This document shows positions 1-64,000 of a stretch of 64,000 bases of DNA, piece after piece (position 1 is the first letter of the stretch; every line of letters begins with the position of its first letter). Under the pieces are notes generated by a model. The model had not been told where the DNA came from, searched no databases, and saw only the letters and a list, made by a program, of their open reading frames with translations. The position numbers and the translations under genes are program-made. The stretch lies in the NCBI RefSeq assembly GCF_030160015.1, contig NZ_BSNN01000002.1:124001-188000 (forward strand). Reading direction: 5' to 3'. The DNA is from Amylibacter marinus. GTDB lineage: Bacteria > Pseudomonadota > Alphaproteobacteria > Rhodobacterales > Rhodobacteraceae.

Positions 1-2
1 AC

Positions 3-362
3 CCCGCCTCAGGACAACAGCGCCTTGTGATTGTGGATCGGGGGGTGGTTATTGGTGCGTTTTTTGCGGGGCCCAGCCCGGTTTACGCGGCGCGCGGCTT
101 TGTATCTGATGCATTGGGTCAAAAAGATTATAAAAACCTGTTGGCAGGTGCTAGCGGTGCAGATGCCCCAGATATCGGTCCGGTGATCTGCAATTGTTTT
201 AATGTTGGTGTAAATCAGATAACAAATGCAGTGCTATCCGGCCAAGCCAGGGATCTTGGCGATATTGGCCGATTGCTACAGGCGGGTACCAATTGTGGAT
301 CGTGCCGCCCGGAAATCAGCAATTTGATTGCCAACTATAGACCCAAGATCGCCGCTGAATGA
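3..362 (+). CDS. nasA: Assimilatory nitrate reductase, C-terminal part (5' truncated by window edge)
   Basis: The reading frame is open from base 3 with no start needed at 27, so this is the tail of a larger gene. The last 70 residues form a BFD-like [2Fe-2S] domain with the pattern C-N-C near 'VICNCFNVG' and a second pair in 'GTNCGSCRPE', the arrangement found at the C-terminus of assimilatory nitrate reductases (molybdopterin subunit, cytoplasmic, nitrate to nitrite). The preceding stretch (VIVDRGVVIGAFFAGPSP) matches the end of the molybdopterin-binding part. BFD domains also close NirB-type nitrite reductases, but there they are not C-terminal. It converges on uxuA with a 19-nt gap. Confidence 0.75.
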   Translation, partial: PASGQQRLVIVDRGVVIGAFFAGPSPVYAARGFVSDALGQKDYKNLLAGASGADAPDIGPVICNCFNVGVNQITNAVLSGQARDLGDIGRLLQAGTNCGSCRPEISNLIANYRPKIAAE

Positions 363-381
363 GCCGCGGCGGTCGTGACGG

Positions 382-1551
382 TTAATGTGACAATGCCTTT
401 ATGACGCCGCGCAGCTCTGCCAAGCCGCGCAAACGTCCAATCATCGGATAACCCGGAAAGGTGCCTTGATCCACATCACCAAGCAACTCGTGCCCGTGAT
501 CAGGGCGAAACGGGATTAGCGCATCTGCGCGGCCCTGTTCTTGGCGGCGGGTTTGTTCGGTCAGCAAGACCTGAATAAGCGCAACCATATCCGTATCACC
601 CGATAGATGTGCGGCCTCTTCAAATGATCCATCAGGATCTTTTGACACATTCCGTAGATGCGCAAAATGAATGCGATCGGCAAATTGGCTGGCGATTGTG
701 GTTACATCATTGGCGGGGTTTGCGCCCAATGATCCCGAACATAGGGTTAATCCATTTTCTAGCGTGGGCTCTGCATTCAGAACCCACTCGATGTCCTCCC
801 GGGTCGAAACAATTCGCGGAAGGCCTAATATATCACGTGGGGGATCGTCGGGGTGTACGCATAGCTTTATGCCAAGATCAACCGCTGTGGGGATGATTTC
901 CTGTAAAAACCGTGCGTAATTGGCCCGAAGCGTGGCTCGATCAATACCGCGGTATCTTTGCAAGGCCATGCGAAGCCCAGCGATATCATAACGATCGAAG
1001 GCGCCGGGCAGGCCGGACATAATAGAATGCAATAGGGCATCTTGGTCTGCCTTGGAGGAGCGATTGTACCACGCTTGTGCCTGATCAAGCACGCCGCCGG
1101 GGTAGGTCTCTTGGGCTTCCGTACGCCCAAGCATGTGAATCTCGAATGCGGCCATTCGGTGCGCCTCGAAACGCAGGCAGGTGCCGCCGCGCGCAACAGG
1201 GGCCGCCAGATCGGTGCGTGTCCAATCTAACAGCGGCATGAAATTATAACAGATGGTGCTGATGCCTTGATCGGCCAAGTTCGCCATCGATTGGCGGTAA
1301 TTTGCAAAAAGGCTCTCTAGGTTTCCCTCGCCGCGCTTGATATCTTCGTGAATTGGTAGGCTTTCGACCACGGCCCATGAAAATCCGGCATCAACTATCT
1401 GCTTGGCGCGCTGTTCAATAGCACCGCTTTGCCAGACCTCACCGTAGGGCACCTCGTGCAGAGCATTGACGATGGCCTTTGCCCCTGTTTGGGCGATTTC
1501 TGGTAGAGTGATTTTATCAAGCGGCCCGTACCAACGCCAAGCTTCAAGCAT
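382..1551 (-). CDS. uxuA: Mannonate dehydratase UxuA
   Basis: Converts D-mannonate to 2-keto-3-deoxy-D-gluconate (KDG) in the cytoplasmic glucuronate branch. The protein opens with LEAWRWYGPLDKITL and has the full family length (389 aa); C-terminal PDHGHELLGD and GYPMIGRLRGLAELRG are characteristic of UxuA. I prefer the ATG at 1551 because GAGA lies a few bases ahead; an upstream TTG at 1566 would add five residues (394 aa). Its start overlaps the end of uxuB, so translation is probably coupled. It is the last gene of the minus-strand operon that begins with uxaC. Confidence 0.93.
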   Translation of the reverse strand: MLEAWRWYGPLDKITLPEIAQTGAKAIVNALHEVPYGEVWQSGAIEQRAKQIVDAGFSWAVVESLPIHEDIKRGEGNLESLFANYRQSMANLADQGISTICYNFMPLLDWTRTDLAAPVARGGTCLRFEAHRMAAFEIHMLGRTEAQETYPGGVLDQAQAWYNRSSKADQDALLHSIMSGLPGAFDRYDIAGLRMALQRYRGIDRATLRANYARFLQEIIPTAVDLGIKLCVHPDDPPRDILGLPRIVSTREDIEWVLNAEPTLENGLTLCSGSLGANPANDVTTIASQFADRIHFAHLRNVSKDPDGSFEEAAHLSGDTDMVALIQVLLTEQTRRQEQGRADALIPFRPDHGHELLGDVDQGTFPGYPMIGRLRGLAELRGVIKALSH

Positions 1552-3001
1552 ATAATTCTCTTTCAATTGTTTTTAATGTGCCGTGTTCCAAAAGCGAAAT
1601 ATAAGCGGTAGTAACCGATGCCTCGAATTTAGGATTTTGTGCTAACTCAGGATCGAATATCGCCTCGATTCCCAAGAGCGCTTGAACGGCCTCTTCTGGT
1701 CGCGTGCTTTTGATCACGGCGTTGCGCAATTGTTGCGCCATGGGATCTTGGACATCAATTTCTTGCCCCAATTCGTCAGTGCCGCCAACGTAACGCATCC
1801 ATCCAGCTACGGCTAAACAGAGCAGGGGGGCAGAGTTTCCCATTTTCAGATTGTCAGAGATCGCACCCAGCAAGCGCTGAGGCAGTTTCTGCGAGCCATC
1901 CATGGCGATTTGAGATGTTTTGTGGTGGATGGATGGATTTTTATAGCGCTCTTGCAATGCGTGGCAATAGGCGTGAAGATCCTCGCCCTCTGGGGTGGGG
2001 ATTGTGGGGATAATTTCGCGCGCCCACAGGCGGGTTAATAAATCTGCAAACCGCGTGTCGCACATCGCCGCCGCAATTGTCTTATAGCCGGCCAAATAGC
2101 CAAGGTATGCCAGCGTGGAATGTGATCCGTTCAGGCACCGCAATTTCATCAGTTCAAAGGCGTCAACGCTGGTCACCATTTGCGCCCCTGCGGCGGCCCA
2201 GTTTGGATGGTCATCCTTCACAAAATCATCTTCAATCACCCATTGACGGAAGGGTTCATGCACCACGCATCCGCTGTCATCAATGCCAATTGCCTGCCTG
2301 AGATTTTCGATATCCCGTGCTGTGGTTGCAGGGGTTATTCGATCCACCATTGTCGAAGGGAAACGCGCCTCTGCGCCGATCCAATCAGCCAAGCTGGGGT
2401 CAACGGCGTGCGCCAGTTCCAGCACCATCCGGCGCACCAACGCGCCATTACTTGGCAGATTATCGCATGATAGAACCGTAAACGGGGGCAAGCCGGCTGC
2501 GCGGCGTTGCGCCAACCCATAGACCAAAAAACCGATGGCTGTTCTGGGCGTTTCTGGATGGTCTAGATCATGCATGATGTCAGGGTTATTGTGATCCAAA
2601 CCGTTGGTTGCGGGATCAAAGCAATAGCCTTTTTCAGTGATTGTTAGGGATACAATCCTAATGTTAGCCTCGCAAAGCGCTGCGAGCACGGCCTGAGGGT
2701 TTTCTGGGGCGACCAAAATGCTGTCGATCACATCGACCTGGGTATATTCGATGCCATCTGGCATGAGCATTGCTGCGGTGTAGATATAGTGTTGGGCCGC
2801 TAGGGTGTCACGGATGCCAGCGCTGCGCAGACTAACCGCCCGTATGCCCCAGTTACCACCGGAATGGGCCATCGCCTCGGCTGTATATATGGCGTTAAAG
2901 GCGCGAAAAAACGCACCCGGTCCAAAATGTAGAATACCCGCTTTTGGTCTCTCGGTAGGGGGGGATGTTAATGGTGAATTTTCGCGCAAGCTAACCTCCA
3001 T
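1544..3001 (-). CDS. uxuB: D-mannonate oxidoreductase (fructuronate reductase), mannitol dehydrogenase family
   Basis: NAD-dependent reduction of D-fructuronate to D-mannonate. The sequence has the N-terminal Rossmann start (GILHFGPGAFFRAFNAIY), the middle DNLPSNGALVRRMVLE segment and the KLRCLNGSHSTLAYLG motif of the long-chain mannitol dehydrogenase family; 485 aa is normal. Its place between kduI and uxuA fixes the substrate as fructuronate rather than mannitol. The ATG at 3001 is followed at once by GGAGG, which is ideally spaced for a TTG at 2989; the true start could therefore be four codons later. The start overlaps the stop of the kduD remnant. Confidence 0.92.
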   Translation of the reverse strand: MEVSLRENSPLTSPPTERPKAGILHFGPGAFFRAFNAIYTAEAMAHSGGNWGIRAVSLRSAGIRDTLAAQHYIYTAAMLMPDGIEYTQVDVIDSILVAPENPQAVLAALCEANIRIVSLTITEKGYCFDPATNGLDHNNPDIMHDLDHPETPRTAIGFLVYGLAQRRAAGLPPFTVLSCDNLPSNGALVRRMVLELAHAVDPSLADWIGAEARFPSTMVDRITPATTARDIENLRQAIGIDDSGCVVHEPFRQWVIEDDFVKDDHPNWAAAGAQMVTSVDAFELMKLRCLNGSHSTLAYLGYLAGYKTIAAAMCDTRFADLLTRLWAREIIPTIPTPEGEDLHAYCHALQERYKNPSIHHKTSQIAMDGSQKLPQRLLGAISDNLKMGNSAPLLCLAVAGWMRYVGGTDELGQEIDVQDPMAQQLRNAVIKSTRPEEAVQALLGIEAIFDPELAQNPKFEASVTTAYISLLEHGTLKTIERELYA

Positions 3002-3185
3002 CGATGCCTAATGCGGTGATCTGAAAGCTGGCGTCAGCCTTTGATGTGCTCGATACTGCTCGGTCAGAAATTTCTTGGCCATAGTACCAATAGGCGCCTA
3101 GAATGCGCGCGATGGCCAGACCAATGCCAGTGTTCGCACCCGCTTCCAATGCGTGCTTTCCCCTTAGGCCAAAGCGATCACTCAT
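2991..3185 (-). pseudogene. Remnant of a kduD-like short-chain dehydrogenase (internal deletion)
   Basis: A 64-codon frame starts exactly where kduD normally follows kduI (ATGA overlap with the kduI stop). Residues 1-30 (MSDRFGLRGKHALEAGANTG then IGLAIARILG) are an SDR N-terminus including the TGxxxGIG dinucleotide motif, although the usual Val-Thr before Gly is Glu-Ala here. The frame then jumps to an SDR-like C-terminal end (ITALGIDGG). Roughly 180 residues with the catalytic Ser, Tyr and Lys are missing, so no dehydrogenase activity is possible. The frame has stayed open, which would preserve translational coupling into uxuB. Confidence 0.72.
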
Positions 3186-4006
3186 CGCAGGTTTTCCATT
3201 GCAACCACGTCAACATCCGTAAAATCGACATTGTCACCAGCCATCGCCCAGCAGAAAGAATAAGACCCCGTGCCAGAACCACAATGGATCGACCAAGGCG
3301 GCGAGATGACCGCCTCTTCGTTGGCAATAACCATATGGCGGGTTTCAGTTGGCTCGCCCATAAAATGGAAAATGCGATGCTCTGGGGCCAGATCAAAATA
3401 CATATATGCCTCGCTTCGACGATCATGGGTATGGGCAGGCATAGAGTTCCAAACGGAGCCCGGTGAAAACTGTGTATAGCCCATCACTAGCTGACAACTA
3501 GGGGCAACGTCTGGGTGCAAAAACTGCAGAATGACCCGTTCATTCGCTGTTTCTGGTGCACCTAATTCCAACCGCTTTGCATCGGTCAACTTGATTAATC
3601 TGGTTGGATGGGTTTTATGCGCAGGGGCGGATAGTATATAGAAACGACCCAGGCCCGAAAACTCTACAGCGCCGGCGCCCATTCCAATATACAGAACCTC
3701 GCCCTGTTTCACCTCGTAGGTATTGCCCTCAACACGCACCAGCCCTGTGTCGCCAATATTCAAAATGCCCATTTCGCGGCGATCTAGAATATTACTGGTG
3801 CCAGTTTCTGGCACGTGATCCAAGATAAGAGGGGCATCCGTGGGAACGGCGCTACCTAAAATAAGACGGTCGTAGTGGCTGTAGGTCAGAGAGATTTCAT
3901 TCTGCGCGAACAATCCGCCAACATGGAAATGATCGCGCAATTGTTGCGTGTTCAGTGTTTTAACCGTGGCGGGGTCTATCGCATAGCGCGTTTTTGATTG
4001 AAACAT
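3182..4006 (-). CDS. kduI: 5-keto-4-deoxyuronate isomerase KduI
   Basis: Isomerises 5-keto-4-deoxyuronate, the product of unsaturated uronates, to 2,5-diketo-3-deoxygluconate. It is full length (274 aa) with recognisable blocks LRDHFHVGGLFAQNEISLTY, MGILNIGDTG, YIGMGAGAVEF and the metal-site region MPAHTHDRRSEAYMYFD followed by HCGSGTGSYSFCWAM. It lies 9 nt after the KdgF-like cupin gene and overlaps the kduD remnant by 4 nt. Its usual downstream enzyme KduD is broken here, so its product may depend on a dehydrogenase encoded elsewhere. Confidence 0.94.
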   Translation of the reverse strand: MFQSKTRYAIDPATVKTLNTQQLRDHFHVGGLFAQNEISLTYSHYDRLILGSAVPTDAPLILDHVPETGTSNILDRREMGILNIGDTGLVRVEGNTYEVKQGEVLYIGMGAGAVEFSGLGRFYILSAPAHKTHPTRLIKLTDAKRLELGAPETANERVILQFLHPDVAPSCQLVMGYTQFSPGSVWNSMPAHTHDRRSEAYMYFDLAPEHRIFHFMGEPTETRHMVIANEEAVISPPWSIHCGSGTGSYSFCWAMAGDNVDFTDVDVVAMENLR

Positions 4007-4015
4007 TTGGGAACC

Positions 4016-4327
4016 CTATAGAAAATCGTCTCGGCGCGGAGTGAAGGTATCAATCAATCGACCACCCTTCACACAGCGACAGGCATGGATGGCATTGGTA
4101 GGGATGGCAACGCTGTCGTTGGCGGTAGGATTAAATTCAGTGCCATTGACATTAAGTACAAACGCGCCGGATTCAACATATGTTGACTGAATGTGCGGCT
4201 GATTAGGTAATGCGGCTTCGCCACTGGATTCACAGGTGAAGGCCACGGCCATTAGTTCGGGGCCATCTGCTAAAACCTGTCGTGACACATGTTTGCTCAC
4301 CATAACTTTCTGGAGTGTTGTCTTCAT
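4016..4327 (-). CDS. kdgF: KdgF-like cupin, uronate metabolism
   Basis: A 103-aa single-cupin protein. KdgF proteins help open 4,5-unsaturated monouronates from pectin or alginate to linear ketouronates, feeding KduI. The ending (IDTFTPRRDDFL) is typical of the KdgF family, and the cupin core runs from about residue 45 (PHIQSTYVESGAFVLNVNG) to residue 85 (IPTNAIHACR). Start supported by AGAGG ahead of ATG. The HxH metal pair usual in cupin motif 1 is not seen as such (PHIQS), so activity is less certain than family membership. Operon position next to kduI supports the role. Confidence 0.78.
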   Translation of the reverse strand: MKTTLQKVMVSKHVSRQVLADGPELMAVAFTCESSGEAALPNQPHIQSTYVESGAFVLNVNGTEFNPTANDSVAIPTNAIHACRCVKGGRLIDTFTPRRDDFL

Positions 4328-4387
4328 CGTTACCTCTATGATTGGCGCATTAAATGCATCAAGTTTTCAAAAGAATTGAACCAAAGT

Positions 4388-5794
4388 TCAGAGTCGATAG
4401 GCACTTTTGGCTAGCCCATAGGCAAGATCATAGGCGACCTCGTGGGCGTCGTTTACATCTAGGCGCGCGGTGCTGACCAGATGCGCTAGATAGGCGCAAT
4501 CTGAACGGCGGGCCACATCATGGCGCGCAGAGATTGAACAAAAGGCGCGCGTATCATCATTAAAGCCGACGGTATTGTAAAAGCCACAGGTCTCGGTGGT
4601 GCTCTCGCGAAAACGGCGAATACCTTCTGGACTATCGAAGAACCACCATGGCGGGCCAAGTTTTAGGGCAGGGTAGACCCCCGCCATGGGTGCCAATTCG
4701 CGCCCATATGCGCTTTCGTTTAGGGTAAAGATGATCACCGTCAAATCTGGTTCCATCCCCACCGCATCTAATAAGGGCCGAAGTGCCGTTGCAAAATCGG
4801 TGCGCTGCGCAATATCAAACCCTTTGTCGCGCCCATGGGATTGAAAAATCTGCGATGAATGATTGCGTATAGAGCCTGGATGAATTTGAAGAACTAGCCC
4901 ATCTTCAAGGCTCATTTTTGCCATTTCAGTCAGCATCTGACCCCGGAATATTTCCGCATCATCCGCAGTAAAATCGCCAGAGCAAATCTTGGTGAACAGC
5001 TGCTCTGCCTGTCGCGGGGATAAGTCTGCGGTACATGCACTGGGGTGGCCATGATCCGATGCGGTGGCGCCGTGATTTTTGAAAAATACGCGGCGCGCTT
5101 TATGGGCGGCTAGATAGCCCTGCCAGTTTTGAGTGTCTTGCCCAGTGATGGCTCCAAATGCCTGAAGGTTATCGGAGAACCCTTCGAAATCTGGGTCCAC
5201 CACTGAATCGGGGCGATAGGTCGTGATAACGCGACCAGACCAATCGCTGTCTTGAATGGCTGCGTGGTGCTCTAGGGTATCAAGCGCCGACTCGGTGGTG
5301 GCCAACAGTTCGATATTCTGACGCTCAAATAGCGCGCGGGGGCGATATGCATCTTGCCCTAAACAGTGCTCAATATGCGAATAATATAAATCTGCGGTAC
5401 TTGAATTAAGAGGCTCGTCAATGCCGAAAATGTTTTCAAAAGCATAGTCCAGCCACATTTGCGAAGGTGTGGCGCGAAAGAGATGGTAGTTATCAGCAAA
5501 TAGGCGCCAAATCTTTCTGGGGTCTGTTTCTGCTGTGGTATTATCTGCGCGCGCGACACCCAGCTGATCCAAAGTCAGGCCCTGTGAAACCAGCATGCGG
5601 TAAACATAGTGATCCGGCGTCACAAACAATTGTGCGGGATCGATAAAGCGCTGGTTATTCGAGAACCAACTTGGATCGCAATGCCCGTGAGGGCTGATAA
5701 TTGGCAGCTCGGCGATGCTTTGGTAGAGCGCGCGTGCGACTGCGCGGGTTGTTGGATCCGCCGGGAATAATCTGTCTGGGTGTAGTTTCGGCAT
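4388..5794 (-). CDS. uxaC: Glucuronate/galacturonate isomerase UxaC
   Basis: Isomerises D-glucuronate to D-fructuronate (or galacturonate to tagaturonate), the entry step of this operon. The N-terminal ISPHGHCDP carries the HxH metal ligands; VKxFKNHG-like FFKNHGATASDHGH, LQIHPGSIRNH and GPPWWFFDSPEG are family blocks. 468 aa is the normal length. It is the first gene of a minus-strand operon and is read away from the GntR regulator, 81 nt between the two starts. Confidence 0.95.
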   Translation of the reverse strand: MPKLHPDRLFPADPTTRAVARALYQSIAELPIISPHGHCDPSWFSNNQRFIDPAQLFVTPDHYVYRMLVSQGLTLDQLGVARADNTTAETDPRKIWRLFADNYHLFRATPSQMWLDYAFENIFGIDEPLNSSTADLYYSHIEHCLGQDAYRPRALFERQNIELLATTESALDTLEHHAAIQDSDWSGRVITTYRPDSVVDPDFEGFSDNLQAFGAITGQDTQNWQGYLAAHKARRVFFKNHGATASDHGHPSACTADLSPRQAEQLFTKICSGDFTADDAEIFRGQMLTEMAKMSLEDGLVLQIHPGSIRNHSSQIFQSHGRDKGFDIAQRTDFATALRPLLDAVGMEPDLTVIIFTLNESAYGRELAPMAGVYPALKLGPPWWFFDSPEGIRRFRESTTETCGFYNTVGFNDDTRAFCSISARHDVARRSDCAYLAHLVSTARLDVNDAHEVAYDLAYGLAKSAYRL

Positions 5795-5819
5795 TTGGTG
5801 GGGTGTTGCTTTTTATGTT

Positions 5820-5843
5820 GCTAGTAAACTAATATGCTAGTAA
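5820..5843. promoter_or_regulatory. Candidate operator between uxaC and the GntR regulator
   Basis: The short divergent gap carries GCTAGTAA twice (5820-5827 and 5836-5843) and a perfect inverted repeat TAGT-AA-ACTA at 5822-5831. GntR-family FCD regulators bind short inverted repeats of the TnGTnnnACnA kind, and this one sits between the two transcription units it would be expected to control. Inference from position and symmetry only. Confidence 0.45.
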
Positions 5844-5875
5844 TGATTGCACGTCAATTCGCAATGTGAGCCTCA

Positions 5876-6568
5876 ATGCCTATCGCCAATCTCTCATCTC
5901 TACCTGTGCCAAAACCGGTAACGGCAACTGATCAGGTTTTTGACGCACTCTATGCGGCCTTGGTTTCTTTAGAACTTCCACCCGGTGCTAAAATATCAGA
6001 GGTCGAAATCAGTAAACAAATGGGGGTATCGCGCCAGCCCGTACGCGATGCGTTTTACCGATTGTCTGAGCTTGGATTTATCAAAATACGCCCGCAGCGC
6101 GCGACAATGGTTACTGGCATTTCAGCAAAGGCTGTAGAGGATGCACGCTTTATTCGCACAGGGATCGAGGTGGAATGCCTGCGCGTTGCAATCGAACGCA
6201 TCAACGAGTCTCAGATTGCTGAACTGACACAAATTATAAGACATCAAGAGCAAGCGGTGGCAAGTTCGGAAAAATTGGTCTTCCACGAGCTTGACGATCA
6301 ATTCCATCAAACCATCTGCAGGATTGCTGGCCATGCGGGGGCATGGAATATCATTCGAGATCAGAAAATTCACATGGAACGATTGCGCTTTTTATCTCTG
6401 GAATCGCATGCGCCGTCAGCATTAGCCGACCACCAGAAAATTCTTAAATTTATCCAACAACGAGACTGTGTGGGGGCGGAAAAAATGCTGCGGGTTCACT
6501 TGATGCGCATCATCCCTTTTTTGAAAGAGGTGCAGATATCTCATGCGCAACATTTTGAAAGTGAATAA
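5876..6568 (+). CDS. GntR-family (FadR/FCD subfamily) regulator of uronate genes
   Basis: 230 aa: N-terminal winged helix-turn-helix (residues about 15-80, LPPGAKISEVEISKQMGVSR then QPVRDAFYRLSELGFI) and a C-terminal all-helical FCD ligand domain with conserved HELDDQFHQTI and a His at the HPH-equivalent region. Divergent from uxaC and directly followed by kdgK (2-nt gap), so it probably represses the hexuronate operon and responds to a pathway sugar acid such as fructuronate or KDG. Which ligand cannot be read from sequence. Confidence 0.88.
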   Translation: MPIANLSSLPVPKPVTATDQVFDALYAALVSLELPPGAKISEVEISKQMGVSRQPVRDAFYRLSELGFIKIRPQRATMVTGISAKAVEDARFIRTGIEVECLRVAIERINESQIAELTQIIRHQEQAVASSEKLVFHELDDQFHQTICRIAGHAGAWNIIRDQKIHMERLRFLSLESHAPSALADHQKILKFIQQRDCVGAEKMLRVHLMRIIPFLKEVQISHAQHFESE

Positions 6569-6570
6569 CA

Positions 6571-7482
6571 ATGTCTAGAACTTTTTTGGCCATCGGAGAA
6601 TGTATGGTCGAACTGGCCCCGGCTCAGAGCAATGCTTATGCACTGGGTTTTGCAGGGGATACCTACAATACCGCATGGTATCTTAACGCAATCGCAGGAT
6701 CATCTGTTCAGGTTAGTTATCTGACCGCTATTGGCAATGATGCGATATCGGAAAAATTTATCAACTTTACCCAAGATGCAGGGATTGCACCAAAATTTCA
6801 TCAGGTTGATGGGAAAACCTTGGGCTTGTATTTGATCGAGCTAAATAAAGGAGAACGCAGTTTCCATTATTGGCGTAGTACGTCTGCGGCACGGGATTTG
6901 GCATCAGAGCTTGGGGCGGTTGATGAATTGGTCTCTGGTGATATTGCCTACTTTTCGGGGATCACCTTAGCGATTTTGGATGAGGTCAGCAGGGTAAAAT
7001 TAATCAAACATCTCGCCCAAGCGCGCCTGCGCGGTGCTTTTGTGGCTTTCGATTCCAATTTACGTTCGAAACTATGGGAGTCCAATGCGGAAATGTGTGC
7101 GTGGACGATGCGGGCCGCGGAGGTGGCGGATTTTGCATTTCCATCGTTTGAAGACGAAGAGATGTATTTTGCCGATGCTGACAAACTGGCCACAGCCCAG
7201 CGGTATCGTGATGCTGGGGTTTCCACAGTCGTCGTAAAGGATGGGCCAAACTCTGTTCATATTCTAGCGCCGGACAATTGTACCCATAGTGTTGCACCCA
7301 ACATCAGCGACAGCCCCGTGGATACCACCGCCGCGGGGGATTCATTTAACGGCGCATTTTTGGCCGCCTATTTTGATGCGCAACCCCTGGTCACCTGTGC
7401 TAAGCGGGGGTGCGAGACTGCGCATTTTGTGGTGAATAACCAAGGGGCTCTTGTGCAACTACCCAGAAATCTGCGCGCCTAG
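6571..7482 (+). CDS. kdgK: 2-keto-3-deoxygluconate kinase (PfkB family)
   Basis: Phosphorylates KDG to KDPG, which joins the Entner-Doudoroff pathway. A 303-aa ribokinase-fold protein; N-terminal FLAIGECMVELAP and GFAGDTYNTAWYL are typical of KDG kinases, and the PfkB signature with the catalytic Asp is DTTAAGDSFNGAF (residues 251-263). Co-transcribed with the GntR gene and functionally downstream of UxuA. No KDPG aldolase gene is in the window. Its 3' end overlaps that of the convergent beta-glucosidase by 4 nt. Confidence 0.92.
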   Translation: MSRTFLAIGECMVELAPAQSNAYALGFAGDTYNTAWYLNAIAGSSVQVSYLTAIGNDAISEKFINFTQDAGIAPKFHQVDGKTLGLYLIELNKGERSFHYWRSTSAARDLASELGAVDELVSGDIAYFSGITLAILDEVSRVKLIKHLAQARLRGAFVAFDSNLRSKLWESNAEMCAWTMRAAEVADFAFPSFEDEEMYFADADKLATAQRYRDAGVSTVVVKDGPNSVHILAPDNCTHSVAPNISDSPVDTTAAGDSFNGAFLAAYFDAQPLVTCAKRGCETAHFVVNNQGALVQLPRNLRA

Positions 7483-8813
7483 CTACCCTCAGGTTTAAGG
7501 GAGGCTTTGATCTCGTGATAAGAGGCCTTGGGGGTACGTTTTTGGGTGTTAAAATCCACATGTACCAGCCCAAAGCGTTTTTCGTACCCATAGGCCCACT
7601 CATAGTTGTCCAGCAACGACCAATAGAAGAATCCCTGCAAGTTCACACCCTCCGCGATGGCCTGTTGCGCGGCTTGGAAATGCGCCTCTACAAAGGCGCT
7701 GCGCCTTGGATCATATATCGAGCCGTTTTCGATAGTATCATCTAGGGGGATGCCATTTTCGGTGACAAAGACTGGCAAGGATCCGATGTAGTCGCGCGAT
7801 ATTCTGGTTAGGAAGTAGTGCAGACCCTCGGGATAAATCTCCCAATCCATCGAATTTTTGTCCAATGTCCCCGCCACCTCTTGGATATGTGGCCATGGTT
7901 GCGCGGAGTCATAGGCAAGGTTTTTTCGGGTGTAGTAATTCACCCCTAGCCAGTCAATTTTCTGGCTAATTTCGACCATATCATCCTGCCAGTTTTCGGG
8001 CAAATGCGAGGCAAAGCCCTCTAGAGCTTCTGCGGGATAGCTGCCCTTGGTAATGGCTTCGATGAACCATTTGTTGTAAATGGCGTCATGGGTAGATGCG
8101 GCTGTCTTGGCCTTATCGCTGTTATCCGCAGGGTTTGCATATTCAAAGTTTAGCACAATTCCCAGATTATCCTGCCCCATTTGGCGTAGGCGGGTCATGG
8201 CTGCACCATGGGCTTTGTTTACGTGGTGCATCGCGCGGGCGGTGGCGCGAATGTCGCGCAATCCCGGTGCGTGATGTCCAAGGAAATGCGATAAATAGGC
8301 CACGCACCAAGGCTCGTTTAACGTTGCAATACTGGTAACGCGATCGCCGATCCGATCTGTGATAACTTCAGCATAATCTGCAAACCATTTGGAAATATCT
8401 GGATTGCGCCAGCCGCCCATATCCGCCAATGCAGATGGCAATTCCCAGTGGTAAAGAGTTTGATGGAGGGTAAGATCTCGTGCGAGTGCGGCATCCACCA
8501 ATCGCTCGTAGAAATCCAACCCCTCTTGGTTTGGCGTGCCGCGCCCCTCGGGCAACACGCGTGCCCATGATGTGGAAAACCGGTAAGCATCCAGCCCAGC
8601 ATCGGCCACCAAGTCCAGATCTGTTTGATAGCGATGGTAGTGATCACAGGCCAGCGCACCATTCTCTGCGCGCACCACATTTCCGGGTGTTGCGGCAAAA
8701 CTATCCCAATGGGTAGAGCCCGCCCCCCCAAATTGATGTCCCTCGATTTGATAGGCGGCAGTGGCTGTTCCAAATTGGAACCCCTTGGGGAAGTCTGATC
8801 TGTTAAAGGCCAT
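7479..8813 (-). CDS. GH1 beta-glucosidase
   Basis: Hydrolyses beta-glucosides in the cytoplasm (no signal peptide). 444 aa, a complete (beta/alpha)8 GH1 enzyme: FQFGTATAAYQIEG at the start, acid/base Glu167 in TLNEP and nucleophile Glu352 in VTENG, with DNYEWAYGYEKRFGLVHVD near the end. It lies just downstream of the LacI-type regulator on the same strand (15-nt gap), so it is likely part of the glucoside regulon. Exact aglycone or disaccharide preference cannot be deduced. Confidence 0.94.
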   Translation of the reverse strand: MAFNRSDFPKGFQFGTATAAYQIEGHQFGGAGSTHWDSFAATPGNVVRAENGALACDHYHRYQTDLDLVADAGLDAYRFSTSWARVLPEGRGTPNQEGLDFYERLVDAALARDLTLHQTLYHWELPSALADMGGWRNPDISKWFADYAEVITDRIGDRVTSIATLNEPWCVAYLSHFLGHHAPGLRDIRATARAMHHVNKAHGAAMTRLRQMGQDNLGIVLNFEYANPADNSDKAKTAASTHDAIYNKWFIEAITKGSYPAEALEGFASHLPENWQDDMVEISQKIDWLGVNYYTRKNLAYDSAQPWPHIQEVAGTLDKNSMDWEIYPEGLHYFLTRISRDYIGSLPVFVTENGIPLDDTIENGSIYDPRRSAFVEAHFQAAQQAIAEGVNLQGFFYWSLLDNYEWAYGYEKRFGLVHVDFNTQKRTPKASYHEIKASLKPEGS

Positions 8814-8828
8814 GGTGGGGCTTTCGCT

Positions 8829-9875
8829 TTAGGTATGTGTTTTGCGGAGAGGGGGGCGCATGGGGCCGGTGGAATTCCCGACCACCAGCTGTGCCTCTAG
8901 TAGCGCGGTTTTGATCTGCGTTTCTGTGCCAGACACCTTTGCGATCAGCATTTCAGCCAGCTGGCGGCCGGCATCGCGTACAGACGATCGCACAGCAGTG
9001 AAAATTGGAACGCTTGATCCGTTTTCCAGATACGACAGGGCATCATCATGGGTCACAATTGAAACATCACGTCCCATTTTTAGCCCGCGTTCTTCGATGG
9101 CGCGCCGTGCGCCGATTGCGGAGATCATGGATGAGATAAGGAAGCCTGTTGGTGGGGTGTCCATCGACAACATTTCGCTGGCAGCGCGATAGCCGTAGCC
9201 CTCGGTCATTTCCCCAGAATAAAGTAGGGCCGGGTCTAACGCCAATGCGTGGTCTTTGTGTGCATCTTCAAAACCGTCTCGGCGTCGGGCGGCAAAATCC
9301 ATGGCCTCTAGACCATTTATCAAACCCAAGCGTTGATGCCCAAGATCAAGCAAGAAGCTGGTGGCGCGCCTAAAGGAGCTGCGATTATTGACATCTAGCC
9401 ACGTATAGGGGCCAGAATGTCCGGAAGAGCGGCCGTGTACAGCATAGGGCAGGCCAAGCTCATTTAGCAGATCAATCCGAGGTTCTTGTATAAGGGGGCC
9501 GTGAACGATTACCCCATCAACGGTGCCGCGTCTCTTGTGGTTGCGGTAAACTTCCTCTTCGGTGTTGTCATAGACCACCGAAAGGATCATTTCATAACCG
9601 TGACGGGCGTAGACATCGCCCGCACCGGCAATGAAATCCCCAAAAACGGGATTCATCATCTCGTGAGTTTGAGATACGGAAACCACATGCCCAATGGCCA
9701 ATGAGCGCCCCGTAGCGAGGCCCTTGGCGCGGACATTGGGGCTGTAGCCAAATTTGCGCGCGGCATCTTGTACGCGGTTGCGCGTTGCTAGGCTGACCTC
9801 TGGGTAGCCGTTAATTGCACGGCTAACCGTTGTTTGGCTCAGCCCCAGCTGTTTTGACAATTCCTTTAGATTCAT
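8829..9875 (-). CDS. aglR: LacI-family transcriptional regulator (AglR-like)
   Basis: 348 aa with an N-terminal LacI helix-turn-helix (LKELSKQLGLSQTTVSRAIN, then the hinge helix around residues 40-58) and a periplasmic-binding-protein-type sugar domain (GVIVHGPL, LGLINGL). It is divergent from the alpha-glucoside transport operon and is followed by the beta-glucosidase, the arrangement of the rhizobial agl locus. Two near-identical operators lie in the gap, one 6 nt ahead of its own start, so autoregulation is likely. Confidence 0.9.
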   Translation of the reverse strand: MNLKELSKQLGLSQTTVSRAINGYPEVSLATRNRVQDAARKFGYSPNVRAKGLATGRSLAIGHVVSVSQTHEMMNPVFGDFIAGAGDVYARHGYEMILSVVYDNTEEEVYRNHKRRGTVDGVIVHGPLIQEPRIDLLNELGLPYAVHGRSSGHSGPYTWLDVNNRSSFRRATSFLLDLGHQRLGLINGLEAMDFAARRRDGFEDAHKDHALALDPALLYSGEMTEGYGYRAASEMLSMDTPPTGFLISSMISAIGARRAIEERGLKMGRDVSIVTHDDALSYLENGSSVPIFTAVRSSVRDAGRQLAEMLIAKVSGTETQIKTALLEAQLVVGNSTGPMRPPLRKTHT

Positions 9876-9880
9876 TCTTT

Positions 9881-9899
9881 TTTACCAAAGCGCTTTCAA
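9881..9899 (-). promoter_or_regulatory. LacI-type operator, regulator-proximal
   Basis: TTTACCAAAGCGCTTTCAA. The core AAAGCGCTTT is a perfect palindrome centred on the CG step typical of LacI-family sites. It lies 6-24 nt upstream of the regulator start. A 19-bp copy in the opposite orientation with a single difference is at 10045-10063. Confidence 0.8.
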
Positions 9900-10016
9900 T
9901 TAGCCTGCTTCTTAATGACATTTTTCCGATACGTCAAAGTACATCTGTAAAAATAATTTGTTCTTGTGGCGCTTAACGTTCTTAAATTAGGCGGATTTTC
10001 AATTTACCTTGACTTT

Positions 10017-10045
10017 TTGACAGGGTTGTCAAATGTTGCGTTAAT
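10017..10045 (+). promoter_or_regulatory. Predicted sigma70-type promoter of aglEFGAK
   Basis: TTGACA at 10017-10022, a 17-nt spacer and GTTAAT at 10040-10045. The second LacI operator starts at the last base of the -10 element, a position at which bound repressor would block initiation. Confidence 0.5.
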
Positions 10046-10063
10046 TCAAAGCGCTTTGGTAAA
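10045..10063 (+). promoter_or_regulatory. LacI-type operator, aglE-proximal
   Basis: TTCAAAGCGCTTTGGTAAA, the reverse complement of the regulator-proximal site with one mismatch. Core AAAGCGCTTT at 10048-10057; centre-to-centre distance to the other site is 161 bp, so looping by a tetramer or two independent dimers are both possible. Confidence 0.8.
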
Positions 10064-10130
10064 TGATTCTGAGCGTCAAATTTCGTCGCCAAGGTATTCC
10101 TGCCAACCGCGATTACATGGGAGAAAAGTA

Positions 10131-11486
10131 ATGAGGAAAACATTTTATAGCTCTGTGGCTATTCTGGCGTTAGGGACTGGTATGGTGCAGGCGGATGATC
10201 ACTTGCTATTTGTGCCAGGAGAGGGTGGATTCAATTGGGATAGCTATAACGCCTTTGCTGCTGCGCATGATTTTGCTGGGCAAAAGGTGACCATTGCTGG
10301 GCCGTGGTTGTCGCCAGAATCTGGCTATTTCGACAATCTGTTGGCCTATTTTGAGAAGGCCACTGGCGCGGATGCCACCTACACTGGTTCTGATAGCTTT
10401 GAGCAGCAAATTGTAATTGATGCGGAGGCAGGTTCGGCCCCCAATATTGCTGTTTTCCCTCAGCCCGGTTTAATGGGTGTTATGGCCGGAAGTGGTTTAC
10501 TAACCCCTCTTGGCGATGAGTTGGCCGCTTGGACAACGGCGAATTTTGCGGCGGGGCAGTCTTGGGTCGATTTGGGAACATTTGCTGATAAAGAAGGCAA
10601 TGAGCAATTCTTTGGCATGTTCTTTAATGTCAATGTAAAGTCACTGGTTTGGTATGTGCCAGAAAATTTTGAAGACGCTGGGTATGATGTGCCAAACAGC
10701 ATGGAAGAGCTAAAGGCGCTGACGGATCAAATCGTGGCCGATGGTGGAACGCCGTGGTGTATTGGGCTGGGTTCAGGTGCCGCGACCGGTTGGCCGGCCA
10801 CAGATTGGGTTGAGGATCTGCTGTTACGCACACAAACACCGGATGTGTATGATGCATGGGTGAAAAACGAAATTCCCTTTAATGATCCACGAATTGTAGC
10901 CGCGATCGATGAATTCGGGGCCTTCGCCCGCAAGGATGAATATGTGGTTGGTGGGGCGGGTGCTGTTGCCACTACAGATTTCCGCGATAGTCCTGTTGGT
11001 ATGTTCTCGGCACCTCCAGCCTGTTATATGCATCGTCAGGCGTCCTTTATTCCTGCGTTTTTCCCCGAAGGCACCGAAGTAGGCGAAGACGCTGATTTCT
11101 TTTACTTCCCAAGCTACGAGAACAAAGCGCTGGGCAATCCAGTGTTGGGTGGTGGTACATCGCTTGCCATTACGAATGCCTCAGATGCGACCGCCGGTTT
11201 CATCGAGTTTTTGAAAACCCCATTTGCGCATGAAATTATGATGGCTCAAGGTGGGTTTCTGACGCCCCATTCTGGTGTGAATGCTGATACCTATCAAACG
11301 GAAACGCTGAAAGGTCTGGGAGACATTCTTCTGGGGGCCACAACTTTTCGTTTCGATGGCTCTGATCTGATGCCTGGCGGTGTTGGGGCAGGAACCTTCT
11401 GGACTGGCATGGTGGATTACACTGGTGGTGCCAGCGCCTCCGATGTGGCGGACAGCATTCAGAAAAGCTGGGAAGCCTTGAAATAA
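10131..11486 (+). CDS. aglE: Alpha-glucoside ABC transporter, periplasmic binding protein AglE
   Basis: Captures alpha-glucosides (sucrose, maltose or trehalose class in the characterised rhizobial system) in the periplasm. 451 aa from the ATG at 10131, which has GGAGAAAAG in front and gives a clean Sec signal peptide (MRKTFYSSVAILALGTGMVQ then A-D). A start further upstream at 9966 would read through the promoter and operator and destroy the signal peptide. Family extracellular binding protein 1. First gene of aglEFGAK. Confidence 0.92.
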   Translation: MRKTFYSSVAILALGTGMVQADDHLLFVPGEGGFNWDSYNAFAAAHDFAGQKVTIAGPWLSPESGYFDNLLAYFEKATGADATYTGSDSFEQQIVIDAEAGSAPNIAVFPQPGLMGVMAGSGLLTPLGDELAAWTTANFAAGQSWVDLGTFADKEGNEQFFGMFFNVNVKSLVWYVPENFEDAGYDVPNSMEELKALTDQIVADGGTPWCIGLGSGAATGWPATDWVEDLLLRTQTPDVYDAWVKNEIPFNDPRIVAAIDEFGAFARKDEYVVGGAGAVATTDFRDSPVGMFSAPPACYMHRQASFIPAFFPEGTEVGEDADFFYFPSYENKALGNPVLGGGTSLAITNASDATAGFIEFLKTPFAHEIMMAQGGFLTPHSGVNADTYQTETLKGLGDILLGATTFRFDGSDLMPGGVGAGTFWTGMVDYTGGASASDVADSIQKSWEALK

Positions 11487-11505
11487 CCGATTAATTTCAA
11501 TGTTC

Positions 11506-11533
11506 TGGCAATCTGGTATCTGCTGGGTTGCCA
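11506..11533 (+). other. Stem-loop between aglE and aglF
   Basis: TGGCAA (11506-11511) pairs with TTGCCA (11528-11533) across a 16-nt loop, followed by a T-rich but interrupted tract. Such hairpins after binding-protein genes often protect or partly terminate the message so that binding protein outnumbers permease. Only 6 bp, hence modest confidence. Confidence 0.35.
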
Positions 11534-11588
11534 ATTTATTTGTTTTGGATAACATCACAAAATTCATCAGCACCATTGGGAGGAACCT

Positions 11589-12590
11589 ATGAATCCTGCA
11601 CTTCAGGGATTGCTAACAATCATCATCGGTGTTGGTGGCTGTGTGTCTTATTTTTACCTTTCTAATCAATTTTTGGACAAAGTGCTTTATCCGCCAACGG
11701 GGGAAAATGCCGGGCGCAATATCAATCGCGCCAATACCCTACGCCCCTGGTTGTTTTTGGCGCCGGCGATTTGTGCGCTGGGCATTTATTTGGCCTATCC
11801 GGTTATAGAAACATTGCGTCTGTCGGTGACCGACCGCGCCCAGGATGGGGCCTTTGTTGGCGGGGCAAACTATGCGCGGATGTTTGACGACGATAAATTC
11901 TGGGAGGCGGTTCAGAATAATTTCTTATGGTTGTTGGTTGTTCCAGCGCTATCGACGGCCTTTGGGTTGTTGGCGGCGCAGCTTACCGACCGTATCAGTT
12001 GGGGGCCTATCGCCAAAGCATTTATTTTTATGCCAATGGCGATTTCATTCGTGGGGGCGGCGGTGATATTCCGCCTGATTTACGATATGCGCCCAATTGA
12101 TCAAAACCAAATTGGCATTTTAAACGCGCTGTATTTGCATTTTGGTGGCGATGCGCCCATTGTTTGGTTGACCATTCCGTTTTGGAATAATCTATTTTTG
12201 ATGATCGTATTGGTATGGATTCAAACAGGTTTTGCTATGGTAATCCTATCCGCGGCCCTGCGCGGGATACCAGAAGAGACCGTAGAGGCCGCGATTATTG
12301 ATGGGGCCAACCCCTTTCAAATATTCTTTAAGATCAAAATACCACAGATATCTGGAACCATTGTGGTTGTTTGGACAACCATCACCATAGTGGTGCTGAA
12401 GGTTTTCGATATCGTCTTTGCTATGACCAATGGACAATGGGAAACTCAGGTTTTGGCCAATTATATGTACGACAAGCTGTTCCGCGCCAATGATTGGGGG
12501 GGCGGGTCGGCAGCGGCAATGATTATCATGTTGATGGTAACCCCGATATTGATTTGGAATATCCACAATGCCCGCAAGGAGATGAAGTAA
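11589..12590 (+). CDS. aglF: Alpha-glucoside ABC transporter permease AglF
   Basis: 333-aa inner-membrane permease of the MalF type: an extra N-terminal helix (about residues 5-25), six core helices and the EAA cytoplasmic loop (PEETVEAAIIDGANPFQIFF) that contacts the ATPase AglK. Start backed by GGGAGGAAC. It ends with TAATG, sharing one base with the aglG start. Confidence 0.93.
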   Translation: MNPALQGLLTIIIGVGGCVSYFYLSNQFLDKVLYPPTGENAGRNINRANTLRPWLFLAPAICALGIYLAYPVIETLRLSVTDRAQDGAFVGGANYARMFDDDKFWEAVQNNFLWLLVVPALSTAFGLLAAQLTDRISWGPIAKAFIFMPMAISFVGAAVIFRLIYDMRPIDQNQIGILNALYLHFGGDAPIVWLTIPFWNNLFLMIVLVWIQTGFAMVILSAALRGIPEETVEAAIIDGANPFQIFFKIKIPQISGTIVVVWTTITIVVLKVFDIVFAMTNGQWETQVLANYMYDKLFRANDWGGGSAAAMIIMLMVTPILIWNIHNARKEMK

Positions 12591-13744
12591 TGGATAATAT
12601 CGCGGGCAAGAAGTCATCCCTTACTTGGGCTGTTCATATTTCAGTGGTGGCACTGGTATTGTTATGGGTTTTCCCCACGGCCGGGTTGCTGGTATCTTCG
12701 TTTCGAACCTCAGAACAAATCATCAGCTCTGGTTGGTGGCAATCCTTAACTCCATCAGAGATCAGCGCACAGCACCGTGCCGTTGATCCAGATGATCACC
12801 GCATTTCCGACGGCGCTGGCTACCGTGTCGAGGGCGCTATTTTTGCAAAAAAATCCAAAATCCCAGAAATTATTTCATGGGGCACTTCATCGCGCGCGAT
12901 AGATGCCTATCGCGTTGGTGAAGTTGCAGACCTAGGTGAGGGGGAGACCTTTAGCATCGCTGCAGATGGGTCATATGTATGGCGGGGAAATGATAAACAG
13001 ATTTCTGGCCGAGGACAGCGGTTTTTCATAACCGCGCTAGTGCCGCCAGAATTCACAACCGACAATTATCATTTCGTTTTGTTTGATGAAAACAACAGAC
13101 AAGGCATGACCAAGGCGTTTTTTAACACCTTAACGGTTACGATTCCTGCAACGATCATTCCCATTCTCATCGCCGCATTTGCCGCATATGCCTTGTCATG
13201 GATGGAATTTCCGGGCCGCTCGTTGCTGATTGCCGCGGTGGTTGGGCTGCTGGTGGTACCTCTGCAATTGGCTCTGATCCCATTGCTAAAGTTGCACAAT
13301 GATATCGGCATCGGCAAAGGCTATCTGGGCGCATGGCTGGCGCATACGGGGTTTGGCCTTCCGATGGCGATCTATTTGTTGCGAAACTATATGGTTGGAT
13401 TGCCACGCGATATCATAGAAAATGCCAAGGTGGATGGGGCGACTGATTTTCAGATTTTTGTAAAAATCATCCTGCCACTGTCTTTCCCTGCGCTTGCGTC
13501 TTTTGCCATCTTCCAGTTCTTGTGGACATGGAATGATCTATTGGTTGCAATGGTGTTTTTGATCGACAGCTCTGGCGAAACCACGGTGATGACCCGCCAG
13601 ATTGTAGAGTTGCTGGGCACATTTGGCGGCGATTGGGAGGTTCTATCAACGGCGGCATTTGTGTCAATTTCGGTACCCTTGGTGGTCTTCTTTGCTATGC
13701 AAAAATATCTGGTGCGCGGGTTGTTATCTGGCTCGGTTAAATAG
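12590..13744 (+). CDS. aglG: Alpha-glucoside ABC transporter permease AglG
   Basis: 384-aa MalG-type permease. The ATG at 12590 overlaps the aglF stop, gives a proper first membrane helix (TWAVHISVVALVLLWVFPTA) and is preferred to frame extensions inside aglF. A long periplasmic insertion of about 130 residues between the first two helices (residues about 45-170) is typical of AglG rather than of MalG. The EAA loop is around ENAKVDGATDFQIFVKIILP. Followed after 10 nt by aglA. Confidence 0.93.
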   Translation: MDNIAGKKSSLTWAVHISVVALVLLWVFPTAGLLVSSFRTSEQIISSGWWQSLTPSEISAQHRAVDPDDHRISDGAGYRVEGAIFAKKSKIPEIISWGTSSRAIDAYRVGEVADLGEGETFSIAADGSYVWRGNDKQISGRGQRFFITALVPPEFTTDNYHFVLFDENNRQGMTKAFFNTLTVTIPATIIPILIAAFAAYALSWMEFPGRSLLIAAVVGLLVVPLQLALIPLLKLHNDIGIGKGYLGAWLAHTGFGLPMAIYLLRNYMVGLPRDIIENAKVDGATDFQIFVKIILPLSFPALASFAIFQFLWTWNDLLVAMVFLIDSSGETTVMTRQIVELLGTFGGDWEVLSTAAFVSISVPLVVFFAMQKYLVRGLLSGSVK

Positions 13745-13754
13745 GGGTAGCTTC

Positions 13755-15431
13755 ATGAATAAAATAGAAAAACAACCCTTGGGGCCGAGAATGACTGATG
13801 ATCCTGAATGGTGGCGCGGTGCCGTAATTTACCAAATTTACCCGCGTAGCTTCCAAGATAGTAATGGTGATGGGATCGGAGACTTGGCGGGGATTGCTGC
13901 GCGTCTTCCCTATATTTCAAGCCTTGGGATCGATGCTATTTGGATATCCCCGTTCTTCACCTCTCCGATGAAGGATTTCGGCTATGATGTTGCCGATTAT
14001 TGCGACGTTGACCCAATGTTTGGTACTTTGGGCGATTTTGATCAGGTGATTGAAACTGCCCATGAGCTGGGGCTAAAGGTTATGATCGATTTGGTGATGT
14101 CTCATACCAGCGATCAGCATCCATGGTTTTCCAACAGCCGCAAATCACGCGATGAGGAAAGATCAAATTGGTATGTCTGGGCTGACCCCAAGCCGGATGG
14201 AACGCCGCCTAACAACTGGCTGTCGATATTTGGGGGCTCTGCGTGGCAATGGGATGCGCGCCGCGAGCAATACTATCTGCATAACTTCCTGACCAGCCAG
14301 CCTGATTTAAACTTTCACGAACCTGCGGTACAAGAGGCGCTATTGGATGTTGCACGGTTCTGGCTAGAGCGAGGCGTAGATGGCTTCCGCCTAGACACCA
14401 TCAATTTCTATACCCATGATGCGCAATTGCGCGATAACCCCGCCCTTGCGCCGGAAAAGCGTAACGCCACCATTGCACCCTCGGTTAATCCCTATAATCA
14501 TCAGGAGCATCTGTATTCTAAAAACCGCCCAGAGAATCTGGCGTTTTTGCGAAAACTACGCGCCGTGATGGAACCCTACGGTGCGGCGGCAGTGGGCGAA
14601 GTGGGCGATGCCCAACGCGGCTTGGAGATCATGGGCCAATACACGGCCGGAACTGATCTAATGCAGATGTGCTATGCCTTTGAGTTCCTATGTGCAGTGC
14701 AGCCCACGGCCACACGCATTGCCGAGGTTTTGCAGACCGTTGATGAACTGGCAGCGGATGGCTGGGCGTGCTGGGCATTTTCAAACCATGACGTGATGCG
14801 CCATGCCAGCCGGTGGAACCTATCGGATGCCGCCCAGAGGGTTTTTGCAACGCTTCTGATGTGCCTGCGCGGATCGGTCTGTATATATCAAGGAGAAGAG
14901 CTGGGCCTGCCTGAGGCCGATGTGCCCTTCAGCGCCTTGCAAGATCCCTATGGGATAGAATTTTGGCCAGAATTTAAGGGCCGCGATGGTTGTCGCACCC
15001 CGATGGTCTGGGATCAAAGTGGCGAAAATGCAGGGTTCTCTACGTCGAATACCCCGTGGTTACCTGTTTCCAAAGAGCATCTGAAAAGCTCTGTTGCAGC
15101 CCAAGAAGATGCACCAGATGCCGTGTTACATCATTACCGGCGCGCAATTGCACTGCGCTCTGAGCACCCAGCATTGGCGAAGGGTAAACATGCGGATATC
15201 CAAGTAAATGGGACAGTGCTGTCGTTCATTCGCACCTATGAAGATGTGGCGATATTCTGTGCTTTCAATCTGGGGGAGGAGCCCGCGGAGGTTAATCAGC
15301 CGGCGGGTACATGGCGGAAATTGAGCCCTGATCAGCCGCTCGGCCCTATAGCTGGTGCAGAGATCAGCCGATTAGAGGCGTGGCAATCCTGCCTCTTGAT
15401 CCGCGAACCGCAGCTTACAAAGGGAACATAA
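13755..15431 (+). CDS. aglA: Alpha-glucosidase AglA (GH13)
   Basis: Cytoplasmic hydrolysis of the imported alpha-glucoside. 558 aa from ATG at 13755. GH13 signatures in order: QIYPRSFQDSNGDGIGDL near the start, DLVMSH, nucleophile Asp214 in GFRLDT, acid Glu282 in VGEVGD and Asp346 in FSNHD. No signal peptide. Located between the permease genes and the ATPase as in the rhizobial aglEFGAK order. Oligo-1,6-glucosidase or sucrose-hydrolysing specificity cannot be distinguished by eye. Confidence 0.93.
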   Translation: MNKIEKQPLGPRMTDDPEWWRGAVIYQIYPRSFQDSNGDGIGDLAGIAARLPYISSLGIDAIWISPFFTSPMKDFGYDVADYCDVDPMFGTLGDFDQVIETAHELGLKVMIDLVMSHTSDQHPWFSNSRKSRDEERSNWYVWADPKPDGTPPNNWLSIFGGSAWQWDARREQYYLHNFLTSQPDLNFHEPAVQEALLDVARFWLERGVDGFRLDTINFYTHDAQLRDNPALAPEKRNATIAPSVNPYNHQEHLYSKNRPENLAFLRKLRAVMEPYGAAAVGEVGDAQRGLEIMGQYTAGTDLMQMCYAFEFLCAVQPTATRIAEVLQTVDELAADGWACWAFSNHDVMRHASRWNLSDAAQRVFATLLMCLRGSVCIYQGEELGLPEADVPFSALQDPYGIEFWPEFKGRDGCRTPMVWDQSGENAGFSTSNTPWLPVSKEHLKSSVAAQEDAPDAVLHHYRRAIALRSEHPALAKGKHADIQVNGTVLSFIRTYEDVAIFCAFNLGEEPAEVNQPAGTWRKLSPDQPLGPIAGAEISRLEAWQSCLLIREPQLTKGT

Positions 15432-15434
15432 GTC

Positions 15435-16529
15435 ATGGCGAATTTGAGATTATCGAACGTTGCAAAAACCTATGGGGGCAAGGTCGAGGTGTTGAAGAAC
15501 ATTAACCTTGATATCCAGCAAGGCGAGTTGATCGTGTTTGTTGGCCCTTCGGGTTGTGGAAAATCCACTCTGTTGCGTATGGTTGCGGGCCTAGAAAAAA
15601 TCACCGATGGCGTATTGGAAATCGATGGTATGGTGGTAAACGATGTGCCCCCATCACAACGCGGCATTGCTATGGTTTTTCAATCCTACGCACTGTATCC
15701 GCATATGACGGTACGCGAGAACATGAGCTTTGCTTTGAAGTTGGCAAAAAAATCCCGTAGTGAAATAGACCAAGCGGTCATGCATGCTGCAAAAATCTTA
15801 CAGCTAGAAGACTATCTGGATCGATTACCAAAGGCGCTATCGGGGGGGCAACGTCAGCGAGTGGCCATTGGGCGAAGTATTGTGCGTGACCCCAAGGTAT
15901 ACCTGTTTGACGAGCCGCTCTCTAATTTGGATGCCTCGTTGCGTGTTGCTACCCGCCTAGAGATCGCCCAGCTTAAGGAAACGATGCCGGATTCTACAAT
16001 GATTTATGTGACACATGATCAGGTTGAGGCAATGACCTTGGCCAGCCGGATCGTGGTTTTGGCCAACAAAGGTATTGCACAGGTTGGCACCCCGATCGAG
16101 CTATACGAGCGTCCTGAAAACGAATTTGTCGCCCAGTTTATCGGCTCGCCTGCAATGAATTTGCGCGCAGGCGTGATCGTTGGTGCAGGTAAGCAAACGG
16201 TGGTGGATCTGGACGGTGGCGGGCAAGTTGTTTCTGATGCGCCATCCCGCGAGGCCGATCTGGGGGCAAAGGTGAATGTAGGCATTCGTCCCGAGGATTT
16301 CCAACCTACCGACGCAGACAGTTATGCCTATCAGGGCAGGGTGGCGATAACCGAAGATTTAGGCGAGGTTACCCTACTATATTTCGAGGCACCAATAGGT
16401 GAACCGGCAGTGATCTGTAAAATCCAAGGCAGCCATCCGGATATGCGTGGCAAATCCCAGAAATTGATGGCTGATCCCAGCAAGGTACAGGTGTTCCTAG
16501 AGGGAAGATCACTACACTATCAAAACTAG
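15435..16529 (+). CDS. aglK: Alpha-glucoside ABC transporter ATPase AglK
   Basis: 364-aa MalK/UgpC-type ATPase: Walker A GPSGCGKST (37-45), Q-loop FQSYALYPHMTV, signature LSGGQRQRVAIGRS (136-149), Walker B VYLFDEPLSNLD (156-167), H-loop in YVTHDQVEAM and a C-terminal TOBE/regulatory domain. Three bases after aglA; last gene of the operon. A TGGACA/TGTCCA hairpin follows at 16535-16553 but lacks a T-run. Confidence 0.94.
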   Translation: MANLRLSNVAKTYGGKVEVLKNINLDIQQGELIVFVGPSGCGKSTLLRMVAGLEKITDGVLEIDGMVVNDVPPSQRGIAMVFQSYALYPHMTVRENMSFALKLAKKSRSEIDQAVMHAAKILQLEDYLDRLPKALSGGQRQRVAIGRSIVRDPKVYLFDEPLSNLDASLRVATRLEIAQLKETMPDSTMIYVTHDQVEAMTLASRIVVLANKGIAQVGTPIELYERPENEFVAQFIGSPAMNLRAGVIVGAGKQTVVDLDGGGQVVSDAPSREADLGAKVNVGIRPEDFQPTDADSYAYQGRVAITEDLGEVTLLYFEAPIGEPAVICKIQGSHPDMRGKSQKLMADPSKVQVFLEGRSLHYQN

Positions 16530-16574
16530 TGCGATGGACAGGGTATTTTGTCCAACAAAAGTGTTTGGCATTCC

Positions 16575-17621
16575 CTAATAGAGATGGTTGGCACCCCAGA
16601 AAAACCCAAAGGCAATTACCGGGGCTGAGATCAGCGCGGCAAGGGCCAAAAGTTTCAGGGCTGAAAAGGGGCGTTCACCAAATGTGCGTCCCTTTAGGCC
16701 GCATGTGACGATTTTATAGGCCTTGGACTGATACTGATAGTGCTGGATCCAGACCGGCAGTAGAATGCGCCGGTAATGGATGCCACTTGTATCCGTAACA
16801 TAGCTGATATTCACAATATTTGACTTCTTTGAGTGCGACTTTATGCGATTTCGTAAAAGAAGACCTTTGTCGGATTCATTCAGCTTCAACCCCTTGCGCA
16901 CCGAGTGATGATGGCGTTCTGCGGCAAATCCAGCGATATAGGCGGCGTCAAAAGGGCGGAGATCTGCAGGATCAAAATCATGCAGTATCCCATCGCGGAT
17001 CAGGGGGGTGATATGTTCCGACGCAGGCATCAACAAATCGTCAAATTGAGTGCGCATCTCGCCCTTGGTTCGGCGGAGTTTTGACTTTTTACCACGATAA
17101 ACACGGTATGTTATCGTGTAGTTGACGAGCTCGGTGCTGTCGAATGTCCAAAATGGTACATAGATACCTACCACACGCCCCTGCGCCGCCGTTTCTGCCA
17201 AATCCGCAGGTGCGGCCCAGCGTTTAGAGATCCAGTTATGGCAGCTCTGTTGAGCCTGTTCAGCACCAACCGCGAAAGGGATCATGCCTAAAATCGCATA
17301 GCTTTCGTCCATTGCCGACTTGACCAAGGCACCATTGCAATAGGGGCACTGTTGAGATAGGGCGTGCCCCTTGAAAACAACTTCGCCCCCACAGGTTTGG
17401 CATTGATAGGGGCGGTCTTGGGTAAAACGCGGCTGTTCAGTATGTGGTAGTTCGGGATCGTAGTGCTGCTCGATACTGGGGTCTTTCTCGGCGTCCACTT
17501 TGATGCGATGGGCGGTGCCACAACTTTGACATGTAAGGGCGCCGGTTGTCGGGGTATAGGCGCATTGGCCGGCGCAATTGGTGCATAGCAAATCTGATTG
17601 CGCAATCTTTGTGCTAGTCAT
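16575..17621 (-). CDS. Zinc-ribbon membrane protein, function unknown
   Basis: 348 aa. The N-terminus holds three CxxC-type knuckle pairs (CTNC, CQSC, CQTC) plus CPYC, i.e. two stacked zinc ribbons resembling primosome PriA-like or rubredoxin-type ribbons; a mostly soluble middle region rich in basic residues; and one C-terminal membrane helix (LLALAALISAPVIAFGFFW). I choose the ATG at 17621, which overlaps the stop of the upstream membrane gene, over a TTG at 17627. Probably an inner-membrane protein; no reliable function. The pair with the 103-aa gene appears to be an operon. Confidence 0.7.
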   Translation of the reverse strand: MTSTKIAQSDLLCTNCAGQCAYTPTTGALTCQSCGTAHRIKVDAEKDPSIEQHYDPELPHTEQPRFTQDRPYQCQTCGGEVVFKGHALSQQCPYCNGALVKSAMDESYAILGMIPFAVGAEQAQQSCHNWISKRWAAPADLAETAAQGRVVGIYVPFWTFDSTELVNYTITYRVYRGKKSKLRRTKGEMRTQFDDLLMPASEHITPLIRDGILHDFDPADLRPFDAAYIAGFAAERHHHSVRKGLKLNESDKGLLLRNRIKSHSKKSNIVNISYVTDTSGIHYRRILLPVWIQHYQYQSKAYKIVTCGLKGRTFGERPFSALKLLALAALISAPVIAFGFFWGANHLY

Positions 17622-17925
17622 TGCCAAGGGCCTGTAGAATGCTTAACAGAATTTCCAATCGTTTAAAGCTGCGCTCGATGGCGCCATCCAAATCTCCGGT
17701 GATCCACCAGTCACCGCAAATGGTGGCGAAATACCAAGATGCGAACAGCCATAGTACGATGATCATCCAACCAGAGATACTTCGGATAAACCCAGCCGAT
17801 CCCTGTTTTAGCTCATGTTTGGCCTCATAAACCTTGATCAGCTTCTTGATGGGGAAAACCCCAATACTTGTGGCCGTGCATAAAACAAGAAATGTGGCCA
17901 GAAGGGCGGCAGTCGAAGAGAGCAT
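17614..17925 (-). CDS. Small membrane protein, function unknown
   Basis: 103 aa with two hydrophobic helices (about residues 4-24 and 50-70) separated by a charged loop (KKLIKVYEAKHELKQ). Its stop overlaps the start of the zinc-ribbon gene, which suggests that the two are made together. I do not recognise the family. Confidence 0.6.
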   Translation of the reverse strand: MLSSTAALLATFLVLCTATSIGVFPIKKLIKVYEAKHELKQGSAGFIRSISGWMIIVLWLFASWYFATICGDWWITGDLDGAIERSFKRLEILLSILQALGND

Positions 17926-18010
17926 TTTATCTATCGCACAGTTGGAATGTGCAATTTCTATCCTATGGATGGCGGCGCGTACAGGATTAGATTACCGCGC
18001 CAACCTAGGC

Positions 18011-18682
18011 CTAATGTCCTGTCCCGTTGAAAATTACGCCAACCGTCCGTATCATTAACCATATGTCGCTCAAGGCGCTGGCCTTGCCACGGTAGGAGAC
18101 ATCCAATCTAACCCGTGATTGATAACTTATATCATTGCGCCCATTCACCTGCCACAAACCGGTGATCCCCGGTCGAAGAGTTAAATAAGATGTCAGGTCT
18201 TTGCCATAATGCTCGACCTCTTCCAATGTAATGGGACGCGGGCCAACGAAGCTCATATCCCCCTTGATTACATTGAATATTTGCGGGAGCTCATCTAGGC
18301 TGGTCTTGCGTAAAAAACGACCAATCTTGGTGATGCGGGGATCGTTTTTCAGCTTGTGAGTCTGCGCCCACTCGCGCCGCGCATCAGGGTCGTTTTGCAA
18401 TGCCTCGAGCAGTTTTTGATCGGCATCCATTACCATCGTGCGCAGCTTGTAGCAGAAAAACTCTTGTCCCATTCTGCCAAGGCGTCGATGCCCAAATAGT
18501 GCGCGCCGAGGATTGGGAGATATACAGAGGGCCAAGCCAAATATAATAGGCAGCAGCAGCGGCAAAAGTGCTAGGGCAAGTATCAGATCTAGCAAGCGTT
18601 TTCCCCCCTTGAGATAGAGCGTCTGCGGGCGCTCTTTGGTCTGTGTGTCTGGGTGAACGAGGTCAAACTGAATAAAACTCAT
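18011..18682 (-). CDS. Undecaprenyl-phosphate sugar phosphotransferase (ExoY/WcaJ C-terminal type)
   Basis: Priming enzyme that loads the first sugar-1-phosphate onto undecaprenyl phosphate for the polymer encoded to the right. 223 aa: one membrane-embedded helix ([20 protein letters not shown]), then the catalytic bacterial sugar transferase domain with [25 protein letters not shown] and VGPRP. Short form without the N-terminal four-helix domain, as in ExoY. Which sugar (Gal, Glc) is not decidable. Divergent from the Wzz/kinase gene across a 298-bp gap. Confidence 0.9.
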
Positions 18683-18980
18683 TTGATATTTTACCTAAAT
18701 CGTTTACATAAAATTTCGCCGTAATCGACGCAATTTACGCCGACACGTTTACTGTTCCTTAATCTGGGCGCGGTTAGGTTAACAAATGATTAGGAAGTGT
18801 GGGTCTCCGCGAGTAAAATTTGCAAAAGGCTATTAAATCAATGGTTTACAGGGTGATCTGCTCGATCTTTGAGATTTCTGCGCCGCTGAGGGGCGTTGAT
18901 GGAGTGTTGCTCTTGGCACAGGAAGTTCTGGAGATTGGTCGTATTTAATATTTTTTTTAAATACATTGGATGGAAAAAAT
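18683..18980. other. Divergent intergenic region of the EPS locus
   Basis: 298 bp between the sugar transferase and the Wzz/kinase gene; no coding frame. Contains a CGTAA/TTACG interrupted inverted repeat near 18719-18739 and AT-rich stretches before the kinase gene. Promoters for both directions must lie here, but no hexamer pair is convincing. Confidence 0.4.
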
Positions 18981-20978
18981 ATGTCTCAAAATAAGGTTGA
19001 TGAAACGGGTACCTTACAACTGGCCCAGTTTTTAGAATTGCTCTGGCGGCGCAAATGGTTGTTGATTTTCACCAGCGTGATTTTGGGGGCGGTGGCATTG
19101 GTTTTTACCAAAACCGCAATTCCCCCGACCTATCGCTCTACGGCCACAGTTATGCTGGAAACGCGCGAGCAACAGGTCACAGATTTTCAATCAGTAATGT
19201 CGGGTTTATCTGGGGATACCAGCATCGTTAATACCGAGGTGGAAATTCTCAAATCCCGCTCATTACTTGAACAGGTTGTGCGCGAAATGGATTTGGTTTC
19301 TGATCCTGAATTCAATGCACAGCTTCGCGTGATGAAACCGCATAAGCGACTGTTGAAAACCGTAATTGATTGGGGGAAGGACAGGCTTGGCTGGCCATCC
19401 GCACCACAATTGATTATTAGCGAACAAGCCCAAGTTGATGCCAGCGTGAAGGCACTGATGGGGCAGATGAGCGTGCGCAATATACCTCTTAGCTTGGTTT
19501 TTGCAATCACGGTTGAGACTGGTTCGCCGAAGAAATCTGCGCGCATCGCCAACCATTTAGCGGCAACCTATATCCAAGACCAGCTAGATGCGAAACAGTC
19601 GGCTACCGAACAGGCCTCGGGGTGGCTAGGGGATCAGGTTTCAGAGCTGAAAACCAAGCTGCAAGACATCGAAGCAGAGGCAAAGCGGTTTGATTTATCG
19701 ACTAAATTGTTATCGGTAGAGGCATTGCAGTTGAAAAATATCAAACTGAAGGAAATGCGAGATCGCATTGCCAAATTAGAGCGTTTGCACGCGCAGGCAC
19801 CGCAAAATTCCGCGCTACAGTCAGCGGATTTTTCCGGTCAGGCTGATGCGGATTTTGTAAATGCTAAATTGGGGGTCGCGACATCTGTAAGCCGTGCGCA
19901 ATTGGTGCAATTGATTGCCTCTAGCGTGCAATTGCAGGCTGAAATCGACATCGAATCAAATGATTTGTTAAAACTACAGGAGCTCCAGCGCGAGGTAGAA
20001 GCCTCGCGGGCGATTTACGAGTATTTTCTTGGACGTTTGAAGGAAATTTCGGTGCAACAGGGGACACAGAAACCCGATAGTAGGTTGCTGTCTCGTGCGG
20101 TTGTGCCTCTGCATACTGCTACGCCAAACGTGGGCTTGATTGTCAGTATCGCCATGGTGTTCGGTGGCGCATTGGGAACCGGCATCGCCCTTGGCGGTGA
20201 TCAGAAAACCGCAACGATCCAGCATGCCAAAGATGCTGAGGAGGCCACAGGTATTACAGTGATGGGATCTATTCCCTTAGTAAAAGGTAAAACACGCCAA
20301 GCGGTATTGAAACAGGTCGTTGAAAATCCAAATTTGCGCCCCAGTGAATCTGTACGAAATCTACGGACATCAATTCTATTGTCGGATCGGTTAAACCAAC
20401 CCCAAGTGGTTATGATTACATCCTCTTTACCAGGCGAAGGCAAAACCACCCAAGCCATTTTATTCGCCCATAGTTTAGCGCAGGCCGAAAAGAAGGTTTT
20501 GCTAATTGATACAGATTATCGGAAAAATACATTGGCCGAAGTATTTGACGCACCACAACCCACAGGCTTGTTGGATGTTTTGGCGCAACGCGCGGGCCTG
20601 AAAGATGCGATTATTCAAACATCCTTTGTGAATGTGGATGTCTTGACCGCCGGATCAGCGATTGATGACGACAAAGAGGGGCTCTCGTTACCACGGCTTG
20701 CTAATTTGTTGGCAGAGCTTCGGGGGCAATATGACTATATCGTTATGGATACAGCGCCTGTTTTGGCCATACCAGATGCGCGGGCGTTGTCGAAATTTTC
20801 GGATGCGAATATTTTCATCGTGAAATGCGCAAAAACCACAGTGGAAAACCTGCGCCAAGGGCTGCGGGCCTTCTCGTCCATTGGCGCCGAGGTTCACGGG
20901 CTATCATTGACGCAGCAAGGCGGCGGATATGCTAATGAAGCCGCCGAACGCGACGTCCAAGGCTATTTTAAGGCATGA
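18981..20978 (+). CDS. Polysaccharide co-polymerase fused to BY-kinase (Wzz-Wzc type)
   Basis: 665-aa inner-membrane protein controlling EPS chain length and export. N-terminal Wzz domain flanked by helices near residues 30-50 and 380-400, long coiled-coil periplasmic segment, then a cytoplasmic tyrosine-kinase domain with Walker A GEGKT (about residue 485), A' LLIDTDYRK and B YIVMDTAPV. Only two tyrosines remain in the C-terminal tail (GGGYANE, QGYFKA), fewer than in Wzc. I use the ATG at 18981; a TTG at 18966 is possible. Stop overlaps the YjbH start (ATGA). Confidence 0.9.
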   Translation: MSQNKVDETGTLQLAQFLELLWRRKWLLIFTSVILGAVALVFTKTAIPPTYRSTATVMLETREQQVTDFQSVMSGLSGDTSIVNTEVEILKSRSLLEQVVREMDLVSDPEFNAQLRVMKPHKRLLKTVIDWGKDRLGWPSAPQLIISEQAQVDASVKALMGQMSVRNIPLSLVFAITVETGSPKKSARIANHLAATYIQDQLDAKQSATEQASGWLGDQVSELKTKLQDIEAEAKRFDLSTKLLSVEALQLKNIKLKEMRDRIAKLERLHAQAPQNSALQSADFSGQADADFVNAKLGVATSVSRAQLVQLIASSVQLQAEIDIESNDLLKLQELQREVEASRAIYEYFLGRLKEISVQQGTQKPDSRLLSRAVVPLHTATPNVGLIVSIAMVFGGALGTGIALGGDQKTATIQHAKDAEEATGITVMGSIPLVKGKTRQAVLKQVVENPNLRPSESVRNLRTSILLSDRLNQPQVVMITSSLPGEGKTTQAILFAHSLAQAEKKVLLIDTDYRKNTLAEVFDAPQPTGLLDVLAQRAGLKDAIIQTSFVNVDVLTAGSAIDDDKEGLSLPRLANLLAELRGQYDYIVMDTAPVLAIPDARALSKFSDANIFIVKCAKTTVENLRQGLRAFSSIGAEVHGLSLTQQGGGYANEAAERDVQGYFKA

Positions 20979-23029
20979 GTATGCGCTGTTTCCTACCTTC
21001 CTCACTCCTTGCCTCGGCGATTACTGTCCTAGCCTCCGCTGGGCAGGCAAAACCGGGGGTTAATATTTATGGTGTTTCTGGGGTGATCGATATGCCCTCT
21101 GCCCACATGCGCCCTGATGGCGAAATCACCACTACGATGGCGCGCTTTGACACAGGTCTGCGCACAACGCTTAGCTTTCAGGCAGGGCCGCGCTTATCTG
21201 TTAGTTTTCGGTATTCGGTGTTGCGAGATTTCCCCACAGCCCAGAGCGATACCCTATATGACCGCAGCTTTGATCTACGCTACCAGTTTCTACAGGAGCG
21301 AAGGTTTCGCCCGGCCCTAACTATTGGCATTCAAGACTTAGCAGGTACAGGGATCTATGCGGCGGAATATCTGGTGGCCAGCAAAACCCTAAACAATTTC
21401 GCCATTACCGTCGGGTTGGGCTGGGGGCGATTTGGCAGCTATAAAGGCTTTGAAAATCCCCTAGGAGTGGTCGCGCCCGATTGGCGCAAACGCCCAGAGT
21501 CAGAAGGCGGAATTTCTACAACGGGGCAATTGGATATCGGACAATGGTTCAAGGGTGATGCGGCCCTTTTTGCGGGGGTAACTTGGGACACCCCGATCGA
21601 GGGCTTGGTGGCAAAAGTTGAATATTCCTCTGATGCCTATCTGCAAGAGGCCAACAAAAGCGGATTTAAGCGTCGCTCCCCTGTGAATTTTGGTTTGGAA
21701 TACGGATTTAAATCTGGTGCGCATCTTGGGATATATTCCCTGTATGGCTCGGAAATTGCCATTCAGTTTAGGACATCTATCAACCCCAAGACCCCTATTT
21801 CCCACCCCAGAGACCCTGTGCCGGCGCCGATCACCGACGGAATACAGAGGGTGGATATTGCACAGGCGTTATCGGTGCAAAACATTTGGCTCCATTCAAA
21901 ACATAATCGATCAAACGGTCTATGGGTTTGGGTTGAAAACAGAGGTTTCGGTGCGCCTGCTCAGGCAATTGGGCGTGTTGCCCGCGTATTATCGACCCAT
22001 GCTGATCCGTCTGTCGAACAGTTTCATGTGGTTTTGATGGAGAAGGGGATGGCGGTCACCACCGTGACAGTAGATCGCAAGGTGTTTCGAACGCTTGAGT
22101 TTGACCCAGACCGGATACCAAGAACCCGCGACAGATTCATGCTGCGCGCAGGGGCAGCCCCGTCACAGACTTGGCAAAATATCTACCCATCGATCGATCA
22201 GCGTTTTGGATTATACGGGGCGATTAGCATGTTCGACCCCGACGCGCCATTGCGCTTTGATTTCGGGCTAAAGGCCCGCGCTAGGGTCTATTTTAATCCA
22301 CATATATCGCTTAGTGCGGTGGTGAAAAAACGTCTGGCGGGAAATATATCAAAGACAACAAGAGTGTCGGATTCGATCTTGCCACATGTGCGCACAGACG
22401 TTTCAAAATATAATAAAACCAAAGGGATAACATTGGAGCGCATGACCTTTGATGGGCATTACCGCTTGGGTACAGATATCTATGGCCGTGCCAGTATTGG
22501 ATATCTTGAGCCAATGTATGCAGGTCTATCAGCAGAGGTTCTCTGGAAGCCACACTCGCGACCATTTGCGTTGGGTGTAGAGCTAAACTTTGTAAAACAA
22601 CGCGCCTTTGATCAACAGTTTGATTTGCGCAACTATAGGACTGTTACAGGGCATGTTTCAGCCTACTGGCAAATGCGCAATGGGTATCATTTGCAATTAG
22701 ATGTGGGGCGATACCTTGCCAAAGATATAGGGGCGACCATTACTGTAGAGCGTGTGTTTAAAAACGGCTGGCGGGTTGGTGGTTATTTTACGCTAACCGA
22801 TGTGTCTTTTGATGATTTTGGTGAGGGTAGTTTTGACAAAGGGTTGATAGCCCGTATCCCAATCCGCTGGATTACTGGCCGCAGTAAAAAGCGTAATTTT
22901 GATCTGAAAATCCAACCGGTATTGCGGGATGGTGGGGCGCGGTTGCACATTGCAAACAGATTGTACCCAACCCTTTCCCAAAGTGATGCACAAAGATTGA
23001 ATGATAGCTGGGCGAGATTATACCGATGA
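20975..23029 (+). CDS. YjbH-family outer-membrane beta-barrel protein
   Basis: 684 aa with a Sec signal peptide (cleavage near AGQA-KP) and the YjbH opening VNIYGVSGVIDMPSAHMRPD followed by alternating aromatic beta-strand segments to the C-terminus. YjbH/GfcD proteins belong to exopolysaccharide and group 4 capsule operons and are thought to form an outer-membrane barrel aiding secretion. Overlaps both neighbours by 4 nt. In this locus no wza-like gene is present, so YjbH may take part in export itself (inference). Confidence 0.85.
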   Translation: MSMRCFLPSSLLASAITVLASAGQAKPGVNIYGVSGVIDMPSAHMRPDGEITTTMARFDTGLRTTLSFQAGPRLSVSFRYSVLRDFPTAQSDTLYDRSFDLRYQFLQERRFRPALTIGIQDLAGTGIYAAEYLVASKTLNNFAITVGLGWGRFGSYKGFENPLGVVAPDWRKRPESEGGISTTGQLDIGQWFKGDAALFAGVTWDTPIEGLVAKVEYSSDAYLQEANKSGFKRRSPVNFGLEYGFKSGAHLGIYSLYGSEIAIQFRTSINPKTPISHPRDPVPAPITDGIQRVDIAQALSVQNIWLHSKHNRSNGLWVWVENRGFGAPAQAIGRVARVLSTHADPSVEQFHVVLMEKGMAVTTVTVDRKVFRTLEFDPDRIPRTRDRFMLRAGAAPSQTWQNIYPSIDQRFGLYGAISMFDPDAPLRFDFGLKARARVYFNPHISLSAVVKKRLAGNISKTTRVSDSILPHVRTDVSKYNKTKGITLERMTFDGHYRLGTDIYGRASIGYLEPMYAGLSAEVLWKPHSRPFALGVELNFVKQRAFDQQFDLRNYRTVTGHVSAYWQMRNGYHLQLDVGRYLAKDIGATITVERVFKNGWRVGGYFTLTDVSFDDFGEGSFDKGLIARIPIRWITGRSKKRNFDLKIQPVLRDGGARLHIANRLYPTLSQSDAQRLNDSWARLYR

Positions 23030-23571
23030 AGATTCCTTTTATTTCAATGGGCGCAATTGTTTTGATATCTGGCTGCACAGAGCTGATCGAACCGCGCGCG
23101 AGCGATGCATCGCAATCTGGCATGGAACAGGTCGGGGCCCGTTTTCAGGTTCTGCGTCAGAATACCGATGCCGTGGCGAATTATAACCTATTGCAAAGCC
23201 GCGGAGAAATAAAAGTTCTGCGCGCGGATGACAGCAGCCTTCTGATAATGAATGGTGTACGGCTCATTCAAACAGTGGGGCTAGGATTGGATCTACACAG
23301 CTATCATGCGAACGTGCCCGCGGCTCAGGTACAGGCCCGTTTCGAGGCGCACTACAGGCATGTGAAATTCCAAGATCAAGTTGGACAGCTGACATTGATC
23401 TGTGGGTCACAGGTGTCGCAGGCCCAGCCCCGCATTATTGACGAAACCTGCCTTGGAGAAGATTTAAAGATCGAGAATAGCTTTTGGTTTTCTCACGATG
23501 GGCGCAGAATAACTAAGTCCCGCCAGTGGGTTTCTGATGAAATTGGTTATTTGGTTATCCTACACCCATAG
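23026..23571 (+). CDS. YjbF/GfcB-family lipoprotein
   Basis: 181 aa. Lipobox LISGC places a lipidated Cys at residue 17. The body (IMNGVRLIQTVGLGLDLHSY, ending WFSHDGRRITKSRQWVSDEIG) fits the YjbF lipoproteins that accompany YjbH. Start ATG overlaps the YjbH stop. Likely outer-membrane, periplasm-facing. Confidence 0.82.
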   Translation: MKIPFISMGAIVLISGCTELIEPRASDASQSGMEQVGARFQVLRQNTDAVANYNLLQSRGEIKVLRADDSSLLIMNGVRLIQTVGLGLDLHSYHANVPAAQVQARFEAHYRHVKFQDQVGQLTLICGSQVSQAQPRIIDETCLGEDLKIENSFWFSHDGRRITKSRQWVSDEIGYLVILHP

Positions 23572-23702
23572 GTGGGTGTTCAAAGGTGAATGGAAAAATG
23601 TCTTAAAATGCGCTTAAAATCCACGATTGAATAGCGCGCGGGTTTAATCAATTCATCACTGCAATTCGATAGCTCTCCCTTGTTAAAACGAGGGGTCGTT
23701 CA

Positions 23703-24191
23703 ATGAGCAAACTGAATTTTGGTGGTATGGTGGGAATTGGCGCCGTTTTGGGACTAGCCGCACTGCCTGCATGTACAACAACACGGTCGGAAATTTCTAG
23801 AAATGCGGTCTATGTTTCCTCTGGCATGGGTGGCGCGGTAGAGCAAACACTGAAAAAGTACCAACATTGGCAAGATTTGGGGTATCAGATTGTGATAGAC
23901 GGCCCTGTAGTTTCTGCCGATGCCTTTGCCGCCTTTGGTGCGCAAAATGCCTGTTATACGGAAAATGCGGTGTTTATGCCCCATGCAGCCAGTTTTGCGG
24001 GTATCGTGCCCGATTACCGTGCGACGGATTGGTTGACCAGCGATTTACCCGCCCCTTTGGCACGCTATTTTAGAGCATCGCCACACTATTATAACTGGAT
24101 CACAGCGGCGCGATTGGATTTTCGGGATTTGTTTGAAATTTGGCCAGAAGGTGCGTGTCAACGCGATGCACTACTGCGTCGAGATCGTTGA
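23703..24191 (+). CDS. Putative lipoprotein with a degenerate ClpP-like fold, unknown function
   Basis: 162 aa; signal with lipobox LPAC (Cys at about residue 24). The stretch YQIVIDGPVVSADAFAAFGA followed by ACYTENAVFMPHAAS resembles small secreted alphaproteobacterial proteins with the pattern IDG-x-C-x-SAC ... CVT...FHAA that have a ClpP/crotonase-like core. Here the SAC cysteine is replaced by Asp while the later Cys is kept. Resemblance judged by eye. Own upstream gap of 131 bp. Its last 21 bases overlap the convergent gene. Confidence 0.6.
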   Translation: MSKLNFGGMVGIGAVLGLAALPACTTTRSEISRNAVYVSSGMGGAVEQTLKKYQHWQDLGYQIVIDGPVVSADAFAAFGAQNACYTENAVFMPHAASFAGIVPDYRATDWLTSDLPAPLARYFRASPHYYNWITAARLDFRDLFEIWPEGACQRDALLRRDR

Positions 24192-24677
24192 CCCACCATC
24201 CGACCCGCTAAGTGCGCCAATCGCAGAAAGCAGGCCCCCAACCGCTAGTAAAGGCGTTGCGGTCGTCAAGCTGCCTACGCCACGCGGGGTGCAGGGGGTT
24301 AGGGATACCACAATGGTGCGATTACGTGCAGTTGCACCCTGTGCTGCAAGGGTTGGTAATGACCTATTTACGGCAATCTTTACTCTGCCAGAGCTGGGCA
24401 ATTCCGCGGTTAAAAAGCTTGATATTTCATCCATACGTGTTTTGGTGATCCTCTCTGGTGCCTTGGAAGGGGGGGAGAGTTCGATTAGGCTATCCGAGAC
24501 TTGGGATTTCATAAGACGATTGAGCTTAGACTTTGCCAGCGCGTTAAGCGTGGATTTACCCTGTGCAAAGGTGATCTCTGCAAAGCAATTGGCTGACGCA
24601 CCTTGGGACAGGGCGAAAAAACAAGCGGTAGCGAGTGAGAAAAAACTAACTTTGGCGCATTTGGATATAATTAACAC
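24171..24677 (-). CDS. Exported protein with OmpA-C-like segment, unknown function
   Basis: 168 aa from a GTG; signal peptide ending GASA-NC. The middle (RMDEISSFLTAELPSSGRV then ATARNRTIVVSL) follows the spacing of an OmpA-like peptidoglycan-binding domain but without its full set of conserved residues. The C-terminus has a short hydrophobic stretch (LLAVGGLLSAIGAL) and a Gly/Ser/Thr tail (GSDGGSTIST), a pattern reminiscent of surface or EPS-linked small proteins. Minus-strand reading is preferred over an opposing 200-codon frame because only it has a signal peptide and leaves the lipoprotein gene intact. Confidence 0.6.
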   Translation of the reverse strand: MLIISKCAKVSFFSLATACFFALSQGASANCFAEITFAQGKSTLNALAKSKLNRLMKSQVSDSLIELSPPSKAPERITKTRMDEISSFLTAELPSSGRVKIAVNRSLPTLAAQGATARNRTIVVSLTPCTPRGVGSLTTATPLLAVGGLLSAIGALSGSDGGSTISTQ

Positions 24678-24852
24678 AAATTTATCACAATCTATTGGTA
24701 TATGGCGTGAACGGATATTGTGGCGATATGTTTAACAAACTCCTAACGGGCGATTGCGCGGCGGAGGTTTGGTATTTGGTTAATTAGGGCTGTGCAAAGG
24801 CGCGATATTCGCTACAAGAAACAGTGAATTGAACACGGGTAGGGAATTTTTG

Positions 24853-26283
24853 ATGACAACAGTTTATCCAGTTATTTTATGTGGCGGCTCTGGCACCCGC
24901 CTGTGGCCGTTATCGCGTAAAAGCTATCCAAAACAATTCGCCAGCTTGGTTGGCGACACCACCCTGTTTCAGGCATCGGCTCAGCGTCTTGCGGGGAATA
25001 GGGCAGGGCTTGAATTCGCCGCACCCTTGATCCTAACAAATTCCGATTTTCGTTTTATCGTGACTGAGCAATTGGCCGAGGTGGGCATTGATCCAGGTGC
25101 GATCCTGATCGAACCCGAGGGGCGTAACACCGCGCCTGCGATCCTAGCGGCGGCACAACATCTACATGCCCAAGATCCTAATGCGATCATGTTAGTGGCC
25201 CCCTCGGATCACGTGGTTCCCGATGCTGATGCTTTTTCAGGGGCTATTGCAACTGGCTTGAAGTCAGTGAACGGCGGGGATATGGTCACCTTCGGTATTA
25301 CGCCCGAGCGGCCAGAGACTGGCTATGGCTATCTTGAGTTGCCCGAAAAACCAGATGGAAGCGCTTGTAAATTAATGCGCTTTGTTGAGAAGCCCGATGC
25401 GGACACTGCTGAAAAGATGGTGCAATCGGGGCGCTATCTATGGAATGCAGGAATATTCCTGTTTTCGGTAAAAACCATTTTAGAGGCATTTGAGACACAT
25501 GCACCAGATCTTGTGAACCCAGTAGCCCAAGCGGTAAATGCAGCTGAGATCGACTTGGGGTTCATCCGATTAGATCCAGAGGCATGGGCGCAAGCCAGCG
25601 ATATTTCGATCGACTATGCGGTTATGGAAAAGGCTCAGAACCTATCTGTGGTGCCGTTTTCTGCAGGATGGTCAGATTTGGGGGGGTGGGATGCTGTCTG
25701 GAGAGAGGCAGATCTAAGCGTGAGCGGGGTCGCCACCAGCGGTGCCGCCACGGCGATTGAGTGCAAGGATACCCTACTGAGGTCAGAAAATTCAACATTA
25801 GAAATCGTGGGCATTGGATTGGAAAACGTGATCGCGGTTGCGATGAATGACGCCGTATTGGTGGCCGATATGACCAAGGCCCAAGATGTGAAGAAGGCTG
25901 TTAGCGCCCTAAAACAAAAGCAGGCAAAACAGGCCACAGCCTTCCCCAAGGATCATCGCCCATGGGGTTGGTTCGAAAGCTTGGTCATTGGTGATCGGTT
26001 TCAGGTGAAACGGATCGTCGTGCATCCTGGTGCAGCCCTTAGCCTGCAAAGCCATGTTCATCGCTCTGAGCACTGGATCGTTGTAGAGGGAACCGCCAAG
26101 GTAACAGTGGATGAAGAGGTGAAACTGGTTGGCGAAAATCAATCAGTCTATATCCCGTTGGGGGCGGTGCATCGTATGGAAAATCCCGGCAAGGTGCCGA
26201 TGGTTTTGATCGAAGTGCAAACAGGTAGCTATTTGGGTGAAGATGACATCGTGCGATACGAAGATGTCTATGCTCGCAATTAA
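24853..26283 (+). CDS. manC: Mannose-1-phosphate guanylyltransferase / mannose-6-phosphate isomerase
   Basis: Bifunctional type II enzyme making GDP-mannose. 476 aa from ATG at 24853 (AGGGAA ahead; a TTG at 24829 is less likely). Pyrophosphorylase motif GGSGTRLWPLSRKSYPKQF at the N-terminus, FVEKP in the middle, and the C-terminal cupin isomerase domain (RPWGWFESLV, QSHVHRSEHWIVVEGTAKV). Supplies Gmd and Fcl downstream. A phosphomannomutase gene is not in the window. Confidence 0.94.
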   Translation: MTTVYPVILCGGSGTRLWPLSRKSYPKQFASLVGDTTLFQASAQRLAGNRAGLEFAAPLILTNSDFRFIVTEQLAEVGIDPGAILIEPEGRNTAPAILAAAQHLHAQDPNAIMLVAPSDHVVPDADAFSGAIATGLKSVNGGDMVTFGITPERPETGYGYLELPEKPDGSACKLMRFVEKPDADTAEKMVQSGRYLWNAGIFLFSVKTILEAFETHAPDLVNPVAQAVNAAEIDLGFIRLDPEAWAQASDISIDYAVMEKAQNLSVVPFSAGWSDLGGWDAVWREADLSVSGVATSGAATAIECKDTLLRSENSTLEIVGIGLENVIAVAMNDAVLVADMTKAQDVKKAVSALKQKQAKQATAFPKDHRPWGWFESLVIGDRFQVKRIVVHPGAALSLQSHVHRSEHWIVVEGTAKVTVDEEVKLVGENQSVYIPLGAVHRMENPGKVPMVLIEVQTGSYLGEDDIVRYEDVYARN

Positions 26284-26313
26284 GCATTAGATAACAATTG
26301 GATAGGTCTATCT

Positions 26314-27546
26314 ATGCGCGTATTGATCTTGGGGATAAACTATGATCCAGAGCTGATCAGTACAGCATTGTACACCGCCGGGATGGCGCGTTTTTTGGGC
26401 GATCAAGGCGCAGATGTGCGCGTGATTACCGCGCATCCCTATTACCCAGATTGGAAAATTTTCGCTCACTTTAAATGGTGGCGATACCACAATCGGCGCG
26501 AAGGTTCTGATATTGCGATCACCCATTGTCCGCATTACGTGCCAAAAAATCCCTCTGGAGTGAAGCGCTTGATCCATCAGATCAGCTTTGCGCTAACCGC
26601 TCTGCCTGTTGCGCTAATTTATGGTGTATCGAAACGGCCCGATGTTGTGATTGCGATTGCGCCCTCTCTTCTTTCTACACCTGTTGCATGGCTGGCGGCC
26701 AAGTTGGGGGGTGCAAAAACTTGGCTGCATATCCAAGATTTCGAGGCCGAAGCCGCCGTTGCAACGGGGCTTTTTCGCAGAGGCGGGCGTTTGGCCTCGG
26801 CTGCGCTCAGTTTCGAGCGGTGGATTATCCGCCGGTTTGATCGGATAAGCTCTATATCATGCGGTATGGTTGCGAAGCTGGATGAAAAAGGGATTGCCGC
26901 GGATAAAACCTATGAATTTCGCAATTGGGCCAATCTGACCCATATTTCGCCTCTACCACGATCCAAGGAGGCCAAAGCGGCCCTTGGAATTACGGCTGAC
27001 CAAGTTGTCCTATACTCTGGAAACATAGCTAATAAGCAGGGGCTAGAGGTGGTGCCGCGCATTGCACAGAACATGGCAGATAGGGCAGATCTTTGCTTTG
27101 TTATTTGTGGGGATGGCCCCTTTTTACCTAAATTAAAACAGCTGTGTGCTGATCTAACGAATGTGGTTTTTCTACCCCTTCAACCACTAGAGCAGTTTAA
27201 TCAGCTACTTGCGATGGCTGATATTCATCTCTTGCCCCAAATCGCCGGTACTGGTGATTTGGTTCTGCCCAGTAAATTGACCAATATCTTGGCTTCTGGC
27301 AGGCCGGTTGTGGCCAACAGTGCACCAACAGATCCCCTGGCAATTGAAATAAGGGGCTGTGGAACGGCCGTTGCCGTAGGTGATGATCAGGCCATGGCGG
27401 ATGCCATAAGCCAATTACTGGATGATCCTCGGCTGTGGGAAAATTATGCTAATTCTGCGCGTGAAAGAGCACTTGAAAATTGGGATGAAAACCAAATATT
27501 AAGAAGGTTCTACGATGCGTTATTAGAACTGGCTGAAAAGCCCTAA
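26314..27546 (+). CDS. Glycosyltransferase, WcaI-like (GT4)
   Basis: 410-aa GT-B enzyme. N-terminal INYDPELISTALYTAGMARF and WHI-like AKTWLHIQDFEAEAAV match the WcaI colanic-acid fucosyltransferase group; the C-terminal donor domain has LYSGNIANKQGLEVV and DLVLPSKLTNILASGRPVVA. Given GDP-fucose genes directly downstream, a fucosyl or related transfer is a reasonable guess. Cytoplasmic face of the inner membrane. Confidence 0.87.
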   Translation: MRVLILGINYDPELISTALYTAGMARFLGDQGADVRVITAHPYYPDWKIFAHFKWWRYHNRREGSDIAITHCPHYVPKNPSGVKRLIHQISFALTALPVALIYGVSKRPDVVIAIAPSLLSTPVAWLAAKLGGAKTWLHIQDFEAEAAVATGLFRRGGRLASAALSFERWIIRRFDRISSISCGMVAKLDEKGIAADKTYEFRNWANLTHISPLPRSKEAKAALGITADQVVLYSGNIANKQGLEVVPRIAQNMADRADLCFVICGDGPFLPKLKQLCADLTNVVFLPLQPLEQFNQLLAMADIHLLPQIAGTGDLVLPSKLTNILASGRPVVANSAPTDPLAIEIRGCGTAVAVGDDQAMADAISQLLDDPRLWENYANSARERALENWDENQILRRFYDALLELAEKP

Positions 27547-27585
27547 CAACAATTATCTTGTCGACATAAAACTGTAAGGATTACC

Positions 27586-28656
27586 ATGAGCCAGAAACGC
27601 GCACTGATTACCGGAGTAACAGGACAAGACGGGGCATATCTGTCAGAATTACTGTTGAAAAAAGGATATGAGGTTCACGGCCTAAAGAGGCGCGCCTCTT
27701 CGTTTAATTCTTCGCGCATTGACCACCTGTATCAGGATCCCCACGAACAGGATGTTAAATTCAAGCTCCATTATGGCGACATGACGGATTCTACCAATTT
27801 GATCCGCCTGATCCAAGAGGTGCAACCTGACGAAATCTACAATCTAGCGGCGCAATCCCACGTACAGGTGTCATTTGAAACCCCTGAGTACACCGCAAAT
27901 GCCGATGGCATCGGGACATTGCGCCTGCTTGAGGCTATTCGTATTTTGGGAATGGAAAAAACCGCGCGGTTCTATCAGGCATCAACCTCGGAACTCTATG
28001 GTTTAGTGCAGGCCGTCCCCCAAAAGGAAGACACCCCGTTTTATCCGCGTAGCCCCTATGCGGCGGCGAAACTATACGCTTATTGGATCACCGTGAATTA
28101 TCGTGAAGCTTACGGCATGCATGCATCCAACGGTATTTTGTTTAATCACGAGAGCCCATTGCGCGGCGAAACCTTCGTAACCCGTAAAATCACCCGCGCC
28201 GCCGCGGCCTATCATCTGGGTCTGCAGGACAAGTTGTATTTGGGCAATTTGGACGCAAAACGAGATTGGGGGCACGCCCGCGATTACGTAGAGGGTATGT
28301 GGCGCATTGTTCAGCACGATGTTGGCGATGATTTCGTACTGGCCACAGGTGAAACACACACTGTGCGCAGCTTTGTTGATGCAGCGTTTAAGGCGGTGGG
28401 TGTTGACATGAAATGGAGCGGCACCGGTGTGGATGAAAAGGGTATAAATGCCGCCACAGGAAAGGTCATTGTAGAGGTTGATCCGCGCTATTTCCGCCCA
28501 ACAGAGGTGGATTTGTTGATCGGTGATCCAAGTAAGGCGCGAGATGCACTAGGTTGGGAGGCCACGACGACGCTCTCCGATATGGTTGCAGAGATGGTGC
28601 AATCAGACCTAGATGTGGTGAAAAGCGAAAGTGATCGCAAGGATCGCCACGGATGA
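27586..28656 (+). CDS. gmd: GDP-mannose 4,6-dehydratase
   Basis: First step from GDP-mannose to GDP-fucose. 356 aa: [20 protein letters not shown] Rossmann start, STSELYG, YxxxK in [14 protein letters not shown], and [15 protein letters not shown], a Gmd hallmark. TAAGGA precedes the ATG at good spacing. Stop overlaps the fcl start by 4 nt. Confidence 0.96.
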
Positions 28657-29594
28657 GCTTTGATTTAACCTCAAAGAGGGTTTGGGTTGCTGGTCATCGC
28701 GGGATGGTTGGTGGGGCATTGGTACGCCGATTAGGCCAAGAAAATTGCGAGCTGATTATGGCCGGGCGCGATGTTGTGGATCTGACGGATCAGGCCGCAG
28801 TCAGCACGTGGATGGCGCAGGAAAAACCCGATGTGGTTGTTCTGGCCGCGGCCAAGGTTGGGGGCATTCACGCCAATAACACCATGCCTGCCGAGTTTTT
28901 ACGCGACAATTTGGTGATGGAAACCAATGTCATCCATGCGGCCTATGAAAATGATGTGCAAAAGCTGTTGTTTCTGGGGTCATCTTGCATTTATCCAAAA
29001 TTGGCCCCACAACCGATAAAAGAAGAACACCTGCTCACTGGCCCCTTAGAGGCGACCAATGAATGGTATGCCATCGCCAAGATCGCTGGCATCAAAATGT
29101 GTCAGGCCTACCGCGCGCAATACGGGGTGGATTTTATCTCTGCTCAGCCAACCAACCTATATGGCCCAGGGGATAATTATCACCCTGAGAATTCGCATGT
29201 CTTGCCTGCACTTTTGCGTAAATTTCATGTGGCGAAACAGGCGGGGGATGGCGCGGTTACGCTTTGGGGATCTGGGACACCACTGCGTGAATTTTTACAT
29301 GTGGATGATTTGGCCGATGCGCTGGTGCATCTATTGAAAACATATTCCGGCCCTGTGCCAGTGAATGTTGGCTCAGGCTCTGAGGTCAGCATTCGCGGGT
29401 TGGCCGAGACCATTGCAGATGTAGTCGGCTATGAAGCAAAGCTGGAGTTTGACGCAACAAAACCAGATGGAACACCAAGAAAGCTGATGGACAGCGGGGT
29501 ATTACATGCCATGGGTTGGAATAAAGCACGTAGTCTTCATCAAGGTGTCAGCGACACCTATGCGGATCTATTGAAGCAGGGAATAGATTGGTGA
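28653..29594 (+). CDS. fcl: GDP-L-fucose synthase
   Basis: Epimerises and reduces GDP-4-keto-6-deoxymannose to GDP-L-fucose. 313 aa with [25 protein letters not shown], catalytic YxxxK in [11 protein letters not shown] and [20 protein letters not shown], all characteristic of WcaG/Fcl. Together with manC and gmd this completes a GDP-fucose pathway from fructose-6-phosphate except for the mutase. Confidence 0.96.
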
Positions 29595-29705
29595 GATCGG
29601 AGTTTTTGACGCATTAGGAAAATGAATCTGGGGCTGTTAGCAATTCATTAACCTTCTTTCGTCCAGTGTTTTGGCAATTGCCATTTACCGTGGACGGATA
29701 ACCCA

Positions 29706-30668
29706 ATGCTTACCCGCGCATCCAGCACTCTAAAACCAATCCTATGGCAGTGCTTTAATCGCCACCAGCAGGGGGCGTTGCCAAACATCGCATTGGTGGG
29801 ATCACGGCGCAGTGGTTCGACACTGTTGATGCAGATGATCGCACAGAATGCAGGTGTGAAATACGTCGACCAACCGTTCTCTCCTTTTGTTGTGTTAGAT
29901 CAGGCACGCCGCCGCCATCCCGTATTGGCGAATGGCCCAATGATTGCCCCAAATGCAAGTCAGCAGGAAAATCTAGACCAATACATCAAGGATATTATCG
30001 AAGGATTCCATGTAAACGAACCTTGGAAGTTATGGAGCAAGGAGTTTAAATTTCGCTCTGATCGATTGGTTTTCAAAACAACAGCGGCGCAATTTTTGCT
30101 GGATCTACTGGTGCAGAACCAGTTTCAAGTGATTTTATATTTTCGCCACCCTATTGCACAGGCCCTCTCATGTATGCGCAATGATTGGGGGGATAAGCTG
30201 CAATATTTTCAATCCTCTGACAGATTCAAGCAAGAGTTTCTAACGCGGGAACAGGGTTTGCTATTACAAGAAATATGCAGATCTGGATCTGATCTACAGA
30301 AATATGTGCTGTCATGGTGTTGTGAAAATCTACCCCTATGGGATGAGCAACATGCAAATACCCCCAGTATTTTTTACGAAGATTTGGTTGCTGAGCGGGC
30401 GAAAATTGTCAAGTTACTCGCCGTGGAATGCCAGCTTGCACAGGTTGACGAGATGTATATCGCGGCAGGGCAGGCCAGTGCCTCGGTCAAATCCCTAAGC
30501 GCGAAGGGAACGCGGTCTCTGATATCTCAGGGGAATGCTGAGAAATTGATTTATGGGTGGCAACAGAGCGTTACAGGTGAGGCATCTGTTCAGGTACAAA
30601 ATATCTTGGATCATTTTCCCGGTTGTCCGTATCGGGCAGGCGATGCTTTGCCTAGAAAAGGAGACTAG
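29706..30668 (+). CDS. Sulfotransferase-family protein (EPS locus)
   Basis: 320 aa. The 5'-phosphosulfate loop is VGSRRSGSTLLMQMI (about residues 32-46) and the 3'-phosphate region is FRHPIAQALSCMRNDW (about 148-163), the two PAPS-binding signatures of P-loop sulfotransferases. Likely decorates the polymer, a lipid-linked repeat or a lipid. Only 2 nt separate it from a second sulfotransferase. Ribosome site weak at the ATG. Acceptor unknown. Confidence 0.8.
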   Translation: MLTRASSTLKPILWQCFNRHQQGALPNIALVGSRRSGSTLLMQMIAQNAGVKYVDQPFSPFVVLDQARRRHPVLANGPMIAPNASQQENLDQYIKDIIEGFHVNEPWKLWSKEFKFRSDRLVFKTTAAQFLLDLLVQNQFQVILYFRHPIAQALSCMRNDWGDKLQYFQSSDRFKQEFLTREQGLLLQEICRSGSDLQKYVLSWCCENLPLWDEQHANTPSIFYEDLVAERAKIVKLLAVECQLAQVDEMYIAAGQASASVKSLSAKGTRSLISQGNAEKLIYGWQQSVTGEASVQVQNILDHFPGCPYRAGDALPRKGD

Positions 30669-30670
30669 AC

Positions 30671-31567
30671 ATGCAGAAACGTGGGTTCATTTGCGGGGCG
30701 CATCGCTCTGGTACAACTTGGTTGGGAAAAATATTGGAAACCTGTACGGATTGTTCGGTGCTCCACGAACCTTTCAACTATGCGTATGGGGTTGAATCCG
30801 TCCCGTGCTGGTATCCAGACGCCAAGGTCCACAACGCGGTTTTGACGGGCCTGTTGGCGGATATTTTCGCAGGGAGAGCGCGGTTTAAAACCCAGCGCGA
30901 TAGCGATGTGAAATGGAAGGCCGTGATGCGATCTATTACCGGCGGGCCCGATAATATACACTACCGTCGCAAGCTGCGCGCAAATCCCAAAACACTTATC
31001 CTCAAGGATCCTTTCGTCTCTCGCATGGCCGCAATGCTATGTAATCAGCATGATATGTACGGGGTTGCAATGGTTCGCCATCCCGGTGCCTATCTGAATG
31101 CCCTAAAGAGGATGGGGTGGGGGGTGCCTGAACTTGGGGTTGATGATTGCTCTTTGCGCCAAATGCGTGGGGATGATGCCGAGGAATTTGCCGCGCGAGT
31201 CGGGAGATTTTGGGCACAGTTGAATGGCGATATCCTAGATCAGGTTATCAGCAGTCAGGGCCGAATTCAGTTGCTACGCCACGAAGATTTGTGTGAGAAT
31301 CCCCTGCGTGAAAGCCAAAAAATAATTGCACATTTCGGCATGCAGGCAACGGCAGGCACCACCAGTTTCTTGCGTCAATCCACCACCGGTACCACGGCGC
31401 GGGCAAGGCCAGGTGAGCTTCATCAATTTGTTCGAAAAACCCGAGATATTCCGCACAGTTGGCGTAGTAATCTAAGCGATGGTGAATATGGGGCAATCAT
31501 GGCGGAATGCAAAGAGATTTATGGCCGCATATATGTTTCGGACGATCTGATGCTGGCATCGGTTTAA
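30671..31567 (+). CDS. Sulfotransferase-family protein (EPS locus), second copy
   Basis: 298 aa with FICGAHRSGTTWLGKIL (PAPS 5' loop, residues 4-20) and VRHPGAYLNALKRMGW (3' region). Sequence differs widely from the neighbour, so this is not a recent tandem duplication; the two probably act on different positions or sugars. AAAGGAG precedes the ATG at proper distance. Cytoplasmic. Confidence 0.82.
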   Translation: MQKRGFICGAHRSGTTWLGKILETCTDCSVLHEPFNYAYGVESVPCWYPDAKVHNAVLTGLLADIFAGRARFKTQRDSDVKWKAVMRSITGGPDNIHYRRKLRANPKTLILKDPFVSRMAAMLCNQHDMYGVAMVRHPGAYLNALKRMGWGVPELGVDDCSLRQMRGDDAEEFAARVGRFWAQLNGDILDQVISSQGRIQLLRHEDLCENPLRESQKIIAHFGMQATAGTTSFLRQSTTGTTARARPGELHQFVRKTRDIPHSWRSNLSDGEYGAIMAECKEIYGRIYVSDDLMLASV

Positions 31568-31616
31568 GGTTTGTTAACATCTCTTAATTACTGATTAACC
31601 AAAGGAGTTGGACTAA

Positions 31617-32909
31617 TTGGATCAGGTACATCATTCAAATTTTGAAACCGATCCGCGTGCTGGCTTTTATCTAATAGCAGGTAATCTACTAAGGGTATGC
31701 ATGATCGTGGCCTGCATTGGGCTGTACACGCAGATCAGCTGGAAATTTCTACCCTTTGCTTTGTTTTTAATCGCAGGTTGGGTTTTGTATCTTTCTCTCC
31801 CCAAGGATCGAAACTGTATGATTTTTCTGATCGTTCTGTTTATTATTTCGCTGATTTCTTTGATGCCCGTGCTATTGGATAGCACGCGAAAATATTATTT
31901 CGCCGAACAGTTCAACTCGTTGATTTTCATATGCTTGACGGGTGTTGCCTCGGTTGGGTTTGCGCGGGCGCTACTGAATATACGCCCTGATCATTTCACA
32001 CGCATTTTATACCTTGCCCTGTGCCTGATAATCACTGGTGCATTGGCGGAGGTTTTGGGGGTGTTGCGCCCACTCAGCGATGCCGTAAGAGCGCTGCTGT
32101 ATGATCCACAATTCATATATCAAAACGATACGCGTGATATCCATGGCTACGGGTTCATCCGACCAAAGCTGTTCACATCAGAGCCGTCGCATCTTGGAAA
32201 ATACTGTGCAATTATTTTATGCGCATTGATCATCTTGGAGCAGGATATTCGCAAGGTCTGGGGGATCATTGCATTGGCCATTTTGGCGTTCTCGATTGTA
32301 CGCAGCCCTGTGATTTTAATTTCATTGATCCTCGCCTTGGTTCGCATATTTCAAATTTTTGGGCTTACGACAATCCTGCGTCATCGAGGCATGGTCTTAA
32401 TGTTTCTCGTTGCGGTAGGGGTGATTACGGGGATTTTCGCTCTGCAATTCAACCAGAGAATGGCGCAGGGAATTGATCCGAGTTTTTACATTAGAGTCAT
32501 ACGTCCGCTATTGGTTACCCAAGAGGTTTTGACCCAGCATCCTCTCCTTGGCATGGGTATTGGCGCGCGCGATGCCTTGCGCGAAATCTACACAGCCCAA
32601 AGCATGCAGGTCTTAGCACCGATATACGTGCGACAAAGCTTGGCAGACATGAACATCGTATTTGGGAACGTTCACTGTGCGGTTTTTATTCATTTTGGCC
32701 TGTTGGGTGGGATGGCTTGGTTCGGGACGCTTATGTTATTTTCTCGGGCGATAATTGGGCATAGTCCGCTCGTTTTCTGGGTGTTTTACGCGGGGTATGG
32801 AATATTTTTAGGCGGCGAGAATACCCCCCTATTGTGGGGCGCGCTTGGCGTAATTTTGGCGGCAACTGGGCAGGCCGATCGTTTTAAACGGAGGGGTGCG
32901 CTTGCGTGA
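31617..32909 (+). CDS. Wzy-type polysaccharide polymerase (O-antigen ligase/polymerase fold)
   Basis: 430-aa polytopic membrane protein with about ten to twelve hydrophobic helices and a larger hydrophilic loop (about residues 285-345, LTQHPLLGMGIGARDALREI) typical of Wzy/WaaL proteins. Start is a TTG at 31617 with AAAGGAG 9 nt upstream, and no ATG fits. Expected to join repeat units in the periplasm. Only polymerase in the locus. Confidence 0.8.
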   Translation: MDQVHHSNFETDPRAGFYLIAGNLLRVCMIVACIGLYTQISWKFLPFALFLIAGWVLYLSLPKDRNCMIFLIVLFIISLISLMPVLLDSTRKYYFAEQFNSLIFICLTGVASVGFARALLNIRPDHFTRILYLALCLIITGALAEVLGVLRPLSDAVRALLYDPQFIYQNDTRDIHGYGFIRPKLFTSEPSHLGKYCAIILCALIILEQDIRKVWGIIALAILAFSIVRSPVILISLILALVRIFQIFGLTTILRHRGMVLMFLVAVGVITGIFALQFNQRMAQGIDPSFYIRVIRPLLVTQEVLTQHPLLGMGIGARDALREIYTAQSMQVLAPIYVRQSLADMNIVFGNVHCAVFIHFGLLGGMAWFGTLMLFSRAIIGHSPLVFWVFYAGYGIFLGGENTPLLWGALGVILAATGQADRFKRRGALA

Positions 32910-34017
32910 ATTTATCTATTTCGAACCCCGCAGCGATGGGCACAGCGCCTTTTTCGCCGATATGATACTAGCGTCGGCCATGCGAGATCCGCGTGTTGAT
33001 CGCGTGCGGTTGATCTGTGCGCCTGATCTGGCTGATCGCATTGCAACCAAGGATGTTGATACCACAGTTTTAGACCCGCGAAACCTTAGGTGGCTTCAAC
33101 ATCGATCCGCTGTTGTGGCTGGTCTTGCTCAATGGCGCGCTGCGTGCCGTTATGTGCGTGGTAATAGGCAGGCCGTTTGTTTTCTGCCGTTTTTTGATCA
33201 CGCAATTTTGGGCGCGGCCTTGGATTTTAAACGCGCAGCAGGGCAGGTTAGTGGGATACTGTTTCGTGTTCCAAACGGTTATGGCCAAGTAAGCAATTGG
33301 CGGAGCCGCTTGAAAAACCTGTGTAAGAGAACGTTGTATCGATGCTCTGATCGGCGCGATGTGCGCCGGATTTTTCGATTTGACCCGTTCTTCCCTGTTG
33401 GATTGGGGCGCCAGATGGAGGTTATTCCTGATCCCGCACCTCGGATTGATATACAAACTTTGGGGGGGCAGAGATCAGGTTCCAAGACCTGTTTTCTGAT
33501 GTTTGGCGCGATCGCGCGCCGCAAGGGGATTTTCGTACTGTTAGAGGCCCTTGCGCATCTTTCCCCAGTAATATTATCAAGAATGGAGCTGCGTATTGTC
33601 GGGCGAATAGATCGCATGGAATACCAAGAGATCGACGAAGCTCTAGCTCAGGCCAAACAGGCCTGTCCAGATTTAGAACTGCATGTGAGTGATGCCTTTG
33701 CCAGTGACACACACTTGCGCCAAGAGATAGCAGGGGCGGACGTTATTCTGGCCCCCTATCAAGATCATGTGGGATCATCTGGTGTTTTGTTCTGGGCGGC
33801 GGCGGCAGGAAAACCGGTGATCGCGCAATGTCAGGGACTGATGGGGCAGTGGGTGCACCAATACTCTTTGGGCGCGGGCATCAACAGTACTGACCCCATG
33901 GCGCTGGCCGAGGCTCTGGGTAATCCCGTAGAGATGTGCCCACAAAACGCGCAGAGGTTTGTGCAAGAACATCAGCAGGAGCGCTTTGCGCAGGGTATTC
34001 TGGATGGTTTGTTATGA
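32896..34017 (+). CDS. Glycosyltransferase, GT4-like
   Basis: 373 aa. The C-terminal half reads like a GT-B donor domain: CFLMFGAIARRKGIFVLLEAL, ADVILAPYQDHVGSSGVLFWAAAAGKPVIA. N-terminus is poorly conserved. Start is uncertain: GTG at 32896 is too near the GGAGG at 32890-32894, whereas TTG at 32902 is 7 nt away and may be the true start. Overlaps the end of wzy and the start of the next transferase, so translation is coupled. Confidence 0.78.
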   Translation: MRLREFIYFEPRSDGHSAFFADMILASAMRDPRVDRVRLICAPDLADRIATKDVDTTVLDPRNLRWLQHRSAVVAGLAQWRAACRYVRGNRQAVCFLPFFDHAILGAALDFKRAAGQVSGILFRVPNGYGQVSNWRSRLKNLCKRTLYRCSDRRDVRRIFRFDPFFPVGLGRQMEVIPDPAPRIDIQTLGGQRSGSKTCFLMFGAIARRKGIFVLLEALAHLSPVILSRMELRIVGRIDRMEYQEIDEALAQAKQACPDLELHVSDAFASDTHLRQEIAGADVILAPYQDHVGSSGVLFWAAAAGKPVIAQCQGLMGQWVHQYSLGAGINSTDPMALAEALGNPVEMCPQNAQRFVQEHQQERFAQGILDGLL

Positions 34018-35165
34018 ACGCGAAATTACAGATATCGTTTTTCGCGCCCGATGGTGCGGATGCGGCGGTTGCGCGGCGGGCAATTGGCCTTGGAAAATAC
34101 GGCCCCATGCCTCGCGTATTTGCATTTCAAAGATCGGATCACATCCAGTGCGGGCAGATGCCCTATCAAAGATTAGCGATGCTGAAGGAGGGCGTTCTGG
34201 GGCGGTTTGGGGCGCTGATTAAAGGGCTGTTGATATTGCGCCAACGGGCCCATGAAATTTCGGAAACGGATGTTTTTTATTGTCGAAATTTAGATTTACT
34301 GCTGTTGGGGGCTATTGCCCGCCACCTATATGCCAAAGACGCACAATTGGTTTACGAGGTCTTGGATATTCATCCCCTGACCTTGCGCAGCGGCATGCTG
34401 GGCGCGGTTTTCAGAGGGCTAGAGCGCGTGTTACTGCGCAGGGTCGATCTGTTGGTGCTTAGTTCTCGTCGGTTTCACTGCGATTATTTCGCCAAGAAGC
34501 AACGGTTTGACGGCAAATGGTACCTTTTAGAAAACAAAGTCCCTCGTTTTGACTTTTTACGAGATGCGAACGCGCGCAGGGGTTCAAAAATCTCCATCGG
34601 CTATGTGGGAAAGTTTCGATGTGCAACCAGCCTTGAATTATTGGAACGCCTCGCACGCGAGTATAGTGACCAAATTGAATTGGTTTTAGCTGGCCATGCC
34701 AATGCGCCGCTGAAGAAGCGGTTAGAGAAATTGTGCAACTTGGCAAATGTGAAACACCTTGGGCCCTATCGTTACCCTGAAGGGCTGGTTGATATTTATC
34801 CAAGGATAGATTTGAATTGGGGTCTGGATATCGATGGTGGCGAAAATGCCCAGATGTTGATGCCCAACCGGATCTATGAAGGGGGGCTGTTTGGAGTACC
34901 TGTTTTGGCCTTACGAGGAACAGAAACCGCGGATTATGCAGCAAAGAATAATCTGGGATGGGTATTGGATCGGCCAGATTGGCCCAGCCTTGAGAACTTT
35001 ATCGAGACTATCACCCCGGCGGCGCTTGCGGATAAATCATCTGCGATCCGCCGCATGCCACGCGGGGCCTTTATGGAAGAGGATGCGCACGAGTGTCTGC
35101 TACAAGAGATTGCCAGCAGGCGCGCAGATAACATATCAATTGAATGCGCGCCCCAGCGTGGTTAA
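34014..35165 (+). CDS. Glycosyltransferase, GT-B fold
   Basis: 383 aa from the ATG at 34014 that overlaps the previous stop (ATGA); extending to 33936 would run inside that gene. N-terminal RRAIGLGKYGPMPRVFAFQR, a YEVLDIHPLTLRSGMLG acceptor-domain segment, SIGYVGKFRCATSLELLE and PNRIYEGGLFGVPVLAL in the donor domain. Last gene of the EPS operon; its end overlaps the convergent mttB-like gene by 4 nt. Confidence 0.78.
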   Translation: MNAKLQISFFAPDGADAAVARRAIGLGKYGPMPRVFAFQRSDHIQCGQMPYQRLAMLKEGVLGRFGALIKGLLILRQRAHEISETDVFYCRNLDLLLLGAIARHLYAKDAQLVYEVLDIHPLTLRSGMLGAVFRGLERVLLRRVDLLVLSSRRFHCDYFAKKQRFDGKWYLLENKVPRFDFLRDANARRGSKISIGYVGKFRCATSLELLERLAREYSDQIELVLAGHANAPLKKRLEKLCNLANVKHLGPYRYPEGLVDIYPRIDLNWGLDIDGGENAQMLMPNRIYEGGLFGVPVLALRGTETADYAAKNNLGWVLDRPDWPSLENFIETITPAALADKSSAIRRMPRGAFMEEDAHECLLQEIASRRADNISIECAPQRG

Positions 35166-36697
35166 TCTAGATGAATTTTTACCATTTTTCGCAGTGCGGC
35201 ATCTAACTCGGGCGGGAATTCGGCGCTGGATTGATTAGAAAGGATGCGGCGCTTGGCCTTGATCGCTTGCGTTAGCAATAATGGCTTTTGGTTTTCCATC
35301 CACTCTTTCGGGCTGGATCGATCGGCGATCTCTGGATAGACATATTCAGTCTGCATCAGGTTTAATGTTTGCTCTGATCCTAAATAATGCCCAGGGCCGT
35401 CCTCGCAGACGCTTCGCATGGTCTCTATGGATAGGTTATCCTCGCTGACATCAATGCCGCGCACCGCGCGCAGGGCCTGACCCAACATATCATTTCCGAT
35501 GATCATACTCTCTAAGCAAAATCCTAGCAAAGAGGCATGCATACCTACGGATTCATAAACCATATTTAATCCAGCAAGACCTGCCATAACATTGGATTGT
35601 GCCTGTTCGTACCCCGCCTGCATATCAGGCAGTTTAGAATCGGCAATGCCCGCCGCAGCCCCCCCTGGAATTCCGTAATATTTGTGCATCTGAGCACAAC
35701 CAGCCGTAAGCAAAGCTTGCTCGCCACTACCCCCGGACATCGCTCCTGTGCGCAAATCAGAAACAAATGGCCAGGTTCCAAAAATGGCAGGGTGTCCCGG
35801 TGCGATGGAATTCACATAAACAATCCCCGCAAGGCATTCCGCGACGGCTTGAACAATAGCACCCGCAATCGATGCAGGAGCCGTTGCCCCCGATTGACCG
35901 GCTGATAACAGCAGGATCGGCATGCCACCATGAATGCATTTTTCCATTGCTTCACTGCTTTCTGTCGCGAATTTCATCGGCGGAACAACGAAGCAATTGG
36001 TATTTGAAATAAAGGGGCGTGCGCGGAATTTGTCTTCGCCGCCCGCAATCTCGTAGACAAATTTTAGAGCGCCATCCACATAGCTGGGGTCGCTGAAACT
36101 TGTGCCGATATGTTTGGTGGTGCCGCGAGCGCAGGCATAAATGGTGTTTAGGTCCATCTCATAGTTATCAACAATATCACGACAGACCATGGGCCGCTGA
36201 AAAAAATGCACGTTATCAAGGGTGTTTGCGATTTTGGCAGCGTCGAATAAATCTTGGACAGTGCAATCGCGATAGTCGTTATGTTCGGGATCTACCAGAT
36301 GCACCGCAGCGCCAGCCGTACCATAATGCACGCGGTTTCCGCTGAGCTCTAGGTCATTTTTACCATCACGACTGAACAGCGTGATCTCCTTGGCCGCGAG
36401 GTCTAGCATATCCTCGACTAAGGCGCGCGGAAACCGCAAGCGCCCATCATCGCCAAGGGTTGCACCGGCCTTGGTCATTGCATCAATCCCGCTTTGGGGG
36501 GCATCGGCCAGCCCGATTTGCTCTAGCGCATCAAGGGCTGCGCGGTGTATGCGCAGCACATCGATATCACTGAGCGGTTTATAGGTGCCACCAGCTAGGC
36601 CGGCACGTATTGGGCGAAGATCTTGGGCTAGGGGCGCACGACGCAGGGCGCGCCGCGCATCGCGACCACCAGAGCGGCGCGTGACAGGCTTGTTCAT
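35162..36697 (-). CDS. MttB-family (non-pyrrolysine) methyltransferase
   Basis: 511 aa, belonging to the trimethylamine methyltransferase superfamily by ALDALEQIGL, GTAGAAVHLVDPEHNDYRDC, NTNCFVVPPMKFATESSEAM and the glycine-rich GSGEQALLTAGCAQMHKYYG region. The frame is open throughout with no internal UAG, so it lacks pyrrolysine; characterised members of this kind demethylate quaternary amines such as glycine betaine or carnitine and pass the methyl to a corrinoid protein. Neither a corrinoid protein nor a MtbA-like partner is adjacent. Monocistronic by appearance. Confidence 0.85.
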   Translation of the reverse strand: MNKPVTRRSGGRDARRALRRAPLAQDLRPIRAGLAGGTYKPLSDIDVLRIHRAALDALEQIGLADAPQSGIDAMTKAGATLGDDGRLRFPRALVEDMLDLAAKEITLFSRDGKNDLELSGNRVHYGTAGAAVHLVDPEHNDYRDCTVQDLFDAAKIANTLDNVHFFQRPMVCRDIVDNYEMDLNTIYACARGTTKHIGTSFSDPSYVDGALKFVYEIAGGEDKFRARPFISNTNCFVVPPMKFATESSEAMEKCIHGGMPILLLSAGQSGATAPASIAGAIVQAVAECLAGIVYVNSIAPGHPAIFGTWPFVSDLRTGAMSGGSGEQALLTAGCAQMHKYYGIPGGAAAGIADSKLPDMQAGYEQAQSNVMAGLAGLNMVYESVGMHASLLGFCLESMIIGNDMLGQALRAVRGIDVSEDNLSIETMRSVCEDGPGHYLGSEQTLNLMQTEYVYPEIADRSSPKEWMENQKPLLLTQAIKAKRRILSNQSSAEFPPELDAALRKMVKIHLD

Positions 36698-36711
36698 ATG
36701 GATATCCTTTT

Positions 36712-36734
36712 GGTTAAACGTTTCGGTTTAAACC
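36712..36734. promoter_or_regulatory. Candidate operator in the leader of the MttB-like gene
   Basis: AAACGTTT (36716-36723) lies inside a longer imperfect inverted repeat whose right half is the 10-bp palindrome GGTTTAAACC (36725-36734). It is 15 nt upstream of the start codon. A central CG within an A/T palindrome suggests a LacI-type or similar repressor. Confidence 0.35.
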
Positions 36735-36862
36735 CCAAAAGGAGAGCCGCGGGCAGCGCGGCCACGATCCGCACCTATGGTGCGTGAATTCAATTCATTC
36801 AGGCGGTCCAGATAGATCATACGATGATGCTACCCAAGATTTACGTTCTGTAAAGAAAAAAA

Positions 36863-37789
36863 TTACCAGCGTCCCGTAGCGCCACCGCCGCTAGAAGAGC
36901 CACCCCCAAAGCCGCCACCGCCGCCAGAAGAGCCGCCACTTGGGCCGTCGTTCGTGGTTTTATGCGCTAAATTTGGGATAGAGCGGTGCTCTTCGGCACT
37001 ATAATCACAGCTGGTGCAATAGGTTTCCACCAGCTCTTCGCCGCGTTTGCTTTCGGTAGGGGGGGTGATTACGCGATGGCGATTGCGCAGTTGGCGTTGC
37101 TGGCAATTAGGGCAGGGACGTAGCCCGACGAGAATCGAGCGCATCTTGGTCTCGAACACCAAAAACAGCGCGATTACCGCGAAAATCGCCAACCCGAAAT
37201 AACCTTCAACTGAGCGCCATAGGGGCGTGCGCTTAAAGGCGATCCAGAGCGAGGGTTTTTCCAACGAGTTGGGAGCGGCAATATCATAGGTAGGTTGCAA
37301 ACGTTTGATGGTCTCTAGAGTTCCTGCCTCTATGCCTCGGCTGTACTCATCCCGCAGGAAATATGGCAAAAAGTGATGATCGATGACCAAACTCATACGA
37401 TCATCATAGATTTTACCATAGCTTTCCCCAAGTTCGATGCGGATTTCACGATCGATAAAAGAGATCAGGATCAATACGCCATCATTGCGCGCCGTGCTAC
37501 CAATCCCCCAAGTATTAAACATGTTTTTCGAAAAGCTCTCCATAGAAGCGCTTTCACCGTATTCGGCGCGGGAATCTATGGTGACCAACGCCAATTCCAA
37601 ATCCAGCTCTTGGCGCAGTTTCACCAAATCTTTGGTAATGCGTGCCTCGGTCTCTGGATCCAAAAGATTAGCGTAATCGCTGATGTAGGGGGTAATGGGA
37701 TCGGGGAAATCCTCGGCCATGGCGGGCTTTGTCGCAAATTGCCCCAAAAACAGGCAGATCGTTAAGACAAGTGTTTTTATAAAATACAT
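36863..37789 (-). CDS. TPM-domain membrane protein with Gly/Ser-rich tail
   Basis: 308 aa from the ATG at 37789, which has AAGGGGG upstream and yields a signal peptide (LTICLFLGQFATKPAMA); an upstream start at 37846 would spoil it. TPM domain at about residues 32-155 (ISDYANLLDPETEARITKDL, GDGVLILI-type NDGVLILISF), one helix near 195-215, a zinc-ribbon-like set CPNC...CTSC and a C-terminal glycine/serine stretch ending GRW. TPM proteins such as YgcG and Psb32 are membrane-anchored; precise role unknown. Confidence 0.82.
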   Translation of the reverse strand: MYFIKTLVLTICLFLGQFATKPAMAEDFPDPITPYISDYANLLDPETEARITKDLVKLRQELDLELALVTIDSRAEYGESASMESFSKNMFNTWGIGSTARNDGVLILISFIDREIRIELGESYGKIYDDRMSLVIDHHFLPYFLRDEYSRGIEAGTLETIKRLQPTYDIAAPNSLEKPSLWIAFKRTPLWRSVEGYFGLAIFAVIALFLVFETKMRSILVGLRPCPNCQQRQLRNRHRVITPPTESKRGEELVETYCTSCDYSAEEHRSIPNLAHKTTNDGPSGGSSGGGGGFGGGSSSGGGATGRW

Positions 37790-37914
37790 AGGGCCCCCTT
37801 GCTTGCTTATATCTATAGCAATGTAGCCAAATTCAAGCCCCCGCACAGGGGTTTTTCTATCTGTGGCCTTTGTGCAGTCTTGTCTTGTGCTGGGGGAATG
37901 TTTAGGAATTACCT

Positions 37915-37959
37915 ATGAACCGAACAAATTGCACAATTTGCATCATTTTAGCCTGCTGA
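37915..37959 (+). CDS. Cys/Ile-rich leader peptide upstream of cysS-cimA
   Basis: A 14-codon frame, MNRTNCTICIILAC, with AGGA at 37904-37907 and 7-nt spacing to ATG. Three Cys (all TGC) and three Ile codons occupy 6 of 14 positions, while the operon beginning 76 nt later encodes cysteinyl-tRNA synthetase and the first enzyme of pyruvate-based isoleucine synthesis. The last Cys and the stop codon lie inside a hairpin followed by a T-rich run. This is the layout of a translational attenuator. No homologue known to me; inference from sequence. Confidence 0.6.
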   Translation: MNRTNCTICIILAC

Positions 37960-37985
37960 TAGCATCGCGGGCGGTTCTTTTATTT
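37951..37985 (+). terminator. Attenuator-like hairpin downstream of the Cys/Ile leader
   Basis: GCCTGC (37951-37956) and GAT (37958-37960) pair with ATC (37964-37966) and GCGGGC (37967-37972), one bulged T and one G-T pair, followed by GGTTCTTTTATTT. The 3' arm CGCGGGC (37966-37972) can instead pair perfectly with GCCCGCG at 38009-38015, close to the cysS start, giving two exclusive structures. Confidence 0.5.
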
Positions 37986-38035
37986 CCAAAACAAATAAAC
38001 AGTGCTAGGCCCGCGGGGAAACGCGCGAGAGAGCC

Positions 38036-39409
38036 ATGACAGAGATAAAGCTATATAACACCAAGTCCCGCTCTAAGGAGGTTTTTACCCCTTTGGATCA
38101 AAACGACGTGCGTATGTATGTTTGTGGGCCCACGGTTTACGATCGCGCACATATTGGCAATGCGCGCCCTGTTGTGGTGTTTGATTTACTATACCGTCTG
38201 TTGCGCCATGTGTATGGGGGGGATCAGGTAACCTATGCACGCAATTTCACCGATGTGGACGATAAAATCAACAAGCGCGCCACCGAAACAGGCCGCGCAA
38301 TTCGCGATATCACAGATGAGACCATTCAGTGGTATTTGGATGATATGGGGGCCTTGGGCGCGCTAGAGCCAGACCATGCCCCGCGTGCCACCGATTACAT
38401 CACGCAGATGATTGATATGATCGCCGAGCTGATTGACAAGGGTCATGCCTATGCTGCCGAAGGGCATGTATTGTTTCGTGTACGCGCGTATGAAAACTAC
38501 GGGTCTCTGTCTGGGCGTTCGGTTGACGATATGATCGCAGGTGCACGCGTCGAGGTGGCCCCCTACAAAGAAGATCCGATGGATTTCGTCTTGTGGAAAC
38601 CATCGGGCAAGGGTGACCCCAGCTGGGATAGCCCATGGGGCAGTGGGCGCCCTGGCTGGCACATCGAGTGTTCCGCGATGGCGCGCGATATCTTGGGCGC
38701 GCGGTTTGATATCCATGGTGGGGGCTTGGATTTGCAATTTCCCCATCATGAGAATGAAATTGCCCAGTCCAAGGCCTGCTGTGGTGAAGACAGTTTCGCA
38801 CAAGTCTGGATGCACAACGAAATGCTACAGGTCGAGGGCAAAAAAATGTCCAAATCTCTGGGCAACTTCTTCACCGTGCGCGATCTATTGGATCAGGGGG
38901 TGCCGGGCGAGGTAATCCGCTTTGTTTTCCTTGGTACGCATTATTCCAAACCTATGGATTGGACGGAAAGAAAACGCCAAGAGGCCGAGGCGACCCTGCG
39001 TAAATGGCGTGCGCTGTGTGATGGGGCCAAGGCTTCGGCAGAGATTGCGCCTTCGGTTCTGTCTGCGATGGCAGATGATCTAAATACACCCGGTGCGATT
39101 GCGGCCTTGCACGAGCTGGCAAAGCGGGGGGATATTGAGGGGCTTAGGGCCTCGGCGTCTTTGCTGGGATTACTTGCCCCATCTATGGGCGACTGGGTTG
39201 ATACTGGTGGTGATGTGGATTTATCTGCCTATGTGGCCTTGATTTCTGATGCCAGAACCAGCGCAATGCAGACCAAGGATTTTTCCGAAGTAGATCGCCT
39301 AAAGCAAGCCTATATAACCGCCGGATTAGAGGTTCAGATGAGCAAGGCAGGGGTTGAATTGGTGCCCACTGCAGGCTTCAATGTTGAATTATTGGAGGGC
39401 CTATTATGA
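38036..39409 (+). CDS. cysS: Cysteinyl-tRNA synthetase
   Basis: 457-aa class I enzyme charging tRNA-Cys. Signature HIGNARP (HIGH motif) and KKMSKSLGN (KMSKS) are present, as are zinc ligands in [16 protein letters not shown] and HHENE. Normal length. The start overlaps nothing upstream but lies in the control region with the Cys/Ile leader. Its stop overlaps the cimA start (ATGA), so the two are translationally coupled. Confidence 0.97.
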
Positions 39410-41028
39410 CCCGTGAACGTATCTACCTCTACGATACCACGCTGCGTGATGGGCAACAGACCCAAGGGGTTGATTTCTCGGCGGCGGATAAAACACGCAT
39501 TGCCAAGGCATTGGATGCGCTGGGCATAGATTATGTCGAGGGCGGTTGGCCCGGAGCAAACCCAACGGACAGTGATTTTTTTGACGCCGCGCCTAACCTA
39601 AGCGCCACCTTCACGGCCTTTGGCATGACCAAGCGGGCAGGGCGATCTGCCGAGAACGACGATGTCTTGGCCGCGGTTCTGAATGCCAAAACACCTGCGG
39701 TATGTTTGGTGGGAAAATCCCATGACTACCATGTGACAAAGGCGCTGAACATAACGCTGGATGAAAACCTAGAGAACATCCGCGCCAGCATTCAGCATAT
39801 TGTGGCACAGGGCCGTGAGGCGCTGTTTGACTGTGAGCATTTCTTTGATGGGTATCGGGCCAATCCCGATTATGCATTGAAAACCGCAAAGGCGGCCTAT
39901 GAGGCGGGTGCGCGTTGGGTTGTTCTGTGTGATACCAATGGCGGGGCTTTGCCTGATGCAGTGAAAGAGGCGACCCTAGCCGCCATTGGCGCCGGCATCC
40001 CAGGGGATCATTTGGGCATCCATACCCATAACGACACAGAGCATGCGGTGGCAAATTCACTGGCGGCAATCGATGCTGGTGCGCGCCAAATCCAAGGCAC
40101 GCTGAATGGGTTAGGAGAGCGCTGCGGCAACGCTAATCTGGTGACCCTTATCCCTACCTTGCTACTGAAACAGCCCTATGCAGAAAAGTATTGCTGTGGC
40201 GTTACCTCTGATAAACTGGATCAACTGACCAGCCTGTCCAGAATGTTGGATGATATTCTAAATCGCGTGCCAAATAAAACAGCGGCCTATGTAGGCGGGT
40301 CGGCCTTCGCACATAAGGCGGGCCTGCATGCATCGGCAATTCTGAAAGACCCCAGCACATACGAACATGTGGATCCCGCGCTGGTGGGAAATGCGCGTAT
40401 AATTCCGATGTCGAACCAAGCAGGACAGAGCAACCTGCGAAAGCGTCTGGCCGACGCGGGGCTTAGCGTGGAAAAAGGCGATCCTCGGTTGGCGGAAATT
40501 CTAACGCAGATCAAGGAACGCGAAGACCAAGGCTATGCCTATGATAGTGCACAGGCCTCCTTTGAAATCTTGGCGCGCAAAATTCTGGGGCAGATGCCGA
40601 ACTTTTTCGAGGTAAAGCGGTATCGGGTAACCGTAGAGCGGCGCAAAAACAAATATGACAAGATGGTTTCGGTTTCCGAGGCCGTGGTCGTGGCCAAAAT
40701 CGGCAAAGAGAAACTGTTGTCCGTATCAGAAAGCATGGATCAGGAGGCAGGCGACCAAGGGCCAGTGAATGCACTGAGTCGCGCCCTGGCCAAGGACTTA
40801 GGCCCGTATCAACAATATATAGACGACATGCGGTTGGTGGATTTTAAGGTACGCATAACCGGCAGTGGTACAGATGCGGTAACCCGCGTGGTTATCGACA
40901 GCCAAGATAGCGCTGGGCAGCGTTGGTCAACTGTGGGGGTCTCGGCCAATATCGTGGATGCCAGTTTCGAGGCCCTGTTGGATGCCATCTATTGGAAGCT
41001 GATCCGTGATGGCGCCATGGCTGTTTGA
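39406..41028 (+). CDS. cimA: (R)-citramalate synthase
   Basis: Condenses pyruvate and acetyl-CoA, the threonine-independent entry to isoleucine. 540 aa: HMGL-like TIM barrel opening [19 protein letters not shown], metal motif in [30 protein letters not shown], and a C-terminal LeuA allosteric dimer domain (from about residue 410) that usually senses isoleucine. The length and GxQxxG-type start match CimA rather than LeuA or homocitrate synthase. In an operon with cysS. Confidence 0.92.
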
Positions 41029-41792
41029 TGCCAGAATTGGTTCAAGCCTGCGCCGCTGCGGTACAACGCGGAGATCCGGATCGTTTTCTCTCTGCGATGA
41101 GCGCACCTGTCGACCAGCGGGGATCTTTGCTTGTTCTGTATGCCTTTAATCTAGAAATCGTGCGTGCACCTTGGGTTACCAAAGAGGCATTAATTGCAGA
41201 AATGCGTCTGCAATGGTGGCTGGATGCAATCGACGAGATTTACGCAGGCCAAATACCTAAAGGGCATCAGGTGGTCACCCCATTGGCGGATGTGATCAAG
41301 CAACATTCCTTGCCGAAAGAGCTGTTTCAGCAATTAATCTCTGCGCGCAAGTGGGATATATATGCTGACCCCCATGCTGATGCCTTTGCGTTTGAGGATT
41401 ATATGCGCGCAACGGCGGGCAACTTGATGGCGCTATGCGCCTGCACGCTTGGCGGATGCGATTTAGATAAGGCCATAGAGTTCGGCTATGGAGACGGTAT
41501 TGCGCGGCTATTTCGTGCGATACCGGCGCTGGAGAATGCGCAGAAAACCCCGCTGATTGATGGGCGTGGGGTGGCCATCGCGCGCTTGGCCAAGCGTGCG
41601 TTGGGGGCGCTGGACGCAGGCGCAAGCCGTGACAGGCGGGTATTCCCCGCCTATCGTGCGGCATGGATGGCGCGCCCGGTTCTGCGGCGTGTGTTAAAAG
41701 ACCCCGCATCTGTATCCACAGATGATTTACACTTCTCGCCCTTTGGGACAAAAATGCGCCTGATAAGCAAGGTGTTCTTGGGGCGCTATTAA
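41028..41792 (+). CDS. Squalene/phytoene synthase-like protein (NDUFAF6-type)
   Basis: 254 aa from the ATG at 41028 that shares a base with the cimA stop. The motif MRLQWWLDAIDEIY and GNLMALCACTLGG are those of the short alphaproteobacterial trans-isoprenyl synthase-like family related to mitochondrial NDUFAF6. The aspartate-rich motifs of true phytoene synthases are incomplete, and no carotenoid genes are nearby, so carotenoid synthesis is doubtful. Confidence 0.78.
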   Translation: MPELVQACAAAVQRGDPDRFLSAMSAPVDQRGSLLVLYAFNLEIVRAPWVTKEALIAEMRLQWWLDAIDEIYAGQIPKGHQVVTPLADVIKQHSLPKELFQQLISARKWDIYADPHADAFAFEDYMRATAGNLMALCACTLGGCDLDKAIEFGYGDGIARLFRAIPALENAQKTPLIDGRGVAIARLAKRALGALDAGASRDRRVFPAYRAAWMARPVLRRVLKDPASVSTDDLHFSPFGTKMRLISKVFLGRY

Positions 41793-41795
41793 CGC

Positions 41796-43007
41796 CTAGG
41801 TGCTGGGCTGTGCCGCATTAATCCGCGATAGCCAGAACAAGGCGCCAGAGGCGATCAATATAAACGGGATCATCGCAAGGTTAACCGCTGTCCAACCCTC
41901 GATTGGTGTGCCACCCGAACAATTCATCAATCCCCCAGAGGCAAGTGACGCAAGGGTTACAAAGCCAAAGACAAAGAAGTCATTCATCCCTTGCACAGCC
42001 CCTTGTTCTTCGGGGCGGTGGGCGCTGGCCAGCATCGATGTGGCGCCAATAAATCCAAAATTCCACCCGATGCCCAGCAAGATGAGCCCTGTATAAAAAT
42101 TAGCAAGGGCAACGCCCGCTAGATCGGCAACACCGGCTAGGGCCAAGATCATCAACCCCAAAAACACGATGCGTTCTGATCCATATCTGGCAATCAAGTG
42201 ACCGGTGAAAAAGCTGGGGACAAACATGCCAAGAACATGGGCCATCACCACATCCGCCGCGTGATTTTGCGTGTATCCACAGCCGACTACGGCCAAAGGC
42301 GTTGATGTCATCACCAAATTCATCAGGGCATACGAGACCATGCCACAAATTATGGCCACTGCAATGCGTGGAGTTTTCAATAGCTCTAGGCGAGATCGGC
42401 TGGGTAGGGCATCGTGTTTTGGTGCCGCAGGTCGCGGGATATCAAGAAGCATAAACAGACCAGCCCCCAAAAGATTGATCATAACAACTGCCAAATAAAC
42501 CCCCAGAAACGGGACAACAAACATTTCTGCTGTCAGCTTGACAAGTTGAGGCCCAAATACCGCTGAAATCAGCCCCCCCGCCATCACATAAGAGATGGCC
42601 TTGGGACGAAAGGATTCTGTGACGCTGTCAACGGCGGCAAATCGGAAAAAACCTTGTGCCGACATATAGATACCGGTGAAGTATGACCCCAGTAAAAACA
42701 GGCTAAATGAATTGATATGCAGTGCATAGGCGCAGAGAATGGCCCCGATCACGCCCCCCAATGCGCCAATTAAAAAACCAGCCTTCCGACCCAATTTTTG
42801 CATGACATTGGCCAACCATGGTGCGGTGGTCATCGATCCAAATACAATCAGTGAAATCGGCAAGGTCGCCCAGCAAATATTGGATGCCATCGATTGCCCT
42901 GCAAGACCCGCCACCACAAATATCATGGGCATTTGCGCCCCAAGAAAGGCCTGAGCGCAGACCAATAGAATAAGGTTTCGTTTAGCGGTTGGTGTCAGTG
43001 CTGTCAT
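41796..43007 (-). CDS. MFS transporter
   Basis: 403 aa with about twelve hydrophobic helices and an MFS loop 2-3 pattern (WLANVMQKLGRKAGFLIGAL). Its start overlaps the end of cobB by 26 nt, so it belongs to the same minus-strand operon as cobA-cobB, which might suggest a link to cobalamin or a corrinoid precursor. Substrate unknown. Confidence 0.82.
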   Translation of the reverse strand: MTALTPTAKRNLILLVCAQAFLGAQMPMIFVVAGLAGQSMASNICWATLPISLIVFGSMTTAPWLANVMQKLGRKAGFLIGALGGVIGAILCAYALHINSFSLFLLGSYFTGIYMSAQGFFRFAAVDSVTESFRPKAISYVMAGGLISAVFGPQLVKLTAEMFVVPFLGVYLAVVMINLLGAGLFMLLDIPRPAAPKHDALPSRSRLELLKTPRIAVAIICGMVSYALMNLVMTSTPLAVVGCGYTQNHAADVVMAHVLGMFVPSFFTGHLIARYGSERIVFLGLMILALAGVADLAGVALANFYTGLILLGIGWNFGFIGATSMLASAHRPEEQGAVQGMNDFFVFGFVTLASLASGGLMNCSGGTPIEGWTAVNLAMIPFILIASGALFWLSRINAAQPST

Positions 43008-44277
43008 GGGATTGCCTGTCGATTATGTGGGCGAAACTGCCTGCATAATGTCCGTTTATCAAGCCAATATCGCCCAAACTTGAATTTTCTGCATCTTTGG
43101 CCGCAAACAGCGGCTGACCGCGGGCGCGCAGGGTTGTTGCATAATGGAACTCGTGCCCCATCAAATCACCTTGCCAAAACCCATATGGTGATAATCTGCG
43201 ATACCCTAGATGTAGTTTTCTTGTTTCGAAGCTGGTTTCTAGATCAAGCAGGCCAAGCATCTGATGGCGGGTTCCATCCGCATCGATCAAACCCTGCCCC
43301 ATAGCCATATAGCCCCCGCATTCGCCATAAACGGAGGCAGCGTTACGTACGCCACTTAGGAAGGCAGAATTGCTGGCAAGGCGCGCCGCATGCAATTCAG
43401 GATAACCACCGGGTAAAAAGACAAGGTCTGCATCCGGAACCGGTGCTTGATCCGCCAATGGGGAAAAAAACGAAAGAGTGGCGCCAGCGTCGCGCCAATC
43501 ACGCAAGATATGCGGGTAGGCAAAGGCAAAGGCCGCATCTGATGCCACCGCAATATTTTGCGCTGGGGGCGCAAGGGGGGGCTGCGCAACATCTGCGCAT
43601 TTGGTAGGCTGCATCAGGGCCATAAGCGCGTCTAAATCAACTGCATCAGACACCAAACGCGCCGCCTGATTTAAAAACAAATCGAGGTCAGCGTGTTCCG
43701 CCGCCTGTACCAAACCTAAATGGCGCGAAGGCATATTCAGAGTCTTCGTACGATAAAGAGCGCCCAAAACTGGAATTTCCAGAGGTTCAAGCGCGCGACG
43801 TAGCATTGTCTCGTGTCGAGGGCTACCGACCTTGTTGAGAATAAGCCCTGCTATTTTCACCGCCGGATCATGATTGGCAAAGCCCGCGGCAACGGCCGCC
43901 ACCGATTGCGCTTGTGACGCCACATCCAACACCAAGACCACCGGTAGGTTTAAAATTCGGGCCAAGTTTGCGGTTGAACCTTGACCAATTGGCGGGGCAC
44001 CATCAAACAAGCCCATCGCACCTTCGACAATTAGGGGAACATTTCCTTGGGCTAGGGATTGGATGCGGGGGGGGCTCATGGCCCATGCATCCAGATTTAT
44101 ACATGTACCATCAGAAGCGGCCATGTGAAACCTTGGGTCAATGTAATCTGGGCCGCTTTTGGCGGATCGCACTCTCTGGCCGCGAATGTTGAGCGCGCGC
44201 AACAGGCCAAGCGTCACAGTTGTTTTGCCGCTAGCTGATGATGGTGCGGATATGATTATGCCGCTGGTCTGGCTCAC
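42982..44277 (-). CDS. cobB: (Hydrogeno)cobyrinate a,c-diamide synthase
   Basis: 431 aa. N-terminal P-loop SAPSSASGKTTVTLGLLRAL and DYIDPRFH; C-terminal class I glutamine amidotransferase domain with catalytic Cys in VYGECGGYMAMGQGL and His in MGHEFHYAT. It amidates the a and c side chains of the corrin ring. Overlaps cobA by 4 nt. Whether the substrate is cobalt-free depends on the pathway variant. Confidence 0.94.
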   Translation of the reverse strand: MSQTSGIIISAPSSASGKTTVTLGLLRALNIRGQRVRSAKSGPDYIDPRFHMAASDGTCINLDAWAMSPPRIQSLAQGNVPLIVEGAMGLFDGAPPIGQGSTANLARILNLPVVLVLDVASQAQSVAAVAAGFANHDPAVKIAGLILNKVGSPRHETMLRRALEPLEIPVLGALYRTKTLNMPSRHLGLVQAAEHADLDLFLNQAARLVSDAVDLDALMALMQPTKCADVAQPPLAPPAQNIAVASDAAFAFAYPHILRDWRDAGATLSFFSPLADQAPVPDADLVFLPGGYPELHAARLASNSAFLSGVRNAASVYGECGGYMAMGQGLIDADGTRHQMLGLLDLETSFETRKLHLGYRRLSPYGFWQGDLMGHEFHYATTLRARGQPLFAAKDAENSSLGDIGLINGHYAGSFAHIIDRQSHDSTDTNR

Positions 44278-45128
44278 GTCGCCTCTGCGGGGCGGCCACG
44301 GCCCAAGGGGTCAAGATTGCGCGGAGGGGTGCCGATGATCATACCTTGCCAATCGAGCACTTGGCGCATGAGAACCGAACGCCCGACACAGATGATTGCA
44401 GGGGGTTCAAAGGCTGATTTCTCGACATCTGTCTCTAGCGTGCCCAGGGTTGTTTCTAGGACCTGTTGATCTGGGGTTGTGGCGTTACTGACAAGGGCAA
44501 CGGGCTCGTCTGCCGCGCGTCCTGCCGCCAATAGGGCATCTGCGATACGCGATATATGTTTGATGCCCATATAGATAACCAAAACTTGGCTACCTTGGGA
44601 AATTGCTGACCAATTTAACGAGCTGGGGGTATTGCCGTTCTGATCATGGCCCGTCACGAAAGTAACCGATTGGTTTACGTCGCGGTGGGTAACCGGAATG
44701 CCAGCATAGGCCAATCCGCCAATTCCAGCCGAGATGCCGGGAATAATACGGATGGGAATGCCATGCTGTACCAATGTTTGCGCCTCTTCGCCGCCACGCC
44801 CAAAAACGAATGGGTCGCCCCCCTTTAGGCGCAGAACGCGACGACCCGCCTGAGCCAAATCCACCAATTGCAGGGATATATCGCGCTGTTTTGCGGACGG
44901 TTTACCCCCGCGTTTCCCAGCATAAATCAGTTCCGCGCTGTCAGAGGCCCATTCTAATATCTTAGGGCCAACCAATGCATCATAGACGATAACATCTGCT
45001 TGGCGAAGGGCGTTTAGGGCGTGCAGGGTCAGCAACCCGGGATCACCAGGGCCTGCGCCGCACAGCCAAACCCAACCCTGATCAAGCGTGGGCCATTCAT
45101 GAGCGGGGAGAAGATTCGTATGTTCCAT
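44274..45128 (-). CDS. cobA: Uroporphyrinogen-III C-methyltransferase
   Basis: 284 aa. SAM-dependent methylation at C2 and C7 to precorrin-2, the branch point to B12 and siroheme. Motifs: VWLCGAGPGDPGLLTLHALN, VYDALVG, RLKGGDPFVFGRGGEEAQ, and IPVTHRD. No fused CysG domains. First gene of the minus-strand cobA-cobB-MFS unit and divergent from cbiD. Confidence 0.95.
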   Translation of the reverse strand: MEHTNLLPAHEWPTLDQGWVWLCGAGPGDPGLLTLHALNALRQADVIVYDALVGPKILEWASDSAELIYAGKRGGKPSAKQRDISLQLVDLAQAGRRVLRLKGGDPFVFGRGGEEAQTLVQHGIPIRIIPGISAGIGGLAYAGIPVTHRDVNQSVTFVTGHDQNGNTPSSLNWSAISQGSQVLVIYMGIKHISRIADALLAAGRAADEPVALVSNATTPDQQVLETTLGTLETDVEKSAFEPPAIICVGRSVLMRQVLDWQGMIIGTPPRNLDPLGRGRPAEAT

Positions 45129-45188
45129 ATCTGTGTTATGCAGGATGTCGGGCAGAATGGCGAGCCAGAAGCGTCGAAAATATCACCG

Positions 45189-45217
45189 TTGGCGTCAGAG
45201 AAAATCATCCCTATAGT
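45189..45217 (+). promoter_or_regulatory. Predicted promoter of cbiD
   Basis: TTGGCG (45189-45194), 17-nt spacer, TATAGT (45212-45217). The expected start site falls about one base ahead of the ATG at 45225, which would make a leaderless message. Confidence 0.45.
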
Positions 45218-45224
45218 CTGTCGC

Positions 45225-46274
45225 ATGACACGCAAACCAACAGGGGAATTGCGCCGTGGCTGGACCACAGGCGCCTGCGCAACAGCGGCAACCAAGGCCG
45301 CCTTGCAGGCGCTGTGGGGTGGGGAAACCCCCAAAACCGTAACCATAGAATTGCCACGTGGGGAATGCCCGAAATTCGATGTTGCACACAGCGCATATGG
45401 GAAGGGTTGGGCCGAGGTTGGAATCATAAAAGACGCAGGGGATGATCCGGATGTTACCCATGGCGCATTGATTATTTCGCGCGTTTGCATGGGGGATGAT
45501 GGGATTGAATTTCGGGCGGGTGAGGGCGTGGGGACGGTTACCAAGGCTGGATTGCCATTGGCAATTGGCGAGGCGGCGATCAACCCAAAGCCGCGAGAAA
45601 TGATGAGAAATATTGTTTTAGAACAATGCTCTGCATTTAATACTTCACCTAATGTTCAGATTGAAATTTCCATCCCAAATGGCGCTGAGATTGCCAAGAA
45701 AACGTGGAATGGACGATTGGGAATCATTGGCGGTCTATCGGTTCTGGGAACCACAGGAATTGTACGCCCCTTTAGCTGTGCCGCTTGGATCGCCTCTATT
45801 CATCGTGGCATAGACGTGGCCCGCGCCGAGGGCGTGGTGCATGTGGCCGGATGTACGGGTGCCACCTCGGAAAAGGTGGTTCAAGAGCTATATGGATTAC
45901 CGGAATTTGCAATGCTGGATATGGGCGATTTCGCAGGTGGGATGCTAAAATACTTGCGCAAGAACCCGATCGCCAACGTCACCATTGGCGGTGGAATTGG
46001 AAAGATGGCGAAATTGGCGCAGGGTGCCGTTGATTTGCATTCCGCGCGTAGTCAGGTGGATTTCGCGCATTTGAATCAATGGTGCCCTGTGGATGTATCA
46101 CAGGCGAATACCACATTAGAAGCCTATCAACTGGCAGGGCCCGAACTAGCACAGGCTATCGCAGATCATGCTAGACAGGCTGTTGAGAGACAGTTGGGTG
46201 GTGCGCAGATTGCCATCGATACGGTGGTGATTGATCGGGCGGGCACTGTTTTGGCACGGTCTGCTGATGAATAG
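45225..46274 (+). CDS. cbiD: Cobalt-precorrin-5B (C1)-methyltransferase
   Basis: 349 aa from ATG at 45225, chosen because CbiD proteins begin just before LRRGWTTGACATAATKAAL; longer frames reach back into cobA on the other strand. Other blocks: ELPRGE, DAGDDPDVTHG, GGVGTVTKAGLPLAIGE-like GEGVGTVTKAG and GGGIGKMAKLAQG. Contracts the corrin ring at C1. Co-transcribed with cobK, whose start overlaps its stop. Confidence 0.93.
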   Translation: MTRKPTGELRRGWTTGACATAATKAALQALWGGETPKTVTIELPRGECPKFDVAHSAYGKGWAEVGIIKDAGDDPDVTHGALIISRVCMGDDGIEFRAGEGVGTVTKAGLPLAIGEAAINPKPREMMRNIVLEQCSAFNTSPNVQIEISIPNGAEIAKKTWNGRLGIIGGLSVLGTTGIVRPFSCAAWIASIHRGIDVARAEGVVHVAGCTGATSEKVVQELYGLPEFAMLDMGDFAGGMLKYLRKNPIANVTIGGGIGKMAKLAQGAVDLHSARSQVDFAHLNQWCPVDVSQANTTLEAYQLAGPELAQAIADHARQAVERQLGGAQIAIDTVVIDRAGTVLARSADE

Positions 46275-47022
46275 GGACATGGGCGCAGGTCTGGTTCTGG
46301 CCGGTACGTCAGAGGCACGCGAGATTTGCCATTTGTTGGCGTCGCAGGAGATCAGGGCAATCGCGTCTATGGCAGGGGTTACGCGCCGCCCACAAACGCT
46401 GCATTTACCCACACGCACCGGTGGCTTTGGCGGTGCGGCGGGGTTTAAGGCCTATCTGAGCGCGCAAAAGATATCTTGGGTATTAGATGCCACGCATCCC
46501 TTTGCGGTACAGATGAGCCAAACAGCGGCAAGCCTGTGCAGCGAGCAAAATATTCCCTACCTGATGTTACAGCGCGCACCGTGGACAGCACAAAGCCAAG
46601 ACCAGTGGCACATGATTGACGATGTTTCAGAGTTACCTGCCTTGATCCCCGAGGGACATGTGGTGTTCTTGGGCACGGGGCGGCAAACCTTGATGGATTA
46701 CCATATTTTGCAGGGGCGACGGCTAATATGCCGTGTGATCGATGGGCCAATTGGTCCTTTCCCTTTTGAAAATGGCAAATATGCCATTGGCACCCCGCCT
46801 TTTAGTCTGGAGGAAGAGGTTGATTTTCTACGGCGGGAGAATGTGGATTGGCTGGTGGTTAAAAATGCTGGTGGCGATGGGGGGCGGGCAAAATTGGATG
46901 CGGCACGTCAGCTGAACCTGCCTGTCGCGATGTATCGCCGCAAGAGCATACCATCGGTAAGAACCGTATCAACGGTACGCGCGGCATTGGGGTGGATCAA
47001 GGAGCAAGGGTCGAATGGATGA
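46267..47022 (+). CDS. cobK: Precorrin-6A reductase
   Basis: 251 aa. NADPH-dependent reductase of corrin synthesis: LVLAGTSEAREICHLLA at the N-terminus, WVLDATHPFAVQMSQTA, FLGTGRQTL and VKNAGGDGGRAKLDAA. Start at ATG 46267 within the cbiD stop overlap; ATG 46279 is an alternative. End overlaps the glycosylase start by 8 nt. Confidence 0.92.
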   Translation: MNRDMGAGLVLAGTSEAREICHLLASQEIRAIASMAGVTRRPQTLHLPTRTGGFGGAAGFKAYLSAQKISWVLDATHPFAVQMSQTAASLCSEQNIPYLMLQRAPWTAQSQDQWHMIDDVSELPALIPEGHVVFLGTGRQTLMDYHILQGRRLICRVIDGPIGPFPFENGKYAIGTPPFSLEEEVDFLRRENVDWLVVKNAGGDGGRAKLDAARQLNLPVAMYRRKSIPSVRTVSTVRAALGWIKEQGSNG

Positions 47023-47641
47023 ACGCTGTATCACCTCGCAGGGCTGTATCGCCGAGGGCGCGGGGTACCTCTGCGCCAATCATCCTGAATTCCAGGAAGT
47101 AGTGCCTCAACTAGATGAAATCCCCTTGCGATTGCGCGGCGATGGCTTCGAAGCGGTGCTCAAAGCGATTGTAGGGCAACAAGTATCACTGGCCTCAGCA
47201 CAAAGCATCTGGGCGCGATTAGAAGGTGCGGGCCTTTCTACACAGGGGGGCGTGGCGCGAGCCAGCGAAGCAGAGTTGCGGGCCTGTGGCCTATCACGGC
47301 CTAAGGTGCGCTATGCAATTGGCTTAGCGGATAGCGATATTGATTATGGCGCGCTGCGCTCTCTACCCAGCACGGATGTGATCGCGCGGTTGATAGAAAT
47401 CAAAGGTATCGGAACGTGGAGCGCCGAAATCTATGCGATGTTTTCACTTGGGCGTGCGGATGTTTTTGCCCATGGGGATCTGGCGTTACAGGAGGCAACG
47501 CGCCATATGTATGGTTTGAATGCGCGCCCCAGCGAGAGGCAAATGCGCGAACTGGCCCTAAAATGGTCTCCGTGGCGCGGCGTTGCGGCGCGCATTCTTT
47601 GGGCCTATTACAAACAGATCAAATCACGCGAAGGAATTTAA
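47015..47641 (+). CDS. DNA-3-methyladenine glycosylase II (AlkA/HhH-GPD)
   Basis: 208 aa. Helix-hairpin-helix IKGIGTWSAEIYAMFSLG followed by the catalytic Asp region FAHGDLALQEA; LKAIVGQQVSLASAQSIW is typical of the core. Removes alkylated purines. Shorter than E. coli AlkA because it lacks the N-terminal Ada-like sheet. Coupled to cobK upstream and the esterase 2 nt downstream. Confidence 0.9.
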   Translation: MDERCITSQGCIAEGAGYLCANHPEFQEVVPQLDEIPLRLRGDGFEAVLKAIVGQQVSLASAQSIWARLEGAGLSTQGGVARASEAELRACGLSRPKVRYAIGLADSDIDYGALRSLPSTDVIARLIEIKGIGTWSAEIYAMFSLGRADVFAHGDLALQEATRHMYGLNARPSERQMRELALKWSPWRGVAARILWAYYKQIKSREGI

Positions 47642-47643
47642 GC

Positions 47644-48294
47644 ATGACACTCACCTCGTATCGAAAAGAACCGAAATCAGGCACAGCCGATAGCTTGGTT
47701 GTTTTTCTGCATGGGTTTGGCGCAGATGGCAAAGATTTGTTGGGCTTGGCTGATCCGTTGGCGGATTACCTGCCCAATACGGTGTTTGTATCCCCTGATG
47801 CGCCCAGCAGATGTTCCGTCAATCCGATGGGGTATCAGTGGTTTCCGATTCCGCGAATGGATGGATCCAGCGAAGAGGCGGCGATCGCGGGGATGCAGAC
47901 CGCTGTTGGTGCACTCGATGAATTTTTGGATGAATTGGCCGAAAGTACCAAGATAGCACCGCAGCGCACCGTCTTGGTTGGATTTTCTCAAGGCACAATG
48001 ATGAGCCTGCATGTGGCACCGCGCCGCGCAGAGGCCTTGGCGGGGGTGGTCGGATTCTCGGGATTGTTGCGCAACCCTCAAGATTTGGAACAAGAGATCA
48101 AGCATAGATCGCCTGTGTTATTAGTGCATGGAGATGCCGATGATGTGGTGCCCTACGCCGAGATGGCCAAGGCTGCGGATGTGTTGGCGGCGCTGGATGT
48201 GCCCACCTATACCCATACTTCCCCCAATACTGCGCATGGGATTGCGCCCGATGGGCTAAGCCAAGCTCTGGCCTTTATAAAGCAGGTTTTGTAA
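47644..48294 (+). CDS. Carboxylesterase/phospholipase (alpha/beta hydrolase)
   Basis: 216 aa from ATG at 47644. Catalytic Ser in GFSQGTMMSLH (GxSxG), Asp in HGDADDVVPY and His near TAHGIAPDGL; oxyanion segment FLHGFGADGKDLLGL. Matches the YpfH/Est family of small cytosolic esterases. Substrate unknown. Confidence 0.9.
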   Translation: MTLTSYRKEPKSGTADSLVVFLHGFGADGKDLLGLADPLADYLPNTVFVSPDAPSRCSVNPMGYQWFPIPRMDGSSEEAAIAGMQTAVGALDEFLDELAESTKIAPQRTVLVGFSQGTMMSLHVAPRRAEALAGVVGFSGLLRNPQDLEQEIKHRSPVLLVHGDADDVVPYAEMAKAADVLAALDVPTYTHTSPNTAHGIAPDGLSQALAFIKQVL

Positions 48295-48319
48295 CGAAAA
48301 TATAACTCTATCTAGGGGG

Positions 48320-48347
48320 TTGTTTGTTTTTGTAGTCTATATATAGT
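48320..48347 (+). promoter_or_regulatory. Predicted promoter of the HNH gene
   Basis: TTGTTT (48320-48325), 16-nt spacer, TATAGT (48342-48347), followed by a 9-bp hairpin at 48359-48379 in the leader (GGGACGGGA, loop TGT, TCCCGTTCC, one G-T pair). The hairpin lacks a T-run and could be an operator or mRNA stabiliser. Confidence 0.45.
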
Positions 48348-48416
48348 TTTTGGTGATTGGGACGGGATGTTCCCGTTCCGGTGATTTAAATCGTCAGAAC
48401 AGGAATAGAGTGCACC

Positions 48417-49001
48417 ATGAACACCGAATTCTCTGATAACTTTGTCAGATCGCCAAGCCGCCTTAAACAAAATCCGGCCCTTGTCCTGAATGCGGATTAT
48501 CGTCCGTTGTCCTATTTTCCGCTATCGCTTTGGTCTTGGCAAGATGCGGTAAAGGCGGCCTATCTAGGGCGTGTGGATGTGGTATCGGAATACGATACCG
48601 TTGTGCATTCGCCCTCGACTGAAATTAGAATCCCCTCGGTTATTGTATTGCGGGACTTTGTGAAGATGGAAAAATCAGCGGCCTTCACGCGGTTTAATCT
48701 GTTTTTACGCGATGAGTTTACCTGTCAGTATTGTGGTTGCTCTGGCGAGATGACCTTTGATCATGTTGTGCCACGCGCACGGGGGGGCAAAACCACATGG
48801 CAGAATGTTGTAGCCTCTTGTAGCCCCTGTAATCTGCGCAAAGGTTCAAGATCTGTGCGCCAAGCGGGCATGCAATTGATGCGCCCTGCTAAACAGCCAA
48901 GCCCAAACGAGCTGATGAATGCGGGGCGCAAATTCCCGCCCAACTATATGCACGAAAGCTGGACGGATTTTCTGTACTGGGATGCTGAACTAGAGGCCTA
49001 G
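48417..49001 (+). CDS. HNH endonuclease-domain protein
   Basis: 194 aa. A zinc-knuckled HNH nuclease core: CQYCG, TFDHVVPRARGGKTTWQNVV, CSPCNLRKG. The N-terminal LNADYRPLSYFPLSLWSWQDA is the conserved opening of a stand-alone HNH family present in most Alphaproteobacteria and Cyanobacteria, so housekeeping nucleic-acid metabolism is more likely than defence. Ends 4 nt into the convergent dsbB. Confidence 0.88.
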   Translation: MNTEFSDNFVRSPSRLKQNPALVLNADYRPLSYFPLSLWSWQDAVKAAYLGRVDVVSEYDTVVHSPSTEIRIPSVIVLRDFVKMEKSAAFTRFNLFLRDEFTCQYCGCSGEMTFDHVVPRARGGKTTWQNVVASCSPCNLRKGSRSVRQAGMQLMRPAKQPSPNELMNAGRKFPPNYMHESWTDFLYWDAELEA

Positions 49002-49462
49002 GTTGGGCGTTTGAGAAAGGCCAGTAACCAAATGCCTGCCAATGCGGCGCTGAGAACACCGTTCCAACCTGCCATCGAAAGACCAAGGAAGTCCCAAGCT
49101 ATCTCATCACAGCGCGTGATCGGTGCCGCCATGATCTTATCAAACAACTCCGAAGTTGTTAGACCGTCATTGCTGGACGAGGTGCATGTATTGGGGCCTT
49201 GCCACCATTTTTGCTCTACACCGGCATGGTAAAGCCCAACTGCGGCTGTCGCCAAGGCGGCTATAGCCCCAAGCAAGGCCAATCCGGTTTCACGCAATGC
49301 CAGTGCAACAATCCCGATACCAATGGCTGCGGCATGCGGCCAGCGTTGCCAGAGGCACATTTTGCATGGCGCGAGGCCGCCAATGTGTTGAAACGCATAG
49401 GCACCCCCCAGTAGGGCAATAGAGCCAAGCGTTGCCAACCCGATTAATTTCAAAGGTTTCAT
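48998..49462 (-). CDS. DsbB-family disulfide bond formation protein
   Basis: 154 aa, four helices. First periplasmic Cys pair in PCKMCLWQRW, second pair in NTCTSSSND and ITRCDE. Reoxidises DsbA and passes electrons to quinone in the inner membrane. ATG at 49462 is preferred (MKPLKLIGLAT) over a start 14 codons upstream, and it overlaps the stop of the VTT gene. Confidence 0.88.
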   Translation of the reverse strand: MKPLKLIGLATLGSIALLGGAYAFQHIGGLAPCKMCLWQRWPHAAAIGIGIVALALRETGLALLGAIAALATAAVGLYHAGVEQKWWQGPNTCTSSSNDGLTTSELFDKIMAAPITRCDEIAWDFLGLSMAGWNGVLSAALAGIWLLAFLKRPT

Positions 49463-50037
49463 AAGAGTTTCACCAAAATGAAGCCACCAAGTAGAAGGAT
49501 ACAAAACAGGGTAAACATCAATCCTAAGCGTTTTTCAATGAAATCCCGAATAGGCAGGCCGAATTTCCATAACAATCCCGCGATTACGAAAAAGATTGTC
49601 GCGCGTGCAATCAAAGACCACAGCATAAAGGCGGCGAAATTCATACCCGTTACACCCGATGTGATGGTGATTACCTTATAGGGGAAGGGGGTTAGACCTG
49701 CGATCAGAACAGCCCAGTGACCCTGTGCGTTAAAACGGATTTTAAAGGCCTCGAAGTTTTCGGTCTTGTGGTAAAATTCTAGGATTGGTTGCCCAAGGGT
49801 GTCGAACAATTGCGCCCCGATGAAATACCCCAGAGCCCCCCCAGAAACAGACCCTAGTGTTACAATCGTGGCCACCAGAAAGGCGCGATTAGGGGATGCA
49901 ATAATAATCGGAATCATCAGCACATGTGGGGGAATTGGGAAAACAGAGCTCTCGATAAAGGCGATAAAGCCAAGTGCCAGCAATGCATAGCGGCTGTCTG
50001 AAAAGGAGAGCGTCCAATCGTAGAGTTTTCTGAGCAT
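49459..50037 (-). CDS. YqaA-like VTT-domain (SNARE-associated/DedA-like) membrane protein
   Basis: 192 aa, about five helices. ESSVFPIPPHVLMIPI, GGALGYFIGAQLFD and GLTPFPYKVITITSGV are VTT-domain blocks of the YqaA subgroup. Family members affect envelope lipid flipping; role in this organism unknown. Operon with dsbB. Confidence 0.85.
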   Translation of the reverse strand: MLRKLYDWTLSFSDSRYALLALGFIAFIESSVFPIPPHVLMIPIIIASPNRAFLVATIVTLGSVSGGALGYFIGAQLFDTLGQPILEFYHKTENFEAFKIRFNAQGHWAVLIAGLTPFPYKVITITSGVTGMNFAAFMLWSLIARATIFFVIAGLLWKFGLPIRDFIEKRLGLMFTLFCILLLGGFILVKLL

Positions 50038-50152
50038 GGGAACTTGCCTTTTTCACCCCACAAAGCAGGGAATTCAGGAATGGTCAAGGGCAATGACTTG
50101 CATGGGATCAGGGGCGGGCATAGTCTGGCCCAAAGAAACCAAGGAGAAGCCG

Positions 50153-51013
50153 ATGAAATGGCGCAATGCGCGGGGTAGCCGCAATATCGAAGATCGCAGA
50201 TCCAGCGGCGGTAACAAAGCGCGGGCTGGCGGCGGTATGGGAATTCTCGGACTGGTTGTTGTTTTGGGCATTGGGTATTTTTTCGATGTGGACGTATCCT
50301 CTCTGCTAAGCAATCAATCCAACACAACGGTGCGCAGTAGCGCTGGTGGTGAAATGAGCCAGAAAGATAAAGAAGCTGGGGCCTTTGTCTCGGCCGCTCT
50401 TGGTTATACCGAAGAGGTCTGGCACGCGGTCTTCCCCAAGCAGGTTGGCAAAGCCTACCGCCCCACAACATTGGTATTGTTCAAGGGGGTTACGCAGTCC
50501 CCTTGTGGCAGTGCATCAGGGGCAACCGGGCCATTTTATTGCCCTGCGGATCGCAAGGTCTATTTGGACACAGATTTTTTCACCACATTGTCTAATCGAC
50601 TGGGCGCTAAGGGTGATTTTGCCGCCGCCTATGTTGTAGGCCACGAGGTAGCACATCATGTGCAAAATGAACTGGGCGTTCTAACCAAGGCAAACAGGGC
50701 ACGCAAATCTATGTCAGCACGCGATTCAAATCTGGTATCTGTGATGATCGAGTTGCAGGCCGATTGTTTTGCGGGGATTTGGGCGCGATTTAGCGCCGAG
50801 CGCCTTGGGGTGATTGAATCCGGTGATATCGAAGAGGCTATGAACGCAGCCAAGCGGATTGGGGATGATACCCTGCAACGCAATGCTGGCAAACGTCCAC
50901 AACCTCATACCTATACCCATGGTACATCCGAGCAAAGACAGCGGTGGTTTGCGCGAGGATATCAATCCGCCGAGATGGGACAATGTGATACTTTTGCTGC
51001 GCAACAGCTATAG
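50153..51013 (+). CDS. YpfJ-type neutral zinc metallopeptidase
   Basis: 286 aa from ATG at 50153, preceded by AAGGAGAAG. One N-terminal helix (MGILGLVVVLGIGYFFDVDV), then a metallopeptidase domain with VGHEVAHHVQ (HExxH) and a downstream Glu in IELQADCFAG that would complete the zinc site. Periplasmic face anchored to the inner membrane. Substrate unknown. Confidence 0.9.
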   Translation: MKWRNARGSRNIEDRRSSGGNKARAGGGMGILGLVVVLGIGYFFDVDVSSLLSNQSNTTVRSSAGGEMSQKDKEAGAFVSAALGYTEEVWHAVFPKQVGKAYRPTTLVLFKGVTQSPCGSASGATGPFYCPADRKVYLDTDFFTTLSNRLGAKGDFAAAYVVGHEVAHHVQNELGVLTKANRARKSMSARDSNLVSVMIELQADCFAGIWARFSAERLGVIESGDIEEAMNAAKRIGDDTLQRNAGKRPQPHTYTHGTSEQRQRWFARGYQSAEMGQCDTFAAQQL

Positions 51014-51067
51014 GGCAGACGGTGGCTAGAAAGTCAGATTATTTTGTGACTTTTGTGCGAAATCTGG

Positions 51068-51096
51068 TTGACGGCACAGTGCCATACGGGTACATC
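51068..51096 (+). promoter_or_regulatory. Possible promoter of the tRNA-Leu gene
   Basis: TTGACG (51068-51073), 17-nt spacer and TACATC (51091-51096), 15 bp ahead of the tRNA. The -10 element is weak. Confidence 0.35.
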
Positions 51097-51111
51097 GCCC
51101 ATGTGTACTGA

Positions 51112-51196
51112 GCCCGAGTGGCGGAATTGGTAGACGCGACGGATTCAAAATCCGTTTCCTCACGGAGTGCCGGTTCAAGTCCGGCCTCGGGTACCA
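51112..51196 (+). tRNA. tRNA-Leu (anticodon CAA)
   Basis: Cloverleaf readable by eye: acceptor GCCCGAG/CTCGGGT (first pair G-U), D-arm with TGGTAGACGC, anticodon stem ACGGA/TCCGT with loop TTCAAAA giving CAA, an extended variable arm (TTTCCTCACGGAGT) as in type II tRNAs, T-arm GCCGG-TTCAAGT-CCGGC, encoded CCA. Decodes UUG. Confidence 0.95.
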
Positions 51197-51201
51197 CAAA
51201 C

Positions 51202-51235
51202 AAAAAAGCGCTCTGCATTCGCAGGGCGCTTTTTT
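51202..51235 (+). terminator. Rho-independent terminator after tRNA-Leu
   Basis: AAAAAAGCGCTCTGC pairs with GCAGGGCGCTTTTTT across an ATTC loop (one T-G pair), with A-run and T-run on both sides, so it could act in both directions. Confidence 0.85.
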
Positions 51236-51261
51236 GTTGGCATAACGTGCTGTTACAAATG

Positions 51262-51283
51262 ACAAAAGCCCCGAGGGGCCTTT
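51262..51283 (-). terminator. Probable terminator of tpa
   Basis: GGCCCC/GGGGC hairpin with a C bulge around 51267-51281, followed on the minus strand by TTTTG. It lies 44 bp past the tpa stop codon. Confidence 0.5.
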
Positions 51284-51326
51284 GCAATTTTGGTGCTGAT
51301 TATTGGCTGATGCGATGCCGCAGGCC

Positions 51327-52703
51327 TTAGGCGAAGATCTCGCCTAGGGCACGATTTATTGCATCGGCGATTTGATCCAAATCATCCTTGGTAGAGATCA
51401 GCGCAGGTGAAAGGCATATGGTGTTGTTGTATCCTGGAACCGAGCGATTGGTCGCGCCGATGATCACACCTTGGGCCATACAGTTCCCGACCACGGCTTG
51501 GACCTGGGCCTCGGGGGCGGGAGTGCGGCTATCGCGGTCTGCGACCAACTCTACGCCACAAAATAGCCCCTTGCCACGGATATCGCCGATGCAGGCGTGC
51601 TTGTCCTGTAATTCGGCCAATTTACCCATCAGGTATTCGCCCATTTCAGTTGTATTCTGAAGCAGGTTTTCGGATTCGATGATTTTCATGTTCTCGATGG
51701 CGGCGGTAGGGCCAGCAGTACAGCCCCCAAAAGTAGAGATATCGCGGAAGTAGCCCATCGGATCGTCTGCGTCTTTGAACATGTCAAAGACCGCTTCTGT
51801 CGTTACGGTACAGGAAATAGCGGCATACCCCGAGGCGACGCCCTTGGCCATGGTTACAAAATCAGGCTTGATGCCATAGTGCTGGTAGCCAAACCATGTG
51901 CCTGTGCGCCCAATGCCACAAACAACCTCGTCTATATGCAGCAGGATTTCGTATTTTTTACACAGGGCTTGTACACCTTCCCAATAGCCCTCTGGCGGGG
52001 TGATAACGCCCCCTCCTGCGGTTACTGGTTCCAGCACCATCGAACCAATGGTTTCGGGGCCTTCGCGCAAAATGATCGCCTCGATCGCATCAAGGGAATT
52101 TTTTGTATAGTCGCCGCCCTCATATTGTGAGTGGTACTCGAGGCAGTGCGGGATTTCTACAAATCCTGGCGTGTATGGGCCGTATTGGGCGTTGCGCTCT
52201 TGTTGTCCACCTGCCGATAGATTGGTGATTGTGGTACCATGGTAGTCGCGCGCGCGGTATAGGATTTTGGATTTTTTGCCACCGTGGTGTTTATGGCTGA
52301 TCTGACGCACCATTTTATAGACTTTTTCATTGGCCTCTGATCCAGAATTGGAAAAATAGATGCGGCTAAGGCCGGGCATTTTATCCAACAGCATTTCAGA
52401 AAAGATAGACGAGGGAATAGACCCTGCGGAGCCTGCGAAATAATTCATCTTGACCAGTTGATCGCGCACCGCATCGGCGATTTCGGTGCGGCCGTAGCCG
52501 ACATTCACGGTCCATACACCACCAGACACGGCATCAAGAAATTCGCTGCCTTTTTGATCCCAAACGCGCATGCCTTTACCCTCGACAATTATGCGTGGGT
52601 CGATCTGAGATTCGAAGGGTTTGTGTTGAACCAAATGGTGCCATACGTTGCGACGATCGGCTTCAACAATGTGTTCTAGGTCGTTACGAGTTGAATAATC
52701 CAT
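51327..52703 (-). CDS. tpa: Taurine-pyruvate aminotransferase
   Basis: 458-aa class III PLP aminotransferase that converts taurine and pyruvate to sulfoacetaldehyde and alanine. The segments RIIVEGKGMRVWDQKGSEFL, DAVSGGVWTVNVGYGR, MNYFAGSAGSIPSS and YRARDYHGTTITNLSAGGQ agree closely with Tpa of Rhodobacterales; PLP Lys is in TMAKGVASGYAA. AGGAG lies ahead of the ATG. Neither tauR, xsc nor pta is adjacent, which leaves other omega-amino acids as possible substrates. Confidence 0.8.
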   Translation of the reverse strand: MDYSTRNDLEHIVEADRRNVWHHLVQHKPFESQIDPRIIVEGKGMRVWDQKGSEFLDAVSGGVWTVNVGYGRTEIADAVRDQLVKMNYFAGSAGSIPSSIFSEMLLDKMPGLSRIYFSNSGSEANEKVYKMVRQISHKHHGGKKSKILYRARDYHGTTITNLSAGGQQERNAQYGPYTPGFVEIPHCLEYHSQYEGGDYTKNSLDAIEAIILREGPETIGSMVLEPVTAGGGVITPPEGYWEGVQALCKKYEILLHIDEVVCGIGRTGTWFGYQHYGIKPDFVTMAKGVASGYAAISCTVTTEAVFDMFKDADDPMGYFRDISTFGGCTAGPTAAIENMKIIESENLLQNTTEMGEYLMGKLAELQDKHACIGDIRGKGLFCGVELVADRDSRTPAPEAQVQAVVGNCMAQGVIIGATNRSVPGYNNTICLSPALISTKDDLDQIADAINRALGEIFA

Positions 52704-52754
52704 AGGGTTGCTCCTGTTAACGGTTTAACAAGAGCTTGGCATATATCAGAAATT

Positions 52755-52785
52755 TGTCGTCAATTTATTCGACATGTCATGTCGT
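52755..52785. promoter_or_regulatory. Candidate operator upstream of tpa
   Basis: A perfect inverted repeat CGACATG-T-CATGTCG at 52770-52784, and a direct repeat TGTCGT at 52755-52760 and 52780-52785. It lies 52-82 bp upstream of the tpa start. It does not look like the CTGGAC-type TauR repeat. Confidence 0.4.
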
Positions 52786-52834
52786 AAAATGATCAAAGGT
52801 TTGCGCGAGCAAGATCGCATCAGCGTAGCGCGGG

Positions 52835-53377
52835 TTAATAAATCGCGAAAGGCCCTGATAAAGTCTGTGCGAGGGCTGTGTGGGGCCAAGACCCAATTCC
52901 GTTGTTTTGGGCGATCAGTGCCAGTTGCTGGCGGGCGGCATCGGTTTTGCCAATGGTAACCAAAGCTTGGCCATAGTAGCTGCGCGCAAGATTATACTTA
53001 GGGCTTATTTCTAACGCACGCTGGTAATATTGTAGGGCCTTTTCCATGTTGCCTGACTTGCGGTTTACAAAACCTTTGTAGTTCAAAATTCGTGGATCAG
53101 ATTGGTTCGAGGCTAGATTGAGCAATTTTAGCGCGTTTTTGTATTGCCCGTCATAGGCAAATTCGCGGGCATTTTGGTAGATCAGATCATCAGATAGGCC
53201 CGTTTCCTTATCGGGCTCTATACAAGTTTCTGTTTCTGCATCCCAGATTTGACCATCTTCGCAATGGGTCGTGGTTTCGGTTGGCTCTGGTGGGGTTGGG
53301 GTGCTGGATCCTGCGGCCAGAGTGGCGCTGGGAAAACAGCTGATCGTTAGGACGCAAAGCAATGTGGTGGGCTTCAT
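52835..53377 (-). CDS. Exported TPR-repeat protein
   Basis: 180 aa. Signal peptide (LLCVLTISCFPSATLA), a Thr/Pro/Glu-rich segment with two Cys (HCEDGQIWDAETETCIEP, a small disulfide motif), then about two to three tetratricopeptide repeats from residue 66 (YQNAREFAYDGQYKNALKLL, MEKALQYYQRALEISPKYNL). Periplasmic scaffold of unknown partner. Monocistronic. Confidence 0.8.
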   Translation of the reverse strand: MKPTTLLCVLTISCFPSATLAAGSSTPTPPEPTETTTHCEDGQIWDAETETCIEPDKETGLSDDLIYQNAREFAYDGQYKNALKLLNLASNQSDPRILNYKGFVNRKSGNMEKALQYYQRALEISPKYNLARSYYGQALVTIGKTDAARQQLALIAQNNGIGSWPHTALAQTLSGPFAIY

Positions 53378-53474
53378 ACTGGTCTCCTGAAATAGCGGCT
53401 ATAATGGGTGAAAGCTTAACGCCAGATATCACAGGGACAAGTGTTTTTAGATTGCGAGCTAGAATGAGATGTGA

Positions 53475-53504
53475 AAAGGCCCGCACATTTCTGCGCAGGC
53501 CTTT
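53475..53504 (-). terminator. Terminator of the rpsF-rpsR-rplI operon
   Basis: On the minus strand AAAGGCCTGCGCA pairs with TGTGCGGGCCTTT across GAAA, followed by a T. It is 25 bp beyond the rplI stop. Confidence 0.85.
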
Positions 53505-53528
53505 AAAATCTTGCAAGAGTTGTGAAGA

Positions 53529-54140
53529 TTACTCTTCTTCTTTCTCTTCTTTGATCAATTCGTTGCCATCTTCGTCTAGGGCAGCGGCAGAACCGATGTC
53601 GTCGAACAATTCAGCAATTTCGAATTCTGCTTCTGCTTCTGCTTCGGCGGCCAATTCTTGAATTGATTTGCCAGAGGCCTGAAGTTCGGCTTCTTCTGTT
53701 GAACGGGCAACGTTCAACTGGATAGAGCAGGTTACTTCTGGATGAAGTGCAACGGTTACTTCGTGAAGGCCCAATTCTTTGATCGGGGCAACAAGTACGA
53801 TTTGCTTTTTATCAACAGTAAAGCCAGCTTCGGTTGCAGCATCAGCCGCGTCACGGTTGGTTACAGAGCCATACAATGCACCAGCGTCAGACGCAGAGCG
53901 AATCACAACGAACTGTTGGCCATCCAATTTTTCAGCAACAGCGGTTGCTTCTTTTTGGGTTTCCAGGTTCTTGGCTTCTAGTTGGGCTTTTTGGCCTTCG
54001 AATACCATCTTGTTGGCATCGGTTGCGCGCAATGCTTTGCCCTGAGGCAATAGGTAGTTACGTGCAAAGCCTTGCTTCACAGAAACCACATCGCCCATTT
54101 GGCCTAGCTTTGCTACGCGTTCTAGTAGGATAACGTCCAT
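53529..54140 (-). CDS. rplI: 50S ribosomal protein bL9
   Basis: 203 aa. N-terminal rRNA-binding domain [32 protein letters not shown] is the bL9 signature. The C-terminus has an acidic extension ([20 protein letters not shown] to KEEKEEE) of about 55 residues beyond the E. coli protein, as in other Rhodobacterales. Last gene of the operon. Confidence 0.97.
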
Positions 54141-54150
54141 GATGTTCCCC

Positions 54151-54378
54151 TTACTTCACTGCGTAGGGCAGAAGTGCTAGGAAGCGTGCGCGTTTGATTG
54201 CCTTAGCAAGTTCGCGTTGTTTCTTAGCAGATACTGCGGTGATACGTGATGGTACGATTTTGCCGCGCTCTGAAATAAAGCGTTGCAACAATTTCGTGTC
54301 CTTGTAATCAATCTTTGGTGCGTTTTCACCTGAGAATGGGCAGGACTTGCGACGGCGGAAAAATGGTTTGTTTGCCAT
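54151..54378 (-). CDS. rpsR: 30S ribosomal protein bS18
   Basis: 75 aa; [22 protein letters not shown] and [22 protein letters not shown] are the conserved core. Forms a heterodimer with bS6 in the 30S platform; 10 nt ahead of rplI. Confidence 0.97.
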
Positions 54379-54394
54379 GGTTTAGGTCCCTTTC

Positions 54395-54754
54395 TTAACG
54401 TTCACGTTCGCGACGGCGTTCTTCTTTCGCCGATTTCGCTTGGATTACTACAGATGGGCCTTCTTCATGCTCATCAACACGGATTGTCATGACGCGCATT
54501 ACATCGTCATGAAGGCGCATAAGGCGCTCCATTTCTTGAACAGCTGCAGAGGGCGCATCTGATTTCAAGAAGGCATAGTGGCCCTTGCGGTTTTTGTTAA
54601 TTTTATAGGCCATTGTTTTTAGGCCCCAGTATTCTTGATCAACAACTTTACCTTCGTTGTCGCTAAGAACTGCGCTGAAGTGTTCGATCAAACCTTCAGC
54701 CTGTGCGTTGGACAAGTCCTGACGCGCAATAAATACGTGCTCGTAGAGCGCCAT
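54395..54754 (-). CDS. rpsF: 30S ribosomal protein bS6
   Basis: 119 aa from ATG at 54754 (AAGGA ahead); a longer frame from 54823 would consume the leader. MALYEHVFIARQDLSNAQ, YWGLKTMAYKINKNRKGHYA and a charged tail KEERRRERER. First gene of the operon. Confidence 0.97.
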   Translation of the reverse strand: MALYEHVFIARQDLSNAQAEGLIEHFSAVLSDNEGKVVDQEYWGLKTMAYKINKNRKGHYAFLKSDAPSAAVQEMERLMRLHDDVMRVMTIRVDEHEEGPSVVIQAKSAKEERRRERER

Positions 54755-54784
54755 ATCATATTCCTTTTTAAAGCGTGCTTCACC

Positions 54785-54812
54785 ATACGGGGGTATACTT
54801 TCGCGACCGTAT
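54785..54812 (-). promoter_or_regulatory. Possible S6:S18-binding leader hairpin
   Basis: In the 95-nt leader, ATACGG pairs with CCGTAT (54807-54812 with 54785-54790 on the plus strand). The 3' side carries CCCCCG before TATGGTG; bS6:bS18 autoregulatory leaders contain a bulge with CCG. The match is suggestive only. Confidence 0.35.
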
Positions 54813-54855
54813 ACGAGAGGCATTCGCGTTTGAAAAACTTGCGAAAGTAAGGGGC

Positions 54856-54883
54856 CTTATACGCGAGCGCGCAAAACATGCAA
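54856..54883 (-). promoter_or_regulatory. Predicted promoter of rpsF-rpsR-rplI
   Basis: Minus-strand TTGCAT (54883-54878), 16-nt spacer, TATAAG (54861-54856). Gives a leader of about 95 nt before rpsF. Confidence 0.6.
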
Positions 54884-55091
54884 GTAGAGACTGATTTGCC
54901 AGTAAACGCCCTGTGATCAGTGATAATGGGATGTTAAGATAAATTCTAATTAATACTTGTGGATAAAACGCTGTTTTTGGGGGTATTATGGTTAATTGCT
55001 TAGATTAAGCCATACGCTGGTCACATTTTGGCCATATTGATTGACGCATATTAAGGCGTGGTAGTAAAACCTGCACAAAGAGGTAGTTCCG

Positions 55092-55286
55092 ATGATGAGT
55101 ATGGTACAAAAATTCAAAAATCAGTTCTTGATGAACGAGGCCGGTGCAGTAACCGTGGATTGGGTGGTTCTGACTGCTGGTGTAGTCGTGCTAACTGGGC
55201 TGGTTATGGATTCTTTTGTAATTCCTGCGCAGTCTTTGCAAGACAAGGTTTCAAGCGCGATCAACAACCCAATATCTAGCAACTAG
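55092..55286 (+). CDS. Orphan Flp-pilin-like small membrane protein
   Basis: 64 aa. A basic N-terminus (MVQKFKNQFLMNEAG) leads directly into AVTVDWVVLTAGVVVLTGLV, the Glu-containing hydrophobic segment of Flp/TadE-type pilins with the pattern E-x-G-A-V-T-V-D-W-V-V-L-T-A seen in Rhodobacterales. No tad/cpa assembly genes in the window. Its own terminator follows, so it is monocistronic. Confidence 0.75.
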   Translation: MMSMVQKFKNQFLMNEAGAVTVDWVVLTAGVVVLTGLVMDSFVIPAQSLQDKVSSAINNPISSN

Positions 55287-55314
55287 CATATCTCTTTCTG
55301 TGATGTGAATTCAG

Positions 55315-55337
55315 CGCCTCTTTGTGGGGCGTTTTTT
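55315..55337 (+). terminator. Terminator after the Flp-like gene
   Basis: CGCCTC (55315-55320), loop TTTGT, GGGGCG (55326-55331) with one T-G pair, then TTTTTT. Confidence 0.75.
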
Positions 55338-55456
55338 CTATGCATGGCCCAAAATTTTGCCAAAACGAGACCCTATAGATTTGGGGGTGGGCAAATCGCT
55401 TTACGCGCGGGTTTGTGGCGCATAGAAAGGGTGAACAGAAATAACCAGAGTTTGAT

Positions 55457-56395
55457 ATGAAAAGAGCATTTATATTTCCTGGCCAAGGTGCGCAAACCAT
55501 TGGCATGGGCAAAGATTTAGCCGACAACTTTCCAGCCGCAAAGGCCGTATTCCAAGAAGTTGACGATAGTTTAGGCGAGTCATTAAGCGGTTTGATTTGG
55601 GATGGTGCTCAAGAAGACCTTACTCTCACCCATAATGCGCAACCCGCTTTGATGGCCACCAGCATGGCGGCAATGGCGGCGCTGAATGCCGAAGGCGTTG
55701 ATGTTACGTCCGCTGATTTTGTAGCGGGGCATTCTTTGGGCGAGTATTCCGCGCTTTGTGCCGCGGGTGCGCTTAGCTTGGGTGATACGGCGCGTTTGTT
55801 ACGGGTGCGTGGCAACGCCATGCAGGCAGCCGTACCCGTAGGTGTTGGCGCAATGGCGGCCGTTCTAGGCCTTGGGTTTGATACCGTGGCAGAGATCGCG
55901 GATCAGGCAGCACAGGGGCAGACCTGTCAGGCGGCCAATGACAACGATCCAACGCAGGTTGTTGTTTCTGGGAATAAAGAGGCAGTCGAGCGCGCAACAG
56001 TATTGGCCAAAGAGGCCGGAGCAAAGCGCGCGCTGATGCTGCCGGTATCTGCACCCTTTCATTGTGCATTGATGCAACCCGCCGCTGATGCCATGGCAGA
56101 GGCGCTGGCCAGCGTAACACTTAACACCCCTAAGGTGCCGCTGATTGCCAATGTGCGAGCGTCTGCGCTAAGTGATGCAGATCAGATAAAGGCGTTGTTG
56201 GTGGAGCAGGTCACCGGATCTGTGCGGTGGCGCGAAAGTGTTGAATTTATGGGCGCGCAAGAGGTAACCGAAGTATTTGAAATTGGGGCGGGCAAAGCCC
56301 TGTCTGGGATGGTGCGCCGTATCGATCGTGAAATTGCCGTGAATGCGGTAGGTGATGCGGCAGGAATTGCCGCTGCTGTAGAAAAGTTGGGATAA
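55457..56395 (+). CDS. fabD: Malonyl-CoA:ACP transacylase
   Basis: 312 aa. PGQGAQTIGMGKDL at the N-terminus, nucleophile Ser in AGHSLGEYSAL, GVGAMAAVLGL, and His in VSAPFHCALM. Provides malonyl-ACP for fatty acid synthesis; 4 nt ahead of fabG. Confidence 0.96.
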   Translation: MKRAFIFPGQGAQTIGMGKDLADNFPAAKAVFQEVDDSLGESLSGLIWDGAQEDLTLTHNAQPALMATSMAAMAALNAEGVDVTSADFVAGHSLGEYSALCAAGALSLGDTARLLRVRGNAMQAAVPVGVGAMAAVLGLGFDTVAEIADQAAQGQTCQAANDNDPTQVVVSGNKEAVERATVLAKEAGAKRALMLPVSAPFHCALMQPAADAMAEALASVTLNTPKVPLIANVRASALSDADQIKALLVEQVTGSVRWRESVEFMGAQEVTEVFEIGAGKALSGMVRRIDREIAVNAVGDAAGIAAAVEKLG

Positions 56396-56399
56396 AATG

Positions 56400-57137
56400 A
56401 TGTTTGATTTAACAGGAAAATCTGCGCTGGTTACTGGTGCATCTGGCGGTATTGGTGGTGCGATTGCCAAGGCATTGCATGCGCAAGGCGCGAATGTGGC
56501 CTTGTCTGGGACGCGTGTTGGCCCATTGCAGGAATTAGCAGCAGAGCTGGGAGAGCGTGCTTTTGTAACGCCCTGTAACCTAGGGGATGCAGATGCGGTA
56601 GCTGCCTTGGCTGGTCAGGCCTCTGATGCGATGGGCGGGCTGGATATTCTGGTGAACAATGCAGGGATCACCCGCGATAACCTGTTTATGCGCATGTCGG
56701 ATGAAGAGTGGCAGAGCGTTTTGGATGTGAATTTGACATCGACCATGCGGTTGATGAAATCAGTGATGCGCCCCATGATGAAGCAACGCTGGGGGCGAAT
56801 TATCAATATCACATCCATTGTTGGTGTCACGGGTAATGCTGGGCAGGTGAATTATGCGGCATCCAAGGCAGGCATGATTGGCATGACCAAGTCCTATGCC
56901 CAAGAAATAGCGGCGCGCGGCATCACCGCCAACTGTCTGGCACCTGGGTTTATCGAAACAGCAATGACCGCAGAACTGCAAGACAGTGTACGCGACAAGC
57001 TTTTGGTAAACATCCCGCAGGGCCGCATGGGTAACCCCGAGGAGATCGCAGCATCCGTGGCATTTCTGGCCTCTGATGAGGCCAGCTATATCACCGGGCA
57101 AACCCTGCATGTGAACGGTGGCATGGCGATGATCTAA
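56400..57137 (+). CDS. fabG: 3-oxoacyl-ACP reductase
   Basis: 245 aa (an adjacent ATG at 56397 adds one Met). NADPH site VTGASGGIGGAIAKAL, NNAG, catalytic Ser in NITSIVG, YxxxK in NYAASKAGMIGMTK, end GQTLHVNGGMAMI. Second reaction of elongation. Ribosome site GGGA spacing favours the second ATG. Confidence 0.96.
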   Translation: MFDLTGKSALVTGASGGIGGAIAKALHAQGANVALSGTRVGPLQELAAELGERAFVTPCNLGDADAVAALAGQASDAMGGLDILVNNAGITRDNLFMRMSDEEWQSVLDVNLTSTMRLMKSVMRPMMKQRWGRIINITSIVGVTGNAGQVNYAASKAGMIGMTKSYAQEIAARGITANCLAPGFIETAMTAELQDSVRDKLLVNIPQGRMGNPEEIAASVAFLASDEASYITGQTLHVNGGMAMI

Positions 57138-57155
57138 CGATCGTTTTATGAACAG

Positions 57156-57180
57156 TTAGGGGGCAATGCCCCCTAATTTT
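57156..57180 (+). terminator. Terminator after fabG
   Basis: TTAGGGGGC (57156-57164), loop AAT, GCCCCCTAA (57168-57176), then TTTT. It also borders the convergent phosphoesterase and may serve both. Confidence 0.88.
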
Positions 57181-58051
57181 AGGTTTTGCCATCCAGAGTG
57201 ATTAGGCAAACTTCGGGTGGGCAATTGAAACGGATTGGCAGTATTGATGTCCCTAGGCCACGGGTTACAAACAGCTGTTTCTTATTTAATTCTACATGCC
57301 CATAGCTCCATGATAAGGGCGATTTAGAGGAATTCACCAGGGCTCCAAAAAACGGCAGGCGCACTTGCCCGCCATGGGTATGTCCTGAAAACATAATACC
57401 ATCGCGCGCTGGCATGCTGGCAAAGCTGGCTGGGTCATGGGCCATAACGACCATCGCAGCTTGGGGGGAAACATCTGCCAATGCCGAGTTCCAATCGGTT
57501 GGTCTAGTTCCAAAATCCCCCATTCCAACCAAAGAAACAAGATGACCCGCATACTCAAGAGTCGCGGCCTCGTTCTCTAAAACTTGGATGTTCTGATCCT
57601 GCAATGCAGCCCAGATACCCGCACCGTCATGGCGCCAATCGTGATTGCCAAGAACAGCCCAAACCCCCAATGGTGCGGCTAAGGGTCCCAAAATATGCGC
57701 GATTGTTTGTGCATCAATGTTGTCTGACCCAAAATGGGGAGTGTTAAGGAAGTCGCCTAATAGGAGAATAACATCGGGTTCTTGGGCGTTTGTGATTTTT
57801 ACAATTTTTTCAAAGCGCGTTAGGTCATCACTATGTGCCCCAAAATGAAAATCGCTCAGCAAGGCAATGCGCAGAGCAGGTGCCTCGGCGGGCCAGTTTT
57901 CTAGGGAGAATGTCTGTGCTGTGTGGGTAACGGGCTGGGCCTGAGAATGGGCTCGCACCCAGCGCCGAAATGCGGGCATGCGCCCCAACCGGCGGGCGCA
58001 ATACCGCAATCCGGCAAACAAAGGGTCGCTAACGGTTTTTCGCAGAGACAT
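57179..58051 (-). CDS. Metallophosphoesterase (YkuE-like)
   Basis: 290 aa. Calcineurin-like metal motifs in order: LLSDFHFGAHSDD, LLLGDFLN, LGNHDWRHDG, VMAHDP and FSGHTHGGQVRLP. The N-terminal arginine-rich stretch (RYCARRLGRMPAFRRWVRAH) could be a membrane-targeting or twin-arginine-like region. Substrate unknown; YkuE-type enzymes act in the cell envelope. Confidence 0.88.
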   Translation of the reverse strand: MSLRKTVSDPLFAGLRYCARRLGRMPAFRRWVRAHSQAQPVTHTAQTFSLENWPAEAPALRIALLSDFHFGAHSDDLTRFEKIVKITNAQEPDVILLLGDFLNTPHFGSDNIDAQTIAHILGPLAAPLGVWAVLGNHDWRHDGAGIWAALQDQNIQVLENEAATLEYAGHLVSLVGMGDFGTRPTDWNSALADVSPQAAMVVMAHDPASFASMPARDGIMFSGHTHGGQVRLPFFGALVNSSKSPLSWSYGHVELNKKQLFVTRGLGTSILPIRFNCPPEVCLITLDGKT

Positions 58052-58151
58052 GATCGGCCTATCTGAATATCATCCAATATAGGGTGGTCAGAATACCGGT
58101 GTAATTCAAGAGCTAAATGGGGTGCTTGCAATTTGAACACTAAAGGTGCAG

Positions 58152-58712
58152 ATGCGAGGGATGAGCTCTGTCATCCTGTTTAATAAGCCCTTCAATGTTT
58201 TGTCCCAGTTTACCGATAAGGGGCTGGAGGGCAGTGCGCGTGAGACGCTTTCTAATTACATAGATGTGCCAGAATATTATGCCGCAGGTCGTTTGGATAA
58301 GGACAGCGAGGGATTGTTGGTTCTGACCAACAATGGGCGCCTACAGCAGCAAATTGCCAATCCAAAACACAAATGGCCCAAAACCTATGTCGCGCAGGTC
58401 GAAGGTAGCCCAAGGGAGTCAGAGCTAGAGGAATTGCGCAAGGGAATCCGGCTTAAGGATGGTATAACGCGGCCCGCAGAGATCGAACTGATCGGTGAAC
58501 CAGCGGGTTTGTGGCCTAGAAATCCGCCGGTGAGGTTTCGCAAGACTGTTCCTGACAGCTGGTTAATGATTACCATCACAGAGGGGCGCAATCGTCAGGT
58601 GCGGCGAATGACTGCCGCGATCGGTTTCCCGACCCTGCGATTGATCCGCTATTCTGTGGGCGATTGGACCATTGACGAATTGGACAGTGGTGTTTGGCGC
58701 TACGCAGAATGA
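58152..58712 (+). CDS. rRNA pseudouridine synthase, RsuA/RluE family
   Basis: 186 aa from ATG at 58152 (AAAGG 5 nt ahead; ATG 58161 is an alternative). [13 protein letters not shown], catalytic Asp in [26 protein letters not shown] and [23 protein letters not shown]. No S4 domain, as in RluE, which modifies U2457 of 23S rRNA in E. coli. Confidence 0.9.
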
Positions 58713-58741
58713 TACCCAAGCCCCAGACCGGCTGGCCCCGA

Positions 58742-59251
58742 CTAGCTGCGCGGTGGATAGATACCGTCCAATGCAATAACGTAGTTTACACAGAGGGCGG
58801 GCATTTCGTTGGAGTGTGCGTCTGAATAGCCCTCGCTGCTGATGCTTTCAGAGTGCAGATGTATATTGGGAACACTATCATTGTGAAAGATAGTACTGCG
58901 TGCAAGCGTATTCCCGTTTGGGATTTCGGTATCTGCCAAGGTGGCGCTTGCGGATACCTCGTGGCTGTGTTCTGGTAATTCGCTGCTGCTCAAAACCACA
59001 TGATTGTTGCCGAAGCTTGCGCCCAATGGATAATACCCTAATCCAATTCCTAAGCCCTGACCCACGGCCAATCTACCTTGTAGATTTGGTAGAGCGAAGT
59101 CGCTTCGCCCATCACCGCCAAAATTAGTACCGATAACACTGTAAAGGGCTGGGTTATCGCTAATTTGTAGAATTTGCCCATCGCAAAAAGCCCAATTCTT
59201 GGGGGCAAAGATGCCAGCGAACATAGTAATTTGGCCAATATATGGTTCCAT
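58742..59251 (-). CDS. Phage-tail-collar-domain (MdpB-like) protein 3
   Basis: 169 aa. Family core: IGQITMFAGIFAPKNWAFCD then GQILQISDNPALYSVIGTNF (collar motif with G-W/F-x-x-C-x-G), GGDGRSDFALPNLQGR, LPEHSH, and C-terminal NYVIALDGIYPPR. Third of a tandem array; about half identical to its neighbours by eye. No phage genes adjacent. Confidence 0.85.
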   Translation of the reverse strand: MEPYIGQITMFAGIFAPKNWAFCDGQILQISDNPALYSVIGTNFGGDGRSDFALPNLQGRLAVGQGLGIGLGYYPLGASFGNNHVVLSSSELPEHSHEVSASATLADTEIPNGNTLARSTIFHNDSVPNIHLHSESISSEGYSDAHSNEMPALCVNYVIALDGIYPPRS

Positions 59252-59285
59252 GATGAACCTCCGGATTTTTAATTATAACAAAGGT

Positions 59286-59798
59286 TTAAGTGCGAGAAGG
59301 ATAGATTCCGGCGAGCGCGATGATAAAGTTTGTAACCAAATAGGGCTGTTGGTTTTCATGCGCTTGACCGCCCCCAGTTTCAGACAAGGACAAAGAATCC
59401 AATTCTTGGACTGGAGGGAGCGTAGAGGTGTATACTCTGGCGCTGGCCAATGCGTCACCTTTTGGATTTTGATTATCGGCCGTTAACCATGTGGACACAA
59501 GCGGGTGGTTGTGTCTGGGCATTTGGCTAAGGTTTAGTGTAACAGTTTCTGTGCCAGATTTTTCACCCACCTGCCGCGGGGCTAGCCCCTGTCCGGTACC
59601 GCTGTGCATTGCTGCGCGCCCGCGTAAATCCGGCAGGGCGAAAGTATCTATTCCATCGCCTCCAAATCTGTTGCTCAGTAGGGTAAAGAGTTCGCCATGT
59701 GATTTGGTGGATAATGTTTGTCCATCACAAAATGCCCAGTTTTCGGGGGCGAAATCGCCAGCGAATTGCGTGATTTGACCTAAAAATACAGAGTCCAT
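59286..59798 (-). CDS. Phage-tail-collar-domain (MdpB-like) protein 2
   Basis: 170 aa. LGQITQFAGDFAPENWAFCD, GGDGIDTFALPDLRGRAAMH, MPRHNHPLVS, and NFIIALAGIYPSR. Same architecture as the flanking copies; 34 nt from copy 3 and 43 nt from copy 1. No signal peptide. Confidence 0.85.
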   Translation of the reverse strand: MDSVFLGQITQFAGDFAPENWAFCDGQTLSTKSHGELFTLLSNRFGGDGIDTFALPDLRGRAAMHSGTGQGLAPRQVGEKSGTETVTLNLSQMPRHNHPLVSTWLTADNQNPKGDALASARVYTSTLPPVQELDSLSLSETGGGQAHENQQPYLVTNFIIALAGIYPSRT

Positions 59799-59841
59799 TG
59801 AATTTTCCTATTGAACGTAGCGATTGAATAATATGTCGGGA

Positions 59842-60351
59842 TTAGGATCGAACAGGGAAAGTACCCGTTAGGGCGATAATGAAATTCACGACCAGCGATG
59901 CTTGTATATTGGTGTGGCTGGAGTTACTGCCGGCAAGTCCGATGGTTTTGCTGTTCAATTTTGGTGAAGGGGTAGAGTCTTGGTGGTAAATCTTTTCCAT
60001 GGCCAGAAATTGCCCGTTTGGCGAGGTGGTGGTCGCGCGGGCTCCACTGGCTATTACGTTGTGGTTGTGGGCGGGTAGGTGATCTTCTGTTAGTTTTACG
60101 GTTTCTAACCCACCTTGTTGCCCTTGAGTTTTTAGTGATAGGTTCGGGCCTTGACCGTGGTGGACGGCCACACGTCCACGCAGATCTGGCAATGCAAACT
60201 TGCTTTGCCCGTCCCCGCCATATTTCGTACCAATTATGGCAAAAAGGGCAGGATTGGAATTTGTGTTGAGAAGCTGACCGTGGCAAAAGGCCCACCCCAT
60301 CGGGGCAATTATTCCGCCGAACATTTCGATTTGTCCTATTGTTGGCTCCAT
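59842..60351 (-). CDS. Phage-tail-collar-domain (MdpB-like) protein 1
   Basis: 169 aa, first gene of the array, with GGAGAG ahead of its ATG. IGQIEMFGGIIAPMGWAFCH then GQLLNTNSNPALFAIIGTKY, GGDGQSKFALPDLRGRVAVH, LPAHNHNV, NFIIALTGTFPVR. Related proteins are called microcystin-dependent protein MdpB; the molecular role is not established. Confidence 0.87.
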   Translation of the reverse strand: MEPTIGQIEMFGGIIAPMGWAFCHGQLLNTNSNPALFAIIGTKYGGDGQSKFALPDLRGRVAVHHGQGPNLSLKTQGQQGGLETVKLTEDHLPAHNHNVIASGARATTTSPNGQFLAMEKIYHQDSTPSPKLNSKTIGLAGSNSSHTNIQASLVVNFIIALTGTFPVRS

Positions 60352-60766
60352 ATATCTCTCCAGTATTAAATATTACCCCATGGGCAGAAAATGAATTGGG
60401 CAAACCAATTTCAGGTAATAGAAATCATAATGCTTACTGAAATATCAATTTAATGTAGAAAAATAGCATTCTAATTACCTTTTTGCGTGTGGATTAGATC
60501 TACCTGTAGGAGAGTGAGGGGTGAATTGTTATCCACTAACTATAATCGTGCCCGCGCTTGCCTGGAATTAAATTCATAGGCGTGATCGGTGGAATAATCG
60601 CGTATTTTGGTAAAAACATTTGCCAATGTGATTCAATATGCTATAGCGCGGCTCAGTTAATTCCAAGAAGGTGACTTTTTGGTGACTGGCCCGTATGGGT
60701 GAATCTTGTCGCGCTTATGCGGCATTCTTAACAGCGGGCCACCCGCGATACGAAGAGGAATAAATC
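60352..60766. other. 415-bp AT-rich intergenic region before acpP
   Basis: No convincing gene. Contains an inverted repeat AATTGG-GCAAA-CCAATT (60394-60410) just upstream of the collar array and a TATAAT at 60541-60546 with no good -35. A better promoter pair for acpP lies at 60620-60647. Confidence 0.5.
60620..60647 (+). promoter_or_regulatory. Predicted acpP promoter
   Basis: TTGCCA (60620-60625), 16-nt spacer, TATAGC (60642-60647). This predicts a leader of about 110 nt before acpP; the acpP ribosome site GAGGA is 8 nt ahead of the ATG. Confidence 0.45.
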
Positions 60767-61000
60767 ATGAGCGACATCGCAGATCGCGTGAAAAAAATCG
60801 TTGTCGACCATTTGGGCGTTGATGAAGACAAAGTTTCTGAAACAGCATCATTCATTGATGATCTTGGCGCTGATAGCTTGGATACCGTTGAATTGGTAAT
60901 GGCATTTGAAGAAGAATTTGGAATCGAAATTCCTGATGACGCTGCGGAAACAATCCAATCATTTGGTGATGCAGTTAAATTCATTACAGAAGCTTCTTAA
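60767..61000 (+). CDS. acpP: Acyl carrier protein
   Basis: 77 aa, acidic. Phosphopantetheine Ser37 in [10 protein letters not shown]; start [20 protein letters not shown] is typical. AGAGGA ahead of ATG. Followed by a strong terminator that likely makes this a high-level, mostly monocistronic message. Confidence 0.97.
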
Positions 61001-61023
61001 TCAAGCTTTTATAGAGTTTTACG

Positions 61024-61052
61024 CGGCGTACCCTTGGGTGCGCCGTTTTTTT
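61024..61052 (+). terminator. Terminator after acpP
   Basis: CGGCGTACCC (61024-61033), loop TT, GGGTGCGCCG (61036-61045), then seven Ts; one T-G pair in the stem. Confidence 0.9.
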
Positions 61053-61143
61053 ATGCTCATCGCTCTTGTTGCGGGTTGGTTCGCTTGCTCTGACAATGAG
61101 ATTTGGGTAAACAGTGGCAAAAGAAGGCGAATTGAGGATTATG

Positions 61144-62400
61144 ATGCGCAGAGTAGTTGTTACAGGTCTTGGAATGGTATCGCCATTGGCAAGTGGTGTA
61201 GAAGAAACATGGAAGCGCCTATTGGCTGGTGAAAACGCAGCAGGCACAATTACGCGATTTGATGCAGAGAAATTTGCGACCAATTACGCCTGTGAAATCC
61301 CATTTGGCGACGGCAGCGATGGTACGTTTAATCCCGACGATTGGATGGAGCCCAAAGAGCGCCGCAAGGTCGACGATTTTATTTTGTACGGTCTAGCAGC
61401 AGCGAGCATGGCCGTAGAAGACAGCGGCTGGAAGCCCAGCTCCGAGGATGAATTTTATCGCACTGGTGTGATGATAGGCTCTGGCGTTGGCGGATTGTCA
61501 ACGATTGCAGACACCTCGATCACTCTAAAAGAGCGCGGCCCGCGTCGTGTATCCCCGTTCTTCATTCCCAGTTGCTTGATTAACTTAGTATCTGGCCAAG
61601 TAGCGATCCGTCACGGGTTCAAGGGACCTAATCATGCGGTGGCGACTGCCTGTTCAACCGGTGCCCATGCTATTGGCGACGCCGCACGTTTGATCCAGTA
61701 TGGGGATGCAGATGTGATGTTGGCTGGTGGGGCAGAAAATCCGATTTGTGAAATTGGTGTCGCTGGATTTAATGCCTGTAAGGCCTTGTCTACCAGCAAA
61801 CGAGACGACCCGAAGGCGGCCTCGCGCCCCTATGATAAAAACCGTGATGGTTTTGTTATGGGCGAGGGGGCTGGTGTTGTTGTTTTGGAAGAATACGAAC
61901 ATGCGGTGGCGCGTGGCGCCAAGATCTATGCCGAGGTTTTGGGGTATGGTCTGTCTGGCGATGCCTATCATATCACAGCACCTGCCTCTGATGGGGATGG
62001 TGGATACCGTGCAATGAAGGCCGCAGTAGAGCGCGCCGGCATTGATGCGGGCGAGGTTGATTACATCAATGCTCATGGTACATCGACAATGGCCGATACA
62101 ATTGAATTGGCGGCGGTTGAGCGCCTGTTGGGGGATAAGGCCGAGCATGCGACAATGTCTTCGACCAAGTCTGCTATCGGGCATCTACTGGGGGCTGCGG
62201 GAGCGGTTGAGGCTATTTTCTCGATCCTTGCAATCCGTGACCAAGTTGCGCCGCCAACGTTGAACCTGCATGATCCTGTTGATGCGAAGCTGGATTTGGC
62301 ACCGCTGAAGGCTGTTAAGCGCGAGATCAATGTCGCTGTTTGCAATTCGTTTGGCTTTGGTGGCACCAACGCGTCTTTGGTTCTTGGAAAAGTGCGCTAA
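61144..62400 (+). CDS. fabF: 3-oxoacyl-ACP synthase II
   Basis: 418 aa. Active-site Cys170 in TACSTGAHA, His in NAHGTSTM and His in IGHLLGAAGAVEA; N-terminal RRVVVTGLGMVSPLA. GAGG at 61134-61137 favours ATG 61144 over 61141. Condensing enzyme of fatty acid elongation. mltG starts one base after its stop. Confidence 0.96.
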   Translation: MRRVVVTGLGMVSPLASGVEETWKRLLAGENAAGTITRFDAEKFATNYACEIPFGDGSDGTFNPDDWMEPKERRKVDDFILYGLAAASMAVEDSGWKPSSEDEFYRTGVMIGSGVGGLSTIADTSITLKERGPRRVSPFFIPSCLINLVSGQVAIRHGFKGPNHAVATACSTGAHAIGDAARLIQYGDADVMLAGGAENPICEIGVAGFNACKALSTSKRDDPKAASRPYDKNRDGFVMGEGAGVVVLEEYEHAVARGAKIYAEVLGYGLSGDAYHITAPASDGDGGYRAMKAAVERAGIDAGEVDYINAHGTSTMADTIELAAVERLLGDKAEHATMSSTKSAIGHLLGAAGAVEAIFSILAIRDQVAPPTLNLHDPVDAKLDLAPLKAVKREINVAVCNSFGFGGTNASLVLGKVR

Positions 62401-62401
62401 G

Positions 62402-63412
62402 ATGTTTGCCCGTCATATTGCTGCAAATTTTATCAATCTGTTGATATTGTCGATTTTCGCAATGGGCGGGGTGTCTTTATGGGCAAAGGGGCAGCTAAGC
62501 GCCGAGGGCCCGTTGGATGAAGATACGCGTTTTGAGGTGAAAGCGGGTGATCGGTTTACTCCGGTTGCCAATCGTCTTGAAAAGGCGGGTATCATTTCAA
62601 ATGCGATGTTGTTTCGTATTAGTGCACGTTATTCGAAACAAGACCAGAACCTAAAGTTTGGGAAATACGCTGTGCCTGCCGGGGCGACTATGGGTGATGT
62701 TCTTGCATTGATCACTTCTGGGCGTTCTGTTGGTGATCTTGTGACTTTTCCAGAGGGGTTCTCATCTTATCAGGTGGTGGATCGTTTGATGGGGGTAGAG
62801 GCCCTAACTGGGGAAATTACCACGCGTCCCCCCGAGGGCTATCTGGCACCTAACAGCTATGGCTATACCGATGGGGATGACCGACAGGCGATATTGGATA
62901 AGATGTTGGCGGCGCAGATTGTTATCTTGGATGAAGCTTGGGCCAATCGTGCGCCTGATCTACCCTTGAAATCCAAAGAAGAGGCATTGATTTTGGCCTC
63001 GATTATCGAAAAAGAAACTGGAGTATCATCAGAGCGCGAAGAAGTGGCCGCGGTGTTTATCAATCGATTGCGCAGGGGCATGAAATTGCAAACTGATCCC
63101 ACGGTGATTTATGGCATTACCAAGGGCGAGAAGAGTTTGGGGCGCGGCATTCGCCGATCTGAGTTGCTAAAGAAAACGGATTACAACACCTATATAATTC
63201 CCGCCTTACCGCCAACGCCGATTGCAAACCCGGGCGCTGAGTCTATCCGTGCAGCCTTGAACCCAGCAGAATCTGAGAATCTGTTCTTTGTAGCCGATGG
63301 CACAGGGGGGCATGCTTTTGCAAAAACCTTGGCAGAGCATAATGCCAACGTTGCGAAATGGCGCAAAATCGAGCGCGAGCGCAAAGCCAATGCGGCAGAG
63401 GGCAAACAGTAG
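62402..63412 (+). CDS. mltG: Endolytic murein transglycosylase
   Basis: 336 aa from ATG at 62402. One N-terminal helix (FINLLILSIFAMGGVSLWA), LysM-like part, then the YceG catalytic domain with LASIIEKETGVSSEREEVAAVF including the catalytic Glu, and QTDPTVIYG, LPPTPIANPG. Cleaves nascent glycan strands at the periplasmic side. The neighbourhood fabF-mltG precedes the GTA cluster in roseobacters. Confidence 0.94.
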   Translation: MFARHIAANFINLLILSIFAMGGVSLWAKGQLSAEGPLDEDTRFEVKAGDRFTPVANRLEKAGIISNAMLFRISARYSKQDQNLKFGKYAVPAGATMGDVLALITSGRSVGDLVTFPEGFSSYQVVDRLMGVEALTGEITTRPPEGYLAPNSYGYTDGDDRQAILDKMLAAQIVILDEAWANRAPDLPLKSKEEALILASIIEKETGVSSEREEVAAVFINRLRRGMKLQTDPTVIYGITKGEKSLGRGIRRSELLKKTDYNTYIIPALPPTPIANPGAESIRAALNPAESENLFFVADGTGGHAFAKTLAEHNANVAKWRKIERERKANAAEGKQ

Positions 63413-63492
63413 GTTGCCCTTATTTTAAAGAGGTTTGCCGAATTTGTTAACAAGTGATAAATCTGTAGTGCTTTGATTGCAAACGATTTTTC

Positions 63493-63521
63493 TTGACTTT
63501 GCGAACGGTCTTGGCTATACA
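63493..63521 (+). promoter_or_regulatory. Strong predicted promoter ahead of the GTA genes
   Basis: TTGACT (63493-63498), exactly 17 nt, TATACA (63516-63521). It predicts a leader of about 85 nt before the ATG at 63613. One of the best sigma70-type matches in the window. Confidence 0.6.
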
Positions 63522-63612
63522 TTTAGTCAAGCTGGAAGAAGTGGGTAAGCAGATAGGGTGATCCTGTTTTCCCATTCGCCTTGGTCGGGCAACCAAAGAG
63601 AACCCACACCAT

Positions 63613-63954
63613 ATGACATTTGAAATACCCCAAGGGGTGGACGGCCTGATGTATATTCGGGAACGTGCGCTTTTGAATCTGAAGACCTATGAGCAACAAT
63701 TAAGGCGGGCCATCGATGATTTGAAAAACCCTGACCCGGAGCAAAAAATTCCGGATCAATCTGTTCTTTTACGCAATTTCGAAAAAGCCAACTTTCAACT
63801 TATAGATGTGATGTTAAAAATTGAAAAAACGATCCCAGTTAAACCTGAGGCGCGGGATGGCGCGTTGGACTTTGAGGCAGCTTGCGCAGAAATTCTTGAA
63901 AAACTTGATCGGCTTGAAACCGCATCTACGCAGGAAATTTCTAAACAGTCTTGA
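63613..63954 (+). CDS. Gene transfer agent gene g1 candidate (small terminase-like)
   Basis: 113 aa, mostly helical and charged (RERALLNLKTYEQQLRRAID then KNFEKANFQL-type helices), pI near neutral. In Rhodobacterales the RcGTA-type cluster follows mltG and starts with a small protein of about this size that acts as TerS, with no strong DNA specificity. Identification rests on position, size and the terminase-like frame that follows; the sequence alone is not diagnostic. AAAGAG about 12 nt ahead of the ATG. Confidence 0.6.
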   Translation: MTFEIPQGVDGLMYIRERALLNLKTYEQQLRRAIDDLKNPDPEQKIPDQSVLLRNFEKANFQLIDVMLKIEKTIPVKPEARDGALDFEAACAEILEKLDRLETASTQEISKQS

Positions 63955-64000
63955 TGAAAACAGCATTCAAGCTCTGCAATGGATGTTTGAATTTTGGGCA
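63914..64000 (+). CDS. GTA terminase large subunit, N-terminus (truncated by window edge)
   Basis: The +2 frame is open to the end of the window and ends with FEFWA, the sequence that precedes the Walker A region in RcGTA-type large terminases (usually followed by LPHQ...). It overlaps the end of the g1 gene. Start uncertain; TTG codons at 63914 or 63905 are possible. An ATG at 63954 in another frame gives no terminase-like residues. Only 29 codons are visible, so this is tentative. Confidence 0.45.
   Translation, partial: MKPHLRRKFLNSLDENSIQALQWMFEFWA

Follow-up and report, generated by a model that had tools for sequence, protein, structure and literature searches.

A candidate attenuator with cysteine and isoleucine codons ahead of cysS-cimA in Rhodobacterales

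In the 64,000-nt stretch of Amylibacter marinus DNA analysed here (the window), a short reading frame rich in cysteine and isoleucine codons stands before the operon cysS-cimA. Comparison with related loci led us to propose, with a probability of roughly 0.6, that this leader belongs to a ribosome-mediated attenuator of cysS-cimA in Rhodobacterales, which takes both Cys and Ile as inputs and is carried on a leaderless mRNA. The comparison directly yields the reading frame, its constant Ile codons, the promoter position, the RNA pairings, and, in loci that lack cimA, the absence of Ile codons or of the entire leader.

The proposed attenuator would work through competing RNA structures. With an ample supply of charged tRNA-Cys and tRNA-Ile, the ribosome would complete the short ORF and depart, and the free RNA would close a composite hairpin, in which the 5' end pairs with segment 2' and the end of the ORF pairs with segment 2, turning the operon down. 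When either Cys or Ile is short, the ribosome would stall on the Cys-Cys-Ile stretch just ahead of the stop codon and cover segment 1; the hairpin would be blocked, segment 2 would be free for segment 3, and cysS-cimA would be expressed. The leader's codons match the genes behind it, and we suppose that cysS is the gene served by the Cys codons and cimA, whose product opens the citramalate route to isoleucine, the one served by the Ile codons. We infer, rather than read from the alignment, that the ribosome stalls, that both amino acids are sensed and at which level control acts. We think it an even bet that each of two unrelated genes keeps its own codons in a shared stall window, whose composition is rewritten upon gene loss (to Cys where cimA is gone, and to almost only Ile in genus g15), and that the leaderless mRNA uses its 5' end to complete the OFF hairpin, which would mask the start codon.

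If this is true, a published cysteine attenuator is a two-amino-acid device which couples tRNA-Cys charging to isoleucine synthesis, and natural losses of cimA make codon-by-gene co-evolution in its leader directly testable. Cysteine is reported to inhibit acetohydroxyacid synthase in Corynebacterium, where growth was relieved by valine and only slightly by isoleucine, and a title cited in the same paper names threonine deaminase as a cysteine target in E. coli (PMC11893703). Such reports of inhibition make a link between Cys supply and Ile supply plausible.

The leader ORF, its promoter and its published relatives

The leader ORF (MNRTNCTICIILAC) lies at 37915-37959 on the forward strand and was read directly as 14 codons, from ATG to TGA. 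As the earlier note on this DNA had said, it carries three Cys codons (TGC at codons 6, 9 and 14, none in tandem) and three Ile codons (ATT, ATC and ATT). It is separated by 76 nt from the start of cysS at 38036. The note had also read the operon as an enzyme that charges tRNA with cysteine followed by one that commits carbon to isoleucine, and this agrees with the NCBIfam equivalog models from which the genes were named, both matching above their cut-off: cysS, cysteine--tRNA ligase (38036-39409, +), matches TIGR00435 at 446.6 bits (cut-off 340), and cimA, citramalate synthase (39406-41028, +), matches TIGR00977 at 587.2 bits (cut-off 450). The two reading frames overlap by 4 bases. Rfam at gathering score gave no match at the leader.

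The predicted promoter of the leader, P1 (37880-37908, +), was recognised by position-specific conservation relative to the leader ATG. In the window the order is TTGTCT (the -35 element, 37880-37885), a 17-nt spacer, TAGGAA (the -10 element, 37903-37908), 6 nt and then ATG. A generic scan of 37800-38060 called no sigma-70 promoter, and the earlier note had counted the unclear promoter among its weak points. A promoter is probably present, because relatives aligned on the leader ATG keep TTG of the -35 element and TA of the -10 element at a fixed distance from it, together with a pyrimidine at -1 (164/166 leaders, and C or T in all 78 later leaders). A matrix trained on the leaders of loci L001-L110 gave a mean of 5.23 at the right frame in the 78 later loci, and -0.48 to -10.65 when shifted by 1-12 nt. 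With a matrix that includes the window, the window promoter scores 7.7, and to three decimals each of 917 other ATGs scores lower.

The leader had also been credited with a proper ribosome site. The AGGA ahead of it does fit the SD pattern used, but AGGAA is largely the -10 element, and an SD core stands before the leader ATG in only 26/166 loci and before cysS in 137/166, with 10% in shuffles. Taken together, the promoter geometry, the pyrimidine at -1 and the scarcity of SD cores suggest that the leader ORF is probably leaderless, with the A of its start codon as the transcript start. A terminator-like stem with a T-rich tail lies at 37835-37854 (+), just upstream of this promoter.

We take the window locus as a member of uORFC-8-2, a motif reported in 2021 with 145 examples, exclusively before cysS of Rhodobacterales (PMC8632094), so the existence of the leader and its Cys model are not new. 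As described there, uORFC-8-2 has a conserved AUG and two highly conserved tandem Cys codons, usually codons 14 and 15; ribosome-mediated attenuation with an intrinsic terminator was proposed, the final stem being followed by a U run, and a third stem was called rare and without co-variation (PMC8632094). The main text of that paper makes no mention of isoleucine, cimA, citramalate or leaderless. By the published description, the window leader shares with uORFC-8-2 the cysS context, the order, the AUG, a uORF with Cys codons, a hairpin and a T-rich tract. However, uORFC-8-2 is described as Cys-only with a terminator, whereas the leaders here carry Cys and Ile, and their T-rich tract is interrupted, with no terminator called in the window. 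Tandem Cys codons begin at codons 8-10 in 100/166 of our leaders as against codons 14 and 15 there, and the helix at the 5' end here, which may or may not be the reported third stem, co-varies strongly while that stem was described as not doing so. The earlier note had offered a leader sensing two amino acids as a novelty; the Cys attenuator was already in print (PMC8632094), and what appears to be new is the Ile part. The tie between leader and cimA, the probable leaderless start and the co-variation at the 5' end seem to be new as well. Within the open-licence literature of PubMed Central, constant Ile codons seem to go beyond the published Cys element.

The thr and ilvGMEDA leaders of E. 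coli are multivalent, with codons for more than one amino acid in one leader; their amino acids belong to linked pathways, whereas Cys and Ile here match two unrelated genes. Canestrari et al. (2020) reportedly described leaderless polycysteine sORF attenuators of mycobacteria. These mycobacterial sORFs are associated with cysteine biosynthetic genes and translation attenuation in a paper whose relevant passages mention no Ile sensing (PMC13236596). They are likewise leaderless, Cys-rich and ahead of an operon, but they belong to another phylum, and as far as that description goes the likeness is one of resemblance only.

Codon content of the leaders and the presence of cimA

cysS was present in 190/195 related genomes. 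The first locus set joined 30 loci kept from related genomes to 80 from named records, whose titles are largely Rhodobacterales; 2 of these 110 loci were dropped for too short an upstream, and a short C/I-rich ORF ends 60-131 nt ahead of cysS in 99 of the 108 scored (loose rule). This set held 100 unique upstreams, 91 of them with an ATG leader, and alignment A1 contains 82 of these 91, six with odd spacing and L009, L028 and L064 being left out. The enlarged set comprises 254 loci, 239 of them unique; 14 with an undecided cimA state were left out of the contrasts, which leaves 225 in the cysS tree, and the family counts exclude 22 loci from other families (L189-L210).

The alignment of relatives that the earlier note had suggested bears out a conserved short ORF. 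A C/I-rich leader stands before cysS in 166/179 unique family loci which also carry cimA, against 3.2% of shuffles and 6/179 reverse complements of the same upstreams, and the caller finds none in the remaining 13/179. Five genomes of the window's own genus (loci L005, L006, L007, L010 and L011) have an A-T-rich upstream and cimA directly behind cysS, and the leader ORF is absent from them. In other families, cimA is matched with at least 55% identity downstream on the same strand in 11/22 loci, in one of them at a distance of about 1.4 kb. Among the 22, inspection by eye gave no more than one plausible leader (L190), so the gene pair extends beyond the range of the leader. The sORF of L190 (MLGSTFCIIDWIICDR), at -173 to -122 before cysS and with cimA behind, could represent a distant C/I leader.

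Among the residues of the 166 cimA-linked leaders, Ile comes first (629/2104) and Cys second (462/2104). Val, Leu, Met and Phe jointly make up 96/2104, so hydrophobicity alone does not explain the Ile. Codons -7 to -2 before the stop include Ile in 166/166 leaders and Cys in 162/166; codon -4 is Ile in 154/166, and codons -6 and -5 are Cys or Ile in 152/166 and 158/166. The usual ending is I-I-C-C-I-(T or P)-C. At most one Ile is found in 2/166 leaders and at most one Cys in 21/166. Both ATT and ATC occur, ATT being favoured relative to usage in cysS genes. The caller requires Cys or Ile and picks the richest candidate, a choice which favours Cys/Ile counts; since two Cys are enough for a call, Ile is not imposed by this rule.

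A search of 395 family genomes for cimA left 17 without a strong match. Two of the 17 (G043 and G079) were already in the set; the other 15, and 4 more genomes, were searched for cysS. A cysS locus was obtained from 13 of the 15, and in 6 of these 13 the contig ends no more than 703 nt from cysS and leaves the cimA state undecided; these six have C/I leaders with Ile. Six genera were added around informative genomes, selected for holding such genomes. A locus was counted as cimA-less if no cimA lay within at least 1.4 kb of sequence behind cysS, which gave 46 unique loci.

The caller finds no leader in 40 of these 46 loci and an sORF in 6. We read four of the sORFs as Cys leaders with 0-1 Ile: MDWICCLCRA in L224 and L238 and MEWICCPC in L239 (promoter score 0.6), each with one Ile, and MTRTCRTGCCLTC in L143, which has no Ile and a promoter score of -4.0, exceeded by 19% of background ATGs. 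The calls in L229 and L244 were judged false, having background promoter scores of -12.2 and -9.1, and that in L229 looks like the end of the upstream gene. The contrast can be seen inside genus g24, where a leader was found in 14/14 loci with cimA (one search) and a credible one in 0/16 loci without it. Genus g46 has a credible leader in 0/20 loci, and for 17 of the 20 the sequence extends at least 1.4 kb beyond cysS.

A tree of the 225 cysS proteins implies no fewer than 12 switches in cimA state and 18 in the leader. It offers 8 supported independent pairs; averaged over pairings, leader and cimA agree in 6.6-6.7 of these and conflict in 0.0 (p: median 0.016, range 0.008-0.22), a single conflict turning up in one of 200 pairings. 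For leaders carrying two or more Ile, agreement with cimA averages 7.3 of the 8 pairs and conflict 0.0 (p: median 0.016, range 0.008-0.063). Midpoint rooting gives 12 maximal cimA-less clades, and we judge the leader to be gone in ten of them and to be of the Cys type, with 0-1 Ile, in two. One of the ten contains the false calls L229 and L244, and another contains L232 and L289. In front of their cimA-less cysS, these last two loci share a conserved ORF of 15 codons, with a single Cys and without Ile, possibly a leader remnant.

The DNA behind cysS in 41/46 cimA-less loci matches the DNA behind cysS of loci with cimA, so cimA was probably lost in place; upstream DNA matches too in genera g46 and g179 and in L174 and L223. 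Loci L226, L290, L291, L232 and L289 had no match to the downstream DNA of loci with cimA. A foreign origin of cysS in the cimA-less genomes is unlikely for the 41 loci, given their matching downstream DNA; upstream genes differ in g24. Altogether the comparison supports the reading that the leader follows cimA and that its Ile part is tied to cimA. Because the ten clades without a leader lost it at cysS too, loss alone cannot separate an Ile part kept for cimA from a whole leader kept for cimA, and the cases of a Cys-only leader are few, coming from two clades only and including the poor promoter score of L143.

Two other readings of the codons have to be weighed here. A leader that senses cysteine alone on behalf of cysS, through an intrinsic terminator as proposed for uORFC-8-2, would make the Ile codons structural or accidental. 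This is the published model, and it fits the tandem Cys codons of 72/91 leaders in the first set (110/166 in the enlarged set) and the two cimA-less clades which retain Cys codons with 0-1 Ile. The Ile codon after the Cys pair is ATT in 66/69, which could mean an RNA constraint, but those ahead of the pair vary between ATT and ATC. Moreover, Ile is no less constant than Cys in the stall window, it is absent or single where cimA is absent, and two genomes of genus g15, which keeps cimA, keep Ile with 0 or 1 Cys (MNAPNRIIGIIIGG and MDAPNRLIGIIICG); we therefore regard a Cys-only device as unlikely. Alternatively, the nascent Ile/Cys peptide could stall the ribosome in response to a ligand, redox state or metal rather than tRNA charging, and the short C-terminal motif I-I-C-C-I-(T/P)-C is indeed common. 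Yet Cys and Ile interchange at codons -6 and -5, as would be expected of codons rather than of a fixed motif, and leader composition follows gene content, so that an arrest peptide seems quite improbable.

RNA pairings and the level of control

The segments of the proposed attenuator all lie on the forward strand. Segment 0 (GAACC, 37917-37921), at the 5' end of the RNA, pairs with GGUUC at 37973-37977 in the predicted fold, with co-variation in relatives. Segment 1 (37951-37960), the last codons and the stop, pairs in predicted folds with segment 2 (AUC GCGGGC, 37964-37972), and comparison of relatives suggests that 37966-37972 of segment 2 may pair instead with segment 3 (GCCCGCG, 38009-38015). 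Behind segment 2 come segment 2' and a U-rich tract (GGUUCUUUUAUUUCC, 37973-37987), also placed by comparison. Segment 3 may also pair with segment 4, which is placed with the cysS ribosome-binding region (CGCGAGAGAG, 38024-38033) by folds of weak statistics (mean z -0.71 over 82 relatives).

The earlier note had put the last Cys and the stop codon in a 9-bp hairpin, and the predicted fold of the window does contain it, at 37951-37972 with one bulge; its 3' arm is, as claimed, complementary to bases ahead of cysS (38009-38015), and the T-tract is interrupted, a weakness the note had itself pointed out. Single-sequence folding of the window is no better than shuffles (z -0.52 and -0.72), so support for the structure is comparative. 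Pairing 1:2 is possible in 71 to 82 of 82 relatives per base pair. The outermost pair of 2:3 is G-C in 32/81 relatives, C-G in 21/81 and unpaired in 26/81, and RNAalifold on the whole alignment returned three pairs only, all of helix 2:3. Both pairings are conserved in relatives, and they are mutually exclusive since they share segment 2, as the note had expected of them.

Co-variation points to the 5' end. Of 96 and 83 loci with cimA, 84 and 71 had a leader whose segment 2 could be recognised; these were thinned to 50 (exploring set) and 56 (second set), and to 97 for a joint scan. Helix 0:2' was first seen in 82 loci and gave z -7.2 in the exploring set and z -10.9 in the second, against -1.2 to +2.8 in control windows away from the site. 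In the 41/71 second-set loci that are unlike the exploring set, the first ten nucleotides and the tract behind the hairpin still gave z -8.2. In an open scan of 374 window pairs over the 97 thinned loci, the strongest signal again linked the 5' end to the tract behind segment 2 (z -9.9), followed by the extension of 1:2 at the stop codon (z -7.6); the 1% quantile over all tests was -4.9. The same scan gave z -3.6 for 2:3 and z -2.5 for 3:4.

A terminator scan of the window called no intrinsic terminator at the hairpin, and the T-rich tract is interrupted. In relatives the tract has a mean of 7.2 T of 14, with a longest run of 2-4 in 79/82. The alternative pairing in the earlier note stands as a conserved, mutually exclusive structure, but not as the antiterminator of a terminator at that tract, because segment 3 is transcribed only once RNA polymerase has passed it.

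To model stalling, the ribosome-covered RNA was removed before folding, in the 75/82 relatives which have an SD by the rule used, every second of them (38) entering the footprint test. Free RNA gives more 1:2 and 3:4, and a ribosome at the stop codon (14-nt footprint) gives 3:4. An A-site at the Cys-Cys-Ile stretch gives 2:3, which prevails for codons -6 to -3 when the footprint is 13, 15 or 17 nt; an 11-nt footprint favours it from codon -5 on and yields the ON fold even with the ribosome at the stop codon. The modelled opening of the SD on stalling is modest, from 0.42-0.45 to 0.57-0.63, and stalls at codons -14 to -11 also raise 2:3, with the SD not opened.

These folds bear on the level of control. 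If control were on translation, formation of 1:2 would leave segment 3 to shut the cysS ribosome-binding region, and a stall would open it through 2:3. Segment 2 is complementary to segment 3, with co-variation at one outer pair, 3:4 folds pair the CC of segment 3 with the GG of the SD in many relatives, and the modelled SD opening tracks the stall position. However, the statistics of 3:4 given above are weak, its pairs end at the SD edge when the window region is folded alone, and cimA lies 101-592 nt behind cysS in 73/179 loci, where it would be out of reach without polarity. Translation-level control as the whole explanation seems doubtful to us, although the cysS SD may be the level of control or a second layer of it. 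We favour control at the level of transcription, because the leader follows cimA although cimA can be up to 592 nt behind cysS, and a second C/I leader was found in 0/41 cysS-cimA gaps over 150 nt. In G077, where cimA is relocated, no leader was seen by eye before it.

Between the hairpin and segment 3 lies a conserved element, TTYC-N15/16-TGNYAR (37984-38008, +), which is perhaps a second promoter. Allowing spacers of 12-19, it occurs in 98/166 loci with a leader, against 2% of shuffles. In loci without a leader it occurs in 3/13 with cimA and 3/40 without, against 1-2% of shuffles.

Elsewhere in the window, a trimethylamine methyltransferase-like gene of 511 aa has no in-frame stop and scores 328.1 of 525 bits, below the NCBIfam cut-off of the trimethylamine enzyme model. 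Inside it, at 35548-35647 (-), is a match to Rfam PYLIS_3 of 55.7 bits.
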